A stretch of DNA of 64,000 bases from Frigoriflavimonas asaccharolytica (GTDB taxonomy: Bacteria; Bacteroidota; Bacteroidia; Flavobacteriales; Weeksellaceae). The notes beneath the pieces are model-generated. The model made no database searches, had not been told where the DNA came from, and was given only the letters and a program-made list of their open reading frames with translations. The stretch covers positions 62,001 to 126,000 of the forward strand of contig NZ_JABSNO010000001.1 in NCBI RefSeq assembly GCF_013294015.1, in the 5' to 3' direction. Position numbers and translations under genes: made by a program. This document shows positions 1-64,000 of the stretch, one piece after another; the stretch's first letter is position 1, and the number at the start of each line of letters is the position of its first letter.

Positions 1-1
1 A

Positions 2-340
2 ATTGCAATCGGTCAACCTCAACCTTCTTATGAAATCTATGGTTTTTTAAGAGTTGCGTGTGTAGTTTCGCAATTTGCAACAGCAACTGTATTGGCCACA
101 AAAGAAAATTTTGTAGAGGATTTCAATATTTATCCTAATCCGGTGAAAGATATTTTGTTTGTGAATGTACCAGGAAATAAGGAATTTAATTTCACCATTA
201 TTTCTGCAGATGGTAGAACTATAGCAAAAACTAAGAGCAAATCTATTTCTGTGAAAGGATATGCTACAGGAGTTTACTATCTAGTAATTTATAATAAAGA
301 AAACCAATTGATAGGTACCAAAAAATTTGTTGTTGAATAA
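2..340 (+). CDS. T9SS-sorted surface/secreted protein, C-terminal end (5' partial)
   Basis: The reading frame is open from base 2 and is cut by the window start, so only the last 112 residues are visible. The final ~75 residues form a type A C-terminal sorting domain of the type IX secretion system: an FNIYPNPVKD motif, then the usual beta-rich segments with SADG, a GVYYLVIY strand and a KKFVVE tail ending exactly at the stop. In this family the domain directs passage through the outer membrane and is removed on the cell surface. The TTG at base 92 is internal and not the true start. The passenger domain lies outside the window, so the activity cannot be named. A strong hairpin follows the stop. 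Confidence 0.85.
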   Translation: MAIGQPQPSYEIYGFLRVACVVSQFATATVLATKENFVEDFNIYPNPVKDILFVNVPGNKEFNFTIISADGRTIAKTKSKSISVKGYATGVYYLVIYNKENQLIGTKKFVVE

Positions 341-362
341 ATGTGGTCAAAAAAGGTAAAAG

Positions 363-395
363 AAAAATGCTCCGAGTATATCTTGGAGCATTTTT
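363..395. terminator. bidirectional intrinsic terminator
   Basis: A 14-bp stem (363-376 with 382-395, one G-T pair, loop TATAT) is flanked by A on the left and T on the right, so it works in both directions. It lies between the convergent T9SS-cargo gene and msrB. Confidence 0.85.
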
Positions 396-410
396 TAGTA
401 TTGAATTAGC

Positions 411-866
411 TTAATCTTTAGATTCTGTATCTGCTACAAATTCTAAACTCACAGAATTCATGCAATATCTTTTTCCCGTTGGTTTTGGTCCATCATCAAA
501 TACGTGACCGAGATGGGAATCGCATCTTTTGCAAAGCACTTCTACTCTTTCCCAGCCAAAAGCAGTATCTCTTTCATATTTTGTACCTTCTGCATCTGCT
601 TCAAAAAAACTTGGCCAACCGCAACTTGAAGAGAATTTTGCATCCGATCGGAATAAGTGATTGCCACAAACAGCGCAATAATACTCTCCCAAATCATCAA
701 AATTATTATAAACACCAGTGTGTGGCCTTTCAGTTCCCGCTTCTCTTGCTACATTATACAATTCTGAATTCAAGATTGTTTTCCATTCTGTATTGGGAAT
801 ATCTAATTTTGTTTTATCTGTTTTAGAATAATAAGGATTTTCTTTTAAAAATTGATTATTTGCCAT
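411..866 (-). CDS. msrB: peptide-methionine (R)-S-oxide reductase MsrB
   Basis: This 151-residue protein has the full SelR/MsrB domain, which reduces methionine-R-sulfoxide in oxidised proteins. Two zinc-binding pairs are visible (C64/C67 and C112/C115). The catalytic cysteine is C135 in RYCMNSVSLEF. C82 in SSCGWPSF is placed to act as the resolving cysteine, so a thioredoxin-regenerated 2-Cys mechanism is likely. No signal peptide is seen, so it is probably cytoplasmic. Length is normal for a single-domain MsrB. It is divergent from the DUF445 gene, and the two promoters interleave in the 87-bp gap. The ATG at 866 fits the family N-terminus. Confidence 0.95.
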   Translation of the reverse strand: MANNQFLKENPYYSKTDKTKLDIPNTEWKTILNSELYNVAREAGTERPHTGVYNNFDDLGEYYCAVCGNHLFRSDAKFSSSCGWPSFFEADAEGTKYERDTAFGWERVEVLCKRCDSHLGHVFDDGPKPTGKRYCMNSVSLEFVADTESKD

Positions 867-899
867 TATACATTATTTTAAATGAATTAATTATAAAAA

Positions 900-930
900 C
901 AAATGTACATACTTTGGTAACAAATTCAAA
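900..930 (-). promoter_or_regulatory. msrB promoter, Bacteroidota type
   Basis: On the minus strand TTTG (927-930) is followed after 19 nt by TACATTTG (900-907), matching TTTG-N19-TAnnTTTG. The expected transcript start leaves a leader of about 30 nt before the msrB ATG. Confidence 0.6.
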
Positions 931-941
931 TACTATTTTTG
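913..941 (+). promoter_or_regulatory. promoter of the DUF445 gene, Bacteroidota type
   Basis: TTTG (913-916), a 17-nt spacer, then TATTTTTG (934-941). The ATG at 954 is only 12 nt past the -7 box, so the leader is very short. The -33 element lies between the two elements of the opposing msrB promoter. Confidence 0.6.
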
Positions 942-953
942 TAAATTTAACGC

Positions 954-2198
954 ATGAACGATGATCAAAAAAGAAAAGAATTGCGCAAATTCAAAACATT
1001 TGCCACTGCACTTTTTCTATTCATGACTTTACTATTTGTAGCTACCACTATTTTTCAAAAAAAATTTGATAATCATTGGCTTGGTTACATTCGCGCATTT
1101 TCCGAAGCGGCAATGGTTGGTGCTTTGGCAGATTGGTTTGCAGTTACAGCCCTTTTTCATCATCCTTTGGGTTTGAAAATTCCGCACACGAATTTAATAG
1201 AAAAAAGCAAGGCAAAAATTGGGGATAATTTAGGAGATTTTGTAGTGAGCAATTTTCTTTCCCCAAAGAACATCAAGCCCTATATTTTAAAATTAAAAAT
1301 TTCTCATCTAGCAGGAGATTGGCTTTCCAAGGAACGAAACCAAGAATTATTGATAACCCAAATCACCTCCATATTTCTAGATATTTTGCAAAAACTGGAA
1401 GATAAAACGGTCGTGAATTTCATTAAATCTAAAGCCGAAGAAATGACGAAAGATTTTAAAGTAAACAAGCTTTTGGGCAGCGGGATGGATTATATTTTAG
1501 AGAAAGACGATCATCAAAGATTAATTACAAAATTTTCTACGCTCATCAAAAATTATATTTTGGCCAACCAAGAATTGGTGAAAAGCAGGGTGAAAAAAGA
1601 AAGTTTTACACTTATTCCAAAATTTGTAGATGATGCTGTAGCTACAAAAATCACAAGTGGACTTTCCAATTATTTTGAAGAAATAGAACAAGATGAAAAC
1701 CATTCACTTCGGGCGGAAATAACCCAAAAACTCTTTGAATTTTCCAAAGAATTACAAGAAAATGAAAAATGGGAAGCTGAATTGCAAACCGTAAAAAACA
1801 ATTTTTTGAACGAGGACAAATTGCAAGAATATGCAAAAAATATTTGGACTTCCATTAAAAAGACCCTTCAAAATGAGCTTCAAAATGATGCCTCAACTTT
1901 GAAAATTTATGTGAAAAAGAATATCGAAACTTTAGCTCAAAATTTACAATCCGATCTTCAACTACAAAATAAAATAGACCAATGGATTCGCGTGACTGCG
2001 TACAAATATATTTTGAAAAACACGCATCAATTTGGGGAATTAATAAGTGGAACAGTAGGAAATTGGCAAGGCAGAGAATTGAGCGAAAAACTAGAACTCG
2101 AGGTTGGTAAAGATTTGCAATTTATCCGCGTGAATGGTACTTTGGTTGGAGGTTTAGTTGGGTTAATTATTTATACAATTACAGAGTTCTTTCTTTAA
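954..2198 (+). CDS. DUF445 family membrane protein (YjiN-like)
   Basis: The 414-residue protein belongs to the DUF445/YjiN family of unknown function. It has an N-terminal membrane segment (about residues 15-35), a second hydrophobic stretch with the family motif SEAAMVGALADWFAVTALFHHP, a long charged helical middle region rich in Lys and Glu, and a C-terminal membrane segment in the last 25 residues that begins GTLVGGLVGLIIY. This topology suggests a membrane-anchored protein with a large soluble coiled domain. The ATG at 954 gives the expected short charged N-terminus before the first membrane helix. It is probably monocistronic: a divergent promoter lies upstream and convergent pyrD downstream. 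Confidence 0.85.
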   Translation: MNDDQKRKELRKFKTFATALFLFMTLLFVATTIFQKKFDNHWLGYIRAFSEAAMVGALADWFAVTALFHHPLGLKIPHTNLIEKSKAKIGDNLGDFVVSNFLSPKNIKPYILKLKISHLAGDWLSKERNQELLITQITSIFLDILQKLEDKTVVNFIKSKAEEMTKDFKVNKLLGSGMDYILEKDDHQRLITKFSTLIKNYILANQELVKSRVKKESFTLIPKFVDDAVATKITSGLSNYFEEIEQDENHSLRAEITQKLFEFSKELQENEKWEAELQTVKNNFLNEDKLQEYAKNIWTSIKKTLQNELQNDASTLKIYVKKNIETLAQNLQSDLQLQNKIDQWIRVTAYKYILKNTHQFGELISGTVGNWQGRELSEKLELEVGKDLQFIRVNGTLVGGLVGLIIYTITEFFL

Positions 2199-2206
2199 AT
2201 TGGCAC

Positions 2207-2239
2207 AGCGTTGTTAGCATTTTAAGCTCCAACAACGCT
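2207..2239. terminator. hairpin between convergent DUF445 gene and pyrD
   Basis: AGCGTTGTT (2207-2215) pairs perfectly with AACAACGCT (2231-2239), followed by a short T run. The right arm is the last codons of pyrD on the minus strand, so the terminator partly lies inside coding sequence. It can serve the plus-strand gene. Confidence 0.55.
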
Positions 2240-3241
2240 TTTCCGCAAAATTGCCGTATTAATATCATTGATAAGTTGCGGTCCTTCATATACAAAACCA
2301 GTATACAATTGCACCAAACTTGCGCCTGCTTCTAGTTTTTCTAGCGCATCTTCGGCAGAATGTATTCCACCAACACCAATGATTGGAAAGGCTTTTCCGC
2401 TTTTTTCTGAAAGGAATTTGATCACTTCTGTAGATCTCTTGGTTAACGGTTTACCAGAAAGTCCGCCCATTTCTGTTTTATTTTCAGAGATTAAATTTTC
2501 TCTAGAAATGGTTGTATTCGTAGCTATTACCCCTGCAATTTTGGTAATCTTTACAATATCAATAATGTCTAAAAGTTGTTCGTCGGTAAGATCTGGAGCA
2601 ATTTTTAGTAGAATTGGTTTGTGCTTTTTCTTTGTTAAATTTAATTCCTGCAAGGTAGAAAGCAATTTTGTCAAAGGTTCTTTATCTTGCAATTCTCGCA
2701 GGTTTGGCGTATTTGGCGAACTTACATTTACCACAAAATAATCTACCACGGGAAATAATTTCTCAAAACAGATTGTATAATCTTCCACCGCATTCTCATT
2801 TGGTGTCACTTTATTTTTACCGATATTTCCGCCAATCAAAACGTTTTTATTTTTGCGCAATCTTTCTACGGCTGCATCTACTCCACCATTATTAAAACCC
2901 ATTCTATTGATGATTGCAGCATCTTCTTTCAAGCGAAACAAACGTTTTTTTGGATTTCCATCTTGTGGTTTCGGCGTGAGCGTTCCTATTTCTATAAAAC
3001 CAAATCCAAGATTTGACAATTCTTGAAACATCTTAGCATCTTTATCAAATCCGGCTGCAAGACCAACTGGATTTTTAAACTTCAATCCAAAAACTTCTCG
3101 CTCTAATCTTTTATCTTGAATTGGTTTTTGCAAAAATACCTTTGCCAAAAAAGGAAAGTTCTTTAAAACTGAAAAAGAAAAATAGTGCACTTTTTCTGGA
3201 TCAAAATAGAATAATATTGGCCTTAAAATAGTTTTATACAT
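2222..3241 (-). CDS. pyrD: dihydroorotate dehydrogenase (quinone), class 2
   Basis: The 339-residue enzyme oxidises dihydroorotate to orotate with FMN and passes electrons to the membrane quinone pool, the fourth step of pyrimidine synthesis. Class 2 is shown by the N-terminal helical membrane-association region (about residues 1-45) and by the catalytic serine S175 in [10 protein letters not shown], rather than the cysteine of class 1. [15 protein letters not shown] (56-70), the [12 protein letters not shown] loop and the C-terminal [19 protein letters not shown] phosphate-binding segment are intact. No other pyr genes are nearby. Start and length match the family. Confidence 0.95.
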
Positions 3242-3367
3242 AGAAATATTGTGAGCTGTAAATTTAAAGATTTATTTCGCGAAATACTATTTTGTAAAAC
3301 ACGTTTTCAATTAGAGAATATTGTTTACTTTCGTACTCTTAAATATTGTAAAAATTTTTTTCAAAGA

Positions 3368-5119
3368 ATGTGGACAAAAAATCTTAATCTCATTTCTTTT
3401 TATGCCAGTTTTATTGCGCTCGGAATCATGATTTTCGAGGCAGGATTTTACAAAGAACTGCTGTATAAAACGAACGTAATTTACTTCTACGATTTTAGTT
3501 TCATTCTAACGGGTGTCAACATTATCTTATATAATATTAGAAAAAAGGAGAATTTTTTAAAGAAAATATCTTACTTAGAAATTGGAGTACTATTGCTCAT
3601 CCTTCTCTACTACATTGCTCGTATAGAATATAGCTTCTGGGAAAGCACTACTTTTTCATTCTTTAATAAAAGAATCATCTATATATTAATAATTTCTTGT
3701 TTTCTTCGAGATTTTTCTAGTTTGAAGATAGATTTTAAGAAAGCTGTTATCAATCCTGCGCAATTATTCATCCTAAGTTTTTTCGGCATTATACTAATTG
3801 GTGCTGGATTTTTGATGATGCCAAATGCAACCGTAAAGGGAATTTTGCCCTTAGATGCTTTGTTTACAGCTACAAGTGCGGTTTGCGTAACAGGATTAAC
3901 GGTTTTGGATACTTCAAAAGAATTCACGACTTTCGGAAAAATAATCATTTTGACTTTAATACAAGTTGGTGGTTTGGGTATAATGACATTTGCCAGCTAT
4001 TTCAGTTATTTCTTCCGTGGTACAGGTTCTTATGCGAACCAGATTACATTAAGCGAAATGACGAGTTCGGATAAATTGGGAGATGTATTTAATACTTTGA
4101 AGCGAATTATCATCATCACGCTCACCATAGAATTTTTTGGTGCGGTCATTATTTATAGCACTTTGGATTTAGGATTACTGAATAATTCTGTGAATCAAGG
4201 AATTTTCTTTTCTGTTTTTCATTCAATATCTTCCTTTTGCAACGCTGGTTTTTCTACTTTAAGCGGAAATTTATATGAGCGAGGATATCAGTTTAATTAT
4301 TCTCTACACCTCATCATTGCTGCATTATTTATATTTGGTGGATTAGGATTTCCTATTGTTTACAATGTTTATAAATATTTTCGTCATTTATTTATAAAAA
4401 ATATTCTTATTTATTTTAAAAAAGAACAAAAACAACATATTCCTTGGGTCGTGAATTTAAACTCTAGAATTATTTTAGCAACTACTTTAATTTTATTAAT
4501 AGGTGGTACGGCTTTAATTTATATACTAGAAAAAGATGGAGTATTAAAAGGCCATTCTACTTTTGGAGCAATAGTAGAAGCATTTTTTATATCGGCATCC
4601 AACAGAACAGCAGGTTTTAATACGGTAGATTTAACGTCAATTGGAGCTCCAGCTTTGCTTATTTGCATATTCTTAATGTGGGTGGGAGCTTCTCCTGCTT
4701 CTACTGGAGGTGGTGTAAAGACGAGTACTTTGGCTATTGCTACTTTAAATATTTTGAGCTTAGCACGTGGAAAAAAACGCACAGAAATCTTTCGACGAGA
4801 AATAAGTGATAATAGCATCAGACGAGCATTTGCCATCATCGCACTGTCTTTAATAATAATAGGATTTTGTATATTCCTCTTGGTAATTGTAGAAAAAGAT
4901 AAAGATATTTTGGCGCTTGCTTTTGAAGCATTTTCTGCTTATTCTACAGTAGGTTTGTCTATTAATATTACGCCATATTTATCAGATTATGGCAAAGTAA
5001 TCATCATAGCTTTAATGTTTATCGGTAGAGTAAGTATGTTTTCTTTGTTAATAGCCGTAATGAAAAGTGAAAAATATTTTAATTATAGATATCCAAAAGA
5101 GGAAATTTTAATTAATTAA
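3368..5119 (+). CDS. KtrB/TrkH-type potassium transporter subunit with long N-terminal extension
   Basis: This is the membrane subunit of a Ktr/Trk potassium uptake system. Four pore-loop motifs typical of the superfamily are visible in order: CVTGL, FCNAGF, NRTAGF and STVGLS. The conserved core begins at NPAQLFILSFFGIILIGAG. Before it lies an extension of about 130 residues with roughly four predicted membrane segments, making the protein (583 residues) longer than classic KtrB (about 450); long TrkH-like forms are usual in Bacteroidota. The frame is open back to a GTG at 3251, but the ATG at 3368 gives a membrane-protein-like N-terminus and avoids crowding pyrD. The RCK partner follows 99 bp downstream. 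Confidence 0.88.
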   Translation: MWTKNLNLISFYASFIALGIMIFEAGFYKELLYKTNVIYFYDFSFILTGVNIILYNIRKKENFLKKISYLEIGVLLLILLYYIARIEYSFWESTTFSFFNKRIIYILIISCFLRDFSSLKIDFKKAVINPAQLFILSFFGIILIGAGFLMMPNATVKGILPLDALFTATSAVCVTGLTVLDTSKEFTTFGKIIILTLIQVGGLGIMTFASYFSYFFRGTGSYANQITLSEMTSSDKLGDVFNTLKRIIIITLTIEFFGAVIIYSTLDLGLLNNSVNQGIFFSVFHSISSFCNAGFSTLSGNLYERGYQFNYSLHLIIAALFIFGGLGFPIVYNVYKYFRHLFIKNILIYFKKEQKQHIPWVVNLNSRIILATTLILLIGGTALIYILEKDGVLKGHSTFGAIVEAFFISASNRTAGFNTVDLTSIGAPALLICIFLMWVGASPASTGGGVKTSTLAIATLNILSLARGKKRTEIFRREISDNSIRRAFAIIALSLIIIGFCIFLLVIVEKDKDILALAFEAFSAYSTVGLSINITPYLSDYGKVIIIALMFIGRVSMFSLLIAVMKSEKYFNYRYPKEEILIN

Positions 5120-5218
5120 TATTTAATATAAATGAAATAGCCACTGTTATTTTCGATATTTAAATACAGAGTTCGAAAATCTATAGTATAAAGCTTTTAA
5201 AAAAATTATAATTTACAG

Positions 5219-5908
5219 ATGAAATATATAGTAATTGGTCTTGGTAATTTTGGACTTTCTTTAGCTGAAAAGCTGACTAAAATGGGTAATGAGGTAATCG
5301 GGATTGATAGCGATTACAATAAAGTAGAAGGTGTGAAAGAAAAAATCTCTCACGCTATCTGCATGAATGCAACGGATGAATATACGATGAAGGGTTTACC
5401 ATTTAAAGATACAGATGTAGTGATAGTAGCTATTGGCGAAGATCGTGGTGCAAATGTAGTGGCATCTGCTTTGGTGAAAAAATTGCACCCAAACAAAATC
5501 ATCAGTAGAGCGATAGATCCTATTCACGAAACAATATTGGAAGCGATGGATATTAATACCATCGTACATCCAGAAGAAGAAACTGCTGAAAGATGGGCTA
5601 AAAAACTGTCTTTAAAAGGAATGGTAGAATCTTTTGAGATCTCTGGTAAATATAGTGTTGTAGAAATTGCTTTGCCAGATTGCTGCATCGGGAAAAGAAT
5701 TGAAGATATTGGCTTTAGAAGTAATTATAATCTCGTGTTTGTAACCATCATCAAGAAAACGGCCGAAAAAAACATCTTCGGAAAGGTGAAAAGAGTGAAT
5801 GAAGTACAAGGTGTTGTAACCTACGACGCTATACTAGAAAGTGGAGATATTCTTGTGCTTTATGGCGAAAACGAAGACATCAAAAAATTTATAAAAGATC
5901 AGAATTAG
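5219..5908 (+). CDS. KtrA/TrkA-type RCK regulatory subunit of potassium uptake
   Basis: The 229-residue cytoplasmic protein has an RCK-N Rossmann domain beginning YIVIGLGNFGLSL, with the GxGxxG nucleotide-binding turn and an acidic residue (IDSD) ending the second strand. An RCK-C domain occupies the last ~85 residues. In Ktr systems an octameric ring of this subunit binds NAD(H) or ATP/ADP and gates the membrane subunit. It lies directly downstream of the KtrB-like gene in the same direction, so the two probably form one transporter. A hairpin terminator follows. Confidence 0.92.
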   Translation: MKYIVIGLGNFGLSLAEKLTKMGNEVIGIDSDYNKVEGVKEKISHAICMNATDEYTMKGLPFKDTDVVIVAIGEDRGANVVASALVKKLHPNKIISRAIDPIHETILEAMDINTIVHPEEETAERWAKKLSLKGMVESFEISGKYSVVEIALPDCCIGKRIEDIGFRSNYNLVFVTIIKKTAEKNIFGKVKRVNEVQGVVTYDAILESGDILVLYGENEDIKKFIKDQN

Positions 5909-5919
5909 GAGAAAAAAAA

Positions 5920-5962
5920 TTGTCTAGCCTTTTTTACTTTTAAAATAAATAAGACTAGACAA
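5920..5962 (+). terminator. terminator after the potassium transporter pair
   Basis: TTGTCTAGCCTT (5920-5931) pairs with AAGACTAGACAA (5951-5962) with one mismatch and a 19-nt AT-rich loop. It lies between the convergent ktrA-like and pbp1A genes and is A-rich on the left, so it may act in both directions. Confidence 0.6.
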
Positions 5963-5996
5963 AAATAATATTTAAATAACTTTACAAAGACGAAGA

Positions 5997-8372
5997 TTAT
6001 TTGTTAAAATCTATATCTTCTGTTTTATTTATTTTTTCGTTGAGACTTTCTTCTGGTTTTTTAGCTTTCTGTGTTGTAGGTTCAGAAATTGTAGGATTTT
6101 TCAATTGATCTATGGTTTGGTAGCCACCATCGTCTCCGTATCCACCAGTCATTCCTTTAAGATCATCACATCCACCTTGCCAATCCGAAGGTTTTACAAA
6201 TTTATCGTCTGCAGAAATTTCCAAAGATTTATCTGCCCATACTTTCTTCATAAATATTGCCCAAATAGGAAGTGCCATTTTTGCACCTTGTCCTTCTCCA
6301 GTCCCCCTGAAATGCGTTGCTCTATCTTCCCAACCTACCCAAACTCCGGTTGCTAGTTTTGGCGTAATTCCCATGAACCAACCATCAGAATTATTTTGTG
6401 TAGTACCCGTTTTACAAGCAATTTCTACCGCTTTACTGATACCACGTCTTCCCAATTCTCCGGAAGCTGTACCAAATTGTGCTACACCTTTCATTAGTTC
6501 TATCATGGTGTATGCATACTTTTCGTTCATTACTTCTTTGTACAGTGGTTTTACTTCCGTTATTACTCTTTGATTGGAATCTTCAATTCTCCAAATCATT
6601 TCTGGCTTCACATAGTTTCCGTAGTTTGCAAATGTAGAATATGCCGCGAGCATCTCGTAAATTGTAATATCTGCAGATCCTAAAGCAGTCGTTAGATTTC
6701 TCTCCATATCACTTGTTACGCCTAAATCTCTTGCCAACTTAATCACATTATCTGGTCCAGTTTTCTGCATCAATCTTACCGCTACAGGATTTATGGATCC
6801 TGCTAAAGCTGCTTTTAATGTCATGTCTCCGCCTCTTCCAGGAACTCTATATCCGCCTTCATTGAAGGTTCCGGCATTTATCGTAGAACAAGGCGTTAAA
6901 CCAAGATTCATAATTGCTGCTGCATAAACAAAGGGTTTGAAAGTAGATCCAACTTGTCTTTTCCCTTGTTTAATATGATCGTACTGGAAATGCTGCCAAT
7001 TGATACCACCAACCCAAGCTTTTATTTCGCCTGTAGCAGGAGACATAGACATCAAACCAGCCATGGCAATTTGCTTGTGATAGCGAATAGAATCATAAGG
7101 CGACATTTCTACTTCTTCTTCTCCTTTCCATGTAAATCTTGATGTTTTTACTGGTTTTTGAAATTCCATCATGATGGAATCCTCAGACATATCTGCAGCT
7201 TTTAGTTGTTTGTATCTACCAGTCCTTTTAATGGCAGACATCATTACTCTGTCTATTTGTTCAGGATTTAGATAATAAAATGGCGCTGCTTTTCTACCTC
7301 TCTGTTCACGATCGAAACTTGCTTGCAAACTTGTAAGATGTTCTTTCATAGATTCTTCTGCATACTTTTGCATTTTAGAATCTAGCGTTACGTAGATCTT
7401 CAAACCATCTTTATACAGATTTAAAGTTTTACCCGTTTTTTTCTCATTCTCTTTAAGATACTTATCAATTTCTTTTCTTAAATAAAATTTATAGTACGCT
7501 GAATTTCCTTCGTCTACAGTTTTCACTGGATGATAATCTGTTACAATTGGTGAGTCTATTGCTCGTTGATAATCTTCTTGCGTAAGGTATTTGGTTTCTA
7601 ACATTTGATCTAAAACCACATCTCTTCTGCGCTTTGCTCTCTCTGGTTTTCGCAATGGATTGTTAGCCGTAGGTGCCTCCAACATGGCTACAAACATGGC
7701 TGCTTCTGGCAACGTTAGCTGCTTTGTAGTTTTGTTAAAGTAAATTCTAGATGCCATTTCTATCCCATTGGCATTATTTCCGAAACTAAATTTATTAAAA
7801 TAGAGCGTTATAATTTCTTCTTTGGTATATCTTTTTTCAATGCTTACTGCAACTACCCATTCTTTAAGTTTTTGAATCCCTCTCTCTATTTTATTTTGAG
7901 AGGCAGTACCTGTAAAAAGTAATTTTGCCAATTGCTGTGTAATAGTAGAACCTCCACCACGATTTCCACCGAAACGTATTGCTCTTGCGATAGATTTCAT
8001 GTCTATCCCAGAATGCTCTCTAAAACGCTCATCTTCTTTTGCTTGCAAAGCATATATAAGATAAGGTGGCAAATCGCTATACACTACAGGTATGGTTTTT
8101 TCTTTTTCAAATCTACCTAAAAGTACACCATCAGAAGACCAAATTTCCGACGAAACATAGATGTCTGGATTTTCTATTTCGCTTATTTCTGGCATTTCTC
8201 CCATCAAACCTTGGGAAACTGCAAAAAATAATGCAGAAATGCCTATTACAACTGCAAAAAATCCAAGCCAAACAAGACGGACCCATTTTTTCCAGCCAGT
8301 ATTTTTTTTGTTTTTAGGAGGAAGCGGAAAATTATTATTACCGTTGTTTCCTTTGTTTCTATTATTTTCCAT
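5997..8372 (-). CDS. class A penicillin-binding protein (PBP1A-like)
   Basis: The 791-residue bifunctional peptidoglycan synthase has a short Asn-rich cytoplasmic tail, one membrane anchor (about 32-54), a GT51 glycosyltransferase domain with E113 in EDERF and the GGSTITQQLAK motif (140-150), and a transpeptidase domain with S476-T-F-K479, S526-I-N and K654-TGT. Both active sites look complete, so it should polymerise glycan and cross-link stem peptides at the periplasmic face. It is the last gene of the minus-strand ricT-gldH-pbp1A run, starting 5 nt after the gldH stop. The acidic C-terminal tail (about the last 60 residues) is low complexity. Confidence 0.95.
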   Translation of the reverse strand: MENNRNKGNNGNNNFPLPPKNKKNTGWKKWVRLVWLGFFAVVIGISALFFAVSQGLMGEMPEISEIENPDIYVSSEIWSSDGVLLGRFEKEKTIPVVYSDLPPYLIYALQAKEDERFREHSGIDMKSIARAIRFGGNRGGGSTITQQLAKLLFTGTASQNKIERGIQKLKEWVVAVSIEKRYTKEEIITLYFNKFSFGNNANGIEMASRIYFNKTTKQLTLPEAAMFVAMLEAPTANNPLRKPERAKRRRDVVLDQMLETKYLTQEDYQRAIDSPIVTDYHPVKTVDEGNSAYYKFYLRKEIDKYLKENEKKTGKTLNLYKDGLKIYVTLDSKMQKYAEESMKEHLTSLQASFDREQRGRKAAPFYYLNPEQIDRVMMSAIKRTGRYKQLKAADMSEDSIMMEFQKPVKTSRFTWKGEEEVEMSPYDSIRYHKQIAMAGLMSMSPATGEIKAWVGGINWQHFQYDHIKQGKRQVGSTFKPFVYAAAIMNLGLTPCSTINAGTFNEGGYRVPGRGGDMTLKAALAGSINPVAVRLMQKTGPDNVIKLARDLGVTSDMERNLTTALGSADITIYEMLAAYSTFANYGNYVKPEMIWRIEDSNQRVITEVKPLYKEVMNEKYAYTMIELMKGVAQFGTASGELGRRGISKAVEIACKTGTTQNNSDGWFMGITPKLATGVWVGWEDRATHFRGTGEGQGAKMALPIWAIFMKKVWADKSLEISADDKFVKPSDWQGGCDDLKGMTGGYGDDGGYQTIDQLKNPTISEPTTQKAKKPEESLNEKINKTEDIDFNK

Positions 8373-8377
8373 AGTAT

Positions 8378-8842
8378 TTATGGCTTGATGTTTTGTATTT
8401 TAATGCCGATATCTTCTATTCCGATCAAGGTATCTTTTCTCATAGCTTGTATCATGCCAATTTCATAATTTCCATTTGCTGGAAATTTATAATTCGTTTT
8501 GTATTGAAACAATATCTCTTTTGTATTCCCAAAACCTGTTCCCAACCATTCTCCATTTGGTCTTGCAAGAATATAATTAAGCGTATCTGTTTGCTTTTTT
8601 TTTGTCTTTAAATCCGTTAAATTTACGATAAAACGGATATTGCTGTACGGATAATCGTTATTATTTCTTACTACAAATATAATATTTTTTACATTTTGAG
8701 CATCATCAATATTCAGTTGAAATTTTTGCTCTGCTTTCGCTTTCCAAGCATTGTTGATAGGTTTCATTTGAATATCAGCATCATCGGATTTGCAAGCTGT
8801 TAAAAATATCATCGTAAATAAAACAGCAACTATTTTATTCAT
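8378..8842 (-). CDS. gldH: gliding motility lipoprotein GldH
   Basis: The 154-residue protein has a signal peptide with a lipobox ending FLTAC (C17), so it is a lipoprotein. The rest matches GldH: a VVRNNNDYPYSNIRF strand, a DTLNYILARPNGEWLGTG segment and a C-terminal IGIEDIGIKI strand. GldH is required for gliding and T9SS function in Flavobacterium, though it also occurs in non-gliding flavobacteria. Its start overlaps the end of ricT by 8 nt and its stop lies 5 nt before the PBP start, so all three are likely co-transcribed. Confidence 0.9.
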   Translation of the reverse strand: MNKIVAVLFTMIFLTACKSDDADIQMKPINNAWKAKAEQKFQLNIDDAQNVKNIIFVVRNNNDYPYSNIRFIVNLTDLKTKKKQTDTLNYILARPNGEWLGTGFGNTKEILFQYKTNYKFPANGNYEIGMIQAMRKDTLIGIEDIGIKIQNIKP

Positions 8843-10085
8843 TATTATTCTTTTTTGGTGGATATTTCTTTTTAAATTTTTTCTTTGGTGGATTAGTTTG
8901 CGGCGCGTCTTTATTCACGTTTTGTGCTACTTTCACATTTTGAGCTTGTGGCCTTGGTCCAGAATTTTTATTTCTATTATTTCTGTTTTTGTTTGGTTTT
9001 TTATTTTCAAAACGATCCAGAGTATTTTCACCAATTATGTCTACAGCTTTCACTACAACTTCATTCGTCATATAATCTTCCAAAGCAGTTGCTTTTTCGC
9101 CTTTTTTATTAAGCGCTACCATCTTGTTTACTTCTGCTACATCCAAATCAAACCAAGTATGCGTATTTTCTGCATATGCGAACCACATTTTTTTTCGAAA
9201 AACGTCGATTTTTATACAAAAAGCTTTTCCTTTTTCTGTTTGAAGGTTTGTATTTGGAGGCGGAAAATCACTCAAGGCATCCATATAACTATCTAATTCA
9301 TAATTAAGACAGCATTTCAATTTTCCACATTGTCCTGCAAGTTTTTGCGGATTGATAGATAATTGTTGATATCGAGCAGCGTTTGTATTCACAGATCGAA
9401 AATCCGTAAGCCAAGTAGAACAGCACAACTCTCTTCCACAAGATCCTATGCCACCCAATTTTGCGGCTTCTTGGCGGAATCCGATTTGCTTCATATCTAT
9501 TCTTGTGCGAAAAGTACCCGCAAATTCTTTGATCAATTGTCGAAAATCTACCCTAGTTTCTGCTGTATAATAAAAAGTAACCTTTGCACCATCGCCTTGA
9601 AATTCTACATCAGATATTTTCATCTGTAGTCGCAGGTTAGACGCAATTCTACGAGCTTCTTTTTTTATTGGCTCCTCTTTTTCTCGCGTTGTTTGCCACG
9701 TTTCTACATCTTTTTGGTTGGCAAGTCGGTATATTTTTAAAATATCATCTTGGTGGATATTTTTCTTTTTTATTTGAATTTTTACTAATTCTCCTGTTAG
9801 GCTTACTACACCTACATCATGTCCCGGACTAGATTCTACTGTTACTATGCTTCCTATATGAAGCGGCAAATTATTTTCATTTCTAAAAAAACATTTCCTA
9901 TCGTTTTTAAATCTAACTTCTACCAAATCACATTTGGCAGATGTAGGATTGCTAACGTTAGACAACCAATCAAAAACACTTAATTTATAGCTATTTCCGC
10001 AAGTATCCACGCTATCGCAGCCACTTGCAGATTTGGTTCCACAGTTATGAGCAGAATCTCCGGATGTTTTGCATCCACAACTCAT
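8835..10085 (-). CDS. ricT: PSP1-domain protein, RicT/YaaT family
   Basis: Starting at the ATG at 10085, the protein is 416 residues. The N-terminus is cysteine-rich (MSCGCKTSG, then further Cys up to about residue 28) and the PSP1 core carries GSCGRELCCSTW and GQCGKLKCCLNYE. In Bacillus, RicT joins RicA and RicF in an iron-sulfur complex that affects RNase Y processing; whether that role holds in Bacteroidota is not established. The last ~60 residues are a Lys/Asn/Pro-rich basic tail. The frame extends 8 codons upstream, but family members start MSCGC. It heads the operon with gldH and pbp1A. Confidence 0.88.
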   Translation of the reverse strand: MSCGCKTSGDSAHNCGTKSASGCDSVDTCGNSYKLSVFDWLSNVSNPTSAKCDLVEVRFKNDRKCFFRNENNLPLHIGSIVTVESSPGHDVGVVSLTGELVKIQIKKKNIHQDDILKIYRLANQKDVETWQTTREKEEPIKKEARRIASNLRLQMKISDVEFQGDGAKVTFYYTAETRVDFRQLIKEFAGTFRTRIDMKQIGFRQEAAKLGGIGSCGRELCCSTWLTDFRSVNTNAARYQQLSINPQKLAGQCGKLKCCLNYELDSYMDALSDFPPPNTNLQTEKGKAFCIKIDVFRKKMWFAYAENTHTWFDLDVAEVNKMVALNKKGEKATALEDYMTNEVVVKAVDIIGENTLDRFENKKPNKNRNNRNKNSGPRPQAQNVKVAQNVNKDAPQTNPPKKKFKKKYPPKKNNNE

Positions 10086-10106
10086 ATTTTTTATTTTATA
10101 TATGTG

Positions 10107-10114
10107 CAAATTTA
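10107..10114 (-). promoter_or_regulatory. candidate -7 box for the ricT-gldH-pbp1A operon
   Basis: TAAATTTG on the minus strand, 22 nt before the chosen ricT ATG. I see no good TTG at the expected -33 distance, so the call rests on this box and its position alone. Confidence 0.4.
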
Positions 10115-10357
10115 ATATAATTTTTTTATCTTAATTTTTTATTTTTAGTTTATCTTTTTTTATAATTATTAAATGAATTTTCAAGACTGAACAAAATAGT
10201 CAAATTTAAAAATTTAATAAGCTGACTATTAAACAAATACGAATTTTTTAATATTCGTAGCATAGTTTATTTTAAGATAAAATTAAATGTTTTAAGGAAA
10301 ATTAACATTGTTACACAAATTAATTTTATATTTGGTGTAATATTATCCTATAATTTT
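10115..10357. other. AT-rich intergenic region with two inverted repeats
   Basis: No gene is seen here, between the divergent ricT operon and the FadL-family gene. Two perfect 7-bp inverted repeats are visible: AATAGTC (10195-10201) with GACTATT (10224-10230), and TACGAAT (10238-10244) with ATTCGTA (10253-10259). Either could be an operator or leader structure; nothing identifies the factor. Confidence 0.35.
10308..10334 (+). promoter_or_regulatory. promoter of the FadL-family/GDSL operon
   Basis: TTG (10308-10310), a 16-nt spacer, then TATATTTG (10327-10334), 23 nt before the ATG at 10358. This is slightly tight against the Bacteroidota consensus spacing but otherwise a good match. Confidence 0.55.
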
Positions 10358-11623
10358 ATGAAAAAAATATTATTATCAGCAGCCTTATTATCTGGCGCAA
10401 TGATGTTTGCAGGTGGTTTCCGTGTATCCTTACAAGGTGTGAAACAACTGGCACAAGCACATACAAGTGCACATGCAGAAGATGCGAGTGTTGCTTTCTT
10501 CAATCCTGCGGGAATGTCTTTCATCCCTGCAAAATTTAGTATTGTAGCTGGAGGATTTGGAGCAAAATCTATCGTGAAATATCAAAATTTAAGCACTTTA
10601 GAATCTTCAAAAACCGATAATCCAATTGGAACTCCTATCTACGCTGCAGTTGCATACAAAGTAGTAGATCAAGTTTCTGTAGGTTTTAGTTTTTCTACTC
10701 CATTTGGTAGCACAATAGAATGGCCAAGTGATTGGGCAGGAAGAGAAATAGTGCAGAGATTAGAATTAAAATCATTTTATTTTCAACCAATGGTTTCTGT
10801 TAAATTAGCACCGTGGATCTCTTTCGGAGGTAGCTACATCTATGCAAAAGGAACTGTAAATTGGGATAAAGCAGCTACCAAATTGAATGGAGAACCATTA
10901 GATGCATCATCTACGAAAGGAACTTTAAATTTATTTGATGATCAAGCTACGGGAAGTGGTTTTGGTTTTGGTTTCTATTTTCAACCAGACAGCAAATGGG
11001 ATGTGAGTGTAGCATACAGATCTCCAGTAGATGTGAAAGCTAAAAATGGTGTAGTTTCTTTTGATATCAACCAAAGTTTATATTCTACTTTAGGTTTGGA
11101 TGCAAACGGTAAAGATACCTTTACAGCTACTTTGCCACTTGTAGATGAATTTACTTTAGGTGCAACTTATAAGATTACACCAAGATGGCAAGTTTCTGCA
11201 GATTTCAATTATACTGGTTGGGAAAGATATAATAAATTAACTCTAGATTTTGCAAACGCACCTATAGGAAACCAAGCAGATAACACGGTTTTAGTAAGTC
11301 AGAAAAATTTTGAAAATACAATGACTTTCAGATTTGGTACTCAATACAGATTATCAGATATGATTGTAGGTAGAGCTGGATATTATTATGATGAATCTCC
11401 TTACAATGGAGCCAATTTCCAAGCAGAAACACCTTCATTTAATACGAATGTATTTACAGCAGGTTTAGGTTTTAATTTTGCTAAAGGTTTTGGTCTAGAT
11501 GTAGCTGGTGGTTTAGCTTTGCCAAAAGCTAGAGAGTTTAATAACACTTTCAATGGTTTCAGTGGACAAGCAAAAGCAAAAGCATACTACTTTGGGCTTG
11601 GACTTTCTTATAATGTAAAATAA
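10358..11623 (+). CDS. OmpP1/FadL/TodX family outer membrane transporter
   Basis: The 421-residue protein has a signal peptide (MKKILLSAALLSGAMMFAGG) and the FadL family N-terminal hatch region, with SLQGVKQLAQAHTSAHAEDASVAF split from the NPAGMSF motif that marks the family. The remainder alternates short amphipathic strands and ends in an aromatic-rich strand (YYFGLGLSYNV), as expected for a 14-stranded barrel. Family members move long-chain fatty acids or other hydrophobic compounds across the outer membrane; the substrate here is unknown. The GDSL lipoprotein gene starts 12 nt after its stop, which suggests lipid or ester uptake coupled to hydrolysis. Confidence 0.92.
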   Translation: MKKILLSAALLSGAMMFAGGFRVSLQGVKQLAQAHTSAHAEDASVAFFNPAGMSFIPAKFSIVAGGFGAKSIVKYQNLSTLESSKTDNPIGTPIYAAVAYKVVDQVSVGFSFSTPFGSTIEWPSDWAGREIVQRLELKSFYFQPMVSVKLAPWISFGGSYIYAKGTVNWDKAATKLNGEPLDASSTKGTLNLFDDQATGSGFGFGFYFQPDSKWDVSVAYRSPVDVKAKNGVVSFDINQSLYSTLGLDANGKDTFTATLPLVDEFTLGATYKITPRWQVSADFNYTGWERYNKLTLDFANAPIGNQADNTVLVSQKNFENTMTFRFGTQYRLSDMIVGRAGYYYDESPYNGANFQAETPSFNTNVFTAGLGFNFAKGFGLDVAGGLALPKAREFNNTFNGFSGQAKAKAYYFGLGLSYNVK

Positions 11624-11635
11624 TTAGAATTTAAT

Positions 11636-13051
11636 ATGAAAAATATATTTTTAACAAGTTTCGCAGCTGCATGTTTGCTCGCAACTTTTAGCTGTAAAAC
11701 AGAATTTGAAACAGATCTAGCAGACATTCAGGTTACTAAAGGAAATGCAGATTTCTCAAAATTTGTTTCTGTAGGAAATTCCCTTACCTCTGGATATAGA
11801 GATGGTACGTTATACTCAGATGGACAAAAGGAATCTTTCCCTTCTATGATGGCTGCACAATTTGCACTAGCAGGAGGCGGTACTTTCACGCAACCAATGA
11901 TGCCAAATAACACAGGTGGATTTACGAATATTCCTGGTTTTAGCGGTAAGTTAGAATTAAAAGTTATCGGTGGTGCACTTTCGCCAGTTGCAAGTGCTCC
12001 TGCAGCAGCTTTAGATATAATTGGTGGAGCAGGAAAATCATTCAATAACATGGGTGTTCCTGGTGCAAAATCTTTTCATTTGCTGGCTCCAGGATATGGA
12101 AATCCTGCAAATTTAGCACTTGGAACGGCAAACCCATATTTTGTTAGATTTGCATCTTCTCCAAATGCGAGTGTGGTAACTGATGTTGTTGCTCAAAACC
12201 CAACATTCTTCTCTCTTTGGATTGGGAATAATGATGTATTGGGATACGCTACAACTGGAGGAGATGGCACAGATGCACTTACACCTACTGCTACTTTTAG
12301 TTCTGTTTATAACACGATTGTAAACGGGTTAACTGCAAACGGTGCGAAAGGTGTACTTGCAAACATACCAAATGTTACCTCAATACCTTTTTTCACTCGA
12401 GTTCCAGCAATGCCTTTCAGTACATTAACTGCTGCACAAATTACACAATTAAATGCTGCATATGCACCGTATAACGGCGGATTGGCGCAAGCTAAAGCTG
12501 CAAATTTAATTACAGATGCAGAATACCAATCTAGGCTGATAAAATTTACAGCTGGTATTGCAAATGGTGCAGTTATTAATGATAAAGATCTTACAAATTT
12601 AGGAGCATTAATGTTACCTTCTTATAGACAAACGACTTCTAAAGATTTAATCTTGCTTACTACTTCACCTCTTCTAACAGCTGGTGGTGGAACTTCTACA
12701 GCTTTGGCAGATAATAGAGTACTTACAGAAAAAGAAATTGTGAAAGTATTAGCATCTACTACAGCCTTTAATAATATAATTGCAACTACAGCAGCAGCAA
12801 AAGGTCTTGCTTATGTAGATGCAAATTCAAAATTAAAAGAAATGGCAACTAATTCTGGAATTAATTATAATGGAACAAGTTTTACTGCAACATTCGTTAC
12901 AGGTGGAGCATTTTCTTTAGATGGTGTACATCTTACAGGAAGAGGATATGCATTAATTGCTAATGAATTTCTAAAATCCATTAATAAACAATACGGAAGC
13001 ACAATTCCGATGGTTAACGTAAACATATATTCTGGCGTTAAATTCCCTTAA
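11636..13051 (+). CDS. SGNH/GDSL-family hydrolase lipoprotein
   Basis: The 471-residue lipoprotein (lipobox ending TFSC, C20) has the SGNH blocks: the nucleophile serine in VGNSLTSGYRDG, the oxyanion Asn in SLWIGNNDVLG, and the C-terminal D-x-x-H in DGVHLTGRGY. It should be an esterase or lipase attached to the outer membrane. The middle is rich in Ala, Thr and Gly, probably an inserted domain. It sits 12 nt downstream of the FadL-family gene and a strong terminator follows, so the two form a bicistronic unit. The substrate cannot be read from the sequence. Confidence 0.88.
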   Translation: MKNIFLTSFAAACLLATFSCKTEFETDLADIQVTKGNADFSKFVSVGNSLTSGYRDGTLYSDGQKESFPSMMAAQFALAGGGTFTQPMMPNNTGGFTNIPGFSGKLELKVIGGALSPVASAPAAALDIIGGAGKSFNNMGVPGAKSFHLLAPGYGNPANLALGTANPYFVRFASSPNASVVTDVVAQNPTFFSLWIGNNDVLGYATTGGDGTDALTPTATFSSVYNTIVNGLTANGAKGVLANIPNVTSIPFFTRVPAMPFSTLTAAQITQLNAAYAPYNGGLAQAKAANLITDAEYQSRLIKFTAGIANGAVINDKDLTNLGALMLPSYRQTTSKDLILLTTSPLLTAGGGTSTALADNRVLTEKEIVKVLASTTAFNNIIATTAAAKGLAYVDANSKLKEMATNSGINYNGTSFTATFVTGGAFSLDGVHLTGRGYALIANEFLKSINKQYGSTIPMVNVNIYSGVKFP

Positions 13052-13080
13052 AATTATTGTTAATTTGCATTAAAATAAAT

Positions 13081-13110
13081 AAACCCGCTCAATTTCTGTT
13101 GAGTGGGTTT
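13081..13110 (+). terminator. terminator of the FadL-family/GDSL operon
   Basis: AAACCCGCTCAA (13081-13092) pairs with TTGAGTGGGTTT (13099-13110), one G-T pair, followed by T-rich sequence. The descending arm contains the TTG of the next promoter (see prs). Confidence 0.85.
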
Positions 13111-13127
13111 TATTTTTAATAAATTTG
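13099..13127 (+). promoter_or_regulatory. prs promoter overlapping the upstream terminator
   Basis: TTG (13099-13101), an 18-nt spacer, then TAAATTTG (13120-13127), 18 nt before the prs ATG. The -33 element is part of the upstream terminator stem. Confidence 0.6.
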
Positions 13128-13145
13128 CAACTTCAAAAAAAAATT

Positions 13146-14084
13146 ATGTCCGAACAAGCAAGTTATCTATTTTCAACTAGAACCAGCCACCATCTTGCTG
13201 CAAAAATTGCAGAACATTATGGACAGGAAATGGGCAAAATTATTTTTCAAGAATTTAGCGATGGCGAATTTGAGCCAGTTTTAGACCAATCCGTTCGCGG
13301 AGGAAGAGTCTTTTTAATTGGTTCTACCTTTCCACCAGCAGACAATTTGCTAGAAATGCTACTAATGATAGATGCGGCAAAAAGAGCCTCTGCAAAAAGC
13401 ATTACAGCGGTTTTACCTTATTATGGATTGGCAAGACAAGATAGAAAAGACCAACCAAGAGCGCCAATTGGAGCAAAATTGGTTGCAAATCTATTAACTG
13501 CAGCAGGCGCAACCAGAATAATGACCATGGATCTTCATGCAGACCAAATACAAGGATTTTTTGAAATTCCTGTAGATCATTTGTACGCTTCTACAATCTT
13601 TATAGATTACATAAGAAGCCTAAACTTAGAAAATCTTACTATTGCTTCACCAGATATGGGAGGTGCAAAAAGAGCAAAAAACTATGCAAGCCATCTTGGT
13701 GCAGAAGTAGTAATTGCCTACAAAGAAAGAAAGAAGGCCAATGTAATTGAAGAAATGTTTTTGATTGGTGATGTAGAAGGCAAAAACGTCGTCTTGATAG
13801 ATGATATGATTGATACAGCCGGAACGTTGTGCAAAGCAGCCCAAATTTTGAAAGAAAAAGGTGCACTTTCTGTAAGAGCAATGGCAACCCACGGTGTACT
13901 TTCTGGCAAAGCTTATGAAAACATAGAAAATTCTATGCTAGAGGAAGTTATCGTTACAGATACTATTCCAGTAAAAAGTGATTGCACATCTAAAATAAAA
14001 GTAATATCTTGCGCCCCATTATTCGCAGAGGTAATGAAGATGGTGCACGAGCATCAATCCATCAGTAGTAAATTTATTATCTAA
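13146..14084 (+). CDS. prs: ribose-phosphate pyrophosphokinase (PRPP synthetase)
   Basis: This 312-residue cytoplasmic enzyme makes PRPP from ribose 5-phosphate and ATP for nucleotide, histidine and NAD synthesis. The N-terminal domain shows FSDGE and the RQDRKDQPRAPI ATP loop. MTMDLHADQIQGFF is the metal-binding signature. DMGGAKRAKNYASH is the flexible catalytic loop, and VLIDDMIDTAGT (216-227) is the PRPP-binding loop. The ATG at 13146 gives the normal family length; an upstream in-frame TTG at 13125 lies inside the promoter box. rplY follows after 172 bp, as in many bacteria, but with a repeat element between them. Confidence 0.96.
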   Translation: MSEQASYLFSTRTSHHLAAKIAEHYGQEMGKIIFQEFSDGEFEPVLDQSVRGGRVFLIGSTFPPADNLLEMLLMIDAAKRASAKSITAVLPYYGLARQDRKDQPRAPIGAKLVANLLTAAGATRIMTMDLHADQIQGFFEIPVDHLYASTIFIDYIRSLNLENLTIASPDMGGAKRAKNYASHLGAEVVIAYKERKKANVIEEMFLIGDVEGKNVVLIDDMIDTAGTLCKAAQILKEKGALSVRAMATHGVLSGKAYENIENSMLEEVIVTDTIPVKSDCTSKIKVISCAPLFAEVMKMVHEHQSISSKFII

Positions 14085-14114
14085 CGGATAAAACCAATGC
14101 TACAAGCGAATATT

Positions 14115-14216
14115 GCGTGAGGGATAGAAATGGAAATCCTTTTTTTTTCTAAAAAAAAGATTGAAATATATAGCCCGACCGCAGCAAATTTTTTAAAATT
14201 TGGTGTGGGCACGCCC
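14115..14216. repeat. structured intergenic repeat element (REP/MITE-like)
   Basis: The element runs from GCGTGAGGGATA to GGGCACGCCC, so GCGTG and CACGC make short terminal inverted repeats. Inside are a palindrome with a T9/A8 core (14135-14162) and a hairpin in which GCCC (14173-14176) pairs with GGGC around a perfect CAAATTTT-tt-AAAATTTG palindrome (14185-14202). From memory, similar GCGTGAGGGAT...GCCCGACC...CACGCCC elements recur between genes in flavobacterial genomes. Only one copy is seen here, so mobility or function is inference. It lies between prs and rplY. Confidence 0.6.
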
Positions 14217-14256
14217 AAAAAAGTGAAATTTATAAATAATTTTTTAAATATATTAA

Positions 14257-14907
14257 ATGAAATCTATTACAATTACAGGTACAAAAAGAGAAAACGTGGG
14301 CAAAAAGTCAACAAAAGCTTTACGTGATGCTGAATTAGTTCCTTGTGTTGTTTACGGAGAACAAGAACCGATCAATTTTTCTACAGATGAGAAAACATTG
14401 GGATCTTTGGTTTATACTCCGGAAGCGCATACTGTTGAATTAATTGTAGACGGACAAACAATCCCAGCAGTTTTGCAAGACATCCAATTTCATCCTTTAA
14501 CGGATAAAATTTTGCACGTTGATTTTTACCAATTAAGAGACGACAAACCAGTGGTTATGGAAGTTCCAGTAAGACTTACAGGACGTTCTAGAGGTGTTGT
14601 GAATGGTGGTGTATTGCGTCAACCTTACAGAAAAGTAAGAGTGAAAGCATTGCCAAGCAATTTGCCAGATGAGGTAGTAATTGATATTACGCCAATGAAA
14701 ATTGGTATGAAATACTACGCTTCTGAAGTGAAAACTACTGATTACACATTGATGCATCCAGACAATACAGTAATTGTAGCCGTAAGAACTGCAAGAACTG
14801 CAATAAAAGGAGCAGATGATGATGACGAAGAAACTGAAGAAGGTGCAGAAGGAGAAACTTCTACAGAAGAAGGCGCAACTCCTGCAGAAGATACTGCAGC
14901 AGAATAA
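14257..14907 (+). CDS. rplY: 50S ribosomal protein L25/general stress protein Ctc
   Basis: The 216-residue protein has the L25 N-terminal beta-barrel that binds 5S rRNA (starting KSITITGTKRENVGKKSTKAL) and the longer TL5/CTC C-terminal domain, followed by a strongly acidic tail of about 30 residues rich in Asp, Glu, Thr and Ala. The CTC form is usual outside enterobacteria. The acidic tail is common in Bacteroidota. The ATG at 14257 is preferred over an upstream in-frame codon because it gives the standard L25 N-terminus. A strong terminator follows the stop. Confidence 0.95.
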   Translation: MKSITITGTKRENVGKKSTKALRDAELVPCVVYGEQEPINFSTDEKTLGSLVYTPEAHTVELIVDGQTIPAVLQDIQFHPLTDKILHVDFYQLRDDKPVVMEVPVRLTGRSRGVVNGGVLRQPYRKVRVKALPSNLPDEVVIDITPMKIGMKYYASEVKTTDYTLMHPDNTVIVAVRTARTAIKGADDDDEETEEGAEGETSTEEGATPAEDTAAE

Positions 14908-14926
14908 GGAAACTTTTTTTACATAT

Positions 14927-14958
14927 AAATCCCGCTTCAAAATTTTGGAGCGGGATTT
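14927..14958 (+). terminator. rplY terminator
   Basis: AAATCCCGCTTC (14927-14938) pairs with GGAGCGGGATTT (14947-14958), one G-T pair, followed by a T run. This is a textbook intrinsic terminator. Confidence 0.9.
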
Positions 14959-15104
14959 TTTTTGGTGAATAATTTTATTTTAATAGACATGATATTTTTT
15001 CACCATTTAATATTAGCATTGAAACCGTAGATGTGGATTAAAAATCTTATCACATTTCCGATTTTTATCATAACTCGACAAACCCATTTCCCCCAAATTT
15101 TCCG

Positions 15105-15112
15105 TAAATTTG
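15105..15112 (+). promoter_or_regulatory. candidate -7 box for sufS
   Basis: TAAATTTG lies 20 nt before the sufS ATG. No clear TTG stands at the expected -33 distance. Confidence 0.4.
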
Positions 15113-15132
15113 AACGAGTCTAAATAAGAATT

Positions 15133-16359
15133 ATGTTCAATATAGAAAAAATCCGCAGCCAGTTTCCTATTCTACACCAAAATATCAACGGAAAACCCTT
15201 GGTTTATTTGGATAATGCGGCTACTTCCCAAAAACCAATTTCTGTTCTCAATTCTATAAAAGAATACTACGAAACCATCAATTCCAACGTGCATCGTGGA
15301 ATCCATACTTTGAGCCAGCGCGCAACGGAAAAAATGGAAGATGCTCGGAAAAAAGTACAAAACTTCATCAATGCAAAGCACGATTATGAAGTTATTTTCA
15401 CCAAAGGAACCACGGAAGGTATCAATCTGATTGCCTACGCTTTGTCTAATTCTAATTTAATAAAGAAAGACGACGAAATCATTATTTCTTATCTAGAGCA
15501 CCATTCCAACATCGTTCCTTGGCAAATGCTTTGCGAGAGAACAGGTGCAATTCTGAAAGTAATTCCCATGGATGAAAACGGAATTTTGCAATTGGATTTT
15601 TTAGAAAAAAACTTAAACGAGAAGACCAAAATTGTTTCTTTTAATCAGGTTTCCAATGCTTTAGGAGTTATCAATCCTGTAGACGAAATGATTAAAATGA
15701 TTCGTGCAAATTCCGCCGCTTATATTGTGATTGATGGCGCACAATCTGTAACGCATTTTGCAATTGATGTACAAAAAATGGATTGCGATTTTTTCGTTTT
15801 CTCTGGTCATAAGTTGTACGCACCTACAGGTACGGGAATTCTCTACGGAAAAGAATCTGTTTTAAATGAACTTCAACCCTTTCACGGAGGTGGAGAAATG
15901 ATTGCTGTTTGTAGTTTTGAAAAAACAACGTACGCTGGTTTGCCTTTTAAATTTGAAGCCGGAACGCCCAACATTGGTGGAAATATTGCTTTGGGAGCTG
16001 CCATAGATTTCGTAAATGAAACTGGAATTCAAAATTTGCAAAAGCATGAAGATCAATTGTTGCATTATGCTCAAGCAGAACTTCTGAAAATAGAAAACTT
16101 AAAAATTTATGCAGAAAAAGCCCACAGAACTGCGGTAGCTTCTTTTAATTTAGAAGGAACAGGAATAGCTTCTGATACCGGAATGATTCTAGATAAAATG
16201 GGAATCGCCGTGAGAACGGGACATCATTGTACACAACCCATTATGGAATTTTTCAAAATTGCGGGTACAGTTCGCGCCAGTTTTGCAGTTTATAATACCA
16301 TGGAAGAAATTGATATTCTGGTAGATGGCGTGAAAAAAGCGCAAAGAATGCTTTCTTAA
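15133..16359 (+). CDS. sufS: SufS-type cysteine desulfurase
   Basis: The 408-residue PLP enzyme releases sulfur from cysteine for iron-sulfur cluster assembly. PLP would be held by K227 in SGHKLYAPTG, and the persulfide-forming cysteine is C366 in RTGHHCTQP, with the short RxGHHC loop of group II (SufS/CsdA) enzymes. Length and N-terminus (IRSQFPIL, then YLDNAATSQKP) match SufS. The other suf genes are not adjacent in this window; the gene stands between the rplY terminator and a repeat-rich gap, so it looks monocistronic. Confidence 0.93.
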   Translation: MFNIEKIRSQFPILHQNINGKPLVYLDNAATSQKPISVLNSIKEYYETINSNVHRGIHTLSQRATEKMEDARKKVQNFINAKHDYEVIFTKGTTEGINLIAYALSNSNLIKKDDEIIISYLEHHSNIVPWQMLCERTGAILKVIPMDENGILQLDFLEKNLNEKTKIVSFNQVSNALGVINPVDEMIKMIRANSAAYIVIDGAQSVTHFAIDVQKMDCDFFVFSGHKLYAPTGTGILYGKESVLNELQPFHGGGEMIAVCSFEKTTYAGLPFKFEAGTPNIGGNIALGAAIDFVNETGIQNLQKHEDQLLHYAQAELLKIENLKIYAEKAHRTAVASFNLEGTGIASDTGMILDKMGIAVRTGHHCTQPIMEFFKIAGTVRASFAVYNTMEEIDILVDGVKKAQRMLS

Positions 16360-16364
16360 AAAGA

Positions 16365-16536
16365 ACCAAGAGCCAAGATTTTAGAATCAAGATTTTCTTG
16401 GTGAAAATTTTACCATTAAGTAGTGTTAAGAAATTAAGATCATTAAGAATTTGTAAGCAAATTTTCTGCGTTTCAAAAAATCTTTAGATTTTTTTCTTTA
16501 TGAAACTTAACTCCTTCATCTACCTAAATGGTAAAA
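16365..16536. repeat. repeat-rich intergenic region with nested inverted repeats
   Basis: Between sufS and the DUF4349 gene. ACCAAGA (16365-16371) pairs with TCTTGGT (16396-16402). TTTTACCATT (16408-16417) pairs perfectly with AATGGTAAAA (16527-16536), enclosing smaller hairpins such as AAAAAATC-TTTA-GATTTTTT. A loosely repeated TTAAGAAATTAAGA-like sequence lies inside. No reading frame of note. It resembles degenerate intergenic repeats of Bacteroidota, and one hairpin may also end the convergent transcripts. Confidence 0.5.
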
Positions 16537-16549
16537 AGTTTTTTAAAAT

Positions 16550-17458
16550 CTATTCCTCTGATTTTGGACTAGTAACTTCCAATTTTCTTCTCTTTCTCCA
16601 GAAATAAAATCCTGCACCTAGAATTAAAAGAAATGGCCAAATAGCAAATAATCCTACAACGAAAGTTTGGATAAAATAGAAACCTTGCTGCAAAGCATTT
16701 TTTAACTCGTAGAAGAAATTCATTTGGTATTTTTGATCTACTCCTTTTGTATTTACTACCGCAATTTCGGCGGTTTTTATAGATGGCTCTTGGATGTAGA
16801 TAGTTACACTGCTGTATTTTAAATCATCTGCTAATGTAATATTGCTTACATCTTGAGATTGTTGCTCGCTTAAATTTTGATTGATAAGGTCCACTTTATC
16901 CTTATCATTTTTCATTTTATCAATTACTTCTTGTGATTGCGCCAATTTCGCATTGGTTAAATCTGCAATTTTTGCATTATTCGTTACGTCTTCTGCAGAA
17001 ATAATGCGGCTATTAAGAAACACTTTTTTATCATTGATGAATGTAAGAAACTGCCCAAGGTTTTCCGAAGGTACACGAACTTGCATGCTGTTTTCAGTCT
17101 GAAATTTCCGAACCAACATTGCGTTTTCATCAGATGTTGTGTAGGTTTTTTCGGAAAGAACTCTTGCATTTAGATTGCTAGAAGTTACAAAGCCTTTCAA
17201 TTCTTGCAATTTTTTTTCGATGAAAATGCTACTTTCATACACATCTTTCACTTCCATATTTACATCAGCAGTTTTCACAAATTTTCTACCTTCCACAGTT
17301 TGAGAAGCTGCAACGGAAACACTATCCGAAACCATTTTTGCTTCGGTTGCAACATTGGAAGTTTCCATATTCATGGTAGATCCTTCGTGTTTTGCACAAG
17401 AAATAACAGAGATTGCGACTAAAGAAATTGCAAGTAAGTTTGTTTTAAATTTTTTCAT
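16550..17458 (-). CDS. DUF4349 domain lipoprotein
   Basis: Starting at the ATG at 17458, the protein has 302 residues. It has a signal peptide with a lipobox (SVISC, C21), a DUF4349 domain (KTADVNMEVKDVYESS through a coiled region with VTNNAKIADLTNAKLAQSQ), and near the C-terminus one membrane helix (FAIWPFLLILGAGFYFW) followed by a positive RKRRK stretch. DUF4349 proteins are envelope proteins of unknown function. A lipid anchor plus a C-terminal helix would tether it at both ends. The frame runs 10 codons further upstream, but MKKFKTNLLA is the normal signal-peptide start. Confidence 0.85.
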   Translation of the reverse strand: MKKFKTNLLAISLVAISVISCAKHEGSTMNMETSNVATEAKMVSDSVSVAASQTVEGRKFVKTADVNMEVKDVYESSIFIEKKLQELKGFVTSSNLNARVLSEKTYTTSDENAMLVRKFQTENSMQVRVPSENLGQFLTFINDKKVFLNSRIISAEDVTNNAKIADLTNAKLAQSQEVIDKMKNDKDKVDLINQNLSEQQSQDVSNITLADDLKYSSVTIYIQEPSIKTAEIAVVNTKGVDQKYQMNFFYELKNALQQGFYFIQTFVVGLFAIWPFLLILGAGFYFWRKRRKLEVTSPKSEE

Positions 17459-17662
17459 GACGAATAATTTTGTGGGTTTGTATATCACAAATGTCGTCAG
17501 GAATTTTCTACAAACTTTGTATGGGCATTGTTTTGGACTTGTAAACTCGGATTTACAATTAAAAACTTCTGATAGCCAACGAATTGTATATTTATAAAAA
17601 ATAAATATTTAACTAAAATTTATCAATTTATAGTATCATTACCCATTTATTAGGCAAAAAAA

Positions 17663-17694
17663 AGCCCGATATATTAACAATAATATATCAGGCT
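17663..17694 (-). terminator. lon terminator
   Basis: A 14-bp stem with one mismatch (17663-17676 with 17681-17694, loop ACAA), followed on the minus strand by eight T residues. It lies 20 nt past the lon stop. Confidence 0.88.
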
Positions 17695-17714
17695 GCATTA
17701 GATTGTAAAGTGGT

Positions 17715-20120
17715 TTACTTTTCCAAGGCTAAAGCTATAACTTCGCTCATGGTTTTCACATAACTCACTTTCATATTTTTGATGTAGTCTTTCTTTATTT
17801 CTTCTACATCTTTTCTGTTGGCATCGCATAAAATTACTTCTTTTATTCCAGCTCTATTTGCCGCAAGAAGTTTTTCTTTGATACCACCAACAGGCAAAAC
17901 TTTACCTCTCAAAGTGATTTCTCCCGTCATTGCGAGATGAGGTTTCACTTTTATATTTCTAAAACTAGAAACCATAGAAGTCAACATTGCAATACCAGCA
18001 GAAGGTCCATCTTTGGGTGTTGCTCCTTCTGGAACGTGAACGTGGATATTTTTTTCTTTAATATTTTCCGGAGAAATTCCAAGGTCTGCATATTTTGCCT
18101 TAATATATTCTAAAGCAATGGTTGCAGATTCTTTCATCACATTTCCGAGGTTTCCCGTCATTGTAAGGTTTCCTTTTCCTTCGCTCAAAATACTTTCTAT
18201 GAAGAGAATATCTCCACCAACGCTTGTCCAGGCAAGACCAGTTACAACTCCCGGAACATCAGTTATTTCGCTTAAATTTTTCTGATGAGGCACTCCCAAA
18301 ATTTCATCTATTTTTTCAATGGTTATTTTTGGATCGTATTCCTTTTCCATCGCCGTTTGCAAGGCAACCCAACGAGAAATAGCTGCTAATTTTTTTTCTA
18401 AACTTCTTACGCCACTTTCCGAAGTGTGTGCATCTATGATGTGTTTCAATTCTGCGGAGCCAAGTTTGTAGGATTGTGCAGTCAAACCATTTTCTGCCAA
18501 TTGCTTTTTCATCAAATGTCTTTTGGCAATTTCTATTTTTTCTTCCAAAGTATAACCCGCAATTTGGATGATTTCCATTCTATCTAGAAGTGGAGATTGT
18601 ATGGTAGAAAGTGTATTTGCGGTCGCGATGAACATTACTTTAGACAAATCATAGCCAAGCTCTAAATAATTATCATAGAAAGCATGATTTTGCTCTGGAT
18701 CCAAAACTTCTAATAATGCAGAACTTGGATCTCCGTGTGCACTTGCGGTTACTTTATCTATTTCATCTAAAACAATCACAGGATTTGAAGTTCCAGATTT
18801 TTTGATAGATTGCAAAATTCTACCAGCCATCGCTCCAATATAGGTTTTTCTGTGACCACGTATTTCGCTTTCGTCATGCAAACCACCAAGAGAAACGCGT
18901 ACATATTTTCTACCAAGAGAATCTGCAATAGATTTTCCGAGAGAAGTTTTTCCAACTCCTGGAGGACCAACCAAGCATAAAATGGGAGATTTCATATTGT
19001 TTTTCAATTTTAAAACAGCAATATGTTCCAAAATTCTTTTTTTGATATCTTCGAGACCGAAATGCGCTCTATCTAAAACTCTTTCAGCTTTCAAAATATC
19101 AAAAATATCTTTACTGTACTTCTCCCAAGGCAAATCTGTGAAGAAATCTAAATAATTTCTTTGCACATTATAATCCGGAGAATTAGGATGTTGCCTTTGT
19201 AATCTGCCCAATTCTTTTTCAAAATGTTCTTGAATTTCATCGTTCCATTTTATTTTACTGGCTTTCAGTTGCAATTCTTCTGCATCAGATTCTGCACCTC
19301 CGCCAATTTCATCTTGGATGGTCTTTATCTGCTGATTGAGGAAATATTCTCTTTGCTGCTTATCCAAATCTTTAGAAGTCTTAGCATGTATTTGGTTTCT
19401 CAATTCCAATTTCTGAAAATCCTCATGCAAAAGTTGATAGCATTTTGCAGCCCTTGTCGCAAGATTTTTCTCCGAAAGTAGCATTTGCTTATCTTCTGTT
19501 TTGAATTGTGCGTTGGTGCAAATAAAATTCAATAAATCTGAATGGTCTGTAATATTGCTAATCGCAAAATTTGCTGCATCTGGTATTGTCGCATCTTTAG
19601 AAACAATCTCTTTAGATAGGTTTCTTATATTATCCATTATCGCTTCAAACTCTTCCTTATTTTTGGCTGGTGTATCTTTTAGTTTGGTGATTTTTGCCTT
19701 AAAATAGGGTTTCGTTTGAGAAAATTCTTTTATTTTAAATCTTCCAAACCCTTTCGTGATTACCGTCACATTTCCTTCTGGCAGTTTTATTATTTTTATT
19801 ATTTTGGTCAAGGTACCAATATCATATAAATCTGCAATTTCAGGATTTTCTACTGTAGAATTTTTTTGACTTAAAATTCCTATCAATTCACCTTTTTTTT
19901 GAGCATCTTCCAATAATTTGATAGAATTTTTTCTACCTGCCGTTATTGGTATTACCACATTCGGAAACATAACCATATTTCTCACAGCCAGAATCGGGAA
20001 GATGGTTTGTTTATCATCTTCTTTAGTTTCCATAAAATCTGCAATATTTATCTCTTCAGTTACAATACTAAAACCATCGTCTGCGATATCATCAAAATTG
20101 ATGTCTTCAAATTCTTCCAT
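17715..20120 (-). CDS. lon: ATP-dependent protease La (Lon)
   Basis: The 801-residue cytoplasmic AAA+ protease removes damaged and regulatory proteins. The N-terminal LON substrate domain (about 40-240), the Walker A GPPGVGKT (385-392), the ATPase domain and the proteolytic domain are in order. The catalytic dyad is S707 in PKDGPSAGIAM and K750 in GGIKEKLLAA. Length is slightly above E. coli Lon because of an acidic N-terminal extension. It is monocistronic, with a terminator after it and a perfect GGTGACA/TGTCACC palindrome 13-29 nt before the ATG. Confidence 0.97.
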   Translation of the reverse strand: MEEFEDINFDDIADDGFSIVTEEINIADFMETKEDDKQTIFPILAVRNMVMFPNVVIPITAGRKNSIKLLEDAQKKGELIGILSQKNSTVENPEIADLYDIGTLTKIIKIIKLPEGNVTVITKGFGRFKIKEFSQTKPYFKAKITKLKDTPAKNKEEFEAIMDNIRNLSKEIVSKDATIPDAANFAISNITDHSDLLNFICTNAQFKTEDKQMLLSEKNLATRAAKCYQLLHEDFQKLELRNQIHAKTSKDLDKQQREYFLNQQIKTIQDEIGGGAESDAEELQLKASKIKWNDEIQEHFEKELGRLQRQHPNSPDYNVQRNYLDFFTDLPWEKYSKDIFDILKAERVLDRAHFGLEDIKKRILEHIAVLKLKNNMKSPILCLVGPPGVGKTSLGKSIADSLGRKYVRVSLGGLHDESEIRGHRKTYIGAMAGRILQSIKKSGTSNPVIVLDEIDKVTASAHGDPSSALLEVLDPEQNHAFYDNYLELGYDLSKVMFIATANTLSTIQSPLLDRMEIIQIAGYTLEEKIEIAKRHLMKKQLAENGLTAQSYKLGSAELKHIIDAHTSESGVRSLEKKLAAISRWVALQTAMEKEYDPKITIEKIDEILGVPHQKNLSEITDVPGVVTGLAWTSVGGDILFIESILSEGKGNLTMTGNLGNVMKESATIALEYIKAKYADLGISPENIKEKNIHVHVPEGATPKDGPSAGIAMLTSMVSSFRNIKVKPHLAMTGEITLRGKVLPVGGIKEKLLAANRAGIKEVILCDANRKDVEEIKKDYIKNMKVSYVKTMSEVIALALEK

Positions 20121-20132
20121 ATATATAAATTG

Positions 20133-20149
20133 GGTGACAGATTGTCACC
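20133..20149. promoter_or_regulatory. perfect 17-bp palindrome just upstream of lon
   Basis: GGTGACA-GAT-TGTCACC, 7-bp arms with a 3-nt centre, 12 nt before the lon ATG on the minus strand. It may be an operator for a dimeric repressor or a hairpin in the lon leader near the ribosome-binding region. I see no second copy in this window. Confidence 0.5.
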
Positions 20150-20385
20150 AATATTTTTGTTATCGATTTATTAAAAAGTTTTCAATAACTATTAAAAACT
20201 ACTTTATGTACATTCTCAATAGTTATGCCACTGGTTTTAATTATATAAAAGTAGCCAAATTTTCATTTTAAATTAATTTAAAAACATTTAATGTGAAAAT
20301 TTATTTTAATTAAACGATTTCAAATTTCTCTAATAATTCAAAAAAGTGTATTTTCGCCCATTGATAAATAATACTATTTACTACT

Positions 20386-22524
20386 ATGGCAATATTAGGA
20401 GAAATTAGAAAGAGACCAATCCTTTTAATGGGTATCATCGCACTTGCATTATTAGCATTTTTGGTAAACCCAGATACTTTTGACAAATTATTTGGAAAAA
20501 ATCCAAGTGTGATGGGAAAAGTGAATGGAGAGGAAATTTCCAGAGACGAATACAATGATCAATTGTATGTAGTTCAACAACAAGCGCAACAGCAAGGGCA
20601 GCCTTCTACAGGATTAGAAGAACAAGCTTGGCAAATTTTGGTGCAAAGCAAATTGATCAAGCAGCAATTTGAAAAAATGGGTTTCACCATGACGGATGAT
20701 TTCTTTTGGAGTCAACTTCAATTTGATCCAAATTTTGCGCAAGATCAAAATAATTTTGATGAAAAAGGAAACTTCAAACTGCAAGAAATTAAAGGAAGAG
20801 TAGAAGCATTGCAAACTAGTGGCCAAGTTGAAGCTTATAACCAATGGATGAAAAATAGAAAATCTATTGAGTATAGAATGATGTACAAGGAGGTTAGCAC
20901 GAATATAAACTCTGGAATTACTGTAAGCAAAAAAGAAGCGCAGGAATTGATGAAGCAAAGAGATCAATTAGCAGATATAGACTATGTGCAAATTGACTAT
21001 AACGCATTCAATAAAAAAAATCCAACAAAAGTAACCACAGAAGATCTGACAAACTATATAAAAAGGTTTCCTATCAGATACAAAACTGATGCTAGCGTGA
21101 ACCTTGGAGTAGTATTTTTTCCAGCAAAACCAAGTGCTGGAGATGAAACCATTGTGAAAAATGATATCCAAAAATTGTTTGATGGAACTGCAGATGGAGT
21201 AGAAAATTTTCAGAATACAACTAATGATTCTACATTCATCACATTAAATTCTGAGGTACCTTTCAATAGCGCTTATATAGGTGCAGAGCAATTGCCACCA
21301 AGTATCGGCAATTGGGTGAAAACTGCAAGCGTTGGGCAAACTTTTGGTCCTTTCAAAGAACAAGAAGTATATGTAGTATCTAAATTAATAGGAAAAAAAC
21401 CTTCAGATTCTTCTAGATCAAAGCATATTCTTATTGGTTATGCTGGGTCAGAAAGATCTACAGCTACAAGAACGAAAGAGCAAGCTAAAAAAATAGCGGA
21501 TAGTCTATTATCAGTAATAAAAGCTACACCTGCAAAATTTGCGGAAGGTTTAAAATTATCTGACGAACCAAATGCAGTAGAGAGAGATGGAGAAATTGGA
21601 TGGACAACTTCAGACCAACAAGGATTTGCACAAGGATATTTAGACTTCTTAAGTGCAAACCCATCAGGAACTTTCGGACTTGCAGAAACGCAATTTGGAT
21701 ATCACATCATCAACATTGAAGAAAAAAAATCTGGAGCAATGACGTATAAAGTTGCTAATCTTGTGAAATCTATTCGTGCATCACAAGCTACAACTGATGA
21801 AGTTGATAAAAAAGCAAGAAAATTTATACAGCAAATTGATGGCAAATCTTTCAATGATTTTGTGAATGTTGCAAAAAAAGGAAGTTTAAATTATTCTAAT
21901 CCAAAAACAGTAAAACGTTTCCAAGGAAGTATAGATGGTTTGGGAACTGCAAAAGATGGAGAGGTAATATCTTGGGCTTTTGATAAAAAACGTGAAAAAG
22001 GAGATACAGATCTTGTAACCGTAGATGGAACAGGAGATAAAATAGTTGTTTTCTTAAATGGCAGACAAGACAAAGGTTTGGTAAACGGAGAATCTGTAAG
22101 AGACGAAATAGAAGCTACCGTGAAAAATGAACTGATTGCTAAAAAAATAATTGAAAAAATAAACGCATCTAAACCTAGTTCTTTAGATCAAGTTGCAAAA
22201 ACTTTTGCTAGTGCAAAACAATCTGCTCAAGTGAATATGATTAATCCACAAGTAAACGGAATGTTGGAGCCAAAAATTGCTGGTGCAGCATTTGGAATTG
22301 CAAAAGGGAAAATTTCTCAGCCAATAGAAGGTATGACAGGAGTTTTCATGATTGTGAAAAAATCTGAAAGCGTAAACAAACAACCTGGCGAACTTGCAGA
22401 ATTTTTGGAAAGTACAAAATCACGAAATGCACAAACTTTTAATCAACAATTTTTGAAAAGTCTACAAGACAATGCAGATATCAAAGATTATAGAATAGAG
22501 GTTTGGGATAAACAAGCTCAATAA
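20386..22524 (+). CDS. PpiD/SurA-like peptidylprolyl isomerase, membrane-anchored
   Basis: The 712-residue protein has a single N-terminal membrane anchor (about 10-28, ILLMGIIALALLAFLV), a SurA_N-like chaperone region with VMGKVNGEEISRDEYNDQL, and a parvulin-type rotamase domain (SRSKHILIGYAG through FGLAETQFGYHII). A second, more diverged rotamase-like segment lies toward the C-terminus. PpiD-type proteins help fold proteins leaving the Sec channel at the periplasmic face. The gene is divergent from lon, mirroring the lon-ppiD proximity known in E. coli although the orientation differs. A terminator follows. Confidence 0.88.
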   Translation: MAILGEIRKRPILLMGIIALALLAFLVNPDTFDKLFGKNPSVMGKVNGEEISRDEYNDQLYVVQQQAQQQGQPSTGLEEQAWQILVQSKLIKQQFEKMGFTMTDDFFWSQLQFDPNFAQDQNNFDEKGNFKLQEIKGRVEALQTSGQVEAYNQWMKNRKSIEYRMMYKEVSTNINSGITVSKKEAQELMKQRDQLADIDYVQIDYNAFNKKNPTKVTTEDLTNYIKRFPIRYKTDASVNLGVVFFPAKPSAGDETIVKNDIQKLFDGTADGVENFQNTTNDSTFITLNSEVPFNSAYIGAEQLPPSIGNWVKTASVGQTFGPFKEQEVYVVSKLIGKKPSDSSRSKHILIGYAGSERSTATRTKEQAKKIADSLLSVIKATPAKFAEGLKLSDEPNAVERDGEIGWTTSDQQGFAQGYLDFLSANPSGTFGLAETQFGYHIINIEEKKSGAMTYKVANLVKSIRASQATTDEVDKKARKFIQQIDGKSFNDFVNVAKKGSLNYSNPKTVKRFQGSIDGLGTAKDGEVISWAFDKKREKGDTDLVTVDGTGDKIVVFLNGRQDKGLVNGESVRDEIEATVKNELIAKKIIEKINASKPSSLDQVAKTFASAKQSAQVNMINPQVNGMLEPKIAGAAFGIAKGKISQPIEGMTGVFMIVKKSESVNKQPGELAEFLESTKSRNAQTFNQQFLKSLQDNADIKDYRIEVWDKQAQ

Positions 22525-22546
22525 TTTCGTTAGAAATATAAAAACT

Positions 22547-22572
22547 AAAGCGACAATTTATTTTGTCGCTTT
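22547..22572 (+). terminator. terminator of the PpiD-like gene
   Basis: AAAGCGACAA (22547-22556) pairs with TTGTCGCTTT (22563-22572), loop of 6, followed by a T run. Confidence 0.9.
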
Positions 22573-22621
22573 TTTTGTGAATCCAAGAAATACTTTCCCG
22601 TCTAGATTGCGTAAATTGTCT

Positions 22622-22629
22622 TATATTTG
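22622..22629 (+). promoter_or_regulatory. candidate -7 box for the MCE gene
   Basis: TATATTTG lies 109 nt before the MCE start. A TTG at 22607-22609 is too close (12 nt), so the -33 element is unclear. If real, the leader is about 105 nt long. Confidence 0.35.
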
Positions 22630-22738
22630 CTACCGAGAAAAATTTCAAAAGATAGAATCTCTTTAAGCGCTTGGTTTTTAACGATTTTTGCCGTTTGCAA
22701 TACTATAAAATAAATAAAAATAATAGATAAAACTCTAT

Positions 22739-23689
22739 ATGAAAATAAGTAAAGAAATAAAAGCAGGTCTTATTGCTTTAATTGCTATAATAGGATTTGT
22801 GCTGCTCTACCAATTTATGAAAGGGAAAAGCCTTTTCACCACAGATGATGTTTATTACGCAAAATATGACGACGTAGAAGGATTAGAAGCTTCTAGTCCA
22901 GTATCTTTAAATGGATTGAAAGTTGGTCAGGTAGACAATATTATGCCTATTACAGATAAATCTGGAAAAATACATTTTGTAATAAAAGTAACGGTAGATG
23001 ATGAATTTAAATTTCCAAAAGGCTCTACCTTAGAGATTTTTGAACCAGGCTTGATGTCTGGTAAACAAATGAGAATCAACATGGTATATGGTGGTCCTAT
23101 TGCAAAAGATGGAGATACACTTTCTGGCGCTTACAAACCAAATATGCTGAGCGGACTTTCTTCACAGATAAAACCAGTAAAAGATCAATTGCAAAATGTT
23201 TTAGGCAGAATAGATTCTCTTACAAACAATGCAAACAAACTGGTAAATGATGGAAACAGAGCAGAAATTACATCTCTTTTAATAAATTTAAACAGAACAG
23301 TAGCCGCTTTTGAAAGCACTTCTAGAAATGCAAACGCTTTAATGTCCAATAATGATGGAAGAGTGCAAAAAGTACTAGACAATGCAAATCTTGCCGTACT
23401 TTCTGCAAATTCAGCTGTAGGAAAATATGGCAACCTTGCTGATAATATAGATGTGAAAAAGCTTAATAACACTGTAGATAATTTAGATAAAACAGTGAAT
23501 AATTTAAATTCTGTAATTTCAGATATTAAAGGTGGTAAAGGAAGTTTAGGTAAAATGGTGAACGATGAACAATTGTATAACAATCTGGAACAAACATCGA
23601 AAAACTTGAACGATTTGATCATAGACTTAAAAACAAATCCAAAGAGATACATCAATATTTCAGTTTTTGGAAAATCAACTAAAGAATAA
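22739..23689 (+). CDS. MCE family protein (MlaD-like)
   Basis: The 316-residue protein has one N-terminal membrane anchor (about 8-25) and a single MCE domain: YYAKYDDVEGLEASSPVSL split from NGLKVGQVDNI, then IFEPGLMSGKQMRI. A long helical C-terminal region has heptad-like Asn/Leu spacing (NNLNSVISDIKGGKGSLGKM). MCE proteins carry phospholipids between inner and outer membranes, usually with an MlaE/MlaF ABC transporter, whose genes are not in this window. The iron-sulfur genes begin 11 nt after its stop, so co-transcription is likely, although no functional link is known to me. Confidence 0.9.
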   Translation: MKISKEIKAGLIALIAIIGFVLLYQFMKGKSLFTTDDVYYAKYDDVEGLEASSPVSLNGLKVGQVDNIMPITDKSGKIHFVIKVTVDDEFKFPKGSTLEIFEPGLMSGKQMRINMVYGGPIAKDGDTLSGAYKPNMLSGLSSQIKPVKDQLQNVLGRIDSLTNNANKLVNDGNRAEITSLLINLNRTVAAFESTSRNANALMSNNDGRVQKVLDNANLAVLSANSAVGKYGNLADNIDVKKLNNTVDNLDKTVNNLNSVISDIKGGKGSLGKMVNDEQLYNNLEQTSKNLNDLIIDLKTNPKRYINISVFGKSTKE

Positions 23690-23700
23690 AACAATTCAAT

Positions 23701-25029
23701 ATGCAGTATATTGACAATATTATATTTTTAATAATTTTAATTGCAGGTTTCGGGCTTTTTTATAAAAGTTTGAAAGAAATCTATCGCAACATTCAATTAG
23801 GTAAAAACATCAACAGATCTGATAATCCTAGCAAACGTTGGGAAACAATGGGCCGCGTTGCAATGGGACAATCTAAAATGGTGAAACGGCCAATAGCTGG
23901 TATTTTACACGTTATTGTTTATGTAGGTTTTATCATCATCAATGTAGAATTAATAGAAATCATCATTGATGGAATTTTCGGAACACACCGTTTTCTCGCA
24001 GGTATTTTGGGAGATGGATTCTATTCATTTCTTACGGCAACCTTAGAAATTTTGGCAGTTTTGGTATTGATTGCGGTCATTTTATTCTTTATCAGAAGAA
24101 ATTTCTACAGCATCAAAAGATTCCGAATGAAAGAACTTTTTGGTTGGCCAAAAGAAGATGCAAACTGGATTTTGATCATAGAAGCAGTCTTGATGGTTGC
24201 ATTTCTTACGATGAATAGTTCTGATTGGGTATTGCAACAAAAAGGTGCGCTAGCTGCACACGGAAGTTTCCCTTTTAGTTCTAACATATTGGCGCCAATG
24301 TTTAATAATATCAGTGTATCTGCATTAGAAATTATAGAAAGATCAGCTTGGTGGCTTCATATTGTGGGAATCTTATTTTTCATGAATTATCTTTATTATT
24401 CCAAACATTTGCACATTATTTTGGCATTTCCAAACACTTGGTATTCCAATTTAAATCCCATGGGGAAATTTAATAATCTGGATTCCGTAACAGCAGAAAT
24501 AAAATTAATGATGGATCCTAATGCAGATCCTTATGCAGCGGCGCCAGAAGTAGATCCAAATGCAACACCAGAAGTTTTTGGTGCAAGTGATATTTTCGAT
24601 TTAAATAAAGTGCAACTTCTAAATGCCTATTCTTGTACGGAATGCGGAAGATGCACATCGGTTTGTCCAGCAAATATTACTGGGAAAAAGTTATCTCCAA
24701 GAAAGATCATGATGGATACGCGAGATAGAATGGAGGAAGTTGGTAAAAACATCAACAAAAACGGGAAATTTGTAGACGATGGCAAAAAACTGTTGGACGA
24801 TCATATTTTGAGAGAAGAACTTTGGGCTTGTACAAGTTGCAATGCTTGTGTAGAAGCTTGTCCTATTTTGATAGACCCACTTTCCATCATTGTAGATATG
24901 CGTAGATATTTGGTCATGGAACAATCTGCTGCACCAAATGAACTCAATATCATGATGGCAAATGTAGAAAACAACGGTGCACCTTGGGCTTATAATCAAG
25001 CAGATCGTTTAAATTGGGCAACGGAATAA
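23701..25029 (+). CDS. membrane-bound (Fe-S) electron transfer protein, NarI/HdrE- plus HdrC-like
   Basis: The 442-residue protein joins an integral membrane domain (about residues 1-245, five or six helices) to a ferredoxin domain. Histidines at H70, H220, H236 and H238 lie in or next to helices, as in b-haem domains of the NarI/HdrE type. Two [4Fe-4S] motifs follow: C312, C315, C318, C322 and C377, C380, C383, C387. It probably moves electrons between the quinone pool and a soluble partner. The next gene supplies the CCG domains that complete an Hdr-like unit. The electron donor or acceptor is unknown. Confidence 0.85.
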   Translation: MQYIDNIIFLIILIAGFGLFYKSLKEIYRNIQLGKNINRSDNPSKRWETMGRVAMGQSKMVKRPIAGILHVIVYVGFIIINVELIEIIIDGIFGTHRFLAGILGDGFYSFLTATLEILAVLVLIAVILFFIRRNFYSIKRFRMKELFGWPKEDANWILIIEAVLMVAFLTMNSSDWVLQQKGALAAHGSFPFSSNILAPMFNNISVSALEIIERSAWWLHIVGILFFMNYLYYSKHLHIILAFPNTWYSNLNPMGKFNNLDSVTAEIKLMMDPNADPYAAAPEVDPNATPEVFGASDIFDLNKVQLLNAYSCTECGRCTSVCPANITGKKLSPRKIMMDTRDRMEEVGKNINKNGKFVDDGKKLLDDHILREELWACTSCNACVEACPILIDPLSIIVDMRRYLVMEQSAAPNELNIMMANVENNGAPWAYNQADRLNWATE

Positions 25030-25039
25030 GATATTAATG

Positions 25040-25109
25040 TAACAATGTAGTAATTTAACAATGTAGCAAGTCCTTTTAATTGGTAACCTGTTCGTTGTTT
25101 AATTGGTAA
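25040..25109. repeat. two pairs of perfect direct repeats between the Fe-S genes
   Basis: TAACAATGTAG occurs at 25040-25050 and 25056-25066. TTTAATTGGTAA occurs at 25075-25086 and 25098-25109. The 88-bp gap interrupts an otherwise tight gene pair. From memory, strings of TAACAATGTA(G) are common between genes in Bacteroidota. Confidence 0.6.
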
Positions 25110-25117
25110 TTTAAATT

Positions 25118-25903
25118 ATGGATTTCACTATAAAAACAATGGCAGAATATGCTGCCGAAGGAAAAATGCCCGAAGTATTATTCTTCGTAGGTTGCGCAGG
25201 AAGTTTTGACGATAGAGCTAAGAAAATAACCAAAGCTCTTTGCAAAATTTTGCACAAAGTTGGGGTAGAATTTGCTGTTCTTGGCAAAGAAGAATCTTGC
25301 AATGGAGATCCTGCAAAACGCGCGGGGAACGAGTTTGTTTTCCAAATGATGGCACATACCAACATCGAAATTTTAAACGGATATGGCGTAAAAAAAATCG
25401 TGACGGCTTGTCCGCACTGCTTTAATATCATCAAAAATGAATATCCTGGTTTAGGCGGAAATTATGAAGTGATGCATCACACACAATTTCTTAAACAACT
25501 AATGTCTGAAGGAAGATTGAAAATAGAAGGCGGCGCTTTCAAAGGTAAAAAAATTACTTTCCACGATCCTTGCTATTTAGGACGAGGAAATGGAGAATAC
25601 GAAGCACCACGCCAACTTTTAGAAAAATTGGATTCAGAATTGGTAGAAATGAAACGTTGCAAATCTAATGGATTATGCTGCGGCGCTGGTGGAGCACAAA
25701 TGTTTAAAGAACCAGAAAAAGGCGATAAAGACATCAATATAGAACGCACGGAAGAAGCTTTGAGCTTGCAACCAAACATTATCGCGACAGGTTGTCCTTT
25801 TTGTAATACAATGATGACCGACGGTATAAAACACTTCAATAAAAACGAAGAAGTAACCGTAAAAGACATTGCAGAATTACTGGCAGAAGCGGAAGATTTA
25901 TAG
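25118..25903 (+). CDS. (Fe-S)-binding protein with two CCG domains (HdrB/GlpC-like)
   Basis: The 261-residue cytoplasmic protein has two cysteine-rich CCG domains. The first has C in VGCAGSF, then a single Cys in EESCNGDP where CC is usual, then CPHC. The second is canonical: DPCYLGRGN, GLCCGAGGAQMF, and TGCPFCNTM. In heterodisulfide reductase HdrB and related enzymes these motifs bind unusual [4Fe-4S] clusters at the active site. With the preceding gene it makes a two-subunit Hdr-like complex in which the ferredoxin part is fused to the membrane subunit. No catalytic partner such as HdrA or a dehydrogenase is nearby, so the substrate is unknown. Confidence 0.87.
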   Translation: MDFTIKTMAEYAAEGKMPEVLFFVGCAGSFDDRAKKITKALCKILHKVGVEFAVLGKEESCNGDPAKRAGNEFVFQMMAHTNIEILNGYGVKKIVTACPHCFNIIKNEYPGLGGNYEVMHHTQFLKQLMSEGRLKIEGGAFKGKKITFHDPCYLGRGNGEYEAPRQLLEKLDSELVEMKRCKSNGLCCGAGGAQMFKEPEKGDKDINIERTEEALSLQPNIIATGCPFCNTMMTDGIKHFNKNEEVTVKDIAELLAEAEDL

Positions 25904-25904
25904 C

Positions 25905-26084
25905 GTGAGAATAGCCAAAAACATACCTTATCTTTTAATCATTGTTTCTATAATTTTAATTATTTTCGAATTTTCTAGAAATAATTTCCAAATTAATGAT
26001 ACAACTTTGAACGACAATATTGTGAGTATTTTACTTTTAATAGTAGGTATTGGTTTACTTTTTAATATCAACAAAACGAGATAA
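25905..26084 (+). CDS. small two-helix membrane protein, unknown function
   Basis: With the GTG at 25905, one base after the previous stop, this encodes 59 residues with two hydrophobic segments (about 8-21 and 41-54) separated by a short polar loop (RNNFQINDTTLND). The frame extends upstream to 25869 inside the previous gene, but that would give a charged, unlikely start. Close spacing suggests translational coupling to the Fe-S gene. I do not recognise a family. It might be an accessory subunit of the Fe-S pair or an unrelated small membrane protein. Confidence 0.6.
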   Translation: MRIAKNIPYLLIIVSIILIIFEFSRNNFQINDTTLNDNIVSILLLIVGIGLLFNINKTR

Positions 26085-26107
26085 TTATTTTATCAATAAA
26101 TATTTCT

Positions 26108-26926
26108 ATGAAAAGTTTTCTGGCTATTTTTTTCCGATCATTATTTAAAATCAAATTTTTCTCCAAAAAATATTTCTTTTTCCACAAACATTTCTTTGGA
26201 AGACATCAAATCTTCAAAGGATTAGAAAAGGAAATTTTATATAGAAATAATATAAAAATTCATTTAGATTTAAACGATTGGATCCAACAGCAAATCTATT
26301 TTCTTGGAGACTACGAAAAAAACGAAATTGATTTTCTTTATCAATATTTAAAAGAAGGAGATACATTTGTAGATATCGGTGGAAACATCGGATTATTTTC
26401 GTTAAATGCATCTAAAATTCTTGAAAAAAGTGGTGAAATTTTCTCCTTTGAAGCCTTTCTTCCAAATTATAATATCTTCGGTGAAAATATAAAATTTAAT
26501 AATTTCAACAATATTCACTTAGAAAATCTCGCAATTTCTGATGAGATTGGAAAATTAGAAATTTTCTATGATGATAATGAAAACAATGTTGGAATGGCCT
26601 CTGCATACCTCAAAGATTTTAATAAAAAACTAAGTGTAGATTGCACAACTTTAGATGAATTTGTAAAAGAGAATAAAATTTTAGAAATAAAATTGATAAA
26701 AATTGATATAGAAGGTGGAGAATACAAAGCTTTGATTGGAATGCAAAATGTTTTGAAAAATTTAAAACCAACACTAATAATGGAAGTAAATGATATAGCA
26801 TTAAAAAATGCCAATCAGTCTGAGGCCATAATTATAGAACTTTTAGCGAAAATTGGCTATTCCAAAATTAAGGAATTAAGTAGAAATCAGAATTCTTACA
26901 ATGCTATTTTTAAATTTAATGCCTAA
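26108..26926 (+). CDS. FkbM family methyltransferase
   Basis: The 272-residue protein has the FkbM SAM-methyltransferase fold: motif I FVDIGGNIGLFSL, an acidic residue after strand 2 (FSFEAFLPN), and the family motif LIKIDIEGGEYKALIG. Family members O-methylate sugars or secondary metabolites and often sit in polysaccharide clusters. The N-terminal ~40 residues are basic and aromatic-rich without a clear signal peptide. It follows the small membrane protein after 23 nt. No sugar-synthesis genes are next to it, so the substrate is open. Confidence 0.88.
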   Translation: MKSFLAIFFRSLFKIKFFSKKYFFFHKHFFGRHQIFKGLEKEILYRNNIKIHLDLNDWIQQQIYFLGDYEKNEIDFLYQYLKEGDTFVDIGGNIGLFSLNASKILEKSGEIFSFEAFLPNYNIFGENIKFNNFNNIHLENLAISDEIGKLEIFYDDNENNVGMASAYLKDFNKKLSVDCTTLDEFVKENKILEIKLIKIDIEGGEYKALIGMQNVLKNLKPTLIMEVNDIALKNANQSEAIIIELLAKIGYSKIKELSRNQNSYNAIFKFNA

Positions 26927-26954
26927 ATTTGTATCCGAATCATAAACTTTTGAA

Positions 26955-27446
26955 ATGAAAATAGAAGCAACAACCATCACAGAAACAGAAGATTTTCGCA
27001 TTATTATTTATCCAGCTTCCAGACCTTTTACAGCAAAAGAAGCAAAAATAATTACCGAAAAAATATTTGATTTTCTTCCAACTTGGGCAGCACATGGCAA
27101 ACCACTTTCTGCTTCATTTAAAATTGTGAAAAATCAGTTTGTGATTATATCTGTAGACGAGGAGCAAGAAGCTGCTTCTGGTTGTAGCATAGATAGTCTT
27201 GGACAAATTTTTAGATCTTTAGACTCCGAATTTCAATTAGGATTTTTTGATAGAATGAAAGCAAGTTTCGTGGAAAATGACGAAGTAAAAACCATGAAAT
27301 TACAAGATTTTCGTGCAGCTTTGAAAAATAAAGAAATCTCTGAAGAAATAGAAGTTTTTGATTTTTCTAAAAATACATACGTAGATTTTTTAAATAATTT
27401 CCTTTTACCATTGAAACAAAGTTGGGCAGGTATTTATATTAATTAA
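26955..27446 (+). CDS. conserved Bacteroidota protein of unknown function
   Basis: The 163-residue soluble protein begins with an IIIYPASRPFTAKEAKII segment, has a FLPTWAAHGKPLSASF motif, a central ISVDEEQEAASGCSID stretch and a conserved-looking end FLLPLKQSWAGIYIN. From memory, relatives in flavobacteria are labelled ABC transporter ATPase, but there is no Walker A, Walker B or signature motif here, so I do not use that name. Asp, Glu and Cys in VDEEQEAASGC could be functional. It ends overlapping the convergent methyltransferase gene by 8 nt. Confidence 0.75.
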   Translation: MKIEATTITETEDFRIIIYPASRPFTAKEAKIITEKIFDFLPTWAAHGKPLSASFKIVKNQFVIISVDEEQEAASGCSIDSLGQIFRSLDSEFQLGFFDRMKASFVENDEVKTMKLQDFRAALKNKEISEEIEVFDFSKNTYVDFLNNFLLPLKQSWAGIYIN

Positions 27447-28251
27447 ATTCCACATCTTCCAATTTGATAGTGAACAATTTTTCTGGAAATTGCATTTTGT
27501 CAAAAGTACTTTTTGTTAATTTTTCTTTTGTGAAAATAGCACACATCGTATTTTTTGGATGATACAGATATTGATGATTGTCTACACCTACTCCATCCAA
27601 AATAGCCTCAAAAACTTCATACCGTATTTTTTGCGCGCTATAAGCATAATCATGCCATACAACAATAGTATTTTCATGTATTAGATGTTGAAAAACTTTC
27701 TGAGTATCATTCAAAACCATATCATAAGAGTGATCTCCGTCTATAAATATAAGATCATATTTTTTATTTAAACTTTTAAAATCAAAAATTGAAGTATTGC
27801 CCGTTAAGTGCAGAATTTCGGGATTTTTCTTAGAAAGTATGGCGTGTTGTGCAGCATATTTTTCGCCTAAACCTATTTTTATTATATCCTCTTCAGCTAA
27901 ATTTAGCGTTGTGCAATCTTTTGCATATTTCGCTACATTATGCACACTTTCGCCGCGCCAAGTTCCGATCTCAAAGTAAGAATTTACTGTTTCTCGATTT
28001 GCCAAAGTTGCCAAAAGTTGCAGATCCGTGATCAAAGAGCCACCATCAAGAAGAAAACTTTCGACAGTATTTACACTTCCTCTTTCATTTAAATCTTGAA
28101 TATTAACCTGCGGTAAACTATTGAAATTAGGATATTTTTTCAAGAAATTTTCTTTGAAAACATCTTGACTATTAATCACTAAATTCAATAAATAGGGTTT
28201 CTGAAGAAAAATCTGAAAAAAACTGATGAATTTTTGAATCTTTTTAGGCAT
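27439..28251 (-). CDS. class I SAM-dependent methyltransferase (Methyltransf_24-like)
   Basis: The 270-residue protein has the SAM motif I YFEIGTWRGESVHNVAKYA, with the acidic/Trp variant seen in cephalosporin-hydroxylase-like and Methyltransf_24 proteins. A second motif, LIFIDGDHSYDMVLND, is followed by VVWHDYAYS, where Asp and His may bind a metal. Such enzymes often methylate sugars or small molecules. The N-terminal ~45 residues are variable. It lies on the minus strand, facing the conserved small protein, and is separate from the LytTR gene upstream by 65 bp. Confidence 0.85.
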   Translation of the reverse strand: MPKKIQKFISFFQIFLQKPYLLNLVINSQDVFKENFLKKYPNFNSLPQVNIQDLNERGSVNTVESFLLDGGSLITDLQLLATLANRETVNSYFEIGTWRGESVHNVAKYAKDCTTLNLAEEDIIKIGLGEKYAAQHAILSKKNPEILHLTGNTSIFDFKSLNKKYDLIFIDGDHSYDMVLNDTQKVFQHLIHENTIVVWHDYAYSAQKIRYEVFEAILDGVGVDNHQYLYHPKNTMCAIFTKEKLTKSTFDKMQFPEKLFTIKLEDVEFN

Positions 28252-28286
28252 GTTAAAGTTAATTTGTGAAAAAACTGGTATGCTAA

Positions 28287-28294
28287 CAAAGATA
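28287..28294 (-). promoter_or_regulatory. candidate -7 box for the class I methyltransferase
   Basis: TATCTTTG on the minus strand, 36 nt before the ATG. The nearest TTG upstream is only 13 nt away, so the -33 element is doubtful. Confidence 0.35.
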
Positions 28295-28316
28295 ATATTT
28301 AAAAACTCAACATATT

Positions 28317-29000
28317 CTATTTTAATGCAGAAAACATTTGAGATTTATACGTCTCACCAATCGGAATTTCTTTTTCAGAAATAATAGTAACTGTTTTACT
28401 ATTGAATTTTAAAATCTTGTCCAAATTGATAATGAAAGATTTATGAACTCTGGGGAAATTTTTCGGCAATAGTGTTTCTAATGATTTTAAAGTTTCTAGA
28501 TAAACATACTCTTCACTTTCAGTTTTTATGCAAACATAATCTTTAATGCTTTCTATGCATAAAATTTCAGAAAAATTGATTTTTATTTGTTGTCCACCAG
28601 ATTTTATAAAAAAGTAAGTGCTACCAGATTCATTTATTTGAAAATATTCTTGAGCTTTCAAGGTGCTTTTTTGGAAACGTTCAAAAGAAATTGGTTTTAA
28701 TAAATAATCTACAACATTGTGTTCATAACCTTGTAAAGCATATTCGGAATAAGCGGTTGTTAAAATATATTTCAATTTTTCGCCTGAAATTTTCATGAAA
28801 TCTATACCCGATAATTGCGGCATTTGAATATCTAAAAAAATTAGATCTACTTCATTATTTTTGATATATTCTAAAACTGAAATTGGATTTTCCGAAGAAA
28901 AAACTAAATCTAAATAGTTGATTTTCTGCACATATTTCTCTAGCAAAGAAATTGCCAAAGGTTCATCGTCAAGAATGATGCATTTTATTTTTTCCATCAA
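28317..29000 (-). CDS. LytTR-family response regulator
   Basis: The 227-residue protein has a receiver domain with the acidic pair D11/D12, the phosphoacceptor D57 in LIFLDIQMPQLSG, the switch Thr in LTTAYSEYA and Lys in LLKPISFERF. A LytTR DNA-binding domain occupies about residues 125-227 (FFIKSGGQQIKINFSEIL, then FPRVHKSFIINL). LytTR regulators bind direct repeats upstream of their targets. The sensor kinase gene is 11 nt upstream on the same strand, so the two form one operon. The nearest divergent genes encode two outer membrane barrels. Confidence 0.94.
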   Translation of the reverse strand: MMEKIKCIILDDEPLAISLLEKYVQKINYLDLVFSSENPISVLEYIKNNEVDLIFLDIQMPQLSGIDFMKISGEKLKYILTTAYSEYALQGYEHNVVDYLLKPISFERFQKSTLKAQEYFQINESGSTYFFIKSGGQQIKINFSEILCIESIKDYVCIKTESEEYVYLETLKSLETLLPKNFPRVHKSFIINLDKILKFNSKTVTIISEKEIPIGETYKSQMFSALK

Positions 29001-29011
29001 TAATAAATTTA

Positions 29012-30028
29012 TTATTCTGATATTTTTCGCAAATTTATTTTTAAATCTACTGTAAATTCAGTTTCAGATTCGATAATTTTTAATTGATGATTTTTTGGAT
29101 AAAGAATTTTTAGCCGTTTTTCCACATTATCAATCCCAATTCCAGACACAGCATCTTTTCCCTTTTTATTTTTAAAATTATGAAGATAGAAATGCAATTT
29201 TTCATCTTGATCATTTATTTTTAAAATTAAACCTTTTTCTTTAAAATCTCCATGTTTGAAAGCATTTTCTACGAATGGAACTAAAAGCATGGGTGAAATT
29301 TCTAATTTCGGATGATTAATGTTATTCTCTATATTTAATAATTCAGGGTTTTTTATTCTTAATTTTTCGAGGGCAATCAAACTGTGAATATATCCAATTT
29401 CTTTTTCTAGAGGAATGTAATCTTTTTCTAAATCTTTTGTGCTGTACCTCAACAATTGGCTTAATTCCTCTATCGCCACCAATGCATTATCTGATTTTTG
29501 ATAGACCAGTGAATAAATATTATTCAAAGAATTGAAAATAAAATGAGGGTTGATTTGAGATTTTAAAGCTTGAAGTTGAGCGTTTTTGGTCGTTGTTATT
29601 AATTCTTGTTTTTCTTTTTCAGAACTTGAAAACAATTTGAATAAACAAAAAACAGTACTTATGAAAATAGGTGCAGAACTCCAATATATATTGTTGTACA
29701 GATAATAACTGATGTTCACTTTTCCATTATAATTCCCATATCCAACTAACTTTGGAAGTAAAATTTCTTCGATTGAATATCTAACACATCCAAAAACTAT
29801 AGCACTAATAAAAAATCCAATAACTACTTTATATAAGCGATTGACATCAAATAACTTTGGGACTACAAATAAATAATTGATGTAAAAGCATATAAAACTT
29901 GCAATAAAAAATGAAATATCAAGTAGAAGATATTTTTCATTATAGAAATAATGAGGAACAATAATACTTCCAATAAGATATAGAGCCCAAAAGAATAAAT
30001 GTAGAAAAATAAAATCACGTTTTTTCAT
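29012..30028 (-). CDS. LytS/YehU-type sensor histidine kinase
   Basis: Starting at the ATG at 30028 (338 residues). About four membrane helices fill the first ~135 residues. A His_kinase domain carries the phosphorylated histidine in QINPHFIFNSLNNIYSLVY, and a HATPase_c domain follows with VPFVENAFKHG (N box) and GIGIDNVEKRL (G box). There is no large extracellular domain, so it probably senses a signal in or near the membrane. The upstream in-frame codons to 30067 are unlikely to be translated. It is paired with the LytTR regulator. Confidence 0.92.
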   Translation of the reverse strand: MKKRDFIFLHLFFWALYLIGSIIVPHYFYNEKYLLLDISFFIASFICFYINYLFVVPKLFDVNRLYKVVIGFFISAIVFGCVRYSIEEILLPKLVGYGNYNGKVNISYYLYNNIYWSSAPIFISTVFCLFKLFSSSEKEKQELITTTKNAQLQALKSQINPHFIFNSLNNIYSLVYQKSDNALVAIEELSQLLRYSTKDLEKDYIPLEKEIGYIHSLIALEKLRIKNPELLNIENNINHPKLEISPMLLVPFVENAFKHGDFKEKGLILKINDQDEKLHFYLHNFKNKKGKDAVSGIGIDNVEKRLKILYPKNHQLKIIESETEFTVDLKINLRKISE

Positions 30029-30199
30029 CTTCAAATTTAAAATTATTAAAACAAATAGAAATGTCAAATTCTACGAACATGCTATTTTATCCGATAAAAA
30101 ATTAGTTAACAGATAAATATAATAGTTGGTCTAAAGTCGATTTTATTTGAAGTTAAACAGAATTAATTTTGTCCCATCAAAGCAAGATTCTATGACTAT

Positions 30200-30207
30200 T
30201 AAATTTG
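30200..30207 (+). promoter_or_regulatory. candidate -7 box directly before the first barrel gene
   Basis: TAAATTTG ends 6 nt before the ATG at 30214, implying an almost leaderless transcript if used. No TTG is found at the usual -33 spacing. Confidence 0.35.
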
Positions 30208-30213
30208 ATCAAC

Positions 30214-32340
30214 ATGAAAAAAATAATTATTCTACTCTTTACTATATTATTTCAAAATATTTTTTGCCAAACTAAAGATACTTTAACAAAAACAAAAAAC
30301 ATAGAAACTGTTACTATCAAAGGAAAGAAAAAAACCTTCGAAAGAAAAGTAGATCGTTTTGTTTATAATGTACAAAATTCCATGATTTCCGAGGGAAGTT
30401 CTGGAATAGAAGTTTTGGCAAGTACACCATTATTGAAAATAGATGAAGACAAAGGTTTGCTTTCTATTGTAGGAAAAAGTGGTGTTTCTGTAATGGTAAA
30501 CGATAGAATGCTCCATCTTTCTGGTTCAGAATTAATGAATTACCTAAAAACAATTCGATCCGAAAATATTTTGAAAATAGAAGTGATTACTACACCACCT
30601 GCAAAATACGAAGCACAAGGAAATAGCGGAATCATTAATATCGTATTAAAGAAAAACCAAAATTTAGGATGGAATGGATATGCAAATTCGTATTTCAAAC
30701 AATCTACCTATGCTGGTTTTGGTGGTTCTTTTGGATTAAACTTTCAAAATGAGAAAATAAAAACCTCGCTAAAGCTTCGAGGTTTTGATACAGACAAAAA
30801 ATCAATAGAAAATTATAGTTTTATAGGAAATAATTCTGAAATAAGCCGAGACGAAAGACGAGATATGAATGATGGATTGGGATTAAATCTGACTTTTGAT
30901 TACGCATCTTCAAAAAATAGCAACATTGGTTTTATCTATGATATTTCAAAAGAACATTTAAATATGGATATCAATTCAACGAGTAATTATTTCACCCAAA
31001 ATATAAATACTTTAAATACTGAAACAGATGCTAAACATCTTTCTGATATCAAATCACAGCAATTAAATCTATATTATGATCAAAAATTTGGAGAACATCA
31101 ACTGAGTTTCGCTGCTAATTATTATGGAAACACTCCAGAAACAAATGTGAATTTCACAACCACGGATTTGGAAAATACAAATCAGCAAACGGCAAAAAAT
31201 CAATCAACAGTAGATTATCATATATATTCTGGACAAGCAGATTTATCTTTAAATTTTAAAAAAACACAAGTAGAAACTGGCTTAAAGTACAGTGAATTTT
31301 CTAACAATTCTGACATTAGGTATTTTGATTTAGTAAATAATGAATTTCTAAACAAGCCAGAAAAAAGTGATTTATTTACTTATAACGAAAGAAATTACGC
31401 TGCATATGGGAGTGCGAGCAAAAAATTTGGAGGGAAGTGGTCTGCAAAATTTGGACTCCGCTATGAATTTGCAGATACAAATGGTATTTCTCTATCTACA
31501 CAGTTAAATTCTAAAAACAGCTACGGAAAATTGTTTCCGACGGCCTATATTTCTTATGAAGCCAATGACAATAATGAATTTAGCCTTAATTATTCTCGCA
31601 GAATAAACCGACCTTACTTTCGAGCTTTAAATCCGTTTCGATGGTATTCTAATCCCTACAATTATTCCACGGGAAATCCTGTTTTGCAAGCATCTTTTAA
31701 TCATAATGTCGAATTTAATTATATTTTCAAAAGTAAATTTTCTGCAAATATATATTTTCAAAGAAGCGAAGATAATTTTGATCAACTCAGTTTTCTTGAT
31801 GGAATTTATATGGTAAGTACCTTTCAAAATTATTTTAATCAAAACTCGTATGGCATCAATCTCAACTATTCTGATTCTTTTTTTAAATTTTGGGAAACAA
31901 ATCTCTCTACATCTTACAGTTATAACAATACCCAAATTTTCAATTTTGATGCGATACCACAAAATGGGCAATCTTTCTATTATGCGACAAACAATACATT
32001 TCAACTTAATAAACAAAAAACTGTCTTTTTATCGTTGAATTATTGGCAAAGCCTTCCCTCAAAAAGCGGAAATGAATTTTCTGAAAATAGCGCCAATTTA
32101 AGTGCTGGAATTAAAATGAATTTATTGCAAAAAGCTTTACAAGTGAATCTTTCTATTAATGATGTTTTTCGACAATCTGGATATAGAGGAACAATCTATT
32201 TTGCAGATAATCTACAAACTTTCAATAATTATTGGGATGCAAGAAAATTCACCTTTAGTGTAACCTACAATTTCGGCAACGAGAAATTGAAAGCCAAAAA
32301 TCGTGCAATAGATTTTGATGAGAAAGATAGAGCACAATAA
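30214..32340 (+). CDS. outer membrane beta-barrel protein, TonB-receptor-like (OMP_b-brl_3)
   Basis: Starting at the ATG at 30214, 708 residues. After a signal peptide (KKIIILLFTILFQNIFCQ) comes a plug domain (TVTIKGKKKTFERKVDRFVYNV through EVITTPPAKYEAQGNSGIINIV) and a ~550-residue barrel with many aromatic strands. There is no N-terminal carboxypeptidase-regulatory domain and no clear TonB box, so it belongs to the outer membrane beta-barrel family rather than classic SusC. Ligand and TonB dependence are unknown. It is divergent from the LytS/LytTR pair and 51 bp upstream of a second protein of the same family. Confidence 0.85.
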   Translation: MKKIIILLFTILFQNIFCQTKDTLTKTKNIETVTIKGKKKTFERKVDRFVYNVQNSMISEGSSGIEVLASTPLLKIDEDKGLLSIVGKSGVSVMVNDRMLHLSGSELMNYLKTIRSENILKIEVITTPPAKYEAQGNSGIINIVLKKNQNLGWNGYANSYFKQSTYAGFGGSFGLNFQNEKIKTSLKLRGFDTDKKSIENYSFIGNNSEISRDERRDMNDGLGLNLTFDYASSKNSNIGFIYDISKEHLNMDINSTSNYFTQNINTLNTETDAKHLSDIKSQQLNLYYDQKFGEHQLSFAANYYGNTPETNVNFTTTDLENTNQQTAKNQSTVDYHIYSGQADLSLNFKKTQVETGLKYSEFSNNSDIRYFDLVNNEFLNKPEKSDLFTYNERNYAAYGSASKKFGGKWSAKFGLRYEFADTNGISLSTQLNSKNSYGKLFPTAYISYEANDNNEFSLNYSRRINRPYFRALNPFRWYSNPYNYSTGNPVLQASFNHNVEFNYIFKSKFSANIYFQRSEDNFDQLSFLDGIYMVSTFQNYFNQNSYGINLNYSDSFFKFWETNLSTSYSYNNTQIFNFDAIPQNGQSFYYATNNTFQLNKQKTVFLSLNYWQSLPSKSGNEFSENSANLSAGIKMNLLQKALQVNLSINDVFRQSGYRGTIYFADNLQTFNNYWDARKFTFSVTYNFGNEKLKAKNRAIDFDEKDRAQ

Positions 32341-32391
32341 ATTTTGTAACATTTACGATAATTCTTTGTCTAATAAGCTTTAAACAATCCT

Positions 32392-34536
32392 ATGAATTCT
32401 AAAAATCTACTTTCTTCTATATTACTGCTTTCGGCAAGTTTCTATTTCGGGCAAGAAAAACCTGTGGAGAAATCTACAGAAAAAGTTGCAGATATTGAAG
32501 CCGTAACCATCACCAAAACGAAAAAAGCGGTAGAACAAAAAGCAGATCGTACCATCTTTGATTTCTCGGAACAGGCCAAATTAAATTCTGGAACTTTGAT
32601 GGAAGGCGTGAAGAAATTGCCTGGTTTGGTGGTTACGGATATTGCTGGTATGATGTACCAAGGAAAAATTCTGGAGGTATATATGGATGGTCGCCCATTA
32701 AATATCAACAGTACAGAATTAACAGCTTTTCTAGAAGGAATGCCTGCAAATGCAGTAGAAAAGATAGAAGTCATCACGCAACCGGGCGCAGAATTTCCTG
32801 CAACTTCTGGTGGTGCAATTTTGAATATCATTACGTCAAAAAATGCAAAAAATTATCTTTCGGCTACGTATTCCGGAAATTACACCTTCACAAATTATGA
32901 TAAATGGAAAAGTAGAACCAACAATTCTATCAACCTAAATGCAAGAAATAAATATTTTGGTTGGCAATTAAACGTTGGCGAAAATTATAGAGAAAGTTTG
33001 TTGCGTGGTGAAATTGACGATATTTCTAAAACAAATACAGATAGAATTGGCCGTGGATATTTTGCCAAAGCTGCAATTACCGTAGATCTTGGCAAAGATA
33101 GATTGCTTTTAAACTATGATATTTACCATAATAATAATGACAATTATACATTAAGCAATGGTAGATTTAACGGCATCAATTTTCAAACAAACGATGCGGC
33201 AAATAGTTTCAATATTCGTCAAGAAGCAGTAGTTTCTTATCAAAAAAGATTTGAAGATAGAGACAAAAAATTAGATTTTAAAGGCTCGTATAGTAATTCA
33301 AACAATGATTTTGCGCAGAATAGTTTAGTATCTAAACAAATATTGTTAGATAATACCTCTCATTTCAGTGTATATAATTTTAAAGTAGATTACAATCAAG
33401 CGTTAAATATTTTAGAAAAAGGAAAATTCAGCATAGGAGCTTTAGCAGAGCAGCAAGATTTTGATACTTCTAGTTTTGGCATTACCAATTTAGACTACAA
33501 AAGACAAACGCTTTCTGCCTACACAGAACTGCAAACTTCTTACAAGAAATTTGATTTCATCCTTGGTACAAGAGCAGAAAATTATGATATTTCTGGAACT
33601 ACAGTTTCTACAAACAACGGAAATTCATCAACCCAAAATTTAATTCCATTTCAGAAATTTAAGCTTTTCCCGAATGCAAGTATTTTGTATAATGTTGCTA
33701 ACCAGATACAACTATCTGCAAATTATAACAAAAAAATCAATTTGCCGAGTATTTCTAATTTGAACCCAAACAATACCACTTTTCAAAATCCGAACTCTAT
33801 AGTTTCTGGAAATCCAAATTTGCAACCCACAATTTTTGATAATTATGAAGTGAAACTCTCCGCTTTCGATTATGCCTTTATTGGATATAATGTAACATCC
33901 AACAAAAATCAAGTAGCGCAATTGGTGAGCAGAAGTGGAGATGTGATTTCCAATACGCAGATTAATATTCCAGAAATGCAGATGCACAATTTCAATGTTG
34001 GCTTGCCAATTCCATTGATGCTCTTCACCAAACCATTGAGCGAAATCATGAAATTTGAATTCAACCCAGATAAAATTAACTTCGTTTATTTGTATGCATC
34101 TTGGCAGAAGCAAGTAATTCCAAATTTGGATACCAAAGGATATGTTGTTTTGAATGCCAATGCGCAAATATTACTACCGAAAGAAATAACATTAAATGTC
34201 AATTATTTTATACTTTCACCGAAAGGAAATTTCTACTACTTTCAACCGATAAAACCCATTGGGAATAATATAGACATCACTTTATCCAAAAAATTCTTGG
34301 CAGATAAATTGAGCCTTTCAATTTTTGCGAATGATATCTTCAACAGCAATGTAACTTCTATAAAATCTATTGCAAGTGCTCCAAACGTATTTTTGAATAA
34401 TAAAAATGATAGCAGAAGTTTTGGCTTATCTGTAAATTATAAATTGCCAACTAAGAATAAATTGGCAAAAGAAGATCCAAATTTATTAAACAAATCTAAA
34501 TCTGAAGGAGAAGGCGGATTGATACCAGCGCAATAA
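32392..34536 (+). CDS. outer membrane beta-barrel protein, TonB-receptor-like, second copy of the family
   Basis: The 714-residue protein has a signal peptide (MNSKNLLSSILLLSASFYFG), a plug domain with AVTITKTKKAVEQKADRTIF and KIEVITQPGAEFPATSGGAI, and a C-terminal barrel. Plug motifs match the preceding protein in order but the sequences differ widely, so this is an old duplication or two separate family members. Tyr- and Asn-rich strands are typical. It is probably co-transcribed with the first barrel gene and ends at a terminator. The C-terminal KSKSEGEGGLIPAQ tail is polar and would lie in the periplasm. Confidence 0.85.
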   Translation: MNSKNLLSSILLLSASFYFGQEKPVEKSTEKVADIEAVTITKTKKAVEQKADRTIFDFSEQAKLNSGTLMEGVKKLPGLVVTDIAGMMYQGKILEVYMDGRPLNINSTELTAFLEGMPANAVEKIEVITQPGAEFPATSGGAILNIITSKNAKNYLSATYSGNYTFTNYDKWKSRTNNSINLNARNKYFGWQLNVGENYRESLLRGEIDDISKTNTDRIGRGYFAKAAITVDLGKDRLLLNYDIYHNNNDNYTLSNGRFNGINFQTNDAANSFNIRQEAVVSYQKRFEDRDKKLDFKGSYSNSNNDFAQNSLVSKQILLDNTSHFSVYNFKVDYNQALNILEKGKFSIGALAEQQDFDTSSFGITNLDYKRQTLSAYTELQTSYKKFDFILGTRAENYDISGTTVSTNNGNSSTQNLIPFQKFKLFPNASILYNVANQIQLSANYNKKINLPSISNLNPNNTTFQNPNSIVSGNPNLQPTIFDNYEVKLSAFDYAFIGYNVTSNKNQVAQLVSRSGDVISNTQINIPEMQMHNFNVGLPIPLMLFTKPLSEIMKFEFNPDKINFVYLYASWQKQVIPNLDTKGYVVLNANAQILLPKEITLNVNYFILSPKGNFYYFQPIKPIGNNIDITLSKKFLADKLSLSIFANDIFNSNVTSIKSIASAPNVFLNNKNDSRSFGLSVNYKLPTKNKLAKEDPNLLNKSKSEGEGGLIPAQ

Positions 34537-34558
34537 TTTCTCAAATTTTAAATAAAAT

Positions 34559-34586
34559 AAATCCTCTTGTATAGGCGAGAGGATTT
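34559..34586 (+). terminator. terminator after the barrel genes
   Basis: AAATCCTCT (34559-34567) pairs perfectly with AGAGGATTT (34578-34586), followed by T residues. The loop begins with the TG of the TTG used by the selO promoter. Confidence 0.85.
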
Positions 34587-34599
34587 TTCGTTAAATTTG
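34567..34599 (+). promoter_or_regulatory. selO promoter, overlapping the terminator and nearly leaderless
   Basis: TTG (34567-34569), a 22-nt spacer, then TAAATTTG (34592-34599). The ATG at 34604 is 4 nt past the box, about where transcription should start. Confidence 0.5.
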
Positions 34600-34603
34600 A
34601 ACC

Positions 34604-36145
34604 ATGAATGTAGAAAAAATAAAACATCCTTTCACAAATATATTTCCTGGAGATTTCTCTGGTAATACGATGCAAAGACAAACCAAAAATATTCTTTTCA
34701 CTACGGTAAAGCCTGTAGAATTTTCAGATTATTCTCTTTTGCATTTTAATAGTCATTTAGCCGAAAATATAGGTCTAGGAAAATTTAGTAAAGAAGATAT
34801 TCCCTTTCTTGCCGCACAAAATTTACCAGAAAATATAGAACCATACGCTACTACTTATGCAGGGCATCAATTTGGAAATTGGGCAGGGCAATTGGGAGAT
34901 GGTCGTGCTATCTATGCTGGAGAAATAAAAGCAGATTCTGGAAATTCTACAGAATTGCAATGGAAAGGTGCAGGTGCAACTCCATTTTCTCGCTCTGCAG
35001 ATGGACGTGCCGTTTTGCGATCTTCTATCCGAGAATATTTGATGAGCGAAGCCATGCATCAACTTAATATCCCAACAACAAGAGCTTTAAGCATTTGCTA
35101 CACTGGCGAAAAAGTACTGCGTGATATTATGTACAGCGGAAATCCTGCATACGAAAAAGGTGCTGTAATTCTACGAACGGGTGAAAGTTTATTGCGTTTT
35201 GGCCATTTTGAATTAATATCTGCACAAAAAAACATTCCTCTATTAAAGCAATTAACAGATTTTACCATAGAAAATTATTTTCCAGAAATTTCTACCACCG
35301 GAGCTCAAAAATATAAAGATTTCTTTGAATCTGTTTGCAAAAAGACCGCAATACTAATGGTAGATTGGCTTCGCGTCGGTTTTGTACACGGCGTGATGAA
35401 TACAGACAACATGTCGATTCTTGGTTTGACGATCGATTATGGCCCTTATTCTATGGTTGATGCTTTTGATCTAAATTTCACTCCAAATACTACAGACTTG
35501 CCAGGAAGAAGATACGCTTTTGGCAAGCAAGCCCAAGTTTCGCAATGGAATCTTTGGCAATTGGCGAATGCGCTGCAACCTTTGATTGAAGATGCGGATT
35601 TTTTGCAAAAAATATTAGAAGATTATAGTTCTTATTTTTGGGAATTGAATGACAAGATGATGGCAAACAAATTTGGATTGAACGAAGTTTTGCCAGAAGA
35701 TGAAAAATTTTTCATAGAAAGTCAAAAATTGATGACGGATCTGGAATTAGATTATACTTTGTTCTTCCAACATCTAGAAAAATATGTGGAAGAAAAGACC
35801 TACGATTTGCCGTTAGAAGAAATTTCTTACAAAATTTTGAATGATGACGACATTAGAAAATATGGCGATTTCCTATTTTTATATTCCACAAGATTATCAA
35901 AAAATACAATTTCAAAAAGAGAATCTTTAGCCTTAATGGAAACCGCAAATCCAAAATTTATTTTGCGAAATTATCTGCTTTTTGAATGTATAGAGGAATT
36001 AAACGAGGGAAAATACGAGTTGTTTAATGAGCTTTGGGAAGCACTACAAAATCCATACAAAGAAATTTTTCCAAAGTTTTCTACAAAAAAACCCGAAAAG
36101 TATAATGAAGTAGCAGGTTGCTCTATGCTTTCTTGCAGTTCTTAA
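34604..36145 (+). CDS. selO: SelO/YdiU family protein adenylyltransferase
   Basis: The 513-residue pseudokinase-fold enzyme transfers AMP to Ser, Thr or Tyr of target proteins; in E. coli and eukaryotes it is tied to redox homeostasis. Family motifs are visible: YAGHQFGNWAGQLGDGRA, the Lys in QWKGAGATPFSRSADGRAV split across the glycine loop, RTGESLLRFGHFE, and the catalytic region VHGVMNTDNMSI with LTIDYGPYSMVDAF (Asn and Asp for metal binding). The C-terminus SCSS has Cys at the antepenultimate position where selenocysteine stands in eukaryotic SelO. No signal peptide. It appears monocistronic. Confidence 0.94.
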   Translation: MNVEKIKHPFTNIFPGDFSGNTMQRQTKNILFTTVKPVEFSDYSLLHFNSHLAENIGLGKFSKEDIPFLAAQNLPENIEPYATTYAGHQFGNWAGQLGDGRAIYAGEIKADSGNSTELQWKGAGATPFSRSADGRAVLRSSIREYLMSEAMHQLNIPTTRALSICYTGEKVLRDIMYSGNPAYEKGAVILRTGESLLRFGHFELISAQKNIPLLKQLTDFTIENYFPEISTTGAQKYKDFFESVCKKTAILMVDWLRVGFVHGVMNTDNMSILGLTIDYGPYSMVDAFDLNFTPNTTDLPGRRYAFGKQAQVSQWNLWQLANALQPLIEDADFLQKILEDYSSYFWELNDKMMANKFGLNEVLPEDEKFFIESQKLMTDLELDYTLFFQHLEKYVEEKTYDLPLEEISYKILNDDDIRKYGDFLFLYSTRLSKNTISKRESLALMETANPKFILRNYLLFECIEELNEGKYELFNELWEALQNPYKEIFPKFSTKKPEKYNEVAGCSMLSCSS

Positions 36146-36156
36146 TTTGAATTTGG

Positions 36157-36387
36157 AACGCGGAGTCGCAGAGATTTTTTTTACTTTTATACTGTTCACT
36201 TACTTCGCAGAGGCATTTCACCTAGCAAAGTATTGAGCATTTAGTTGTAAGGAAGTACATTTAAAGCATGGAATTGTGATTTTAAATTTTTAATAAGATC
36301 GAAAAAATTTACTTTATGCTTTTTCTCTGCCAAATGAAGTGGCTCTGCGAAACAATTTTTTCAAACAATGTTAAAAAACTCTGCGTT
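36157..36387. repeat. long imperfect inverted-repeat element rich in GCAGAG motifs
   Basis: The 269-bp gap between selO and the membrane protein gene has no coding sequence. TTCGCAGAGGCATTTCA (36204-36220) and the complement of 36335-36351 agree at 15 of 17 positions. Outside them, AACGCGGAGTCGCAGAG (36157-36173) and TTAAAAAACTCTGCGTT (36371-36387) form a looser outer pair. CGCAGAG or its complement occurs four times. This looks like a degenerate MITE-like intergenic repeat. Confidence 0.55.
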
Positions 36388-36414
36388 CAAAAATCCTAAC
36401 TATTTGTTAAATAA

Positions 36415-37695
36415 ATGAATAAAATAAAATCATTTTTAGTTTCATTATTAAAATTAATCTTCCCTTCCACGAAATTGGAAGCACTTATTTTTGCTTTTTA
36501 TTTCGTTCTTTTTGGGATTTTAGGAAGATACATTGCACTGCATTATTTTATTATTTTTGATGATAGAATTCCGTGGGATGCCTATTTTAGTTTTGACAAT
36601 AGAGCAATTGTAAGAACTGGAGGCGGATTTGAGCGGCATCCTTTATCCAATTATTTTTTTGAAGTTATTAGAAATATCTCCTTCTATTTCTCTGGCGGGA
36701 AAGTAAATTTCATCTTCAAAATGGTTTTGGCAACATGCAGCAATCTAGCTATTTCATTAAGTATTGTTCAAATTTTTAAATATTTGAAAAATATAATTCA
36801 ACTTCCGACGTGGATTTCTATAGTATTGATATTATTTTTCTCGCTTTTTTCTACTACCATTCTACTTTCGTTTACTCCAGAAACCTATACTTACAGCCTG
36901 TTTTTTTTAATTCTATTTAATTATTACGCTGCGCAAAATTTAAAAACCGATAAAAAGGTTGATGGAACTGCACTTACTTTCGCAGGAGTTTTCATTGGAG
37001 GATTAACGATTACTAATATTGTGAAAATTTATATTCCTATATTATTTGAAAAGAATATTTTCTGGAATTGGAAGAAAAACGGGAATGCTGTAGGCAGAAT
37101 TTTCATTTCCGTGGCGGTTTTCGCACTGCTTTTTATGTATAGAATAAATTTTGATTTTCTTAAATTTTTAAATAAATCTGGGGAGCAACTAGATAAATTT
37201 TCTAAACCAAAAATAGTTCCGCTTTGGGATATGATCGCATCTTGGTTCTTTGGTGGAAATATTTTATTTTCAAGGTTGGAAACGCGAGATTATCACAGCA
37301 AAATTGGCTTTAAATACAAAGCGCTTTTTATGGACGTTTACACATCTTGGCTTCCGTATATTTTCGTAGTGATTTTGCTTATTTTAGTATTTTGGAGCTA
37401 CTTTAAAAATTTTAAAAATAAATTTGTGCAAATTTTGATGATTTCCTTTTTTGTAGATATTGCAGTTCATTGCTTTTTAAAGTTTGGCTTGCATACCTCT
37501 TACATTTACGGCGGTCATTTTGTTTATATATATCCATTATTGTTGGGTTGGCTTTTTCATGCGTACCGAAAATCTGCCAACGTTTTATCTTTGTTAATGG
37601 TAGTTTTAATATTATTGACAGGCTTTTTATTGATGAATAATATTTATAGGATGCAAGAATTTTTCTTGTTTTTGGAGATGTTTTATAAAGTATAG
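36415..37695 (+). CDS. polytopic membrane protein, possible GT-C-like glycosyltransferase
   Basis: The 426-residue protein has about ten predicted membrane helices. After the first helix a loop with FDDRIPWDAYFSFDN carries several Asp residues, which recalls the catalytic Asp in the first extracytoplasmic loop of GT-C glycosyltransferases that use lipid-linked sugars. FTPETYTYSLFFLIL in the middle also fits such proteins. I do not recognise the family with certainty; it may be one of the uncharacterised Bacteroidota membrane DUFs. It ends 30 bp before a convergent hydrolase gene. No glycan cluster surrounds it, so its role is open. Confidence 0.6.
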   Translation: MNKIKSFLVSLLKLIFPSTKLEALIFAFYFVLFGILGRYIALHYFIIFDDRIPWDAYFSFDNRAIVRTGGGFERHPLSNYFFEVIRNISFYFSGGKVNFIFKMVLATCSNLAISLSIVQIFKYLKNIIQLPTWISIVLILFFSLFSTTILLSFTPETYTYSLFFLILFNYYAAQNLKTDKKVDGTALTFAGVFIGGLTITNIVKIYIPILFEKNIFWNWKKNGNAVGRIFISVAVFALLFMYRINFDFLKFLNKSGEQLDKFSKPKIVPLWDMIASWFFGGNILFSRLETRDYHSKIGFKYKALFMDVYTSWLPYIFVVILLILVFWSYFKNFKNKFVQILMISFFVDIAVHCFLKFGLHTSYIYGGHFVYIYPLLLGWLFHAYRKSANVLSLLMVVLILLTGFLLMNNIYRMQEFFLFLEMFYKV

Positions 37696-37725
37696 ATATT
37701 GTTTCATCTAAAATTAGCAGCATTG

Positions 37726-39978
37726 TTAGTCGTGTGCAATTGGAATTTCTAAATAACTATCATTGTAAAACTTAATTTCCAAAGGCTCTCCTGCGTCTTC
37801 TATAGATTCCTTGCTCACTTCTTTTCCGGAACCGTAATTTATCTCTGTGTAAGGATCTTTGCTCACACCAACTACAGCAACAATTCTGCTACCTTTCTCA
37901 ATTATTTTACTGATGAATTCATTGTTTCCAATAGGTACCGCAGTTTTTTTATTTGGAATTAACAAAACTCTCTTTTCAGGGTTTTTTGAATAACTGGCTC
38001 TTCCGTAATAAGTTGAAAGAAGCATGTATTTTCCATTTTTCAATAGTTCATATAACTGAACATGCAAATCAACATCTTTCTTATTAATTGAGATATTCAG
38101 GTTTCCAGAAAAATTACCTGTAAATTCAAATGGTTCTTCAAAAACTACGGTACTGTATACGAGGTCGTTTTTACTGTAGATTTTATCTTTTAAAATTCCA
38201 TTTTCACTATCCAGAATTTCATTTGCATCACTTCTATCTTTAAAATCAATTTTTAATTTAGAAAATTCTTCTGCATTAGATAACTTTGTAGAAAGTTGCA
38301 ATTGTTTGTTTTTCTTTTCAAGATAAAATTTCAAACGATGCTCTTCAAACTTATCCATAGAAGAAGTGCTTTTCCATTGATTAGTTCCCATCACTTGGTA
38401 GTTTATTTTGTCTTTCAAAAATGAAGGTTTTTCTTTACCTTTCAAAATATAATCAAACCATTCCATACAGATTTCATCTAATTTAATTTCCGAAACGGCA
38501 TCAATTTTATAGCCAGATAATTCAGATTTAATATTTCCTTGTGCTCCGGCATGATCATAGGGACCTATAATCAAATAATGATTTGCATTCTTATTATATT
38601 TATAATGATTTTTGAAGTAATATAAAGCACCCAATTGATCTGCGTCATAGTATCCTGTAGTCGTTAATACTGGAATAGTGATTTTAGAAAATTCATCTTT
38701 GTAGGGAATCATCCTTTGCCAAAACGCATCATAAGTTGGATGTTGCAACCAACGTTGAAATATTTCATTTTCATTTCCACTTATAGAATCCAATTTATTA
38801 AAAGGCAATCCGCTTTCATACCATTGTTTATATACAGAATTCCATTTTTTTACATCTCTGAAACTTTTAGTATCCGTGGTTTTATTGTTTGTTACATAAT
38901 TTAACCATCTTAAAACATAGGATTGAAATACATTATTATTCATTGGAAAATCAATAGTTCCAATACCAACTGATGCTTGTGGGATAATAGTTTTCAATGC
39001 AGGATGTAGTTTTTTTGTTGCAGCCCATTGGCTAAAACCTAGATAACTACCGCCAATCATTCCCACTTTTCCATTGCTCCAAGGTTGTTTTATAATCCAG
39101 TCTATTACCTCATTGATGTCATCTTGCTCATGTTCAAAAGGTTCAATTTTATCGTTGCTTAAATTTTTTCCTCTTGTATAAATATAAACACAATTGTAGC
39201 CATCACTTGTTTTTACTTTGGCATCATTGATATCGTCTTCATCTGCATAGATATTATTAACAATTATGGTAGATTCCGGTTTCTTGATTTTGTTATTTAG
39301 TATTACTCGAATTGATATTTCATTTCCTGTTTTTGTTTTAATTAGAACACTGTCTTTTACGGTAAAGTTTTCATTATCAAATTCTTTTAAATATTGATTT
39401 GCAAGATGAAGAGATTTATTAATAATAAGAAATCCGTTATAATTTCTACACAACTCCAAAGCTGTAGTTATACTAATACTATCCTTTCCCATAAACTCTT
39501 TCTTCAACAGATCAACAATATTTTTCTTAAATTCTTCACTATCTCCTTTAAAATAAAGAGGTAATACAATCTTCGATTTAATAGGAAGAGAATTGTAAAT
39601 ATTGTTAAATTCACTTTCATACACTGTTTCGAAATCGTTTTTAGAATTTGGATGCAACATTGTTTTAATATAAATCTCGTGTTGTACGCCGATAATTCTG
39701 GCACTTAAAGGATTACTTTTAGAATAAATATTTCTTAAAGAATCCAATTGCTTCATAGCTAAATCATATTTCCCTGCAACCGTATTTATCCGGAAAATAT
39801 TATCGAAGTATGTACTTTTGTCTTTTTCAACATATTTCTGAGGTATTTCTGCAGATAGATATCGTACCAAGCTTTCAATATTATCAAAATCAATTTTTTC
39901 AAATTGTTTTATTGAGATATTTTGAGAAAAAGATAGTGAATAGATAAATACTAAAAGGGCGGAGAAATATGTTTTCAT
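37726..39978 (-). CDS. secreted CocE/NonD-type alpha/beta hydrolase (X-Pro dipeptidyl peptidase family)
   Basis: The 750-residue protein has a signal peptide (MKTYFSALLVFIYSLSFSQ), an N-terminal region of ~200 residues without a recognised domain, an alpha/beta-hydrolase core and a C-terminal jelly-roll domain as in PepX and cocaine esterase. The likely catalytic triad is S311 in GGSYLGFSQW, D445 or D447 in GYYDADQLGA, and H476 in GPYDHAG. It should be a periplasmic or exported acyl-ester or peptide hydrolase; sequence alone does not fix the substrate. It is separated from the SPOR gene upstream by a terminator. Confidence 0.88.
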   Translation of the reverse strand: MKTYFSALLVFIYSLSFSQNISIKQFEKIDFDNIESLVRYLSAEIPQKYVEKDKSTYFDNIFRINTVAGKYDLAMKQLDSLRNIYSKSNPLSARIIGVQHEIYIKTMLHPNSKNDFETVYESEFNNIYNSLPIKSKIVLPLYFKGDSEEFKKNIVDLLKKEFMGKDSISITTALELCRNYNGFLIINKSLHLANQYLKEFDNENFTVKDSVLIKTKTGNEISIRVILNNKIKKPESTIIVNNIYADEDDINDAKVKTSDGYNCVYIYTRGKNLSNDKIEPFEHEQDDINEVIDWIIKQPWSNGKVGMIGGSYLGFSQWAATKKLHPALKTIIPQASVGIGTIDFPMNNNVFQSYVLRWLNYVTNNKTTDTKSFRDVKKWNSVYKQWYESGLPFNKLDSISGNENEIFQRWLQHPTYDAFWQRMIPYKDEFSKITIPVLTTTGYYDADQLGALYYFKNHYKYNKNANHYLIIGPYDHAGAQGNIKSELSGYKIDAVSEIKLDEICMEWFDYILKGKEKPSFLKDKINYQVMGTNQWKSTSSMDKFEEHRLKFYLEKKNKQLQLSTKLSNAEEFSKLKIDFKDRSDANEILDSENGILKDKIYSKNDLVYSTVVFEEPFEFTGNFSGNLNISINKKDVDLHVQLYELLKNGKYMLLSTYYGRASYSKNPEKRVLLIPNKKTAVPIGNNEFISKIIEKGSRIVAVVGVSKDPYTEINYGSGKEVSKESIEDAGEPLEIKFYNDSYLEIPIAHD

Positions 39979-39999
39979 GTGGATGTATTAAACAAAAAA

Positions 40000-40031
40000 A
40001 ATCAGTAATTTATATTTCAAAATTACTGATT
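40000..40031 (-). terminator. terminator of the SPOR-domain gene
   Basis: A 12-bp stem (40000-40011 with 40020-40031), followed on the minus strand by a run of eight T. It separates the SPOR gene from the CocE-like gene downstream. Confidence 0.8.
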
Positions 40032-40083
40032 ATTTAAATTATTGATATTTTAATTTACAAGAAATATAATAGTTACAAATTTT

Positions 40084-40614
40084 CTACTTCCCTTCCGCAC
40101 AAAAAATATTATAGGGAACGCTAACGGCACTTTTGAATTCACCGCGGATACTCTTTAAATCGGAAGCGGCACTGCTTTTCGTGAAATAACTGCCAGCTAA
40201 AATTTTATAATTTGGTCTCAGAGAAGCGTCTGTTTCTACTTTCAATCTAGGAAATCTTCTGCGGAAATAGGCTTTTACTTCATTGGCTTCGTCATTACTC
40301 TTCACAACAGCAATTTGAATCTTATACCCAGCAATTCTAGGATTGTTTCTACAAATTTCCGCATTGGTTAATGCTCGATCTGCAACATAAATTTTCTTTT
40401 TTGTAGTTCCCGAAGAAATATTTTTTGATAAAGTATTGGAAGAAGCCTTCTCGCAAAAATCTTCTAATTTATCAAAATCGCTCACTAATTTTTGATCCAT
40501 AGAGATTTTTAATTCTGTACCAGACAGCGTATCAACTTTCATAACTTGCTGAGCAAAGGTTGAATAAGAAAATAAAATAGTGCAGATAAGTATTGCTTTA
40601 TGTAGGGAATTCAT
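40084..40614 (-). CDS. secreted SPOR-domain protein
   Basis: Starting at the ATG at 40614, 176 residues. A signal peptide (MNSLHKAILICTILFSYSTFAQ) is followed by a variable linker and a C-terminal SPOR domain of ~75 residues (YKIQIAVVKSNDEANEVKAYF, YKILAGSYFTKSSAASDL). SPOR domains bind septal glycan stripped of stem peptides, so a role near division sites is plausible, though this is inference. The frame continues 17 codons upstream, but those precede the promoter-proximal ATG that begins a normal signal peptide. It is divergent from the act operon. Confidence 0.85.
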   Translation of the reverse strand: MNSLHKAILICTILFSYSTFAQQVMKVDTLSGTELKISMDQKLVSDFDKLEDFCEKASSNTLSKNISSGTTKKKIYVADRALTNAEICRNNPRIAGYKIQIAVVKSNDEANEVKAYFRRRFPRLKVETDASLRPNYKILAGSYFTKSSAASDLKSIRGEFKSAVSVPYNIFCAEGK

Positions 40615-40631
40615 TGTATATTTATTTACTG

Positions 40632-40661
40632 CAAATTTAAGATAAATTAAAATTAAGGCAA
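40632..40661 (-). promoter_or_regulatory. promoter of the SPOR-domain gene
   Basis: On the minus strand TTG (40659-40661), a 19-nt spacer, then TAAATTTG (40632-40639), 17 nt before the ATG at 40614. This match also supports that start over the longer frame. Confidence 0.6.
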
Positions 40662-40720
40662 GCACTATTATTTAGAATTATTACAAATTAGCCAATATGA
40701 CAATTTGCAGTTACATTTGG

Positions 40721-40752
40721 TTGTTAACTTTATGTTAAAAATCTTATTTTTG
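40721..40752 (+). promoter_or_regulatory. promoter of the act operon
   Basis: TTG (40721-40723), a 21-nt spacer, then TATTTTTG (40745-40752), giving a leader of about 55 nt before actA. Confidence 0.5.
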
Positions 40753-40811
40753 CTCAAAATATAGGTGTTCTGATTCTCTTCAGAAAATTTTATTCACATA
40801 AGTATATATAA

Positions 40812-42164
40812 ATGATAAGTTGGAAAAAGCATTTTAAACAGGGATTGATAACAATAGCACTATTGTTAGTTTCCACTGCTCCTATCTACGCTCAAGGAGA
40901 TGCCAAAAACGGAGAAAAACTCTTTAAGGCAAACTGTACAGCATGTCACGCATTAGATAAACAGCTAGTAGGACCAGCTTTGGGTGGTGTAGTTGCGCGT
41001 CTAAAAGCGGATCAAAATTTAGATACGGACTGGATACACAAATGGGTAAAGAATAACAAAGAATTAAGAGCTTCTGGCGATAAATATGCCAACGAAGTTT
41101 TTGAAAAATTCAATAAAACGGAAATGCAATTGTTTCCGAATCTTCAAGATAAAGACATTGATGATATTCTTGAATATACTACCAATCCACCACCACCAGA
41201 ACCAGATCCAGTAGCTACACCAGTTGATGGTGCTGCAGCAGGAGCTTCCGGAGAAGATAGTTCTACTTCAAAAATAATTCTAGTATCTCTATTAGCTATA
41301 GCTGGTTTACTAATAGCTTTAATGTTCAAAATTGGACAGTTGGTGAAGCTTCAGCAAAGTGAAGAGTTAACCGCTGCAAATGCTAGAAATGCAAAATCTT
41401 TTGCTCAAATCTACGAGAAGTACAGCGTTGTTGGTAAAATTATATTAGGTGCTTTAGCAGTATTTGCATTCTATGGCTTTTGGAACTGGCTAATGTGGAT
41501 AGGTGTTTACAAAGGTTATAAACCAGAACAGCCAATATATTTTTCCCACAATATTCATGCTGGTGTTAACAAAATTGATTGTCAGCTTTGTCACTCATCT
41601 GCGAAATATGGAAAAGTATCAGAAATACCTTCTATGAATGTATGTATGAACTGCCACAAAATGATACCAGAATACAAAGGAAAATATCTTGAGCCAGGAA
41701 AAGATAGAGATTTCTACACAGGAGAGATTAAAAAAATCTATGAAGCAACTGGTTGGGATGAAGCATCTCAAAGTTATACAGGAAAAACGAAACCTGTACA
41801 ATGGACAAGAATACACAATATGCCAGATTTTGTTTACTTTAATCATGCGCAACACGTTGTAGCTGGTGAACAAGCAATTATCAGCTCGCACAATAAGAAA
41901 AATCCTGACAATAAAATTGACGTAGTTTGTAAAGCATGTCATGGTAAAATTGATACCATGAATGTAGTACAAATGGCAAATGATTTCACGATGGGATGGT
42001 GTATAGAATGCCACAGAACTACTGAAGTAGATATGACGAATGGCTACAATCAAGCATATTTTTCAGGTTTACATGATAAATTGAAGAAGCAATATCCTAG
42101 TTCCAATGGTAAAATTACGGTAAGTGCTATCGGTGGAATGGAGTGTGGTAAATGTCACTATTAA
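40812..42164 (+). CDS. actA: ActA: multihaem cytochrome c subunit of alternative complex III, fused to a monohaem cytochrome c
   Basis: The 450-residue protein has a signal peptide (cleaved near AQGD), then a class I cytochrome c domain with CTACH (42-46) and a likely axial Met near 105. A Pro/Ala linker leads to two membrane helices (about 154-172 and 209-230). The C-terminal domain has five more haem motifs: CQLCH (257), CMNCH (278), CKACH (373), CIECH (397) and CGKCH (445). Standard ActA is pentahaem; the extra N-terminal haem domain is a fusion also seen in related flavobacteria, as I recall. It should accept electrons from ActB and pass them out of the complex. Confidence 0.92.
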   Translation: MISWKKHFKQGLITIALLLVSTAPIYAQGDAKNGEKLFKANCTACHALDKQLVGPALGGVVARLKADQNLDTDWIHKWVKNNKELRASGDKYANEVFEKFNKTEMQLFPNLQDKDIDDILEYTTNPPPPEPDPVATPVDGAAAGASGEDSSTSKIILVSLLAIAGLLIALMFKIGQLVKLQQSEELTAANARNAKSFAQIYEKYSVVGKIILGALAVFAFYGFWNWLMWIGVYKGYKPEQPIYFSHNIHAGVNKIDCQLCHSSAKYGKVSEIPSMNVCMNCHKMIPEYKGKYLEPGKDRDFYTGEIKKIYEATGWDEASQSYTGKTKPVQWTRIHNMPDFVYFNHAQHVVAGEQAIISSHNKKNPDNKIDVVCKACHGKIDTMNVVQMANDFTMGWCIECHRTTEVDMTNGYNQAYFSGLHDKLKKQYPSSNGKITVSAIGGMECGKCHY

Positions 42165-42191
42165 TAATTTTTAATTAAATAAGAAGTATAA

Positions 42192-45100
42192 ATGGCTTCC
42201 AATAAAATACAATTCAGAAGTATCCAAGAACTCAAAAACCCAGGCTTGAACAAGCAACTGGCAGAAAAAGAGTTTCAAAATGAAATTCCTGTGGAAGAGT
42301 TTCTAGGCAATACTGAGAAATTAAACAACGGTTCTACTTCCAGAAGAAATTTCTTGAAATTGATGGGCTTTTCTACTGCTGCTGTTACTTTAGCAGCTTG
42401 TGAAGCACCAGTAATTAAGAGTATTCCTTATGTCGTGAAACCTCACAACATAATCCCTGGGATTTCAAATTATTTCGCATCATCTTTTTATGATGGATAT
42501 GATTTCGCTAGTGTTTTGGTAAGAACAAGAGAAGGTAGACCTATCAAAATAGAACCGAATCCTCTTGCAAATCAATTAGGAAAAACACACGCAAGAACAC
42601 AAGCAAGTATTTTGTCTTTATATGATAATGACAAAATAAAGCAACCAAAACTTGATAAAAAAGATGCAACTTTTTCTGATGTAGATGATTATACATTAAA
42701 AGTATTATCTGAAGCGAAAAACGCCGGAAAAAAAATTGTTTTGCTTTCTCATTCTTATGCTTCTCCAACTTTCAAAAAATTATTTGGAGATTTTAAATCT
42801 AAATATCCAACTGCAGAACTAGTAACTTATGATGCTATACCTTATTCAGCAGCATTGGATGCAGCGGAAGAAGTATTTGGACAAAGAGCTTTGCCAGTTT
42901 ATGATTTAAGTAAAACTCAATTAGTAGTTTCTTTCGGAGCAGATTTCTTGAATGATTATAATGGAAGCAATCTAGATTCTTCCTACGCTGAAGCAAGAAA
43001 ACCTGGTGAAAACATGTTGCGCCACATACAAGTAGAAGCAAACATGTCTCTTACAGGTGCTAATGCAGATACAAGAATTAGCCTTAAACCAAGTGCAGCA
43101 AACAAAACTCTAGTTGATGTTTACAATGCATTAAATGGAGGTGCAACAAATAATAAAGCAGCTGCAGAAATTGCAAAAGAATTGCAAGCAAAAGGAGCAA
43201 ATGCAGTAGTATTTGCAGATGGATCAAAAGCTGCACATGTAATTGCACATGCTATTAATCAAAAATTAGGATCAACTGCCTTTACAGGAAAAGCAAATCT
43301 TCTAAAAGAATTTAACGCAAAAAGATATCAAGAATTTTTGGGTTGGATGAATGCAGGACAGGTTCATGTTATAATTTCCAATAATGTAAATCCACTATAT
43401 TCAGGTCAAAAAGCTGAAGATTTTGGTAAATTATTAAAAAAAGTTCCGAATGTAATAGCTGTTGCTGATAAGAAAAACGGAATGTATCAAGCTGCTAATG
43501 CTGCAATTCCTGTAGCAAATTGGCTAGAATCTTGGGGAGATATTACACCGCAAACTGGAGTATATTCTCTAATACAACCTACTATTCAAAAAATATTTAA
43601 ATCCAGACAAATTGAAGAATCTCTTTTAGTTTGGACGAATGGTAAAAATAATACAAATAACAATTATTACGATTATTTAAAAGCAAATGCAACTGCCTAT
43701 CTTGGTGGTAAATCTTTTAATGAAGCATTGTATAATGGATTTGTAGAAAACGAAAATGGTGGAAATTTATCTTATTCAGGTGGAAATCTAGCACAAGCAA
43801 TTTCAGAATTAGGACAATTTAAAGAAGGAAAATTAGAATTAGTATTGTATACAAAATCTTCCATGGGAGATGGTACACAAGCAAATAATCCTTGGTTGCA
43901 AGAACTTCCAGATCCAATCACAAGATTATCCTGGGATAACTATGTAAGTATTTCTCCAAAAGATGCAGAAGAATTAGGTTTCGAAAACGATCTAAATGGT
44001 AGAATGCAATTGGATGGTTCTTTGGCAAACATAACCGTAAACGGAGTAAAATTAGAAAATGTACCTGTATATATTCAGCCAGGACAAGCAAAAGGTTCTT
44101 TGGGATTAGCGCTTGGATATGGTAAAAAAGATTCAGGTAAAACAGCAGATACAGGTATAAACGCTTATCCTATTTTTGATGGGACCAATTTAGCACTTAC
44201 CAATGTAAATTTAGAAAAAGTCTCTGGTGAGCATGAGTTTGCAGGTATCCAATTACAAAATACATTAATGGGTAGATATGAAATAGCAAAGGAAGTTCCT
44301 TTAGCAGAATTCATTAATGTACCTTTTGATGACCATAAGCATGGATGGAATAAACCGTTGGAATATCAAACCATTAATGGTGATATGCCAGCTGGAAAAA
44401 TAGATCTTTGGGGAATGTTTGATGATCAAGATGGTCCACATTTCAATTTATCTGTAGATTTAAATTCTTGTACTGGTTGTGGAGCATGTGTTGTAGCTTG
44501 TCAAGCAGAAAATAACGTTGCCGTTGTAGGGAAAGAAGAAGTAAGAATGTCTAGAGATATGTACTGGTTGCGTATAGATAGATACTACTCTGCAAAAGAA
44601 AAAATTGAAACAAAGGAACAGGTTGAAAGAAATTTAAACGTTCCAGAGTTATATGATATTTTGATAGAGCCAGCAGAAAATCCAGATGTGATTTTCCAAC
44701 CGGTAATGTGTCAACATTGTAACCACGCACCTTGCGAAACAGTTTGTCCAGTTGCGGCTACTTCACATGGTAAGCAAGGTCAAAATCAAATGGCTTACAA
44801 CAGATGTATTGGTACAAGATATTGTGCAAACAACTGTCCATATAAAGTAAGAAGATTCAATTGGTTTAACTACCAATTAAATGATAAATTTGATTACACA
44901 ATGAATAATGACTACAGCAGAATGGTATTAAATCCAGACGTTGTAGTAAGAACAAGAGGTGTAATGGAAAAATGTTCAATGTGTATACAAAGAACGCAAT
45001 TCACTATTTTGGAAGCTAAAAAAGACGGTAGAGTTGTACCGGATGGAGAATTCAATACTGCCTGCGCACAAGCTTGTCCTACTAATGCTCTACAATTTGG

Positions 45101-45242
45101 AGATATGAATGATAAAGCTTCGGGAGTTAGAAAACTTTATGCAAGCAATAGAAGATATACTTTGCTAGAAGAGATAGGTACAAAACCAAACGTTTTCTAC
45201 CACACCAAAGTAAGAAATAGAACAGAAGAAAAAGAAGTTTAA
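42192..45242 (+). CDS. actB: ActB: iron-sulfur subunit of alternative complex III (molybdopterin-oxidoreductase-like)
   Basis: The 1016-residue protein begins with a Tat-like motif variant (SRRNFLKLMGFSTAAV) about 50 residues in, followed by a Cys (AACEAP) that may be lipidated. The first ~700 residues resemble molybdopterin oxidoreductases, but in this complex no molybdenum cofactor is bound. The C-terminal third has four cysteine clusters: CTGCGACVVAC, CQHCNHAPCETVC, CIGTRYCANNC and CSMCIQR with CAQACP, fitting one [3Fe-4S] and three [4Fe-4S] centres. It forms the electron wire from the quinol site in ActC to the haems. It starts 27 nt after actA. Confidence 0.95.
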   Translation: MASNKIQFRSIQELKNPGLNKQLAEKEFQNEIPVEEFLGNTEKLNNGSTSRRNFLKLMGFSTAAVTLAACEAPVIKSIPYVVKPHNIIPGISNYFASSFYDGYDFASVLVRTREGRPIKIEPNPLANQLGKTHARTQASILSLYDNDKIKQPKLDKKDATFSDVDDYTLKVLSEAKNAGKKIVLLSHSYASPTFKKLFGDFKSKYPTAELVTYDAIPYSAALDAAEEVFGQRALPVYDLSKTQLVVSFGADFLNDYNGSNLDSSYAEARKPGENMLRHIQVEANMSLTGANADTRISLKPSAANKTLVDVYNALNGGATNNKAAAEIAKELQAKGANAVVFADGSKAAHVIAHAINQKLGSTAFTGKANLLKEFNAKRYQEFLGWMNAGQVHVIISNNVNPLYSGQKAEDFGKLLKKVPNVIAVADKKNGMYQAANAAIPVANWLESWGDITPQTGVYSLIQPTIQKIFKSRQIEESLLVWTNGKNNTNNNYYDYLKANATAYLGGKSFNEALYNGFVENENGGNLSYSGGNLAQAISELGQFKEGKLELVLYTKSSMGDGTQANNPWLQELPDPITRLSWDNYVSISPKDAEELGFENDLNGRMQLDGSLANITVNGVKLENVPVYIQPGQAKGSLGLALGYGKKDSGKTADTGINAYPIFDGTNLALTNVNLEKVSGEHEFAGIQLQNTLMGRYEIAKEVPLAEFINVPFDDHKHGWNKPLEYQTINGDMPAGKIDLWGMFDDQDGPHFNLSVDLNSCTGCGACVVACQAENNVAVVGKEEVRMSRDMYWLRIDRYYSAKEKIETKEQVERNLNVPELYDILIEPAENPDVIFQPVMCQHCNHAPCETVCPVAATSHGKQGQNQMAYNRCIGTRYCANNCPYKVRRFNWFNYQLNDKFDYTMNNDYSRMVLNPDVVVRTRGVMEKCSMCIQRTQFTILEAKKDGRVVPDGEFNTACAQACPTNALQFGDMNDKASGVRKLYASNRRYTLLEEIGTKPNVFYHTKVRNRTEEKEV

Positions 45243-45263
45243 AAAATAATAATAAGGTAACAG

Positions 45264-46658
45264 ATGTCACATTACGAAGCCCCGATAAGGGAACCTTTAA
45301 TTATTGGTCACAAAACATATCACGATATTACAGAGGATATAGCAAGACCTATAGAAGAAAGAGCAGGAAAACTATGGTGGGTTTCACTATATATTGCTTT
45401 AGCCCTTTTTATCTACGGTTTTGGCTGTATAGCCTACACTATCGGTACAGGTATTGGAGCTTGGGGTCTTAATAGAACCATCAACTGGGGATGGGATATC
45501 ACCAATTTCGTTTGGTGGGTAGGTATTGGTCATGCCGGTACACTAATATCCGCTGTATTATTACTATTCAGACAAAGATGGAGAATGTCTGTAAACAGAT
45601 CTGCAGAAGCAATGACTATTTTTGCAGTTGTGCAAGCAGCTATCTTTCCAGTAATACACATGGGTAGAGTTTGGGTAGGATATTGGGTTTTCCCATTACC
45701 AAACCAATTTGGTTCTTTATGGACGAATTTTAACTCACCACTTCTTTGGGATGTATTTGCAATTTCTACCTACTTTTCCGTATCAACCGTTTTCTGGTTT
45801 ATGGGATTGATTCCAGATTTTGCTATGATCCGAGACAGAGCGAAAACACCGTGGACAAGACAAATCTATACGTTTCTAGCATTTGGCTGGGGAGGAAAGG
45901 CAAAACACTGGCAAAGATTTGAAGAACTTTCTTTAGTTCTTGCAGGCTTGGCTACACCACTTGTATTCTCTGTACATACCACAGTATCTTTTGACTTTGC
46001 TACATCCGTGATAAAAGGATGGCACTCCACGATATATCCACCATACTTTGTAGCTGGAGCTATCTTTTCAGGATTTGCAATGGTTCAAACTTTACTTTTA
46101 ATAGCGAGAAAAGTTTGTCACCTAGAAGAATATATCACAATATACCATATCGAAATTATGAACATCGTAATCATCCTTACAGGTGGTATGGTAACTGTAG
46201 CCTATGGTTGTGAATATTTTATCGCTTGGTATTCTGGAAGTAGATTTGAAGATTTTGCATACCTTACTCCAGGAGCAGCAACAGGACCTTACTGGTGGGC
46301 ATTCTGGGCATTAATTTCTTGTAACTTAATATTCCCAGCTCTATTTTGGTTCAAGAAAGTAAGAACAAACATTATTGCAACATTTATATTGGCATTAATT
46401 ATAAACATAGGAATGTGGTTTGAAAGATTTGATATTATTGTTATCAATCTTTCTAGAGATTATCTACCAAGTTCTTGGACAATGTTTATGCCGTCTATTA
46501 TAGATGTAGGAGTATTTTTAGGAACTATAGGATTCTTTTCTGTATTATTCCTACTATATGCAAGAACATTCCCTGTAATAGCACAGGCAGAATTGAAGAC
46601 TATTTTGAAAATGTCAGGAGAAACTTATAAAGCAAAAGAAGGAGATGAACACCACTAA
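45264..46658 (+). CDS. actC: ActC: NrfD/PsrC-family quinol-binding membrane subunit
   Basis: The 464-residue integral membrane protein has about ten helices and belongs to the NrfD/PsrC family. It begins with a conserved amphipathic N-terminus (EPLIIGHKTYHDITEDI) typical of ActC. Conserved-looking residues include HAGTLISAVLLLFRQRWR and FVWWVGIGHAG, and a His in HTTVSFDFA. In solved alternative complex III structures ActC holds the quinol oxidation site and part of a putative proton path. It lies 21 nt after actB and overlaps actD by 14 nt. Confidence 0.95.
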   Translation: MSHYEAPIREPLIIGHKTYHDITEDIARPIEERAGKLWWVSLYIALALFIYGFGCIAYTIGTGIGAWGLNRTINWGWDITNFVWWVGIGHAGTLISAVLLLFRQRWRMSVNRSAEAMTIFAVVQAAIFPVIHMGRVWVGYWVFPLPNQFGSLWTNFNSPLLWDVFAISTYFSVSTVFWFMGLIPDFAMIRDRAKTPWTRQIYTFLAFGWGGKAKHWQRFEELSLVLAGLATPLVFSVHTTVSFDFATSVIKGWHSTIYPPYFVAGAIFSGFAMVQTLLLIARKVCHLEEYITIYHIEIMNIVIILTGGMVTVAYGCEYFIAWYSGSRFEDFAYLTPGAATGPYWWAFWALISCNLIFPALFWFKKVRTNIIATFILALIINIGMWFERFDIIVINLSRDYLPSSWTMFMPSIIDVGVFLGTIGFFSVLFLLYARTFPVIAQAELKTILKMSGETYKAKEGDEHH

Positions 46659-47166
46659 AATTATATACGGCCTATATGCCGACGATGATGATTTGATGAA
46701 CGGAGTAAAAGCTTTCAATGATAAGGGTATATCCATCAATGAAGTTTATACACCATTCCCAGTGCATGGTCTAGACAAAGCTTTAGGACTAAAGAAAACA
46801 AGAATTTCAGATGCCGCTTTTATTTATGCAGTATATGGAGTCACCGTAGGAAGTTTGATTACTTTTTATACAATGAATCACGATTGGGCACAAAATATTG
46901 GTGGAAAACCATCATTTGATTGGTTTCACAATATGCCAGCTTTCGTAGTTCCAATGTTTGAATTAATGGTATTTTGCGCAGCACACATGATGTCTCTTAC
47001 TTTTTTAGCAAGAAACAAAATGTATCCTGGTGCAGCACCACAAAATCCAGATCCAAGAACTACCGATGATAAATTTATGATGGAATTTATATCTGATGAT
47101 GTAGAAAGCATTAAACAAGTTTTGATAGACACAGGAGTAGAAGAAATAACCGTAAAAGATGCGTAA
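46645..47166 (+). CDS. actD: ActD: DUF3341 membrane subunit of alternative complex III
   Basis: The 173-residue protein matches DUF3341/ActD: a cytoplasmic ferredoxin-like N-terminal part (YGLYADDDDLMNGVKAFND, VYTPFPVHGLDKAL) followed by two membrane helices (about 59-77 and 102-122) and a short charged C-terminus (DDVESIKQVLIDTGVEEITV). It stabilises the complex in known structures. Its start lies inside the end of actC (14-nt overlap), indicating translational coupling, and actE starts one base after its stop. Confidence 0.93.
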   Translation: MNTTKIIYGLYADDDDLMNGVKAFNDKGISINEVYTPFPVHGLDKALGLKKTRISDAAFIYAVYGVTVGSLITFYTMNHDWAQNIGGKPSFDWFHNMPAFVVPMFELMVFCAAHMMSLTFLARNKMYPGAAPQNPDPRTTDDKFMMEFISDDVESIKQVLIDTGVEEITVKDA

Positions 47167-47167
47167 A

Positions 47168-47851
47168 ATGAAGAACAGTATTATAAAACTTACAGCACTC
47201 TTTAGTATTACAGTAATGGTATTAAATTCTTGTGGACCCAATCAAAATCCACCATTAGTTTATTTTCCAGATATGTATTTCCCAGTAGCTTATGATCCTT
47301 TGATGAAAGCTGAAGATGCGTACTCAAAACATGAAAATGAAATTCCAGCATTTGTAAGAAACGATGGTGCTACTGGACTCGGACCTATTGATGGTACCGT
47401 TTCTAGAAACAAAGATGGGGTAATAGAGGATAGTAATGACAAAGCACTTACACCAGATCAATATAATGGTGGCTATGATATTGCAAAAACAATTACAAAT
47501 TCTCCATTAGATCCTAAAAATTTCGCTAAAGATATCGAAAGAGGAAAAGGACTATATGAAAAAACATGTAGTGCTTGCCACGGTGTTGGTGGAAATGGAC
47601 AAGGTCCTATCGTAACAAGCGGTGCCTATTCTGGAGTTCCAGCTTATGCAGATAGAGATATAACCGTAGCATCTGTACACTATGTAATGATGAATGGAAG
47701 AAATGCAATGGGAAGTTATGCAGGAATGTTGAATGCAGGAGATAGATGGAGAGTTGCAATGTATGTAATGAATGCGTTTAAGAAAAATGCAGCAGCTCCA
47801 GCAAATGCAGCAGTAGCAACGACAGCCACAGAAACACCTGCAGTTAAATAA
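47168..47851 (+). CDS. actE: ActE: monohaem cytochrome c lipoprotein subunit
   Basis: With the ATG at 47168 this is 227 residues. A signal peptide with lipobox (VLNSC) marks a lipoprotein. A conserved N-terminal PDMYFPVAYDP region follows, then a cytochrome c domain with CSACH in KTCSACHGVGGNGQGP and a probable axial Met in VMMNGRNAMGSY. The C-terminus is Ala/Thr-rich. It carries electrons to the terminal oxidase or a soluble cytochrome. An alternative start at 47159 overlaps actD by 8 nt; both give the same mature protein. Confidence 0.92.
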   Translation: MKNSIIKLTALFSITVMVLNSCGPNQNPPLVYFPDMYFPVAYDPLMKAEDAYSKHENEIPAFVRNDGATGLGPIDGTVSRNKDGVIEDSNDKALTPDQYNGGYDIAKTITNSPLDPKNFAKDIERGKGLYEKTCSACHGVGGNGQGPIVTSGAYSGVPAYADRDITVASVHYVMMNGRNAMGSYAGMLNAGDRWRVAMYVMNAFKKNAAAPANAAVATTATETPAVK

Positions 47852-47867
47852 TTAAAAAGAAGTAAAA

Positions 47868-49199
47868 ATGTATCAATTTTCATCTAAATTAAAATTAGTT
47901 TCTATAGCACTCCTCGTTGCAGGTTTGGTGCTGTTTGCTGTTGGTTATTTTATGAATCATAGCATAGATGATGTAAAAGTAGAACACATGATGGAAGCAG
48001 TTCATACCGCTGGTCATACATCTGCTCTTAATTCTAGCGAACTAGTTGGTCCACAAGATCACGAAGCTCACTTGGAACATGCAAAAATGCAAATTCACAA
48101 CCAACCATTAGCTGCAATTCACTTGGTAGCAGTTTTCTTCTTCGGATTAAGCTGTGCTGCAATGTTTTTTTACAGTATACAACACGTTTCACACGCTGGT
48201 TGGTCTATTATTATCACTAGAGTAATGGAAGCTATAAGTGGATATATTCCTTATGGTGGTGCCATATTAATTATCTTAATGATTCTTAATGCTACGCACA
48301 ACGGACATTTATTTCACTGGATGGATCCTGCGTTAACAGATCCAAATTCAGATCATTTTGATGTGATTTTATTTGAAAAAAAGAAATTCTTAAACATACC
48401 ATTCTACGCTTTTAGAACAATTTTTTATGTAGTCGGAGCATCTTTCCTTACCTGGAAATTGAGAAGACAATCAAAATTAGTAGATCAAACTAAAAGCCTA
48501 AGAGATTATCAAATACTATACAGATGGGCAGTTGGATATTTAGTATTTTTCGGTTTCTGTTCTGCAGCTTGGGCATGGGATTGGTTGATGTCTATAGATC
48601 CTCACTGGTATTCTACTATGTATATTTGGTATTCTATGGTAAGTTGTCTTACAAGTGGAGTTGCTGCAATTATCTTGATAAGTGTTTATCTTAAAAAGAA
48701 AGGATTCTTACCACAATTTAATGATAATCATTTACATGATTTAGGAGTTTTCCTTTTTGCAACAAGTATGCTTTGGACATACACTTGGTTCGCGCAATTC
48801 ATGTTGTATTGGTATGCAAATGTACCTGAAGAAGTAAACTATTTCATGGCAAGATTTGAACATTATTACTGGGTTTATCTTCCAATGTTAATTCCAAATT
48901 TCTTCTTACCATTATTGGTATTGGTTAGTTCTAGCATCAAAAGAAATTACAAAGTGGTTTGTACTATCGCGGTAATTGTAATTCTAGGTCACATCTTAGA
49001 TTACTTCAATATGGTAATGCCGGGAACAGTTGGAGCATACTGGAAAACACCAGAAGTACTAATTTTAACAATAGGTTCTGTTCTTTTCTTCATAGGATTA
49101 TTTACATTCATCGTGATGACAACATTATCTAAATTGAAATTAATTCCAACAGGAAATCCATACTTGAAGGAATCAGAGATATATGAATATCCTTTCTAA
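47868..49199 (+). CDS. actF: ActF: quinol:cytochrome c oxidoreductase membrane subunit
   Basis: The 443-residue membrane protein has about ten helices and is a diverged relative of ActC. An N-terminal His-rich periplasmic loop (HMMEAVHTAGHTS, HDEAHLEHA-like) follows the first helix. Helices with HWMDP, WAWDWLMSIDPHWYSTMY and MFEHYYWVYLPML-like stretches match ActF. In structures it packs against ActC and has a proposed proton half-channel. It is the last gene of the operon and is followed by a strong terminator, so no cytochrome oxidase genes are co-transcribed. Confidence 0.94.
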   Translation: MYQFSSKLKLVSIALLVAGLVLFAVGYFMNHSIDDVKVEHMMEAVHTAGHTSALNSSELVGPQDHEAHLEHAKMQIHNQPLAAIHLVAVFFFGLSCAAMFFYSIQHVSHAGWSIIITRVMEAISGYIPYGGAILIILMILNATHNGHLFHWMDPALTDPNSDHFDVILFEKKKFLNIPFYAFRTIFYVVGASFLTWKLRRQSKLVDQTKSLRDYQILYRWAVGYLVFFGFCSAAWAWDWLMSIDPHWYSTMYIWYSMVSCLTSGVAAIILISVYLKKKGFLPQFNDNHLHDLGVFLFATSMLWTYTWFAQFMLYWYANVPEEVNYFMARFEHYYWVYLPMLIPNFFLPLLVLVSSSIKRNYKVVCTIAVIVILGHILDYFNMVMPGTVGAYWKTPEVLILTIGSVLFFIGLFTFIVMTTLSKLKLIPTGNPYLKESEIYEYPF

Positions 49200-49222
49200 T
49201 CTATTTTAGAAATCTATAAATA

Positions 49223-49254
49223 AAAAGACTGTTAATTAATTTTAACAGTCTTTT
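49223..49254 (+). terminator. terminator of the act operon
   Basis: AAAAGACTGTTAA (49223-49235) pairs perfectly with TTAACAGTCTTTT (49242-49254), loop of 6, followed by more T. Confidence 0.9.
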
Positions 49255-49336
49255 TTCATTATTAAATGATTTTTCAGACAACCATCTACAGAAAAAATTG
49301 TCTAATAATTAGAACAAAATTAAAAATCCTCATTCT

Positions 49337-50341
49337 ATGAAAACCATACTTACGATCCTGCTGATAATATTTTTCAACATTTTGAATGCTCAAACCATTC
49401 AATTTATTTCTAAAACTACCAATCAGCCATTACCAAAAGTATCTGTTTTTGGTAAAGATGGAAGTATTTTAGCATATTCTGATATTGAAGGAAAAATTGA
49501 TAAAAATCTAATCACAAAAGATCAAGCAGAATATCAACTCATTTATGAAAACGAATCCATTGCAAAACTTCCCTACTCCGCTTTCGAAAATTCTATCATA
49601 AAATTAAATGATAGAATAAGAGAAATAGAAACTGTAGTTATAAAAAAAGGAGATCAAGCAAAATACATCATTGTTACAGGAAACTTTACTTCATATGTTA
49701 CTTTAAACAATAGACTAAACTGCTATGCAGATGGCATTGTAAGTTATGTTTTTGAAAGAGAAAATGGCAAATTAAAAAGTACAAATGTATTGCAATACAG
49801 AATTTATACTCTAGACATTGCTGAAAATATTCATAAAAAAACCTCATTATGGGACTATAAAAATTTTATGGAAACACCAGATTTAAAAAAAATAACAAAT
49901 CTGGATGACTATAAAAACAATAAAGCACAAATAGCAGAATTAAAATTAGGAGAAAAAGATGTGATGCAAGTAAGTGGTTCTTCTTTGAAAGAAAAAGAAT
50001 TGTCTTTTCTAGGTTATCGCTTATATGATTTCAATACCGTTTTAAATTTATCTTTCGAAAAAAATTCCAAAAAACAATTGCGAGACATTATAGATTTTAG
50101 TTCCATCACAGATTTGAAATTGAAACACAAAACGGAGGATGATTATAATCAAATAATAATTTACAACAATTTCCACGCTACAGAAATAGATTTCGGAAAT
50201 AACAAAAAAATAGAAGACGTAAAATTTTCAAAAAGCAAAAGTAATTACAAAGAAAAATATTGGGAGAAAATAGACTTCCCTAATTTGCAAATCATTTTCA
50301 GCCAATATTTTAAAGAAGATCTTAAAGAAAAAGCAAATTGA
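49337..50341 (+). CDS. secreted protein of unknown function with a carboxypeptidase-regulatory-like N-terminus
   Basis: The 334-residue protein has a signal peptide (cleaved near LNAQ). The next ~75 residues (TIQFISKTTNQPLPKVSVFG, SDIEGKIDKNLI) resemble the beta-sandwich that begins many Bacteroidota surface proteins, here with diverged turns. The remainder is Lys/Asn-rich, with no motif I recognise; DGIVSYVFERENGKLKS and the LKLKHKTEDDYNQIIIYNN strand are the most distinctive parts. There is no T9SS sorting domain and no lipobox, so a periplasmic location is likely. It stands alone between the act terminator and a convergent pair of DUF4331 genes. Confidence 0.65.
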   Translation: MKTILTILLIIFFNILNAQTIQFISKTTNQPLPKVSVFGKDGSILAYSDIEGKIDKNLITKDQAEYQLIYENESIAKLPYSAFENSIIKLNDRIREIETVVIKKGDQAKYIIVTGNFTSYVTLNNRLNCYADGIVSYVFERENGKLKSTNVLQYRIYTLDIAENIHKKTSLWDYKNFMETPDLKKITNLDDYKNNKAQIAELKLGEKDVMQVSGSSLKEKELSFLGYRLYDFNTVLNLSFEKNSKKQLRDIIDFSSITDLKLKHKTEDDYNQIIIYNNFHATEIDFGNNKKIEDVKFSKSKSNYKEKYWEKIDFPNLQIIFSQYFKEDLKEKAN

Positions 50342-50580
50342 CATTTCCAGCCAACTACAAGATGTAGACATTCAACAGAAAGGAAAAAATTGTCTATCAT
50401 AAAAGGCAAGCGCATCGTATAAATTCCTTAAAATAAAATATTAAATCTATTATACACCTACTAAACAATCTCAAATCTACGATACAAGCTATCTCCTGTT
50501 AAAAATTTATGATAAATTATTAAAGGTTGATGAAGAGTAAATCTTGAAATCAGAACTACTTTATTGGCTAATAAAAAAAA

Positions 50581-50606
50581 ATGAGCGCTTCCAAAGAAGT
50601 GCTCAT
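50581..50606. terminator. terminator after the secreted-protein gene
   Basis: ATGAGCGCTTC (50581-50591) pairs with GAAGTGCTCAT (50596-50606), one G-T pair, loop CAAA, with A on the left and T on the right. It can work in both directions. Confidence 0.85.
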
Positions 50607-50619
50607 TTTTATTAGATAA

Positions 50620-50639
50620 AAACACTTATTAAAGTGTTT
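50620..50639 (-). terminator. terminator after the DUF4331 pair
   Basis: AAACACTT (50620-50627) pairs with AAGTGTTT (50632-50639). On the minus strand it is followed by T residues and lies 10 nt past the stop of the second DUF4331 protein. Confidence 0.6.
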
Positions 50640-50648
50640 AAATAAATA

Positions 50649-51194
50649 TTACCATGCAGAAGCTAAATAAGGGAATGAAGTCAAAAATGGTTTATCATTT
50701 GAGTTTACATTATCTTTCGTTAAGCCAGGATTTGAAGTACCTCCTGGTCCACCAAAAATTAGTAATAATTCTGTATCAATTACATCATCAGCAAGTGCAC
50801 GACCAGTTAAAACATTGGTACCATCAAAAAATGTAGTTGGTGCAACTTTTGAAACTCCTAATACATCTGTAGCTAATAAACCTGTGAACTGCGCTGCAGT
50901 TTGGCCAAGAGCATTTGTAGTATAGGCAGGGTTCAAATTCATCAATCTAGTTTGAAAAACTGACTGATATGCTGCTCCCATTGCAGATGGAATGGTCGTA
51001 TTAAAAGTATTTTTAGGAGCTCCAGATGCTATGAATACTGTATTTATTGCAGGGCGACCCATTTGATCAGCTTGTACAAATGTACCAGAAAAATCAGTTT
51101 GCTGTGATATGAATTCATCATTATCATTACAACTGGTAAAAACTGCCGTTGCCATAAGTGATAATGCCAAGATCTTGAATATATTATTTTTCAT
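50649..51194 (-). CDS. lipoprotein carrying the C-terminal half of a DUF4331 domain
   Basis: Starting at the ATG at 51194, 181 residues. A lipobox (FTSC, C22) marks a lipoprotein. The body matches the C-terminal part of DUF4331 as I know it: QMGRPAINTVFI (44-55), LLATDVLGVSK, TGRALADDVIDTELLLIFGG, and an FPYLASAW end. The N-terminal half of the domain is on the preceding gene, a separate exported protein. The start at 51194 is chosen because it begins a normal signal peptide; the frame extends 20 codons upstream, overlapping the previous gene. Function of DUF4331 is unknown. Confidence 0.8.
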   Translation of the reverse strand: MKNNIFKILALSLMATAVFTSCNDNDEFISQQTDFSGTFVQADQMGRPAINTVFIASGAPKNTFNTTIPSAMGAAYQSVFQTRLMNLNPAYTTNALGQTAAQFTGLLATDVLGVSKVAPTTFFDGTNVLTGRALADDVIDTELLLIFGGPGGTSNPGLTKDNVNSNDKPFLTSFPYLASAW

Positions 51195-51222
51195 AAATTT
51201 AGATTTAAAGTGTATGTGTAGA

Positions 51223-51876
51223 TTATTGTTTTTGTTTAGTTTCTGCCCAAACATTAATAGTTGAAGAAGATCCCAACAAAGATTTTGGTACTTCTATTAC
51301 AGTTGCTAAAACATTTGTACCTGCAAAAGTATCAGTTCCAGGATTGTTGAAACTCGTAGCAGAACCACCTAGAATTGCAGTAAACCTTGTGAAATCAAAG
51401 AAAAACGGATCGTCTCTTGGTCCAGCGAAAAATTTCATTCCATTTGTTGCTGTTGCAATACTTGGCGCAGCACCATAAGCAGAAATATCTACACTACCAG
51501 AAGGAGATCCAGTTTTAATAGTACTAGATGTTCCAGTAGTTCCAGGAGCAACTGGTCCGAAGAAATACATTTTATTCCCTTTTCTAATAGCTTGGATAAC
51601 AAGATCTTCTACATTATCACCGTTGTTATCAATGTTTATTTCAGTTAAAACATTTTCACTAAAGCTAGCAGAAGCAGAAGCACTTGGAGAAAGTAACCCT
51701 TGCTCATTTACTACAAATACCAAATTGTTGGAATCTGCTCCTTGAAAAGCATAGACATCTGTGATATCATTTGCACTTCCCGTTACAGCTGGAGCATCGA
51801 TGTGATCTGCAGACATAAAGATCAGGCCCGAAATCGCTACTAGCGATAAACCTAAAATAATTTTTGTTTTTTTCAT
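51223..51876 (-). CDS. exported protein carrying the N-terminal half of a DUF4331 domain
   Basis: The 217-residue protein has a signal peptide (MKKTKIILGLSLVAISGLIF) and the DUF4331 opening: DHIDAPAVTGSANDITDVYAF (24-44, one residue group), the LVFVVNEQG strand, and AGPRDDPFFFDFTRF. It stops after INVWAETKQKQ, where single-chain DUF4331 proteins would continue to the QxDRMGRPAxN segment found in the next gene. It has no lipobox, unlike its partner. The two genes are 28 nt apart on the minus strand and are probably one operon. Confidence 0.8.
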   Translation of the reverse strand: MKKTKIILGLSLVAISGLIFMSADHIDAPAVTGSANDITDVYAFQGADSNNLVFVVNEQGLLSPSASASASFSENVLTEINIDNNGDNVEDLVIQAIRKGNKMYFFGPVAPGTTGTSSTIKTGSPSGSVDISAYGAAPSIATATNGMKFFAGPRDDPFFFDFTRFTAILGGSATSFNNPGTDTFAGTNVLATVIEVPKSLLGSSSTINVWAETKQKQ

Positions 51877-52227
51877 GTTTAAAAATTTATTGTTGTTAAT
51901 ATTAGCATTTACGAATACATCTTTCCATTGGTTTTATTAATTGTGATTAAAGTTTCAGAAGTTTAATCTTTATTAAAATTATCCCCAATAAAAAATATTT
52001 TTTACCTATACAATTTGCAATATAATAAATTAATTATATTACGATATTCTACTTATTAGTTGTTAAATTAAGCTATTCAAATTTTTTAAGAAATATTTTT
52101 AAACTTTTTCTAAAATTATAACTCTTTCTAGATTGGCAAAAATTTCTCAATTTCTATTCCTAAACATTATGCTAAATTAAAAATCCTTGGAAATAAAAAT
52201 AAAATCTAGAATATGTAATGGATTTAG
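51877..52227. other. intergenic region with no gene, upstream of two divergent units
   Basis: Very AT-rich sequence between the DUF4331 pair and the lipoprotein gene. I see no reading frame with coding character, no RNA gene and no clear repeat. It must hold the promoter of the DUF4331 pair, but I find no convincing TAnnTTTG on the minus strand. Confidence 0.45.
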
Positions 52228-52235
52228 TAAATTTG
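52228..52235 (+). promoter_or_regulatory. candidate -7 box for the lipoprotein-apt operon
   Basis: TAAATTTG lies 15 nt before the ATG at 52251. It overlaps the longer reading frame starting at 52218, which argues for the later ATG. No TTG is at the expected distance. Confidence 0.4.
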
Positions 52236-52250
52236 TATAAACAATTTGCT

Positions 52251-53426
52251 ATGAAAAAATTTCTACTTTTATTTATAATATTTGCTACTTGCACCATTAG
52301 TTGCAAAAAGGATAGCGTAGACCCAAGTTCTACACAAAATTTTCGTGCTAGTATCAATGATATGACGTCTAGTCTCAACACATTGCAGCAAACAAAATTT
52401 AATGAAGCACTTTATATTTTAAAAACTCTAGGTGTACAAGCAGAAGGAGAGGAAGCACAAATGAAATCTCTTCGAGAACTTCTTGCTGGCAAAAAAGTAC
52501 CAGAAATATTCGCACTTGCAGACCAAGTTGCTCTTCAAAATAATTTCCTTTGGACAAGTTCTGGTCCACCATCTTTAGGTGTTCTTAATATATTTGAAGA
52601 TATAAAAGCAATAGAAAAGGATCCAAACGAAATTATTGCTTCTGCATTAAGCGTTACAACCAGACCTAGCGCTATAGACAGCATTCTAGGACCACGGGTT
52701 TTACAGATAATTCCGAGGTTGGTAGATAATACGGGAAATCCAGTAGATTTCAAAGGTGCAGCTTTAGAAACAACAATGGTTGTTACAAGCAATGGATCTC
52801 AAGTTTTGAGTTCAAAAAATTTAATGATTGATAATAATTTTCAAGGCTTTACTATCAAATTTGCAAATTTGCCTGCAGATAAAATATATGATGATAGAAT
52901 AGATGTAACAGTGACAGTAAAAACAGCAAAGAAAACCTATAAAATGACGAAGGTTGGTGTTGCCGTAAATTCTAGAGCCATGCAAAGAATTCAAATAATT
53001 GACGAAGATCCCGTAGAAGTTACCAACCCAGAAAATCCCACAAGTACAACCGTAGAAAATCCTATTGACAATACAACCGTACCGAAAGACCCAGCGAAAC
53101 CTAAAACTGCTGGCGAACCAAAAACTACAGTACAAAACTTCTTGAATAATTTGAGCAGTCAAAATTTGAAAAACGCTTACGACACGTCTGCAAATCCAAG
53201 TTGGGGAACATTTGAAAATTTCTCTAATGCAAATAGTGGTTTCGGTAATGTGAAAAAATTAAATGTAAAAAACATTAAAACAAACTCCACGTCAGCAAAC
53301 GCATCTAGCGTAAATGCAACATATGACGTGACAGATAAAAACGGAAAAACTACAGCACTACAAGTAACCTTCGGGCTAAAAAACGTGAATGGCGAATGGA
53401 AAATATCCAGCTACAAGATCAATTAA
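52251..53426 (+). CDS. lipoprotein with C-terminal DUF4878-like (NTF2-fold) domain
   Basis: Starting at the ATG at 52251, 391 residues. A lipobox (CTISC, C18) marks a lipoprotein. The first ~240 residues are an unrecognised domain. A Pro/Thr/Asn-rich linker (about 252-290) leads to a ~100-residue C-terminal domain (VQNFLNNLSSQNLKNAYDTS through NGEWKISSYKIN) that resembles DUF4878, a cystatin/NTF2-like fold common in lipoproteins. Function unknown. apt starts 2 nt after its stop, so they are co-transcribed, although no biochemical link is evident. Confidence 0.75.
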   Translation: MKKFLLLFIIFATCTISCKKDSVDPSSTQNFRASINDMTSSLNTLQQTKFNEALYILKTLGVQAEGEEAQMKSLRELLAGKKVPEIFALADQVALQNNFLWTSSGPPSLGVLNIFEDIKAIEKDPNEIIASALSVTTRPSAIDSILGPRVLQIIPRLVDNTGNPVDFKGAALETTMVVTSNGSQVLSSKNLMIDNNFQGFTIKFANLPADKIYDDRIDVTVTVKTAKKTYKMTKVGVAVNSRAMQRIQIIDEDPVEVTNPENPTSTTVENPIDNTTVPKDPAKPKTAGEPKTTVQNFLNNLSSQNLKNAYDTSANPSWGTFENFSNANSGFGNVKKLNVKNIKTNSTSANASSVNATYDVTDKNGKTTALQVTFGLKNVNGEWKISSYKIN

Positions 53427-53428
53427 AT

Positions 53429-53965
53429 ATGGAAAAAACAACATTAATTTCAAAATTAAAAGAGACAATCATCAATGTTCCAGATTTTCCTATTGAGGGA
53501 ATTCAATTTAAAGACATTACGCCTATATTTTTAAATCCAAAATTGTACGAGGAGGTAATCGAAGATTTAGCAAATTTCAGTCGTGGGAAAGTAGATGCAG
53601 TGGTAGGCATTGAAAGTAGAGGCTACCTTTTCGGAATTGGTATTGCAATCGCTTTAGACGTTCCATTCATATTAATAAGAAAAAAAGGCAAACTTCCACC
53701 ACCATTTGTATCCGAAAAATATGATCTAGAATATGGTACCTCCGAAATAGAAATGCGAGAAGGCCAAATAAAACCTGGTCAAAAAATTCTAATACATGAT
53801 GATCTTCTTGCAACTGGCGGCACTACAGAAGCTGCCTCAAGATTAGTAGAGAAACAAGGCGCAATTGTGAGTCAATTTAGTTTTCTTATTGGTTTAAAAG
53901 ATTTAGAAGGTCAGAAAAAACTAGAGCAATTTGGAGCCGAAATTTACGAAGTTTTACAATTTTAA
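53429..53965 (+). CDS. apt: adenine phosphoribosyltransferase
   Basis: Starting at the ATG at 53429, 178 residues. The enzyme salvages adenine to AMP with PRPP in the cytoplasm. Family motifs are VPDFPIEGIQFKDITPIF at the N-terminus, VVGIESRGYLFG, RKKGKLPPP for the adenine loop, and the PRPP loop ILIHDDLLATGGTTEAA. Length is typical. The frame extends 11 codons into the preceding gene, but the family start is MEKTTLISKLK-like, and the ATG lies 2 nt after the previous stop. PRPP itself comes from prs, elsewhere in this window. Confidence 0.95.
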   Translation: MEKTTLISKLKETIINVPDFPIEGIQFKDITPIFLNPKLYEEVIEDLANFSRGKVDAVVGIESRGYLFGIGIAIALDVPFILIRKKGKLPPPFVSEKYDLEYGTSEIEMREGQIKPGQKILIHDDLLATGGTTEAASRLVEKQGAIVSQFSFLIGLKDLEGQKKLEQFGAEIYEVLQF

Positions 53966-54010
53966 AATTTAAAATTTCTAAATAGTATATACACACATTT
54001 AAATAAAGAA

Positions 54011-54076
54011 AGGAGGATTCCAATGAATTATCTAGTACCAAAAATAATGTTTTGTATATACCAAAGAAACCATTAA
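54011..54076 (+). CDS. candidate 17-codon small ORF with strong Shine-Dalgarno
   Basis: AGGAGG (54011-54016) stands 6 nt before an ATG at 54023, which opens a frame MNYLVPKIMFCIYQRNH closed by TAA at 54074-54076. Such a strong Shine-Dalgarno sequence is unusual in Bacteroidota, where most genes lack one. The peptide is amphipathic with no recognised motif. Its stop codon is the first bases of the -7 box of the next gene. It may be a leader peptide, a small membrane-active peptide, or chance. The listed range includes the Shine-Dalgarno. Confidence 0.4.
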   Translation, partial: RRIPMNYLVPKIMFCIYQRNH

Positions 54077-54081
54077 ATTTG
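54051..54081 (+). promoter_or_regulatory. promoter of the YfgM-like gene and ribH
   Basis: TTTG (54051-54054), a 19-nt spacer, then TAAATTTG (54074-54081), 21 nt before the ATG at 54103. It lies within and at the end of the small ORF. Confidence 0.6.
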
Positions 54082-54102
54082 CAAAATCATTTATAAAAGA
54101 TT

Positions 54103-54798
54103 ATGAGCAAGAAAAATAAAGAAATAGAAGGAAAGGAAACGGTAGAGTTTTTTCAAGAATTGGACAAAGACGCGCTAAAAACCGAAAAATTTGTAGAAAG
54201 AAATGCCAAACTTTTAGGTATTATATTCGGTGCTTTGGTGCTTGGTGTTTTAGGCTATTTCGTTTATCAACAGTATGTTGTAGCTCCTAAAAATGAAGAG
54301 GCGATGAAAAGTTATTTCTCTGCACAGAAGAATCTTACGGCTGGAAAAGACACTTTAGCTTTAGGTGGTAAATCTGCTGCAAACCCAGGATTTCTTGGTA
54401 CTTATGAAAAATATTCTGGCACAAACGTGGGAAAATTATCTGCATATAATGCTGGCTTATTAAAATTTAAAGAAGGAAAATTTCAAGAATCTTATGATCT
54501 CTTAGATAAATTTTCTTCTGGAAATGGAATTCTTATGGCTTTAAAATATGGAGCAATGGCAGATGCACAATCCAATTTAAACAAAAGCGAAGAGGCAATG
54601 TCTCTTATTGATAAAGCTGTTTCTGCTTCAGATGATATGTACACCCAATATTATTTCAGCAGAAAAGGTGGAATACTCGCTTTAGCGTTGAACAAAAAAG
54701 ATGTTGCCAAAAAGTATTTCTCAAGTATTGGAGAAAAATATCAGGAATATGACAATGGCACTTCTGATGCTTACGTAGAAATGGTAAAATATTATTAA
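54103..54798 (+). CDS. YfgM-like membrane-anchored TPR protein
   Basis: The 231-residue protein has a charged cytoplasmic N-terminus (~36 residues), one membrane helix (about 37-57, LLGIIFGALVLGVLGYFVY) and a periplasmic part with TPR-like helical repeats (YNAGLLKFKEGKFQESYDLL, ADAQSNLNKSEEAMSLIDKA, ALALNKKDVAKKYF). This layout is that of YfgM, a chaperone-associated protein that works with PpiD at the Sec translocon in E. coli. A PpiD-like protein is encoded elsewhere in this window. ribH follows after 11 nt. Confidence 0.82.
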   Translation: MSKKNKEIEGKETVEFFQELDKDALKTEKFVERNAKLLGIIFGALVLGVLGYFVYQQYVVAPKNEEAMKSYFSAQKNLTAGKDTLALGGKSAANPGFLGTYEKYSGTNVGKLSAYNAGLLKFKEGKFQESYDLLDKFSSGNGILMALKYGAMADAQSNLNKSEEAMSLIDKAVSASDDMYTQYYFSRKGGILALALNKKDVAKKYFSSIGEKYQEYDNGTSDAYVEMVKYY

Positions 54799-54809
54799 AT
54801 AAAATAAAA

Positions 54810-55298
54810 ATGGCTACAGTTAATCTATCCGATTATCGCCCTTTAAAAATTTCCAATGCCGATGATTTTACCATCGGCATTGTGGTTTCAGAATGGAATG
54901 GTTTCGTTACCAACAACCTTCGAGATGCCGCTTTAGAAATTTTAGAAAAAGAAGGCGTAAATTCTAAAAACATAACAGTACATGCAGTTCCTGGCGCTTT
55001 TGAATTGTGTTTTGCAAGCATGCAACTTTGCAAATCTAAAAAATACGATGCTGTAATTGCAATCGGTTGCGTCATTCGTGGCGAAACACCTCATTTTGAA
55101 TTTGTTTGCTCTGCAGTTGCACAAGGCATCAAAGATTGTAATATTCTTACAGATATTCCCGCAATTTTTTGTGTGCTTACAGATGATAAAAAAGAACATT
55201 CTATTGCAAGAAGTGGCGGCGATTTGGGCAACAAAGGTGTAGAAGCTGCCGTAACTGCTTTGCATATGATAGATTTTAAAAGAAAATTAACAAAGTAA
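54810..55298 (+). CDS. ribH: 6,7-dimethyl-8-ribityllumazine synthase
   Basis: The 162-residue enzyme performs the penultimate step of riboflavin synthesis, condensing the pyrimidine intermediate with 3,4-dihydroxy-2-butanone 4-phosphate. Motifs are VSEWNGFVTNNLRDAA (aromatic substrate-binding), VPGAFELCFA, AIGCVIRGETPHFEFV with the catalytic His, and NKGVEAAVTALHMI at the C-terminus. It is the icosahedral or pentameric lumazine synthase type. No other rib gene is adjacent; it is co-transcribed with the YfgM-like gene. I see no FMN riboswitch upstream. Confidence 0.96.
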   Translation: MATVNLSDYRPLKISNADDFTIGIVVSEWNGFVTNNLRDAALEILEKEGVNSKNITVHAVPGAFELCFASMQLCKSKKYDAVIAIGCVIRGETPHFEFVCSAVAQGIKDCNILTDIPAIFCVLTDDKKEHSIARSGGDLGNKGVEAAVTALHMIDFKRKLTK

Positions 55299-55366
55299 CA
55301 GCTTGTATTCTTTTCAAATTTTTCAATAATTTTCGAGTGTCTAATTTTTAATTTTTAAAGAAAATC

Positions 55367-57463
55367 ATGATGAAAAATTTATTCCTACAAAAAACAAAAC
55401 CTTTCCTCTATCTCGGAGTTTTTTATCTAATTCTTTCTTTTATTTTAAGAATTGTCTTCATATTCCATCCTATTACTTCTGCAAATTTTAGTGTGTTAGA
55501 AACTTTGCAAATTCTTTTTGTAGGCTTATTGAGTGATGTTTTTGTTTTCGCGATAGGAAGTGTGATTCTTGCACTATATATGCTTTTCTTATCAAATGGA
55601 AAATACAAAAATCCGCTTGGAGCGATTGTTTTTGCAGTATTTTTATCTATATTTCTTTACGTTTGGTTGGTCCCAAATAATATTTTTAGGCAATATGGAG
55701 GCTCCATTTGGGAAATAGCAATGGCATTTATTGGGTTGAAAACCTTTCTTTTTGGTTTGATGTATTTCGCTAAAAACCATCGCACAAAAATTAGAAACAT
55801 CCTATACTTTATCACACTGTTTCTATGCGTATTCGTAATAACACAAAATGCGGTAAGCGAATATTTTTTTTGGAATGAATTCGGAGTTCGATACAATTTC
55901 ATAGCGGTAGATTATTTAATTTACACCAATGAAGTCATCGGAAACATAATGGAGAGTTATCCTGTGATTCCTCTATTTTCAATTATTGGTATTTTCACCA
56001 TTGCAATTACAATTTTCATCTATAAAAAAACAGTAGAACAATTAGAAAATCTACCAAGCATACCACAGAAAATAATACTTTTGGTTTCTTATACAGCATT
56101 ATTTATAATCAGTTTATTTGTTATTCCAAAATTTGCAACTATAAAAACAACAAACAATTTCGCTACAGAAATTCAGGCAAATGGATTGCCAAAATTTTAC
56201 AACGCATTCACGAACAATCAATTAGATTTTTTTCAATTCTATCCAGTTATTGATCAAAAGTTAGCAGAATCAACTTTTCTTGAGGATTTTCAACCTTCTA
56301 CTTTGCAAAGAAACATTGTCTCTGATTCTACAGAAATAAAGAAAAATGTAGTCTTAATTTCTATAGAAAGTCTTTCCGCAGAATTTCTAGAGCATTATGG
56401 AAATGACCAGAAAATAACCCCATTTTTAGATAGTCTTGCAGATAAATCTTTGATGTTTACCAATCTGTATGCAACCGGAAACAGAACAGTGCGAGGTTTG
56501 GAAGCTTTGACGCTTTGTATTCCACCAACTGCGGGAGAAAGCATCGTGAAAAGGAAAAACAATAAAAATAAATTTACCACAGGAAGTATTTTTAAAGAAA
56601 AAGGATATTCTACAAAATTCCTTTACGGTGGTTATAGTTATTTTGATAATATGAAGGACTTTTTCCAAGGAAATGGTTATGATATTGTAGATAGAGACAA
56701 TTTTAAAGAAGAAGAAATCACTTTTGCAAATGTATGGGGTGTTTGTGATGAAGATATGGCGAATAAAGCTATACAAACGATGAATGAAGAAGCCAAAACT
56801 GGGAAACCATTTTTCAACCATTGGATGACGGTTTCTAATCATAGACCATACACTTATCCGGAAGGGAAAATAGACATCCCGCCTTCCACAAAAAGCAGAG
56901 GAGGTGGTGTGAAATATACTGATTATGCTTTGCGGAAATTTTTTGAAATGGCAAAAAAACAGCCTTGGTATAGCAATACAGTTTTCGTAATTATTTCAGA
57001 TCATTGCGCTTCTAGTGCAGGTAGTACAGAACTTCCGATGGATAAATACAGAATACCTGCGATGGTTTTTTCCGAAGGTTTTGTAAAACCTCAAAAATTT
57101 TCTACTTTGATGTCTCAAATAGATGTGATGCCTACTCTATTTTCTTTGTTAAATTTTAATTACACCACAAAATTTTTAGGCCAAAATGTATTTGACATAA
57201 ATTACAAACCGCGTGCATATATCGCAACCTATCAAGATCTTGGTTTAATAAAAGACGATAGATTGACAATTATTTCGCCTACCAGAAAAATAAAACAATA
57301 CCAATTATCATTAAAAGATTCTAATCTTCCGCAAGATTTTAAACTGATTTATGATGAAACTTTATTAAAAGATAAAAATGAAAATTTAGTTCAAAAAACG
57401 GTTGCAACCTATCAAAGTGTTTCTTATTGGCTAGAAAATAATAAATTGAATCAAAAGAAATAA
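55367..57463 (+). CDS. LTA-synthase-family protein (sulfatase-fold membrane enzyme)
   Basis: The 698-residue protein has five membrane helices in the first ~260 residues and an extracytoplasmic sulfatase-like domain. Domain motifs are VVLISIESLSAEFLEHYG (first metal Glu), ATGNRTVRGLEALTL with the candidate Thr nucleophile, HWMTVSNHRPYTYP, and VIISDHCASSAGS with Asp/His metal ligands. In Gram-positives LtaS polymerises glycerol phosphate; in Gram-negatives relatives transfer phosphoglycerol or phosphoethanolamine to periplasmic or outer-membrane glycans, so a modifying role is more likely. It appears to be monocistronic. Confidence 0.9.
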   Translation: MMKNLFLQKTKPFLYLGVFYLILSFILRIVFIFHPITSANFSVLETLQILFVGLLSDVFVFAIGSVILALYMLFLSNGKYKNPLGAIVFAVFLSIFLYVWLVPNNIFRQYGGSIWEIAMAFIGLKTFLFGLMYFAKNHRTKIRNILYFITLFLCVFVITQNAVSEYFFWNEFGVRYNFIAVDYLIYTNEVIGNIMESYPVIPLFSIIGIFTIAITIFIYKKTVEQLENLPSIPQKIILLVSYTALFIISLFVIPKFATIKTTNNFATEIQANGLPKFYNAFTNNQLDFFQFYPVIDQKLAESTFLEDFQPSTLQRNIVSDSTEIKKNVVLISIESLSAEFLEHYGNDQKITPFLDSLADKSLMFTNLYATGNRTVRGLEALTLCIPPTAGESIVKRKNNKNKFTTGSIFKEKGYSTKFLYGGYSYFDNMKDFFQGNGYDIVDRDNFKEEEITFANVWGVCDEDMANKAIQTMNEEAKTGKPFFNHWMTVSNHRPYTYPEGKIDIPPSTKSRGGGVKYTDYALRKFFEMAKKQPWYSNTVFVIISDHCASSAGSTELPMDKYRIPAMVFSEGFVKPQKFSTLMSQIDVMPTLFSLLNFNYTTKFLGQNVFDINYKPRAYIATYQDLGLIKDDRLTIISPTRKIKQYQLSLKDSNLPQDFKLIYDETLLKDKNENLVQKTVATYQSVSYWLENNKLNQKK

Positions 57464-57557
57464 GGCTATTAAATATTATAAAATCTCTACGAAATTAATT
57501 TAATTAGCTTTTAATTTAATTTTGTACTTTTAAAATTCAAAAAATAAAAAACTAGAT

Positions 57558-58415
57558 ATGAAATGGACAAATGATTCTGGCGGAAACGTGGAAGATAGAA
57601 GAGGAACTGGAAGCGGAGGCGGAAAGCTTGTTGGTGGCGGATTGGGAACTTTAATAGTTGCAGCCATCATATTTTTTCTTGGCGGAGATCCTTCTGCTTT
57701 AATTTCTAGTGGAATGCAACAACAGTCTGCACAGACAGAACAAAGAGATTTAACTTCAGAAGAGCAGCAAATTTATAAATTTGTGGACATGCTTGCCAAA
57801 GAAAATATAGAAACTTGGACTGCAGAATTTCAAAAAATGGGAATGCAATACCGAGAACCAAAAGTAGTCATTTTTGAAAACGGAACGCAATCTGGATGCG
57901 GACCAGCAGCGTCTTCTATGGGACCATTTTATTGCCCAGCAGACGAAACCATCTATATGGACATGAGTTTTTTTGGCGAACTTCAACGTAAATTTGGTGC
58001 AAAAGTTACAGAATTTTCCATCGCTTATGTGCTTGCTCACGAGGTTGGTCATCATGTACAAACCGTATTAGGAACCTCGGGAAAAGTAGATCAATTGAGA
58101 AGAAGTGGCAAATATTCTGAGGCAAAGATGAACAGAGTATCTGTAGCTACAGAATTGCAAGCAGATTTCTACGCCGGAGTTTGGGCAAAAAAAACAGATC
58201 AGCGAGAAAATTTTCTCGAGCCAGGAGATATCCAAAGTGCTATGGAAGCAGCGGCTGCAGTTGGAGATGATAATATTCAGAAACGTTCGCAAGGTTACGT
58301 AAACCAAGAAGGTTTCACACACGGAAGTTCTGCGCAAAGGCAAGAATGGTTCATGAAAGGCTACAATACTGGAGATATAAGACAGGGAGATACTTTTAAT
58401 GCTCTGCTGAAATAA
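57558..58415 (+). CDS. YpfJ-type neutral zinc metallopeptidase
   Basis: The 285-residue protein has a Gly-rich N-terminus, one membrane helix (about 25-43) and a zinc-peptidase domain with H161-E162-x-x-H165 in HEVGHHVQ and a probable third ligand E199 in ATELQADFYAGVW. SGCGPAASSMGPFYCPAD carries two cysteines that may form a disulfide. It matches the YpfJ family (DUF2342-like zinc peptidases) of unknown substrate, acting in the periplasm. Length is typical. It lies 94 bp after the LTA-synthase-like gene, so linkage is unclear. Confidence 0.9.
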   Translation: MKWTNDSGGNVEDRRGTGSGGGKLVGGGLGTLIVAAIIFFLGGDPSALISSGMQQQSAQTEQRDLTSEEQQIYKFVDMLAKENIETWTAEFQKMGMQYREPKVVIFENGTQSGCGPAASSMGPFYCPADETIYMDMSFFGELQRKFGAKVTEFSIAYVLAHEVGHHVQTVLGTSGKVDQLRRSGKYSEAKMNRVSVATELQADFYAGVWAKKTDQRENFLEPGDIQSAMEAAAAVGDDNIQKRSQGYVNQEGFTHGSSAQRQEWFMKGYNTGDIRQGDTFNALLK

Positions 58416-58546
58416 TTCAAAAATAAATCCATTTAAACTAAATTTCGCGTAAATTAAATTTTATGCGATTTTTTTTGGGAAATTTTACAAAATCTTCGTT
58501 ATAATTTTAAGAATTAATTATATAAAGAAAATAAATGTAAACTTAT

Positions 58547-58554
58547 TATCTTTG
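58547..58554 (+). promoter_or_regulatory. -7 box overlapping the first possible start codon of tamB
   Basis: TATCTTTG, a perfect TAnnTTTG, whose last base is the first base of the GTG at 58554. Transcription would begin about 4-6 nt later, after that GTG. No clear TTG is at the -33 position. Confidence 0.45.
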
Positions 58555-58571
58555 TGCCAAATAAACTTCAT

Positions 58572-61500
58572 TTGAAAATAAACGGAAAAAAAATAGCGAA
58601 AATTACGGGCATCGCGGTAGCAAGCATTATTGTTTTGCTTATTTTACTCGTATTAAGTCTCCAAATTCCTGCAGTGCAAAATTTTGCAAAAGGAAAATTG
58701 GTTAATTATCTAGAAGATAAAATAAAAACGGACGTTAGTTTAGAAAGAATTTATATTGATTTTCCATCCAGCTTGGTGATGGAAAAATTGTATTTGAAAG
58801 GGCAAAAACAAGATACTCTTCTTTATGTAAAAAAATTAGATGTAGGTATAGATTTACTTCAATTAGTTAATAGTAAAGCAGATATTACCTCTATAGATTT
58901 AGAAACTGTGAGAGCAAATGTGGTTCGAGATAAAAGCGGAAAATTTAATTTTGATTATATTCTAGATGCTTTTGCGACCAAAGATGAGGAGGAAAGCACT
59001 TCCAAACCTTTCATAATTTCTTTAGACAAAATAAAAATTAAAGATTTAGGAGTTAATTTCACCGACAATCAAGCTAGAAATGATATTAAATTCTACGTGA
59101 AATCTTTTGATACGCGTGTACAAAAATTTGATCTAGATAAAAATAATTTCGCGGTAAACAATATTAATGTAGACGGGCTAAAATTAAAACTAAAGCAGGA
59201 CTTGGTAGAAGAAATAGCCAAAAAAACTGAAAAGACAGTGGATTCTATGGCCGCCGAAAATCCGTTTAAAATCGCGTTGAATAGAATAAAATTAACCAAC
59301 TTCGATATAGATTATGGAGATGATATTTCTAAAACCTACTCTACTATTAAATTTCAAGAATTAAGTACAAAAATAAATCAATTAGATTTAGAAAATAGCC
59401 AATTTAATGTAGACAATGTATTGCTAAAAGGTGCAAATATTGATGCTAAATTATTTTTAGCAGCCACCAAAAAAGCCAATACAGAAAATATTTCTTCACC
59501 TAAAACCGAAAGCAAACCTATGCAAATAAGCTTAAGGAAATTGCTTTTTGAGGATGTGAAATTAGTATACAACAATACTGCAGAGCCAATTGCACCTGCT
59601 GGAATGGATTTCAATCATCTCAATTTTTCTAAAATGAATGTAGAAGTTCGCAATTTCAAAATGATTGAGGGAACTTTTGCAGGAACTGTAAATAGCGCAG
59701 AAATTCAAGAATCTCGTGGTTTGAATATTCAAAAATTTAATACAGATTTTGTGTATGAGGATAAACAAGCTTATTTAAAAGATCTCTATCTGCAAACACC
59801 GCAAACCGTATTAAAAGATGAATTGGTTTTGAATTATAATTCCATCGAGCAACTTTCTGCAAAACCTGGGAAAGTAGAAATAATGGCAAACATCGCCAAT
59901 TCAAAAATTGGTTTCAAAGATATTCTTTTGTTTGCGCCAGATTTAAGAAAGCAAGCGCCTTTTAATAAATATCCCAACGGAATTTTGAATGTGGATGCTC
60001 GTTTGAAAGGTTTTATTAATGATTTAACCATCGATAATCTGCAAGTTTCTGGTCTGGATAAAATGAAATTAGCACTATCTGGAAAGATAAAAAATGCTAC
60101 AGATCCCAGCAAATTATTCTACAATTTAAATATTAGAGAATTTTCTACTTCTGCAAGAACGATTTTTAATGTAGTGCCAAAAGGAACAATTCCAACAAAT
60201 ATTGCTTTGCCTTCTTCCATTAGTTTGAATGGTGTTGCAAAAGGAACTACACAAGTTGTGAATACCAATATGAAACTCACTTCCACGCTTGGAAATGCAA
60301 AAATTGATGCGAAATTGGATATGCGCAAAAAAAACGCAGAGCAATATAATGTGATCGCTGATCTTCAAAATCTTCAAATCGGAAAAATAATTCAGAATAA
60401 AGATTTAGGAATTATCACAGGGAAAATAGTTGCAAACGGAACTGGTTTTGATCCAAATAAAGGTATTGCAGACGTAAAAGGAAATATTGCAGCGGTAGAT
60501 TATAATAAATACCGCTACAGAAATATGAACCTAAAAGCAAAGGTGAATCGTGGAAATTATATCATCAATTTAGATTCCAAAGATCCAAACGCCAACCTTG
60601 CTATAAATGCTTCTGGAAGATTGACGGATAAAGATCCATCGGTAAAAGTTGCGGGAAATATTATTAAATTAGACCTTAATAAATTAGGTTTTTATGCAGA
60701 ACCAATGATACTTGCGGGGAAATTAGATGGTGATTTTCAAAGTCTAAATCCAGATGCATTGAATGGCGAATTAACGTTGCAAAATTTTGCAATTTCGGAT
60801 ACAAAAACGGTATTTCCTGTTCAAGAGGTCTATTTAAAAGCCGTTTCTACAGAAAGTTCAAACAGTATTTCCCTTCAATCTCAAATTGCAGATTTAGAAA
60901 TGAACGGAAAATTTAAACTTTCAGAAATTTTTGGCTCGCTTTCTAATACCATTAATGAATATTACCATTTTCAAAAAGCGGGTAAAAAAGCGAAAATAAC
61001 TGCAGGACAATTTTTCACCGTTCAAGCGCAAATAAAAGACGATGATTTATTAAGAAAATTTGTACCAGAATTAACAAGTTTCGACAATATAGATTTAACC
61101 GCAAATTACGATGCCGATTCTCAAAAACTCATCGTTAATGGTACCATTCCAAAAGTTGTGTATGGTGGAAACACGATTGAAAATGGAACGCTCAACATTA
61201 ATAATGAAAATAATGCTTTGCAATATGATGTTACTTTGGGCAAATTTGCCACTGAAAGTTTGGCTTTAAATAAGGTAAAACTCAACGGAAATTTGGCAGA
61301 AGATGTTATTTCTTATAATTTGACTACTCAAGATCAAAAAGATGTAGAACAATTTTTAATAGCAGGAACTGCGAAAACCTTTAATGATATTACAGAAATT
61401 TCTCTGAATCCAGATGGTTTAAAATTAAATTATGATAATTGGGCAGTTTCACCAAACAACAAATTACAAATAAGCAGCAAAGGTTTTTATGCAGATCAAT

Positions 61501-63569
61501 TTACTTTGTCTAATGCAGGTAGCGAAATCAGTTTGCAATCGGAAAGCACGCAAGCAAACAGCCCGATGAATGTGAGCATCAAAGATTTCAAGATAGAAAC
61601 CATCACAGAAATGCTGAAAAAAGATTCTCTTTTGGCAAAAGGAACTGTGAATGGAACTGCACAATTGCGAAATATCACCAAAAAATTAAATTTTGATGCC
61701 AATATCGACGTTGCAGATTTAGAAGTATTTGGAAATCCCGCAGGAAATTTAAATCTTAAAGCCAACAACAAAACTGCAGACGTCATCAATACAAATATTG
61801 CTTTGACAGGATTTAATAATGATGTGAAAATTATTGGGGATTACAATACTGCAACATCTAGAATTGATGCAGATTTGGTGATGAACCGTTTAGAAATGCA
61901 AACTTTGCAAGGATTCACAGCAAATGCGATAGAAAATACGGAAGGTTATCTAAATGGAAATTTAAAAATAAATGGAACTGCGGATGCGCCAAATATTTTG
62001 GGGCAAATAAAATTCAATAATGTTGGTTTAGAAATCGTAAAAATTGGCAGCAATTTTAGAAATTTAAACGATCCTATTTTGTTTACGAATAAAGGAATAA
62101 AATTCAATGATTTTAAAGTAAATGATCCTTCTGGAAACTCACTCGTTTTTGATGGTAATATCCTGACCACCAATTATAAAGATTATGCATTTGATTTAGA
62201 TTTGAACGCGAAAGATTTCAACGTGGTAGATTCCGAAGAAAATAAAGACAACATTATGTATGGAAAGCTTGCGATAGATGCAGCTTTAAAAATACGCGGA
62301 GATATGAATTTGCCAAAGGTAAATGGAGACTTAAGCGTGGTTGATAATACAGATTTTACCTTCATTTTGCCAAGCTCTTCACCTTCTTTGCAAGATAGAG
62401 ATGGCGTTGTAGAATTTATAGATCAAGATCAAGTTGCCTTGAATGGTACGATAAAGCAAGATTCCATCAACGCAGATACAGGTTTGAAAGGTTTGGATGT
62501 GAATGTGAATATTGCCGTGAGCAAAGAAGCAAAAATGTCTATCATTATAGATAAAGCCAACGGAGATTTTGTAGCACTACAAGGTACCGCAAATTTAAAC
62601 GGTGGAATAGATCCAAGTGGAAAAACAACTTTAACCGGAGTATATGAAGTTGAAAAAGGATCGTACGAAATGTCTGTAAGTTTATTAAAAAGAAAATTCG
62701 ATATTCAAAAAGGTAGTACCATTACTTGGACAGGAGAACCAACTTCTGCACAAATGGATATAACCGCGATATATAAAACCGATGCTGCACCTTTAGATTT
62801 GCTACAACAGCAACTTTCTGAGGGAGATTTGAATCAATATAAACAAAGAATTCCATTTGAAACTTTATTAATTTTAAAAGGTGAACTTTTGAAACCAGAA
62901 ATTAGTTTTGATATCACTACCAACAAAACAAATAGTTCCGTCTCTAGCCAAGTATTAGAAAACACGGAGGCAAAATTGGCGCAATTGCGAACAGAGCCAT
63001 CAGAATTAAACAAACAGGTATTTGCGCTGCTTTTATTGAATAGATTTATTGGCGAAGATCCTTTTAGCAGTAGTACTGGTCTTTCTGGAGCTACACTAGC
63101 CAAGCAAAGTGTAAGTAGAATTTTGTCGGAACAATTAAACAATTTAGCATCCGATTTAATAGGCGGAGTAGAATTGAATTTCGATCTGGAATCCAGCGAA
63201 GATTATTCTACTGGAACTAGAAATGAAAGAACAGATTTAAATGTTGGCATCAGCAAAAGATTATTAAATGATAGATTAACAGTGTCTGTTGGTAGTAATT
63301 TTGGTGTAGAAGGAGAAGCACGCGCAAATGAAAAAACTTCAAGTATCGCGGGAGATGTAACGATAGATTATGCTTTATCAAAAGATGGAAGGTATAAATT
63401 GCGTGCATACAGAAAAAATCAATACCAGGTTTCTTTGCAAGGTCAAGTTATAGAAACTGGAGTTGGTTTTATTCTAACTATAGATTACAATAAATTTCGC
63501 GAAATTTTTCAAAGATCGAAAGTAGAAAAAGAAAATAAAAAAATAGAAAAAACCTCATCTTCTAAATAA
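58572..63569 (+). CDS. tamB: TamB: translocation and assembly module / AsmA-like bridge protein
   Basis: About 1665 residues. An N-terminal membrane anchor (ITGIAVASIIVLLILLVLSL) is followed by a long repetitive beta-rich region and a C-terminal DUF490/TamB domain (ILKGELLKPEISFDI, LLLNRFIGEDPF, ISKRLLNDRLTVSVG). Such proteins span the periplasm as a hydrophobic groove and support outer-membrane protein insertion and phospholipid transport. The reading frame has no ATG near its start. I place the start at the TTG at 58572, because a -7 promoter box ends at the alternative GTG at 58554; the latter would add six residues. tamL follows after 14 nt. Confidence 0.9.
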   Translation: MKINGKKIAKITGIAVASIIVLLILLVLSLQIPAVQNFAKGKLVNYLEDKIKTDVSLERIYIDFPSSLVMEKLYLKGQKQDTLLYVKKLDVGIDLLQLVNSKADITSIDLETVRANVVRDKSGKFNFDYILDAFATKDEEESTSKPFIISLDKIKIKDLGVNFTDNQARNDIKFYVKSFDTRVQKFDLDKNNFAVNNINVDGLKLKLKQDLVEEIAKKTEKTVDSMAAENPFKIALNRIKLTNFDIDYGDDISKTYSTIKFQELSTKINQLDLENSQFNVDNVLLKGANIDAKLFLAATKKANTENISSPKTESKPMQISLRKLLFEDVKLVYNNTAEPIAPAGMDFNHLNFSKMNVEVRNFKMIEGTFAGTVNSAEIQESRGLNIQKFNTDFVYEDKQAYLKDLYLQTPQTVLKDELVLNYNSIEQLSAKPGKVEIMANIANSKIGFKDILLFAPDLRKQAPFNKYPNGILNVDARLKGFINDLTIDNLQVSGLDKMKLALSGKIKNATDPSKLFYNLNIREFSTSARTIFNVVPKGTIPTNIALPSSISLNGVAKGTTQVVNTNMKLTSTLGNAKIDAKLDMRKKNAEQYNVIADLQNLQIGKIIQNKDLGIITGKIVANGTGFDPNKGIADVKGNIAAVDYNKYRYRNMNLKAKVNRGNYIINLDSKDPNANLAINASGRLTDKDPSVKVAGNIIKLDLNKLGFYAEPMILAGKLDGDFQSLNPDALNGELTLQNFAISDTKTVFPVQEVYLKAVSTESSNSISLQSQIADLEMNGKFKLSEIFGSLSNTINEYYHFQKAGKKAKITAGQFFTVQAQIKDDDLLRKFVPELTSFDNIDLTANYDADSQKLIVNGTIPKVVYGGNTIENGTLNINNENNALQYDVTLGKFATESLALNKVKLNGNLAEDVISYNLTTQDQKDVEQFLIAGTAKTFNDITEISLNPDGLKLNYDNWAVSPNNKLQISSKGFYADQFTLSNAGSEISLQSESTQANSPMNVSIKDFKIETITEMLKKDSLLAKGTVNGTAQLRNITKKLNFDANIDVADLEVFGNPAGNLNLKANNKTADVINTNIALTGFNNDVKIIGDYNTATSRIDADLVMNRLEMQTLQGFTANAIENTEGYLNGNLKINGTADAPNILGQIKFNNVGLEIVKIGSNFRNLNDPILFTNKGIKFNDFKVNDPSGNSLVFDGNILTTNYKDYAFDLDLNAKDFNVVDSEENKDNIMYGKLAIDAALKIRGDMNLPKVNGDLSVVDNTDFTFILPSSSPSLQDRDGVVEFIDQDQVALNGTIKQDSINADTGLKGLDVNVNIAVSKEAKMSIIIDKANGDFVALQGTANLNGGIDPSGKTTLTGVYEVEKGSYEMSVSLLKRKFDIQKGSTITWTGEPTSAQMDITAIYKTDAAPLDLLQQQLSEGDLNQYKQRIPFETLLILKGELLKPEISFDITTNKTNSSVSSQVLENTEAKLAQLRTEPSELNKQVFALLLLNRFIGEDPFSSSTGLSGATLAKQSVSRILSEQLNNLASDLIGGVELNFDLESSEDYSTGTRNERTDLNVGISKRLLNDRLTVSVGSNFGVEGEARANEKTSSIAGDVTIDYALSKDGRYKLRAYRKNQYQVSLQGQVIETGVGFILTIDYNKFREIFQRSKVEKENKKIEKTSSSK

Positions 63570-63583
63570 TTTCTAGATTAATT

Positions 63584-64000
63584 ATGAGTATTAAATCAAT
63601 AAAAAAAACTTCCCTGTCCATCATTTGTGGCGTATTTCTACTGTCAGGTATCAACTCCTGTAGTAATATGAAATATTTAAAAGAGGGAGAATATCTATAT
63701 ACAGGTGCAGATATTAAAATTGCGAACGACACAATTTCTAAAAAGGAAAGTTCTACTTTAAAAGGTAGATTAGAAGAAAACTTAACGCCAAAACCAAATT
63801 CTTCTTTTCTTGGTTTAAGACCGAGATTGTACATCTACAATATCACCAAAGAACCAAAAGTGAAAGGCAAAGGTTTGAGGAATTGGTTGAAATATAAAAT
63901 TGGAGAAGAACCAGTTCTTTTAAGCGATGTTGATAGAGAATTTAATGCAAAAATTTTAAAGAATTATTCCGAAAATAAAGGCTATTTCAACACAAAAACT
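63584..64000 (+). CDS. tamL: TamL: OMP85-family translocation/assembly lipoprotein (3' partial)
   Basis: The frame is open from the ATG at 63584 to the window end (139 residues). A signal peptide with lipobox (SGINSC) makes it a lipoprotein, as in the Bacteroidota variant of TamA called TamL. The visible part opens KYLKEGEYLYTGADIKI and continues with POTRA-like sequence (NWLKYKIGEEPVLLSDVDRE, ILKNYSENKGYFNTK), ending inside the first POTRA domains. The barrel lies beyond the window. Placement 14 nt after tamB indicates one operon, as expected for partners. Confidence 0.85.
   Translation, partial: MSIKSIKKTSLSIICGVFLLSGINSCSNMKYLKEGEYLYTGADIKIANDTISKKESSTLKGRLEENLTPKPNSSFLGLRPRLYIYNITKEPKVKGKGLRNWLKYKIGEEPVLLSDVDREFNAKILKNYSENKGYFNTKT

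Follow-up and report, generated by a model that had tools for sequence, protein, structure and literature searches.

Two exported halves of a DUF4331 domain

The window is the whole stretch of DNA that was analysed, 64,000 nucleotides from Frigoriflavimonas asaccharolytica. Two adjacent genes on its minus strand, here termed A and B, were studied together with the elements around them:

51910..51934, minus strand: AAACC-N16-CGTA element in the style of an extracytoplasmic function (ECF) sigma promoter, starting 58 nt upstream of A
51223..51876, minus strand: ORF A, 217 aa, an exported protein with the N-terminal half of DUF4331 (Pfam PF14224 positions 2-242)
51808..51876, minus strand: type I signal peptide of A, ending at SA before the conserved DHIDAP (inferred cleavage site)
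51195..51222, minus strand: intergenic gap between A and B, 28 nt
50649..51194, minus strand: ORF B, 181 aa, a separate lipoprotein with the C-terminal half of DUF4331 (PF14224 positions 242-420)
51129..51194, minus strand: lipoprotein signal peptide of B with lipobox FTSC, its Cys22 invariant in the alignment
51111..51128, minus strand: Asn/Asp-rich stretch NDNDEF right after the lipidated Cys of B, resembling the Bacteroidota lipoprotein export signal

An earlier sequence-only reading of this DNA had proposed both open reading frames, and both are present at the positions it gave. They lie in different reading frames of one strand and likely form a two-gene transcript. The start at 51254 that a mechanical ORF list assigns to B would overlap A, and the start at 51194 yields the lipoprotein signal.

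The same reading had suggested that one DUF4331 domain is divided over two proteins, and the profile searches bear this out. In the Pfam search, A matched PF14224 with 89.8 bits (E 3e-25) and B with 51.7 bits (E 1.1e-13), each above the curated cut-off of 27 bits, which applies to the whole-protein score; no family besides DUF4331 was found for either chain. In a six-frame search of the own genome, the match of A spanned profile positions 2-76 and 133-242 and that of B positions 242-420, with a profile length of 421, so the halves are adjacent and non-overlapping. Neither chain covers positions 1-421 in one polypeptide, as single-chain relatives do, and B matches no unrelated family. A ends 8 residues past the conserved Trp of its last strand (VWAETKQKQ). 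All of the DUF4331 motifs quoted in the sequence-only reading were found, and a joint alignment with 21 single-chain proteins shows the family motifs of A and B in the order in which one-chain homologues carry them.

Both chains are members of DUF4331, and the novelty lies in their obligate two-chain, lipid-anchored form and in the regulon proposed for it. Single-chain DUF4331 proteins (PF14224) share with the pair the profile, the motif order [SD]H-x-[ED]-A-P, D-x-TD-x-Y-x-F, DDPFF-x-D, GR-x-L-x-DDV and FPY, the TPR neighbour and, in part, the HupE, TonB and sigma neighbours. They differ in being a single polypeptide, about 475-580 aa long when any tail is left aside, whereas the split form consists of 217 + 181 aa; identity between the two forms is about 30%, and a long branch separates them. 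Most single chains of Bacteroidota have a C-terminal type IX secretion tail, about 120 residues long, whereas the split form carries a lipid on its C-terminal half. Loci L103, L105 and L108 contain tandem copies of the single chain, in all three with a first copy that has no type IX tail; the second copy has it in L105 and L108, and in L103 lies within a 1526-aa ORF. NCBIfam assigns no function-based name to A, to B or to the single chain, and among viruses no DUF4331 copy was confirmed. The literature search, with most subscription journals outside its coverage, returned no paper naming DUF4331 or PF14224, and the split form is apparently undescribed.

Each half has its own export signal. The signal region of A reads MKKTKIILGLSLVAISGLIFMSA-DHIDAP, and the signal peptide is kept in 121 homologues. 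That of B reads MKNNIFKILALSLMATAVFTS-C-NDNDEF, with the lipobox AVFTS-C. The separate lipoprotein signal, another claim of the sequence-only reading, is supported: every one of 30 aligned B proteins has the lipobox Cys, and a pattern match found the lipobox in nearly all loci of the named-genome scan described below. The residues after the Cys are rich in Asp and Asn in nearly all of these loci as well (CNDNDE in the window; CDNDDS, CNDDDN and similar in relatives). In one group of Flavobacteriaceae, the lipobox of B is separated from the DUF4331 part by a Cys-rich insert, CxDGxxNGxExGxDCGGxxCxPC (L067, L074, L076, L081, L088, L090, L092 and L093).

The conserved N-terminus of the domain reads SSHREAP in 30/30 single chains and DH-x-[DE]-[AT]-P in each of the 121 A proteins of the split form that were examined, and in every form it directly follows the inferred signal peptidase site.

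The published lipoprotein export signals are SDDFE in Flavobacterium johnsoniae and SDDDD in Bacteroides fragilis (PMC5080379), and the likeness of the B signal to them was judged by eye and is unscored. From the Asp/Asn-rich residues after its Cys, B is probably located at the outer surface. Surface lipoproteins with this signal, such as SusD-like proteins (PMC5080379), share with B the lipobox followed by polar and then acidic residues, and in many relatives of the pair also a gene near a TonB-dependent receptor. They differ in that B is half a domain, with the other half, A, free of lipid; no SusD match was found for B.

Alternatively, A and B may assemble facing the periplasm, with the lipid of B in the inner leaflet of the outer membrane. 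This arrangement is a serious though somewhat doubtful possibility. A has a type I signal only and no known path across the outer membrane, and the surface export signal of B was assessed by resemblance only. Against this, the acidic and Asn residues straight after the Cys in nearly all homologues fit the published export signals, and single-chain relatives bear a type IX (T9SS) sorting tail, so in them the domain acts outside the cell. With the surface as the probable destination, the question arises how A, with its type I signal only, would accompany the lipoprotein B there.

Conservation and origin of the split

The sequence-only reading had put forward a survey of flavobacterial genomes for the same adjacent pair, and the pair was found throughout Flavobacteriaceae and scattered in other Bacteroidota. 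Whole-genome searches with family models identified 51 split-form genomes, 41 from the order sample (window genome included) and 10 from the phylum sample, and both halves were detected in 51/51. A full-length single chain was found in 19 genomes of the order and phylum samples. No genome of these samples had a lone half, and none had the split and single-chain forms together. Loci with about 7 kb of flank on each side were fetched for 48 split and 12 single-chain cases, and A precedes B on the same strand in 48/48 fetched split loci.

A scan of named genomes started from 521 relatives of B, and 80 loci were kept. The hosts are mostly Flavobacterium, with Polaribacter and Tenacibaculum, and some metagenome-assembled genomes of Saprospiraceae, Chitinophagaceae and Spirosomataceae. 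Each of the 79 complete loci has A ahead of B on the same strand (the 80th is cut by its end), none of these 79 contains an A-B fusion, and the gap measures 11-77 nt in most named loci. Because the named and genome-sample sets share some members, the two counts should not be treated as independent. Among the hosts in named loci L119-L198 there are many Flavobacterium species from glaciers, polar regions and other cold habitats, a raw tally uncorrected for which species have been sequenced.

The ends of the chains are constant as well. A stops 7-9 residues past the conserved Trp in 127 homologues, and practically every B ends 8-9 residues from FPY, which means a fixed cut point. These data bear on the reading of the locus as a pseudogene or an assembly error, that is, a single DUF4331 gene broken by a frameshift. 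The window by itself could give that impression, with halves 28 nt apart and in different frames. It is contradicted by the recurrence of this layout across 51 genomes and in 79 named loci (sets partly overlapping), by the lipoprotein signal that B has of its own and by the fixed ends. The conservation of the pair rules this reading out, and the probability left to it is practically nil.

A tree built from 68 split pairs and 15 single chains separates the two forms at a single branch, with a support of 100 and all split rows on one side of it. When nine single chains from Proteobacteria and Actinobacteria were added, a branch (100/100) again divided the split rows from all single chains, which then represented three phyla. 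Both trees are unrooted, and the tree alone is compatible with fusion as well as fission. In the samples searched, the single chain occurs in other Bacteroidota, Proteobacteria and Actinobacteria, and the split form occurs in Bacteroidota only. Because of this distribution, a single ancient gene fission is the likeliest origin of the split form, as far as can be judged from sequence comparison. The window pair itself lies inside a Flavobacterium clade (support 99), and in the window genome's own family the domain is present in 1/148 genomes. Horizontal acquisition is the simplest reading for the window pair; losses elsewhere are the alternative.

Probable assembly of the two chains

In the alignment with single chains, A ends after the strand motif (I)GVWASASR or INVWAETK, and B resumes with WVQVSRLGMPLTNE or TYVQxDQMxRPAINTVF. 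One-chain homologues align across the A-B junction, and the cut is placed in a loop between two predicted strands.

The sequence-only reading had called for a structure prediction of the two-chain complex, and this was approximated by modelling the natural in-frame A-B read-through of locus L057, with its TAA read as Gly. The model reached a mean pLDDT of 76.6 and a pTM of 0.79, with the halves mostly above a pLDDT of 70, values to be read knowing that the linker could force the halves together. The junction, including the B signal peptide (219-259), is disordered. Predicted strands lie at 205-215 and, by the authors' mapping, in TYVQLDQM of B at 269-276; past this first strand the C-terminal half is mostly helical. 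The single-chain model (pLDDT 63.6, pTM 0.75) has a strand order similar to that of L057. The read-through model is thus compatible with one folded unit.

Comparison of the read-through model with single Ig-like domains gave matches that begin near residue 33 in A and reach to 347-361 in B, and the structural matches of the single-chain model likewise span the junction. The best Z scores were 8.1 for the pair and 8.4 for the single chain (against CBM74), within the noise range of the tool. Values of up to 8.4 are in the range of a common arrangement and are therefore only a hint of one sandwich built from both halves. Neither the pair nor the single chain had a significant match in Foldseek, and sequence search found no solved relative. 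The Ig-like and CBM74 matches are too weak for a fold assignment.

Pairwise distances between loci provide a second line of evidence. Over 47 loci, the A and B distances show a correlation of r=0.90, and the partial r is 0.89 when the TPR gene from their operon is removed; the correlation is 0.67 between A and the TPR gene and 0.48 between B and the TPR gene. With the TPR, sigma and anti-sigma genes removed (33 loci), the partial r remains 0.89, but it drops to 0.58 for the smaller set of 25 loci in which the TonB receptor is present too. Locus pairs are not independent, and for this reason no p-value is given. This pattern fits mutual constraint between A and B beyond that of their neighbours. 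The reassembly outside the cytoplasm that the sequence-only reading had supposed is favoured by the strict co-occurrence and tight co-evolution of the two chains.

The same data can be asked whether DUF4331 comprises two independent domains, kept as co-regulated proteins with no common fold required; for example, A and B might each bind the TPR protein or the TonB receptor separately. It would accord with such independence that A and B each clear the Pfam cut-off unaided and that the C-terminal half is mainly helical after its first strand. The extra Cys-rich inserts that occur in B also indicate that it tolerates the state of a separate module. Nevertheless, A and B are never apart in the sampled genomes and loci, their lockstep exceeds that with the adjacent TPR gene, the linked pair reaches a pTM of 0.79, and the cut falls between two consecutive strands and not in a long linker. 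Two independent domains are therefore regarded as rather unlikely.

It is considered fairly probable that the pair is a naturally split DUF4331 domain, which arose by one fission and whose chains are exported separately and rebuild the domain outside the cytoplasm by A-B strand complementation. In this model, an ancestral one-chain exported domain would have been cut once, in a progenitor of the Bacteroidota with the split form and at the loop that joins the VWAETK... and TYVQxDQMxRP... strands, and the C-terminal half would have acquired its own lipoprotein signal. A and B would be made from one transcript and exported separately by Sec; B would be lipidated and then, probably, moved to the outer surface. 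A would dock on B by strand complementation, and a sandwich-like domain would thereby be rebuilt from two chains, with a lipid anchor in mid-domain. This anchor may take over the role of the type IX tail of single-chain Bacteroidota relatives. The split would also leave the conserved mature N-terminus (DHIDAP or SSHREAP) free. This N-terminus directly follows the signal peptidase site, so a lipid placed there would bury it; the cut in the loop would supply a new N-terminus for the lipid.

In the donor-strand complementation of chaperone-usher pili, a beta fold is completed by a strand from another chain. A strand-completed beta fold is the likeness we infer for A and B. The difference is that A and B would be a fixed heterodimer from the fission of one domain, whereas pili polymerise. 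The conserved split into a soluble exported chain and a lipoprotein offers a clean, testable case of fission and of extracytoplasmic assembly.

Promoter-like element, gene neighbourhood and possible role

The single ancient origin, the promoter-like element and the loss of the operon neighbours in the window genome had all gone unseen in the sequence-only reading. The element AAACC-N16-CGTA is present upstream of A in 31/48 split loci and 67/74 named loci, where shuffles expect at most 0.02, and its start is mostly 50-80 nt before the start codon of A. The longer form AAACC-N16-CGTAAAT has three sites in the window genome: before the pair, directly before the HupE/UreJ gene and inside the sigma gene. 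A weaker version, AACC-N16-CGTAA, lies about 90 nt before the likely start of the TonB receptor gene of this genome. In the window genome the AAACC-N16-CGTA pattern is not enriched over a reversed control, so only the positions of the hits are informative. Scans of the pair region for sigma-70 promoters and terminators stayed at shuffle level. Expression of the pair is probably driven by an ECF sigma factor.

In 22 loci (L055, L057, L077 and others) the pattern also occurs within the coding region of the ECF sigma gene, about 224 nt before the start of the anti-sigma gene; the instance in the window genome lies at contig 8:55701-55729. Because of its place inside the sigma coding region, this hit was discounted as a normal promoter of the anti-sigma gene. 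An internal promoter and a coding coincidence are both conceivable explanations for the pattern at this place.

A TPR lipoprotein gene stands beside the split pair in 47/48 loci, a TonB-dependent receptor with a CarboxypepD_reg-like domain in 25/48, and an ECF sigma gene with an RskA-like anti-sigma gene is nearby in about 35/48. In the window genome these usual neighbours are absent beside the pair and lie on other contigs: the TPR and HupE/UreJ genes together on contig 15, the TonB receptor (55-58% identical) on contig 2, and one RskA-type anti-sigma gene with its sigma gene on contig 8. The positions of the element suggest that these dispersed module genes may still form one regulon. The window genome's homologue of the TonB receptor (L117 7301-9601; G000 contig 2, 103303-105600) adjoins a CopA-like multicopper oxidase (L117 4844-7201).

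Single-chain relatives in Bacteroidota have the TPR gene in most cases and the HupE/UreJ gene in some. Outside Bacteroidota, a DUF4331 gene followed by TPR and/or HupE/UreJ genes was found in Pseudoalteromonas, Marinobacter, Lichenicola, a Comamonad, Streptomyces and Miltoncostaea. The Pseudoalteromonas locus has sigma and anti-sigma genes too, and the Streptomyces locus a gene annotated as a nickel transporter. In the Rhodobacterales examples, the DUF4331 gene adjoins type II secretion genes instead.

The recurrence of DUF4331, TPR and HupE genes across three phyla weakly suggests a metal-related role. A metal-related binding function for DUF4331 is accordingly our guess, made because DUF4331, the TPR protein and the HupE/UreJ-type permease recur together across phyla. 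Mature ends of the SSH- or ADH- type would be amino-terminal Cu/Ni (ATCUN-type) sites. One may speculate that such ends, if left by signal peptidase, would fit the Ni/Co link of HupE/UreJ. Known HupE/UreJ members transport Ni/Co and are tied to hydrogenase, urease or B12 (PMC7689651). The permease modules (PF13795/PF04955) are connected to DUF4331 by the presence of HupE/UreJ in the DUF4331 operon in Proteobacteria and, in the window genome, by the promoter element common to the pair and the permease gene. They differ in that hydrogenase, urease and B12 genes were not noticed in DUF4331 loci. Literature on HupE/UreJ combined with sigma factors provided background only.

A more far-reaching proposal is that the fission yields both the mid-domain lipid and a free N-terminal Cu/Ni site, and that the complex would act as the outer-membrane component of a so far unrecognised metal module, DUF4331-TPR-HupE, which is under ECF control and shared by three phyla. 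As a whole this proposal is judged distinctly improbable. Nonetheless, the DUF4331-TPR-HupE context and the common promoter element turn a family without a named function into a testable regulon.

Elsewhere in the window, at 45264-49199, four consecutive plus-strand genes appear to belong to an alternative complex III or cytochrome operon, judged from their translations only. They include an NrfD-like membrane protein and a cytochrome c lipoprotein.
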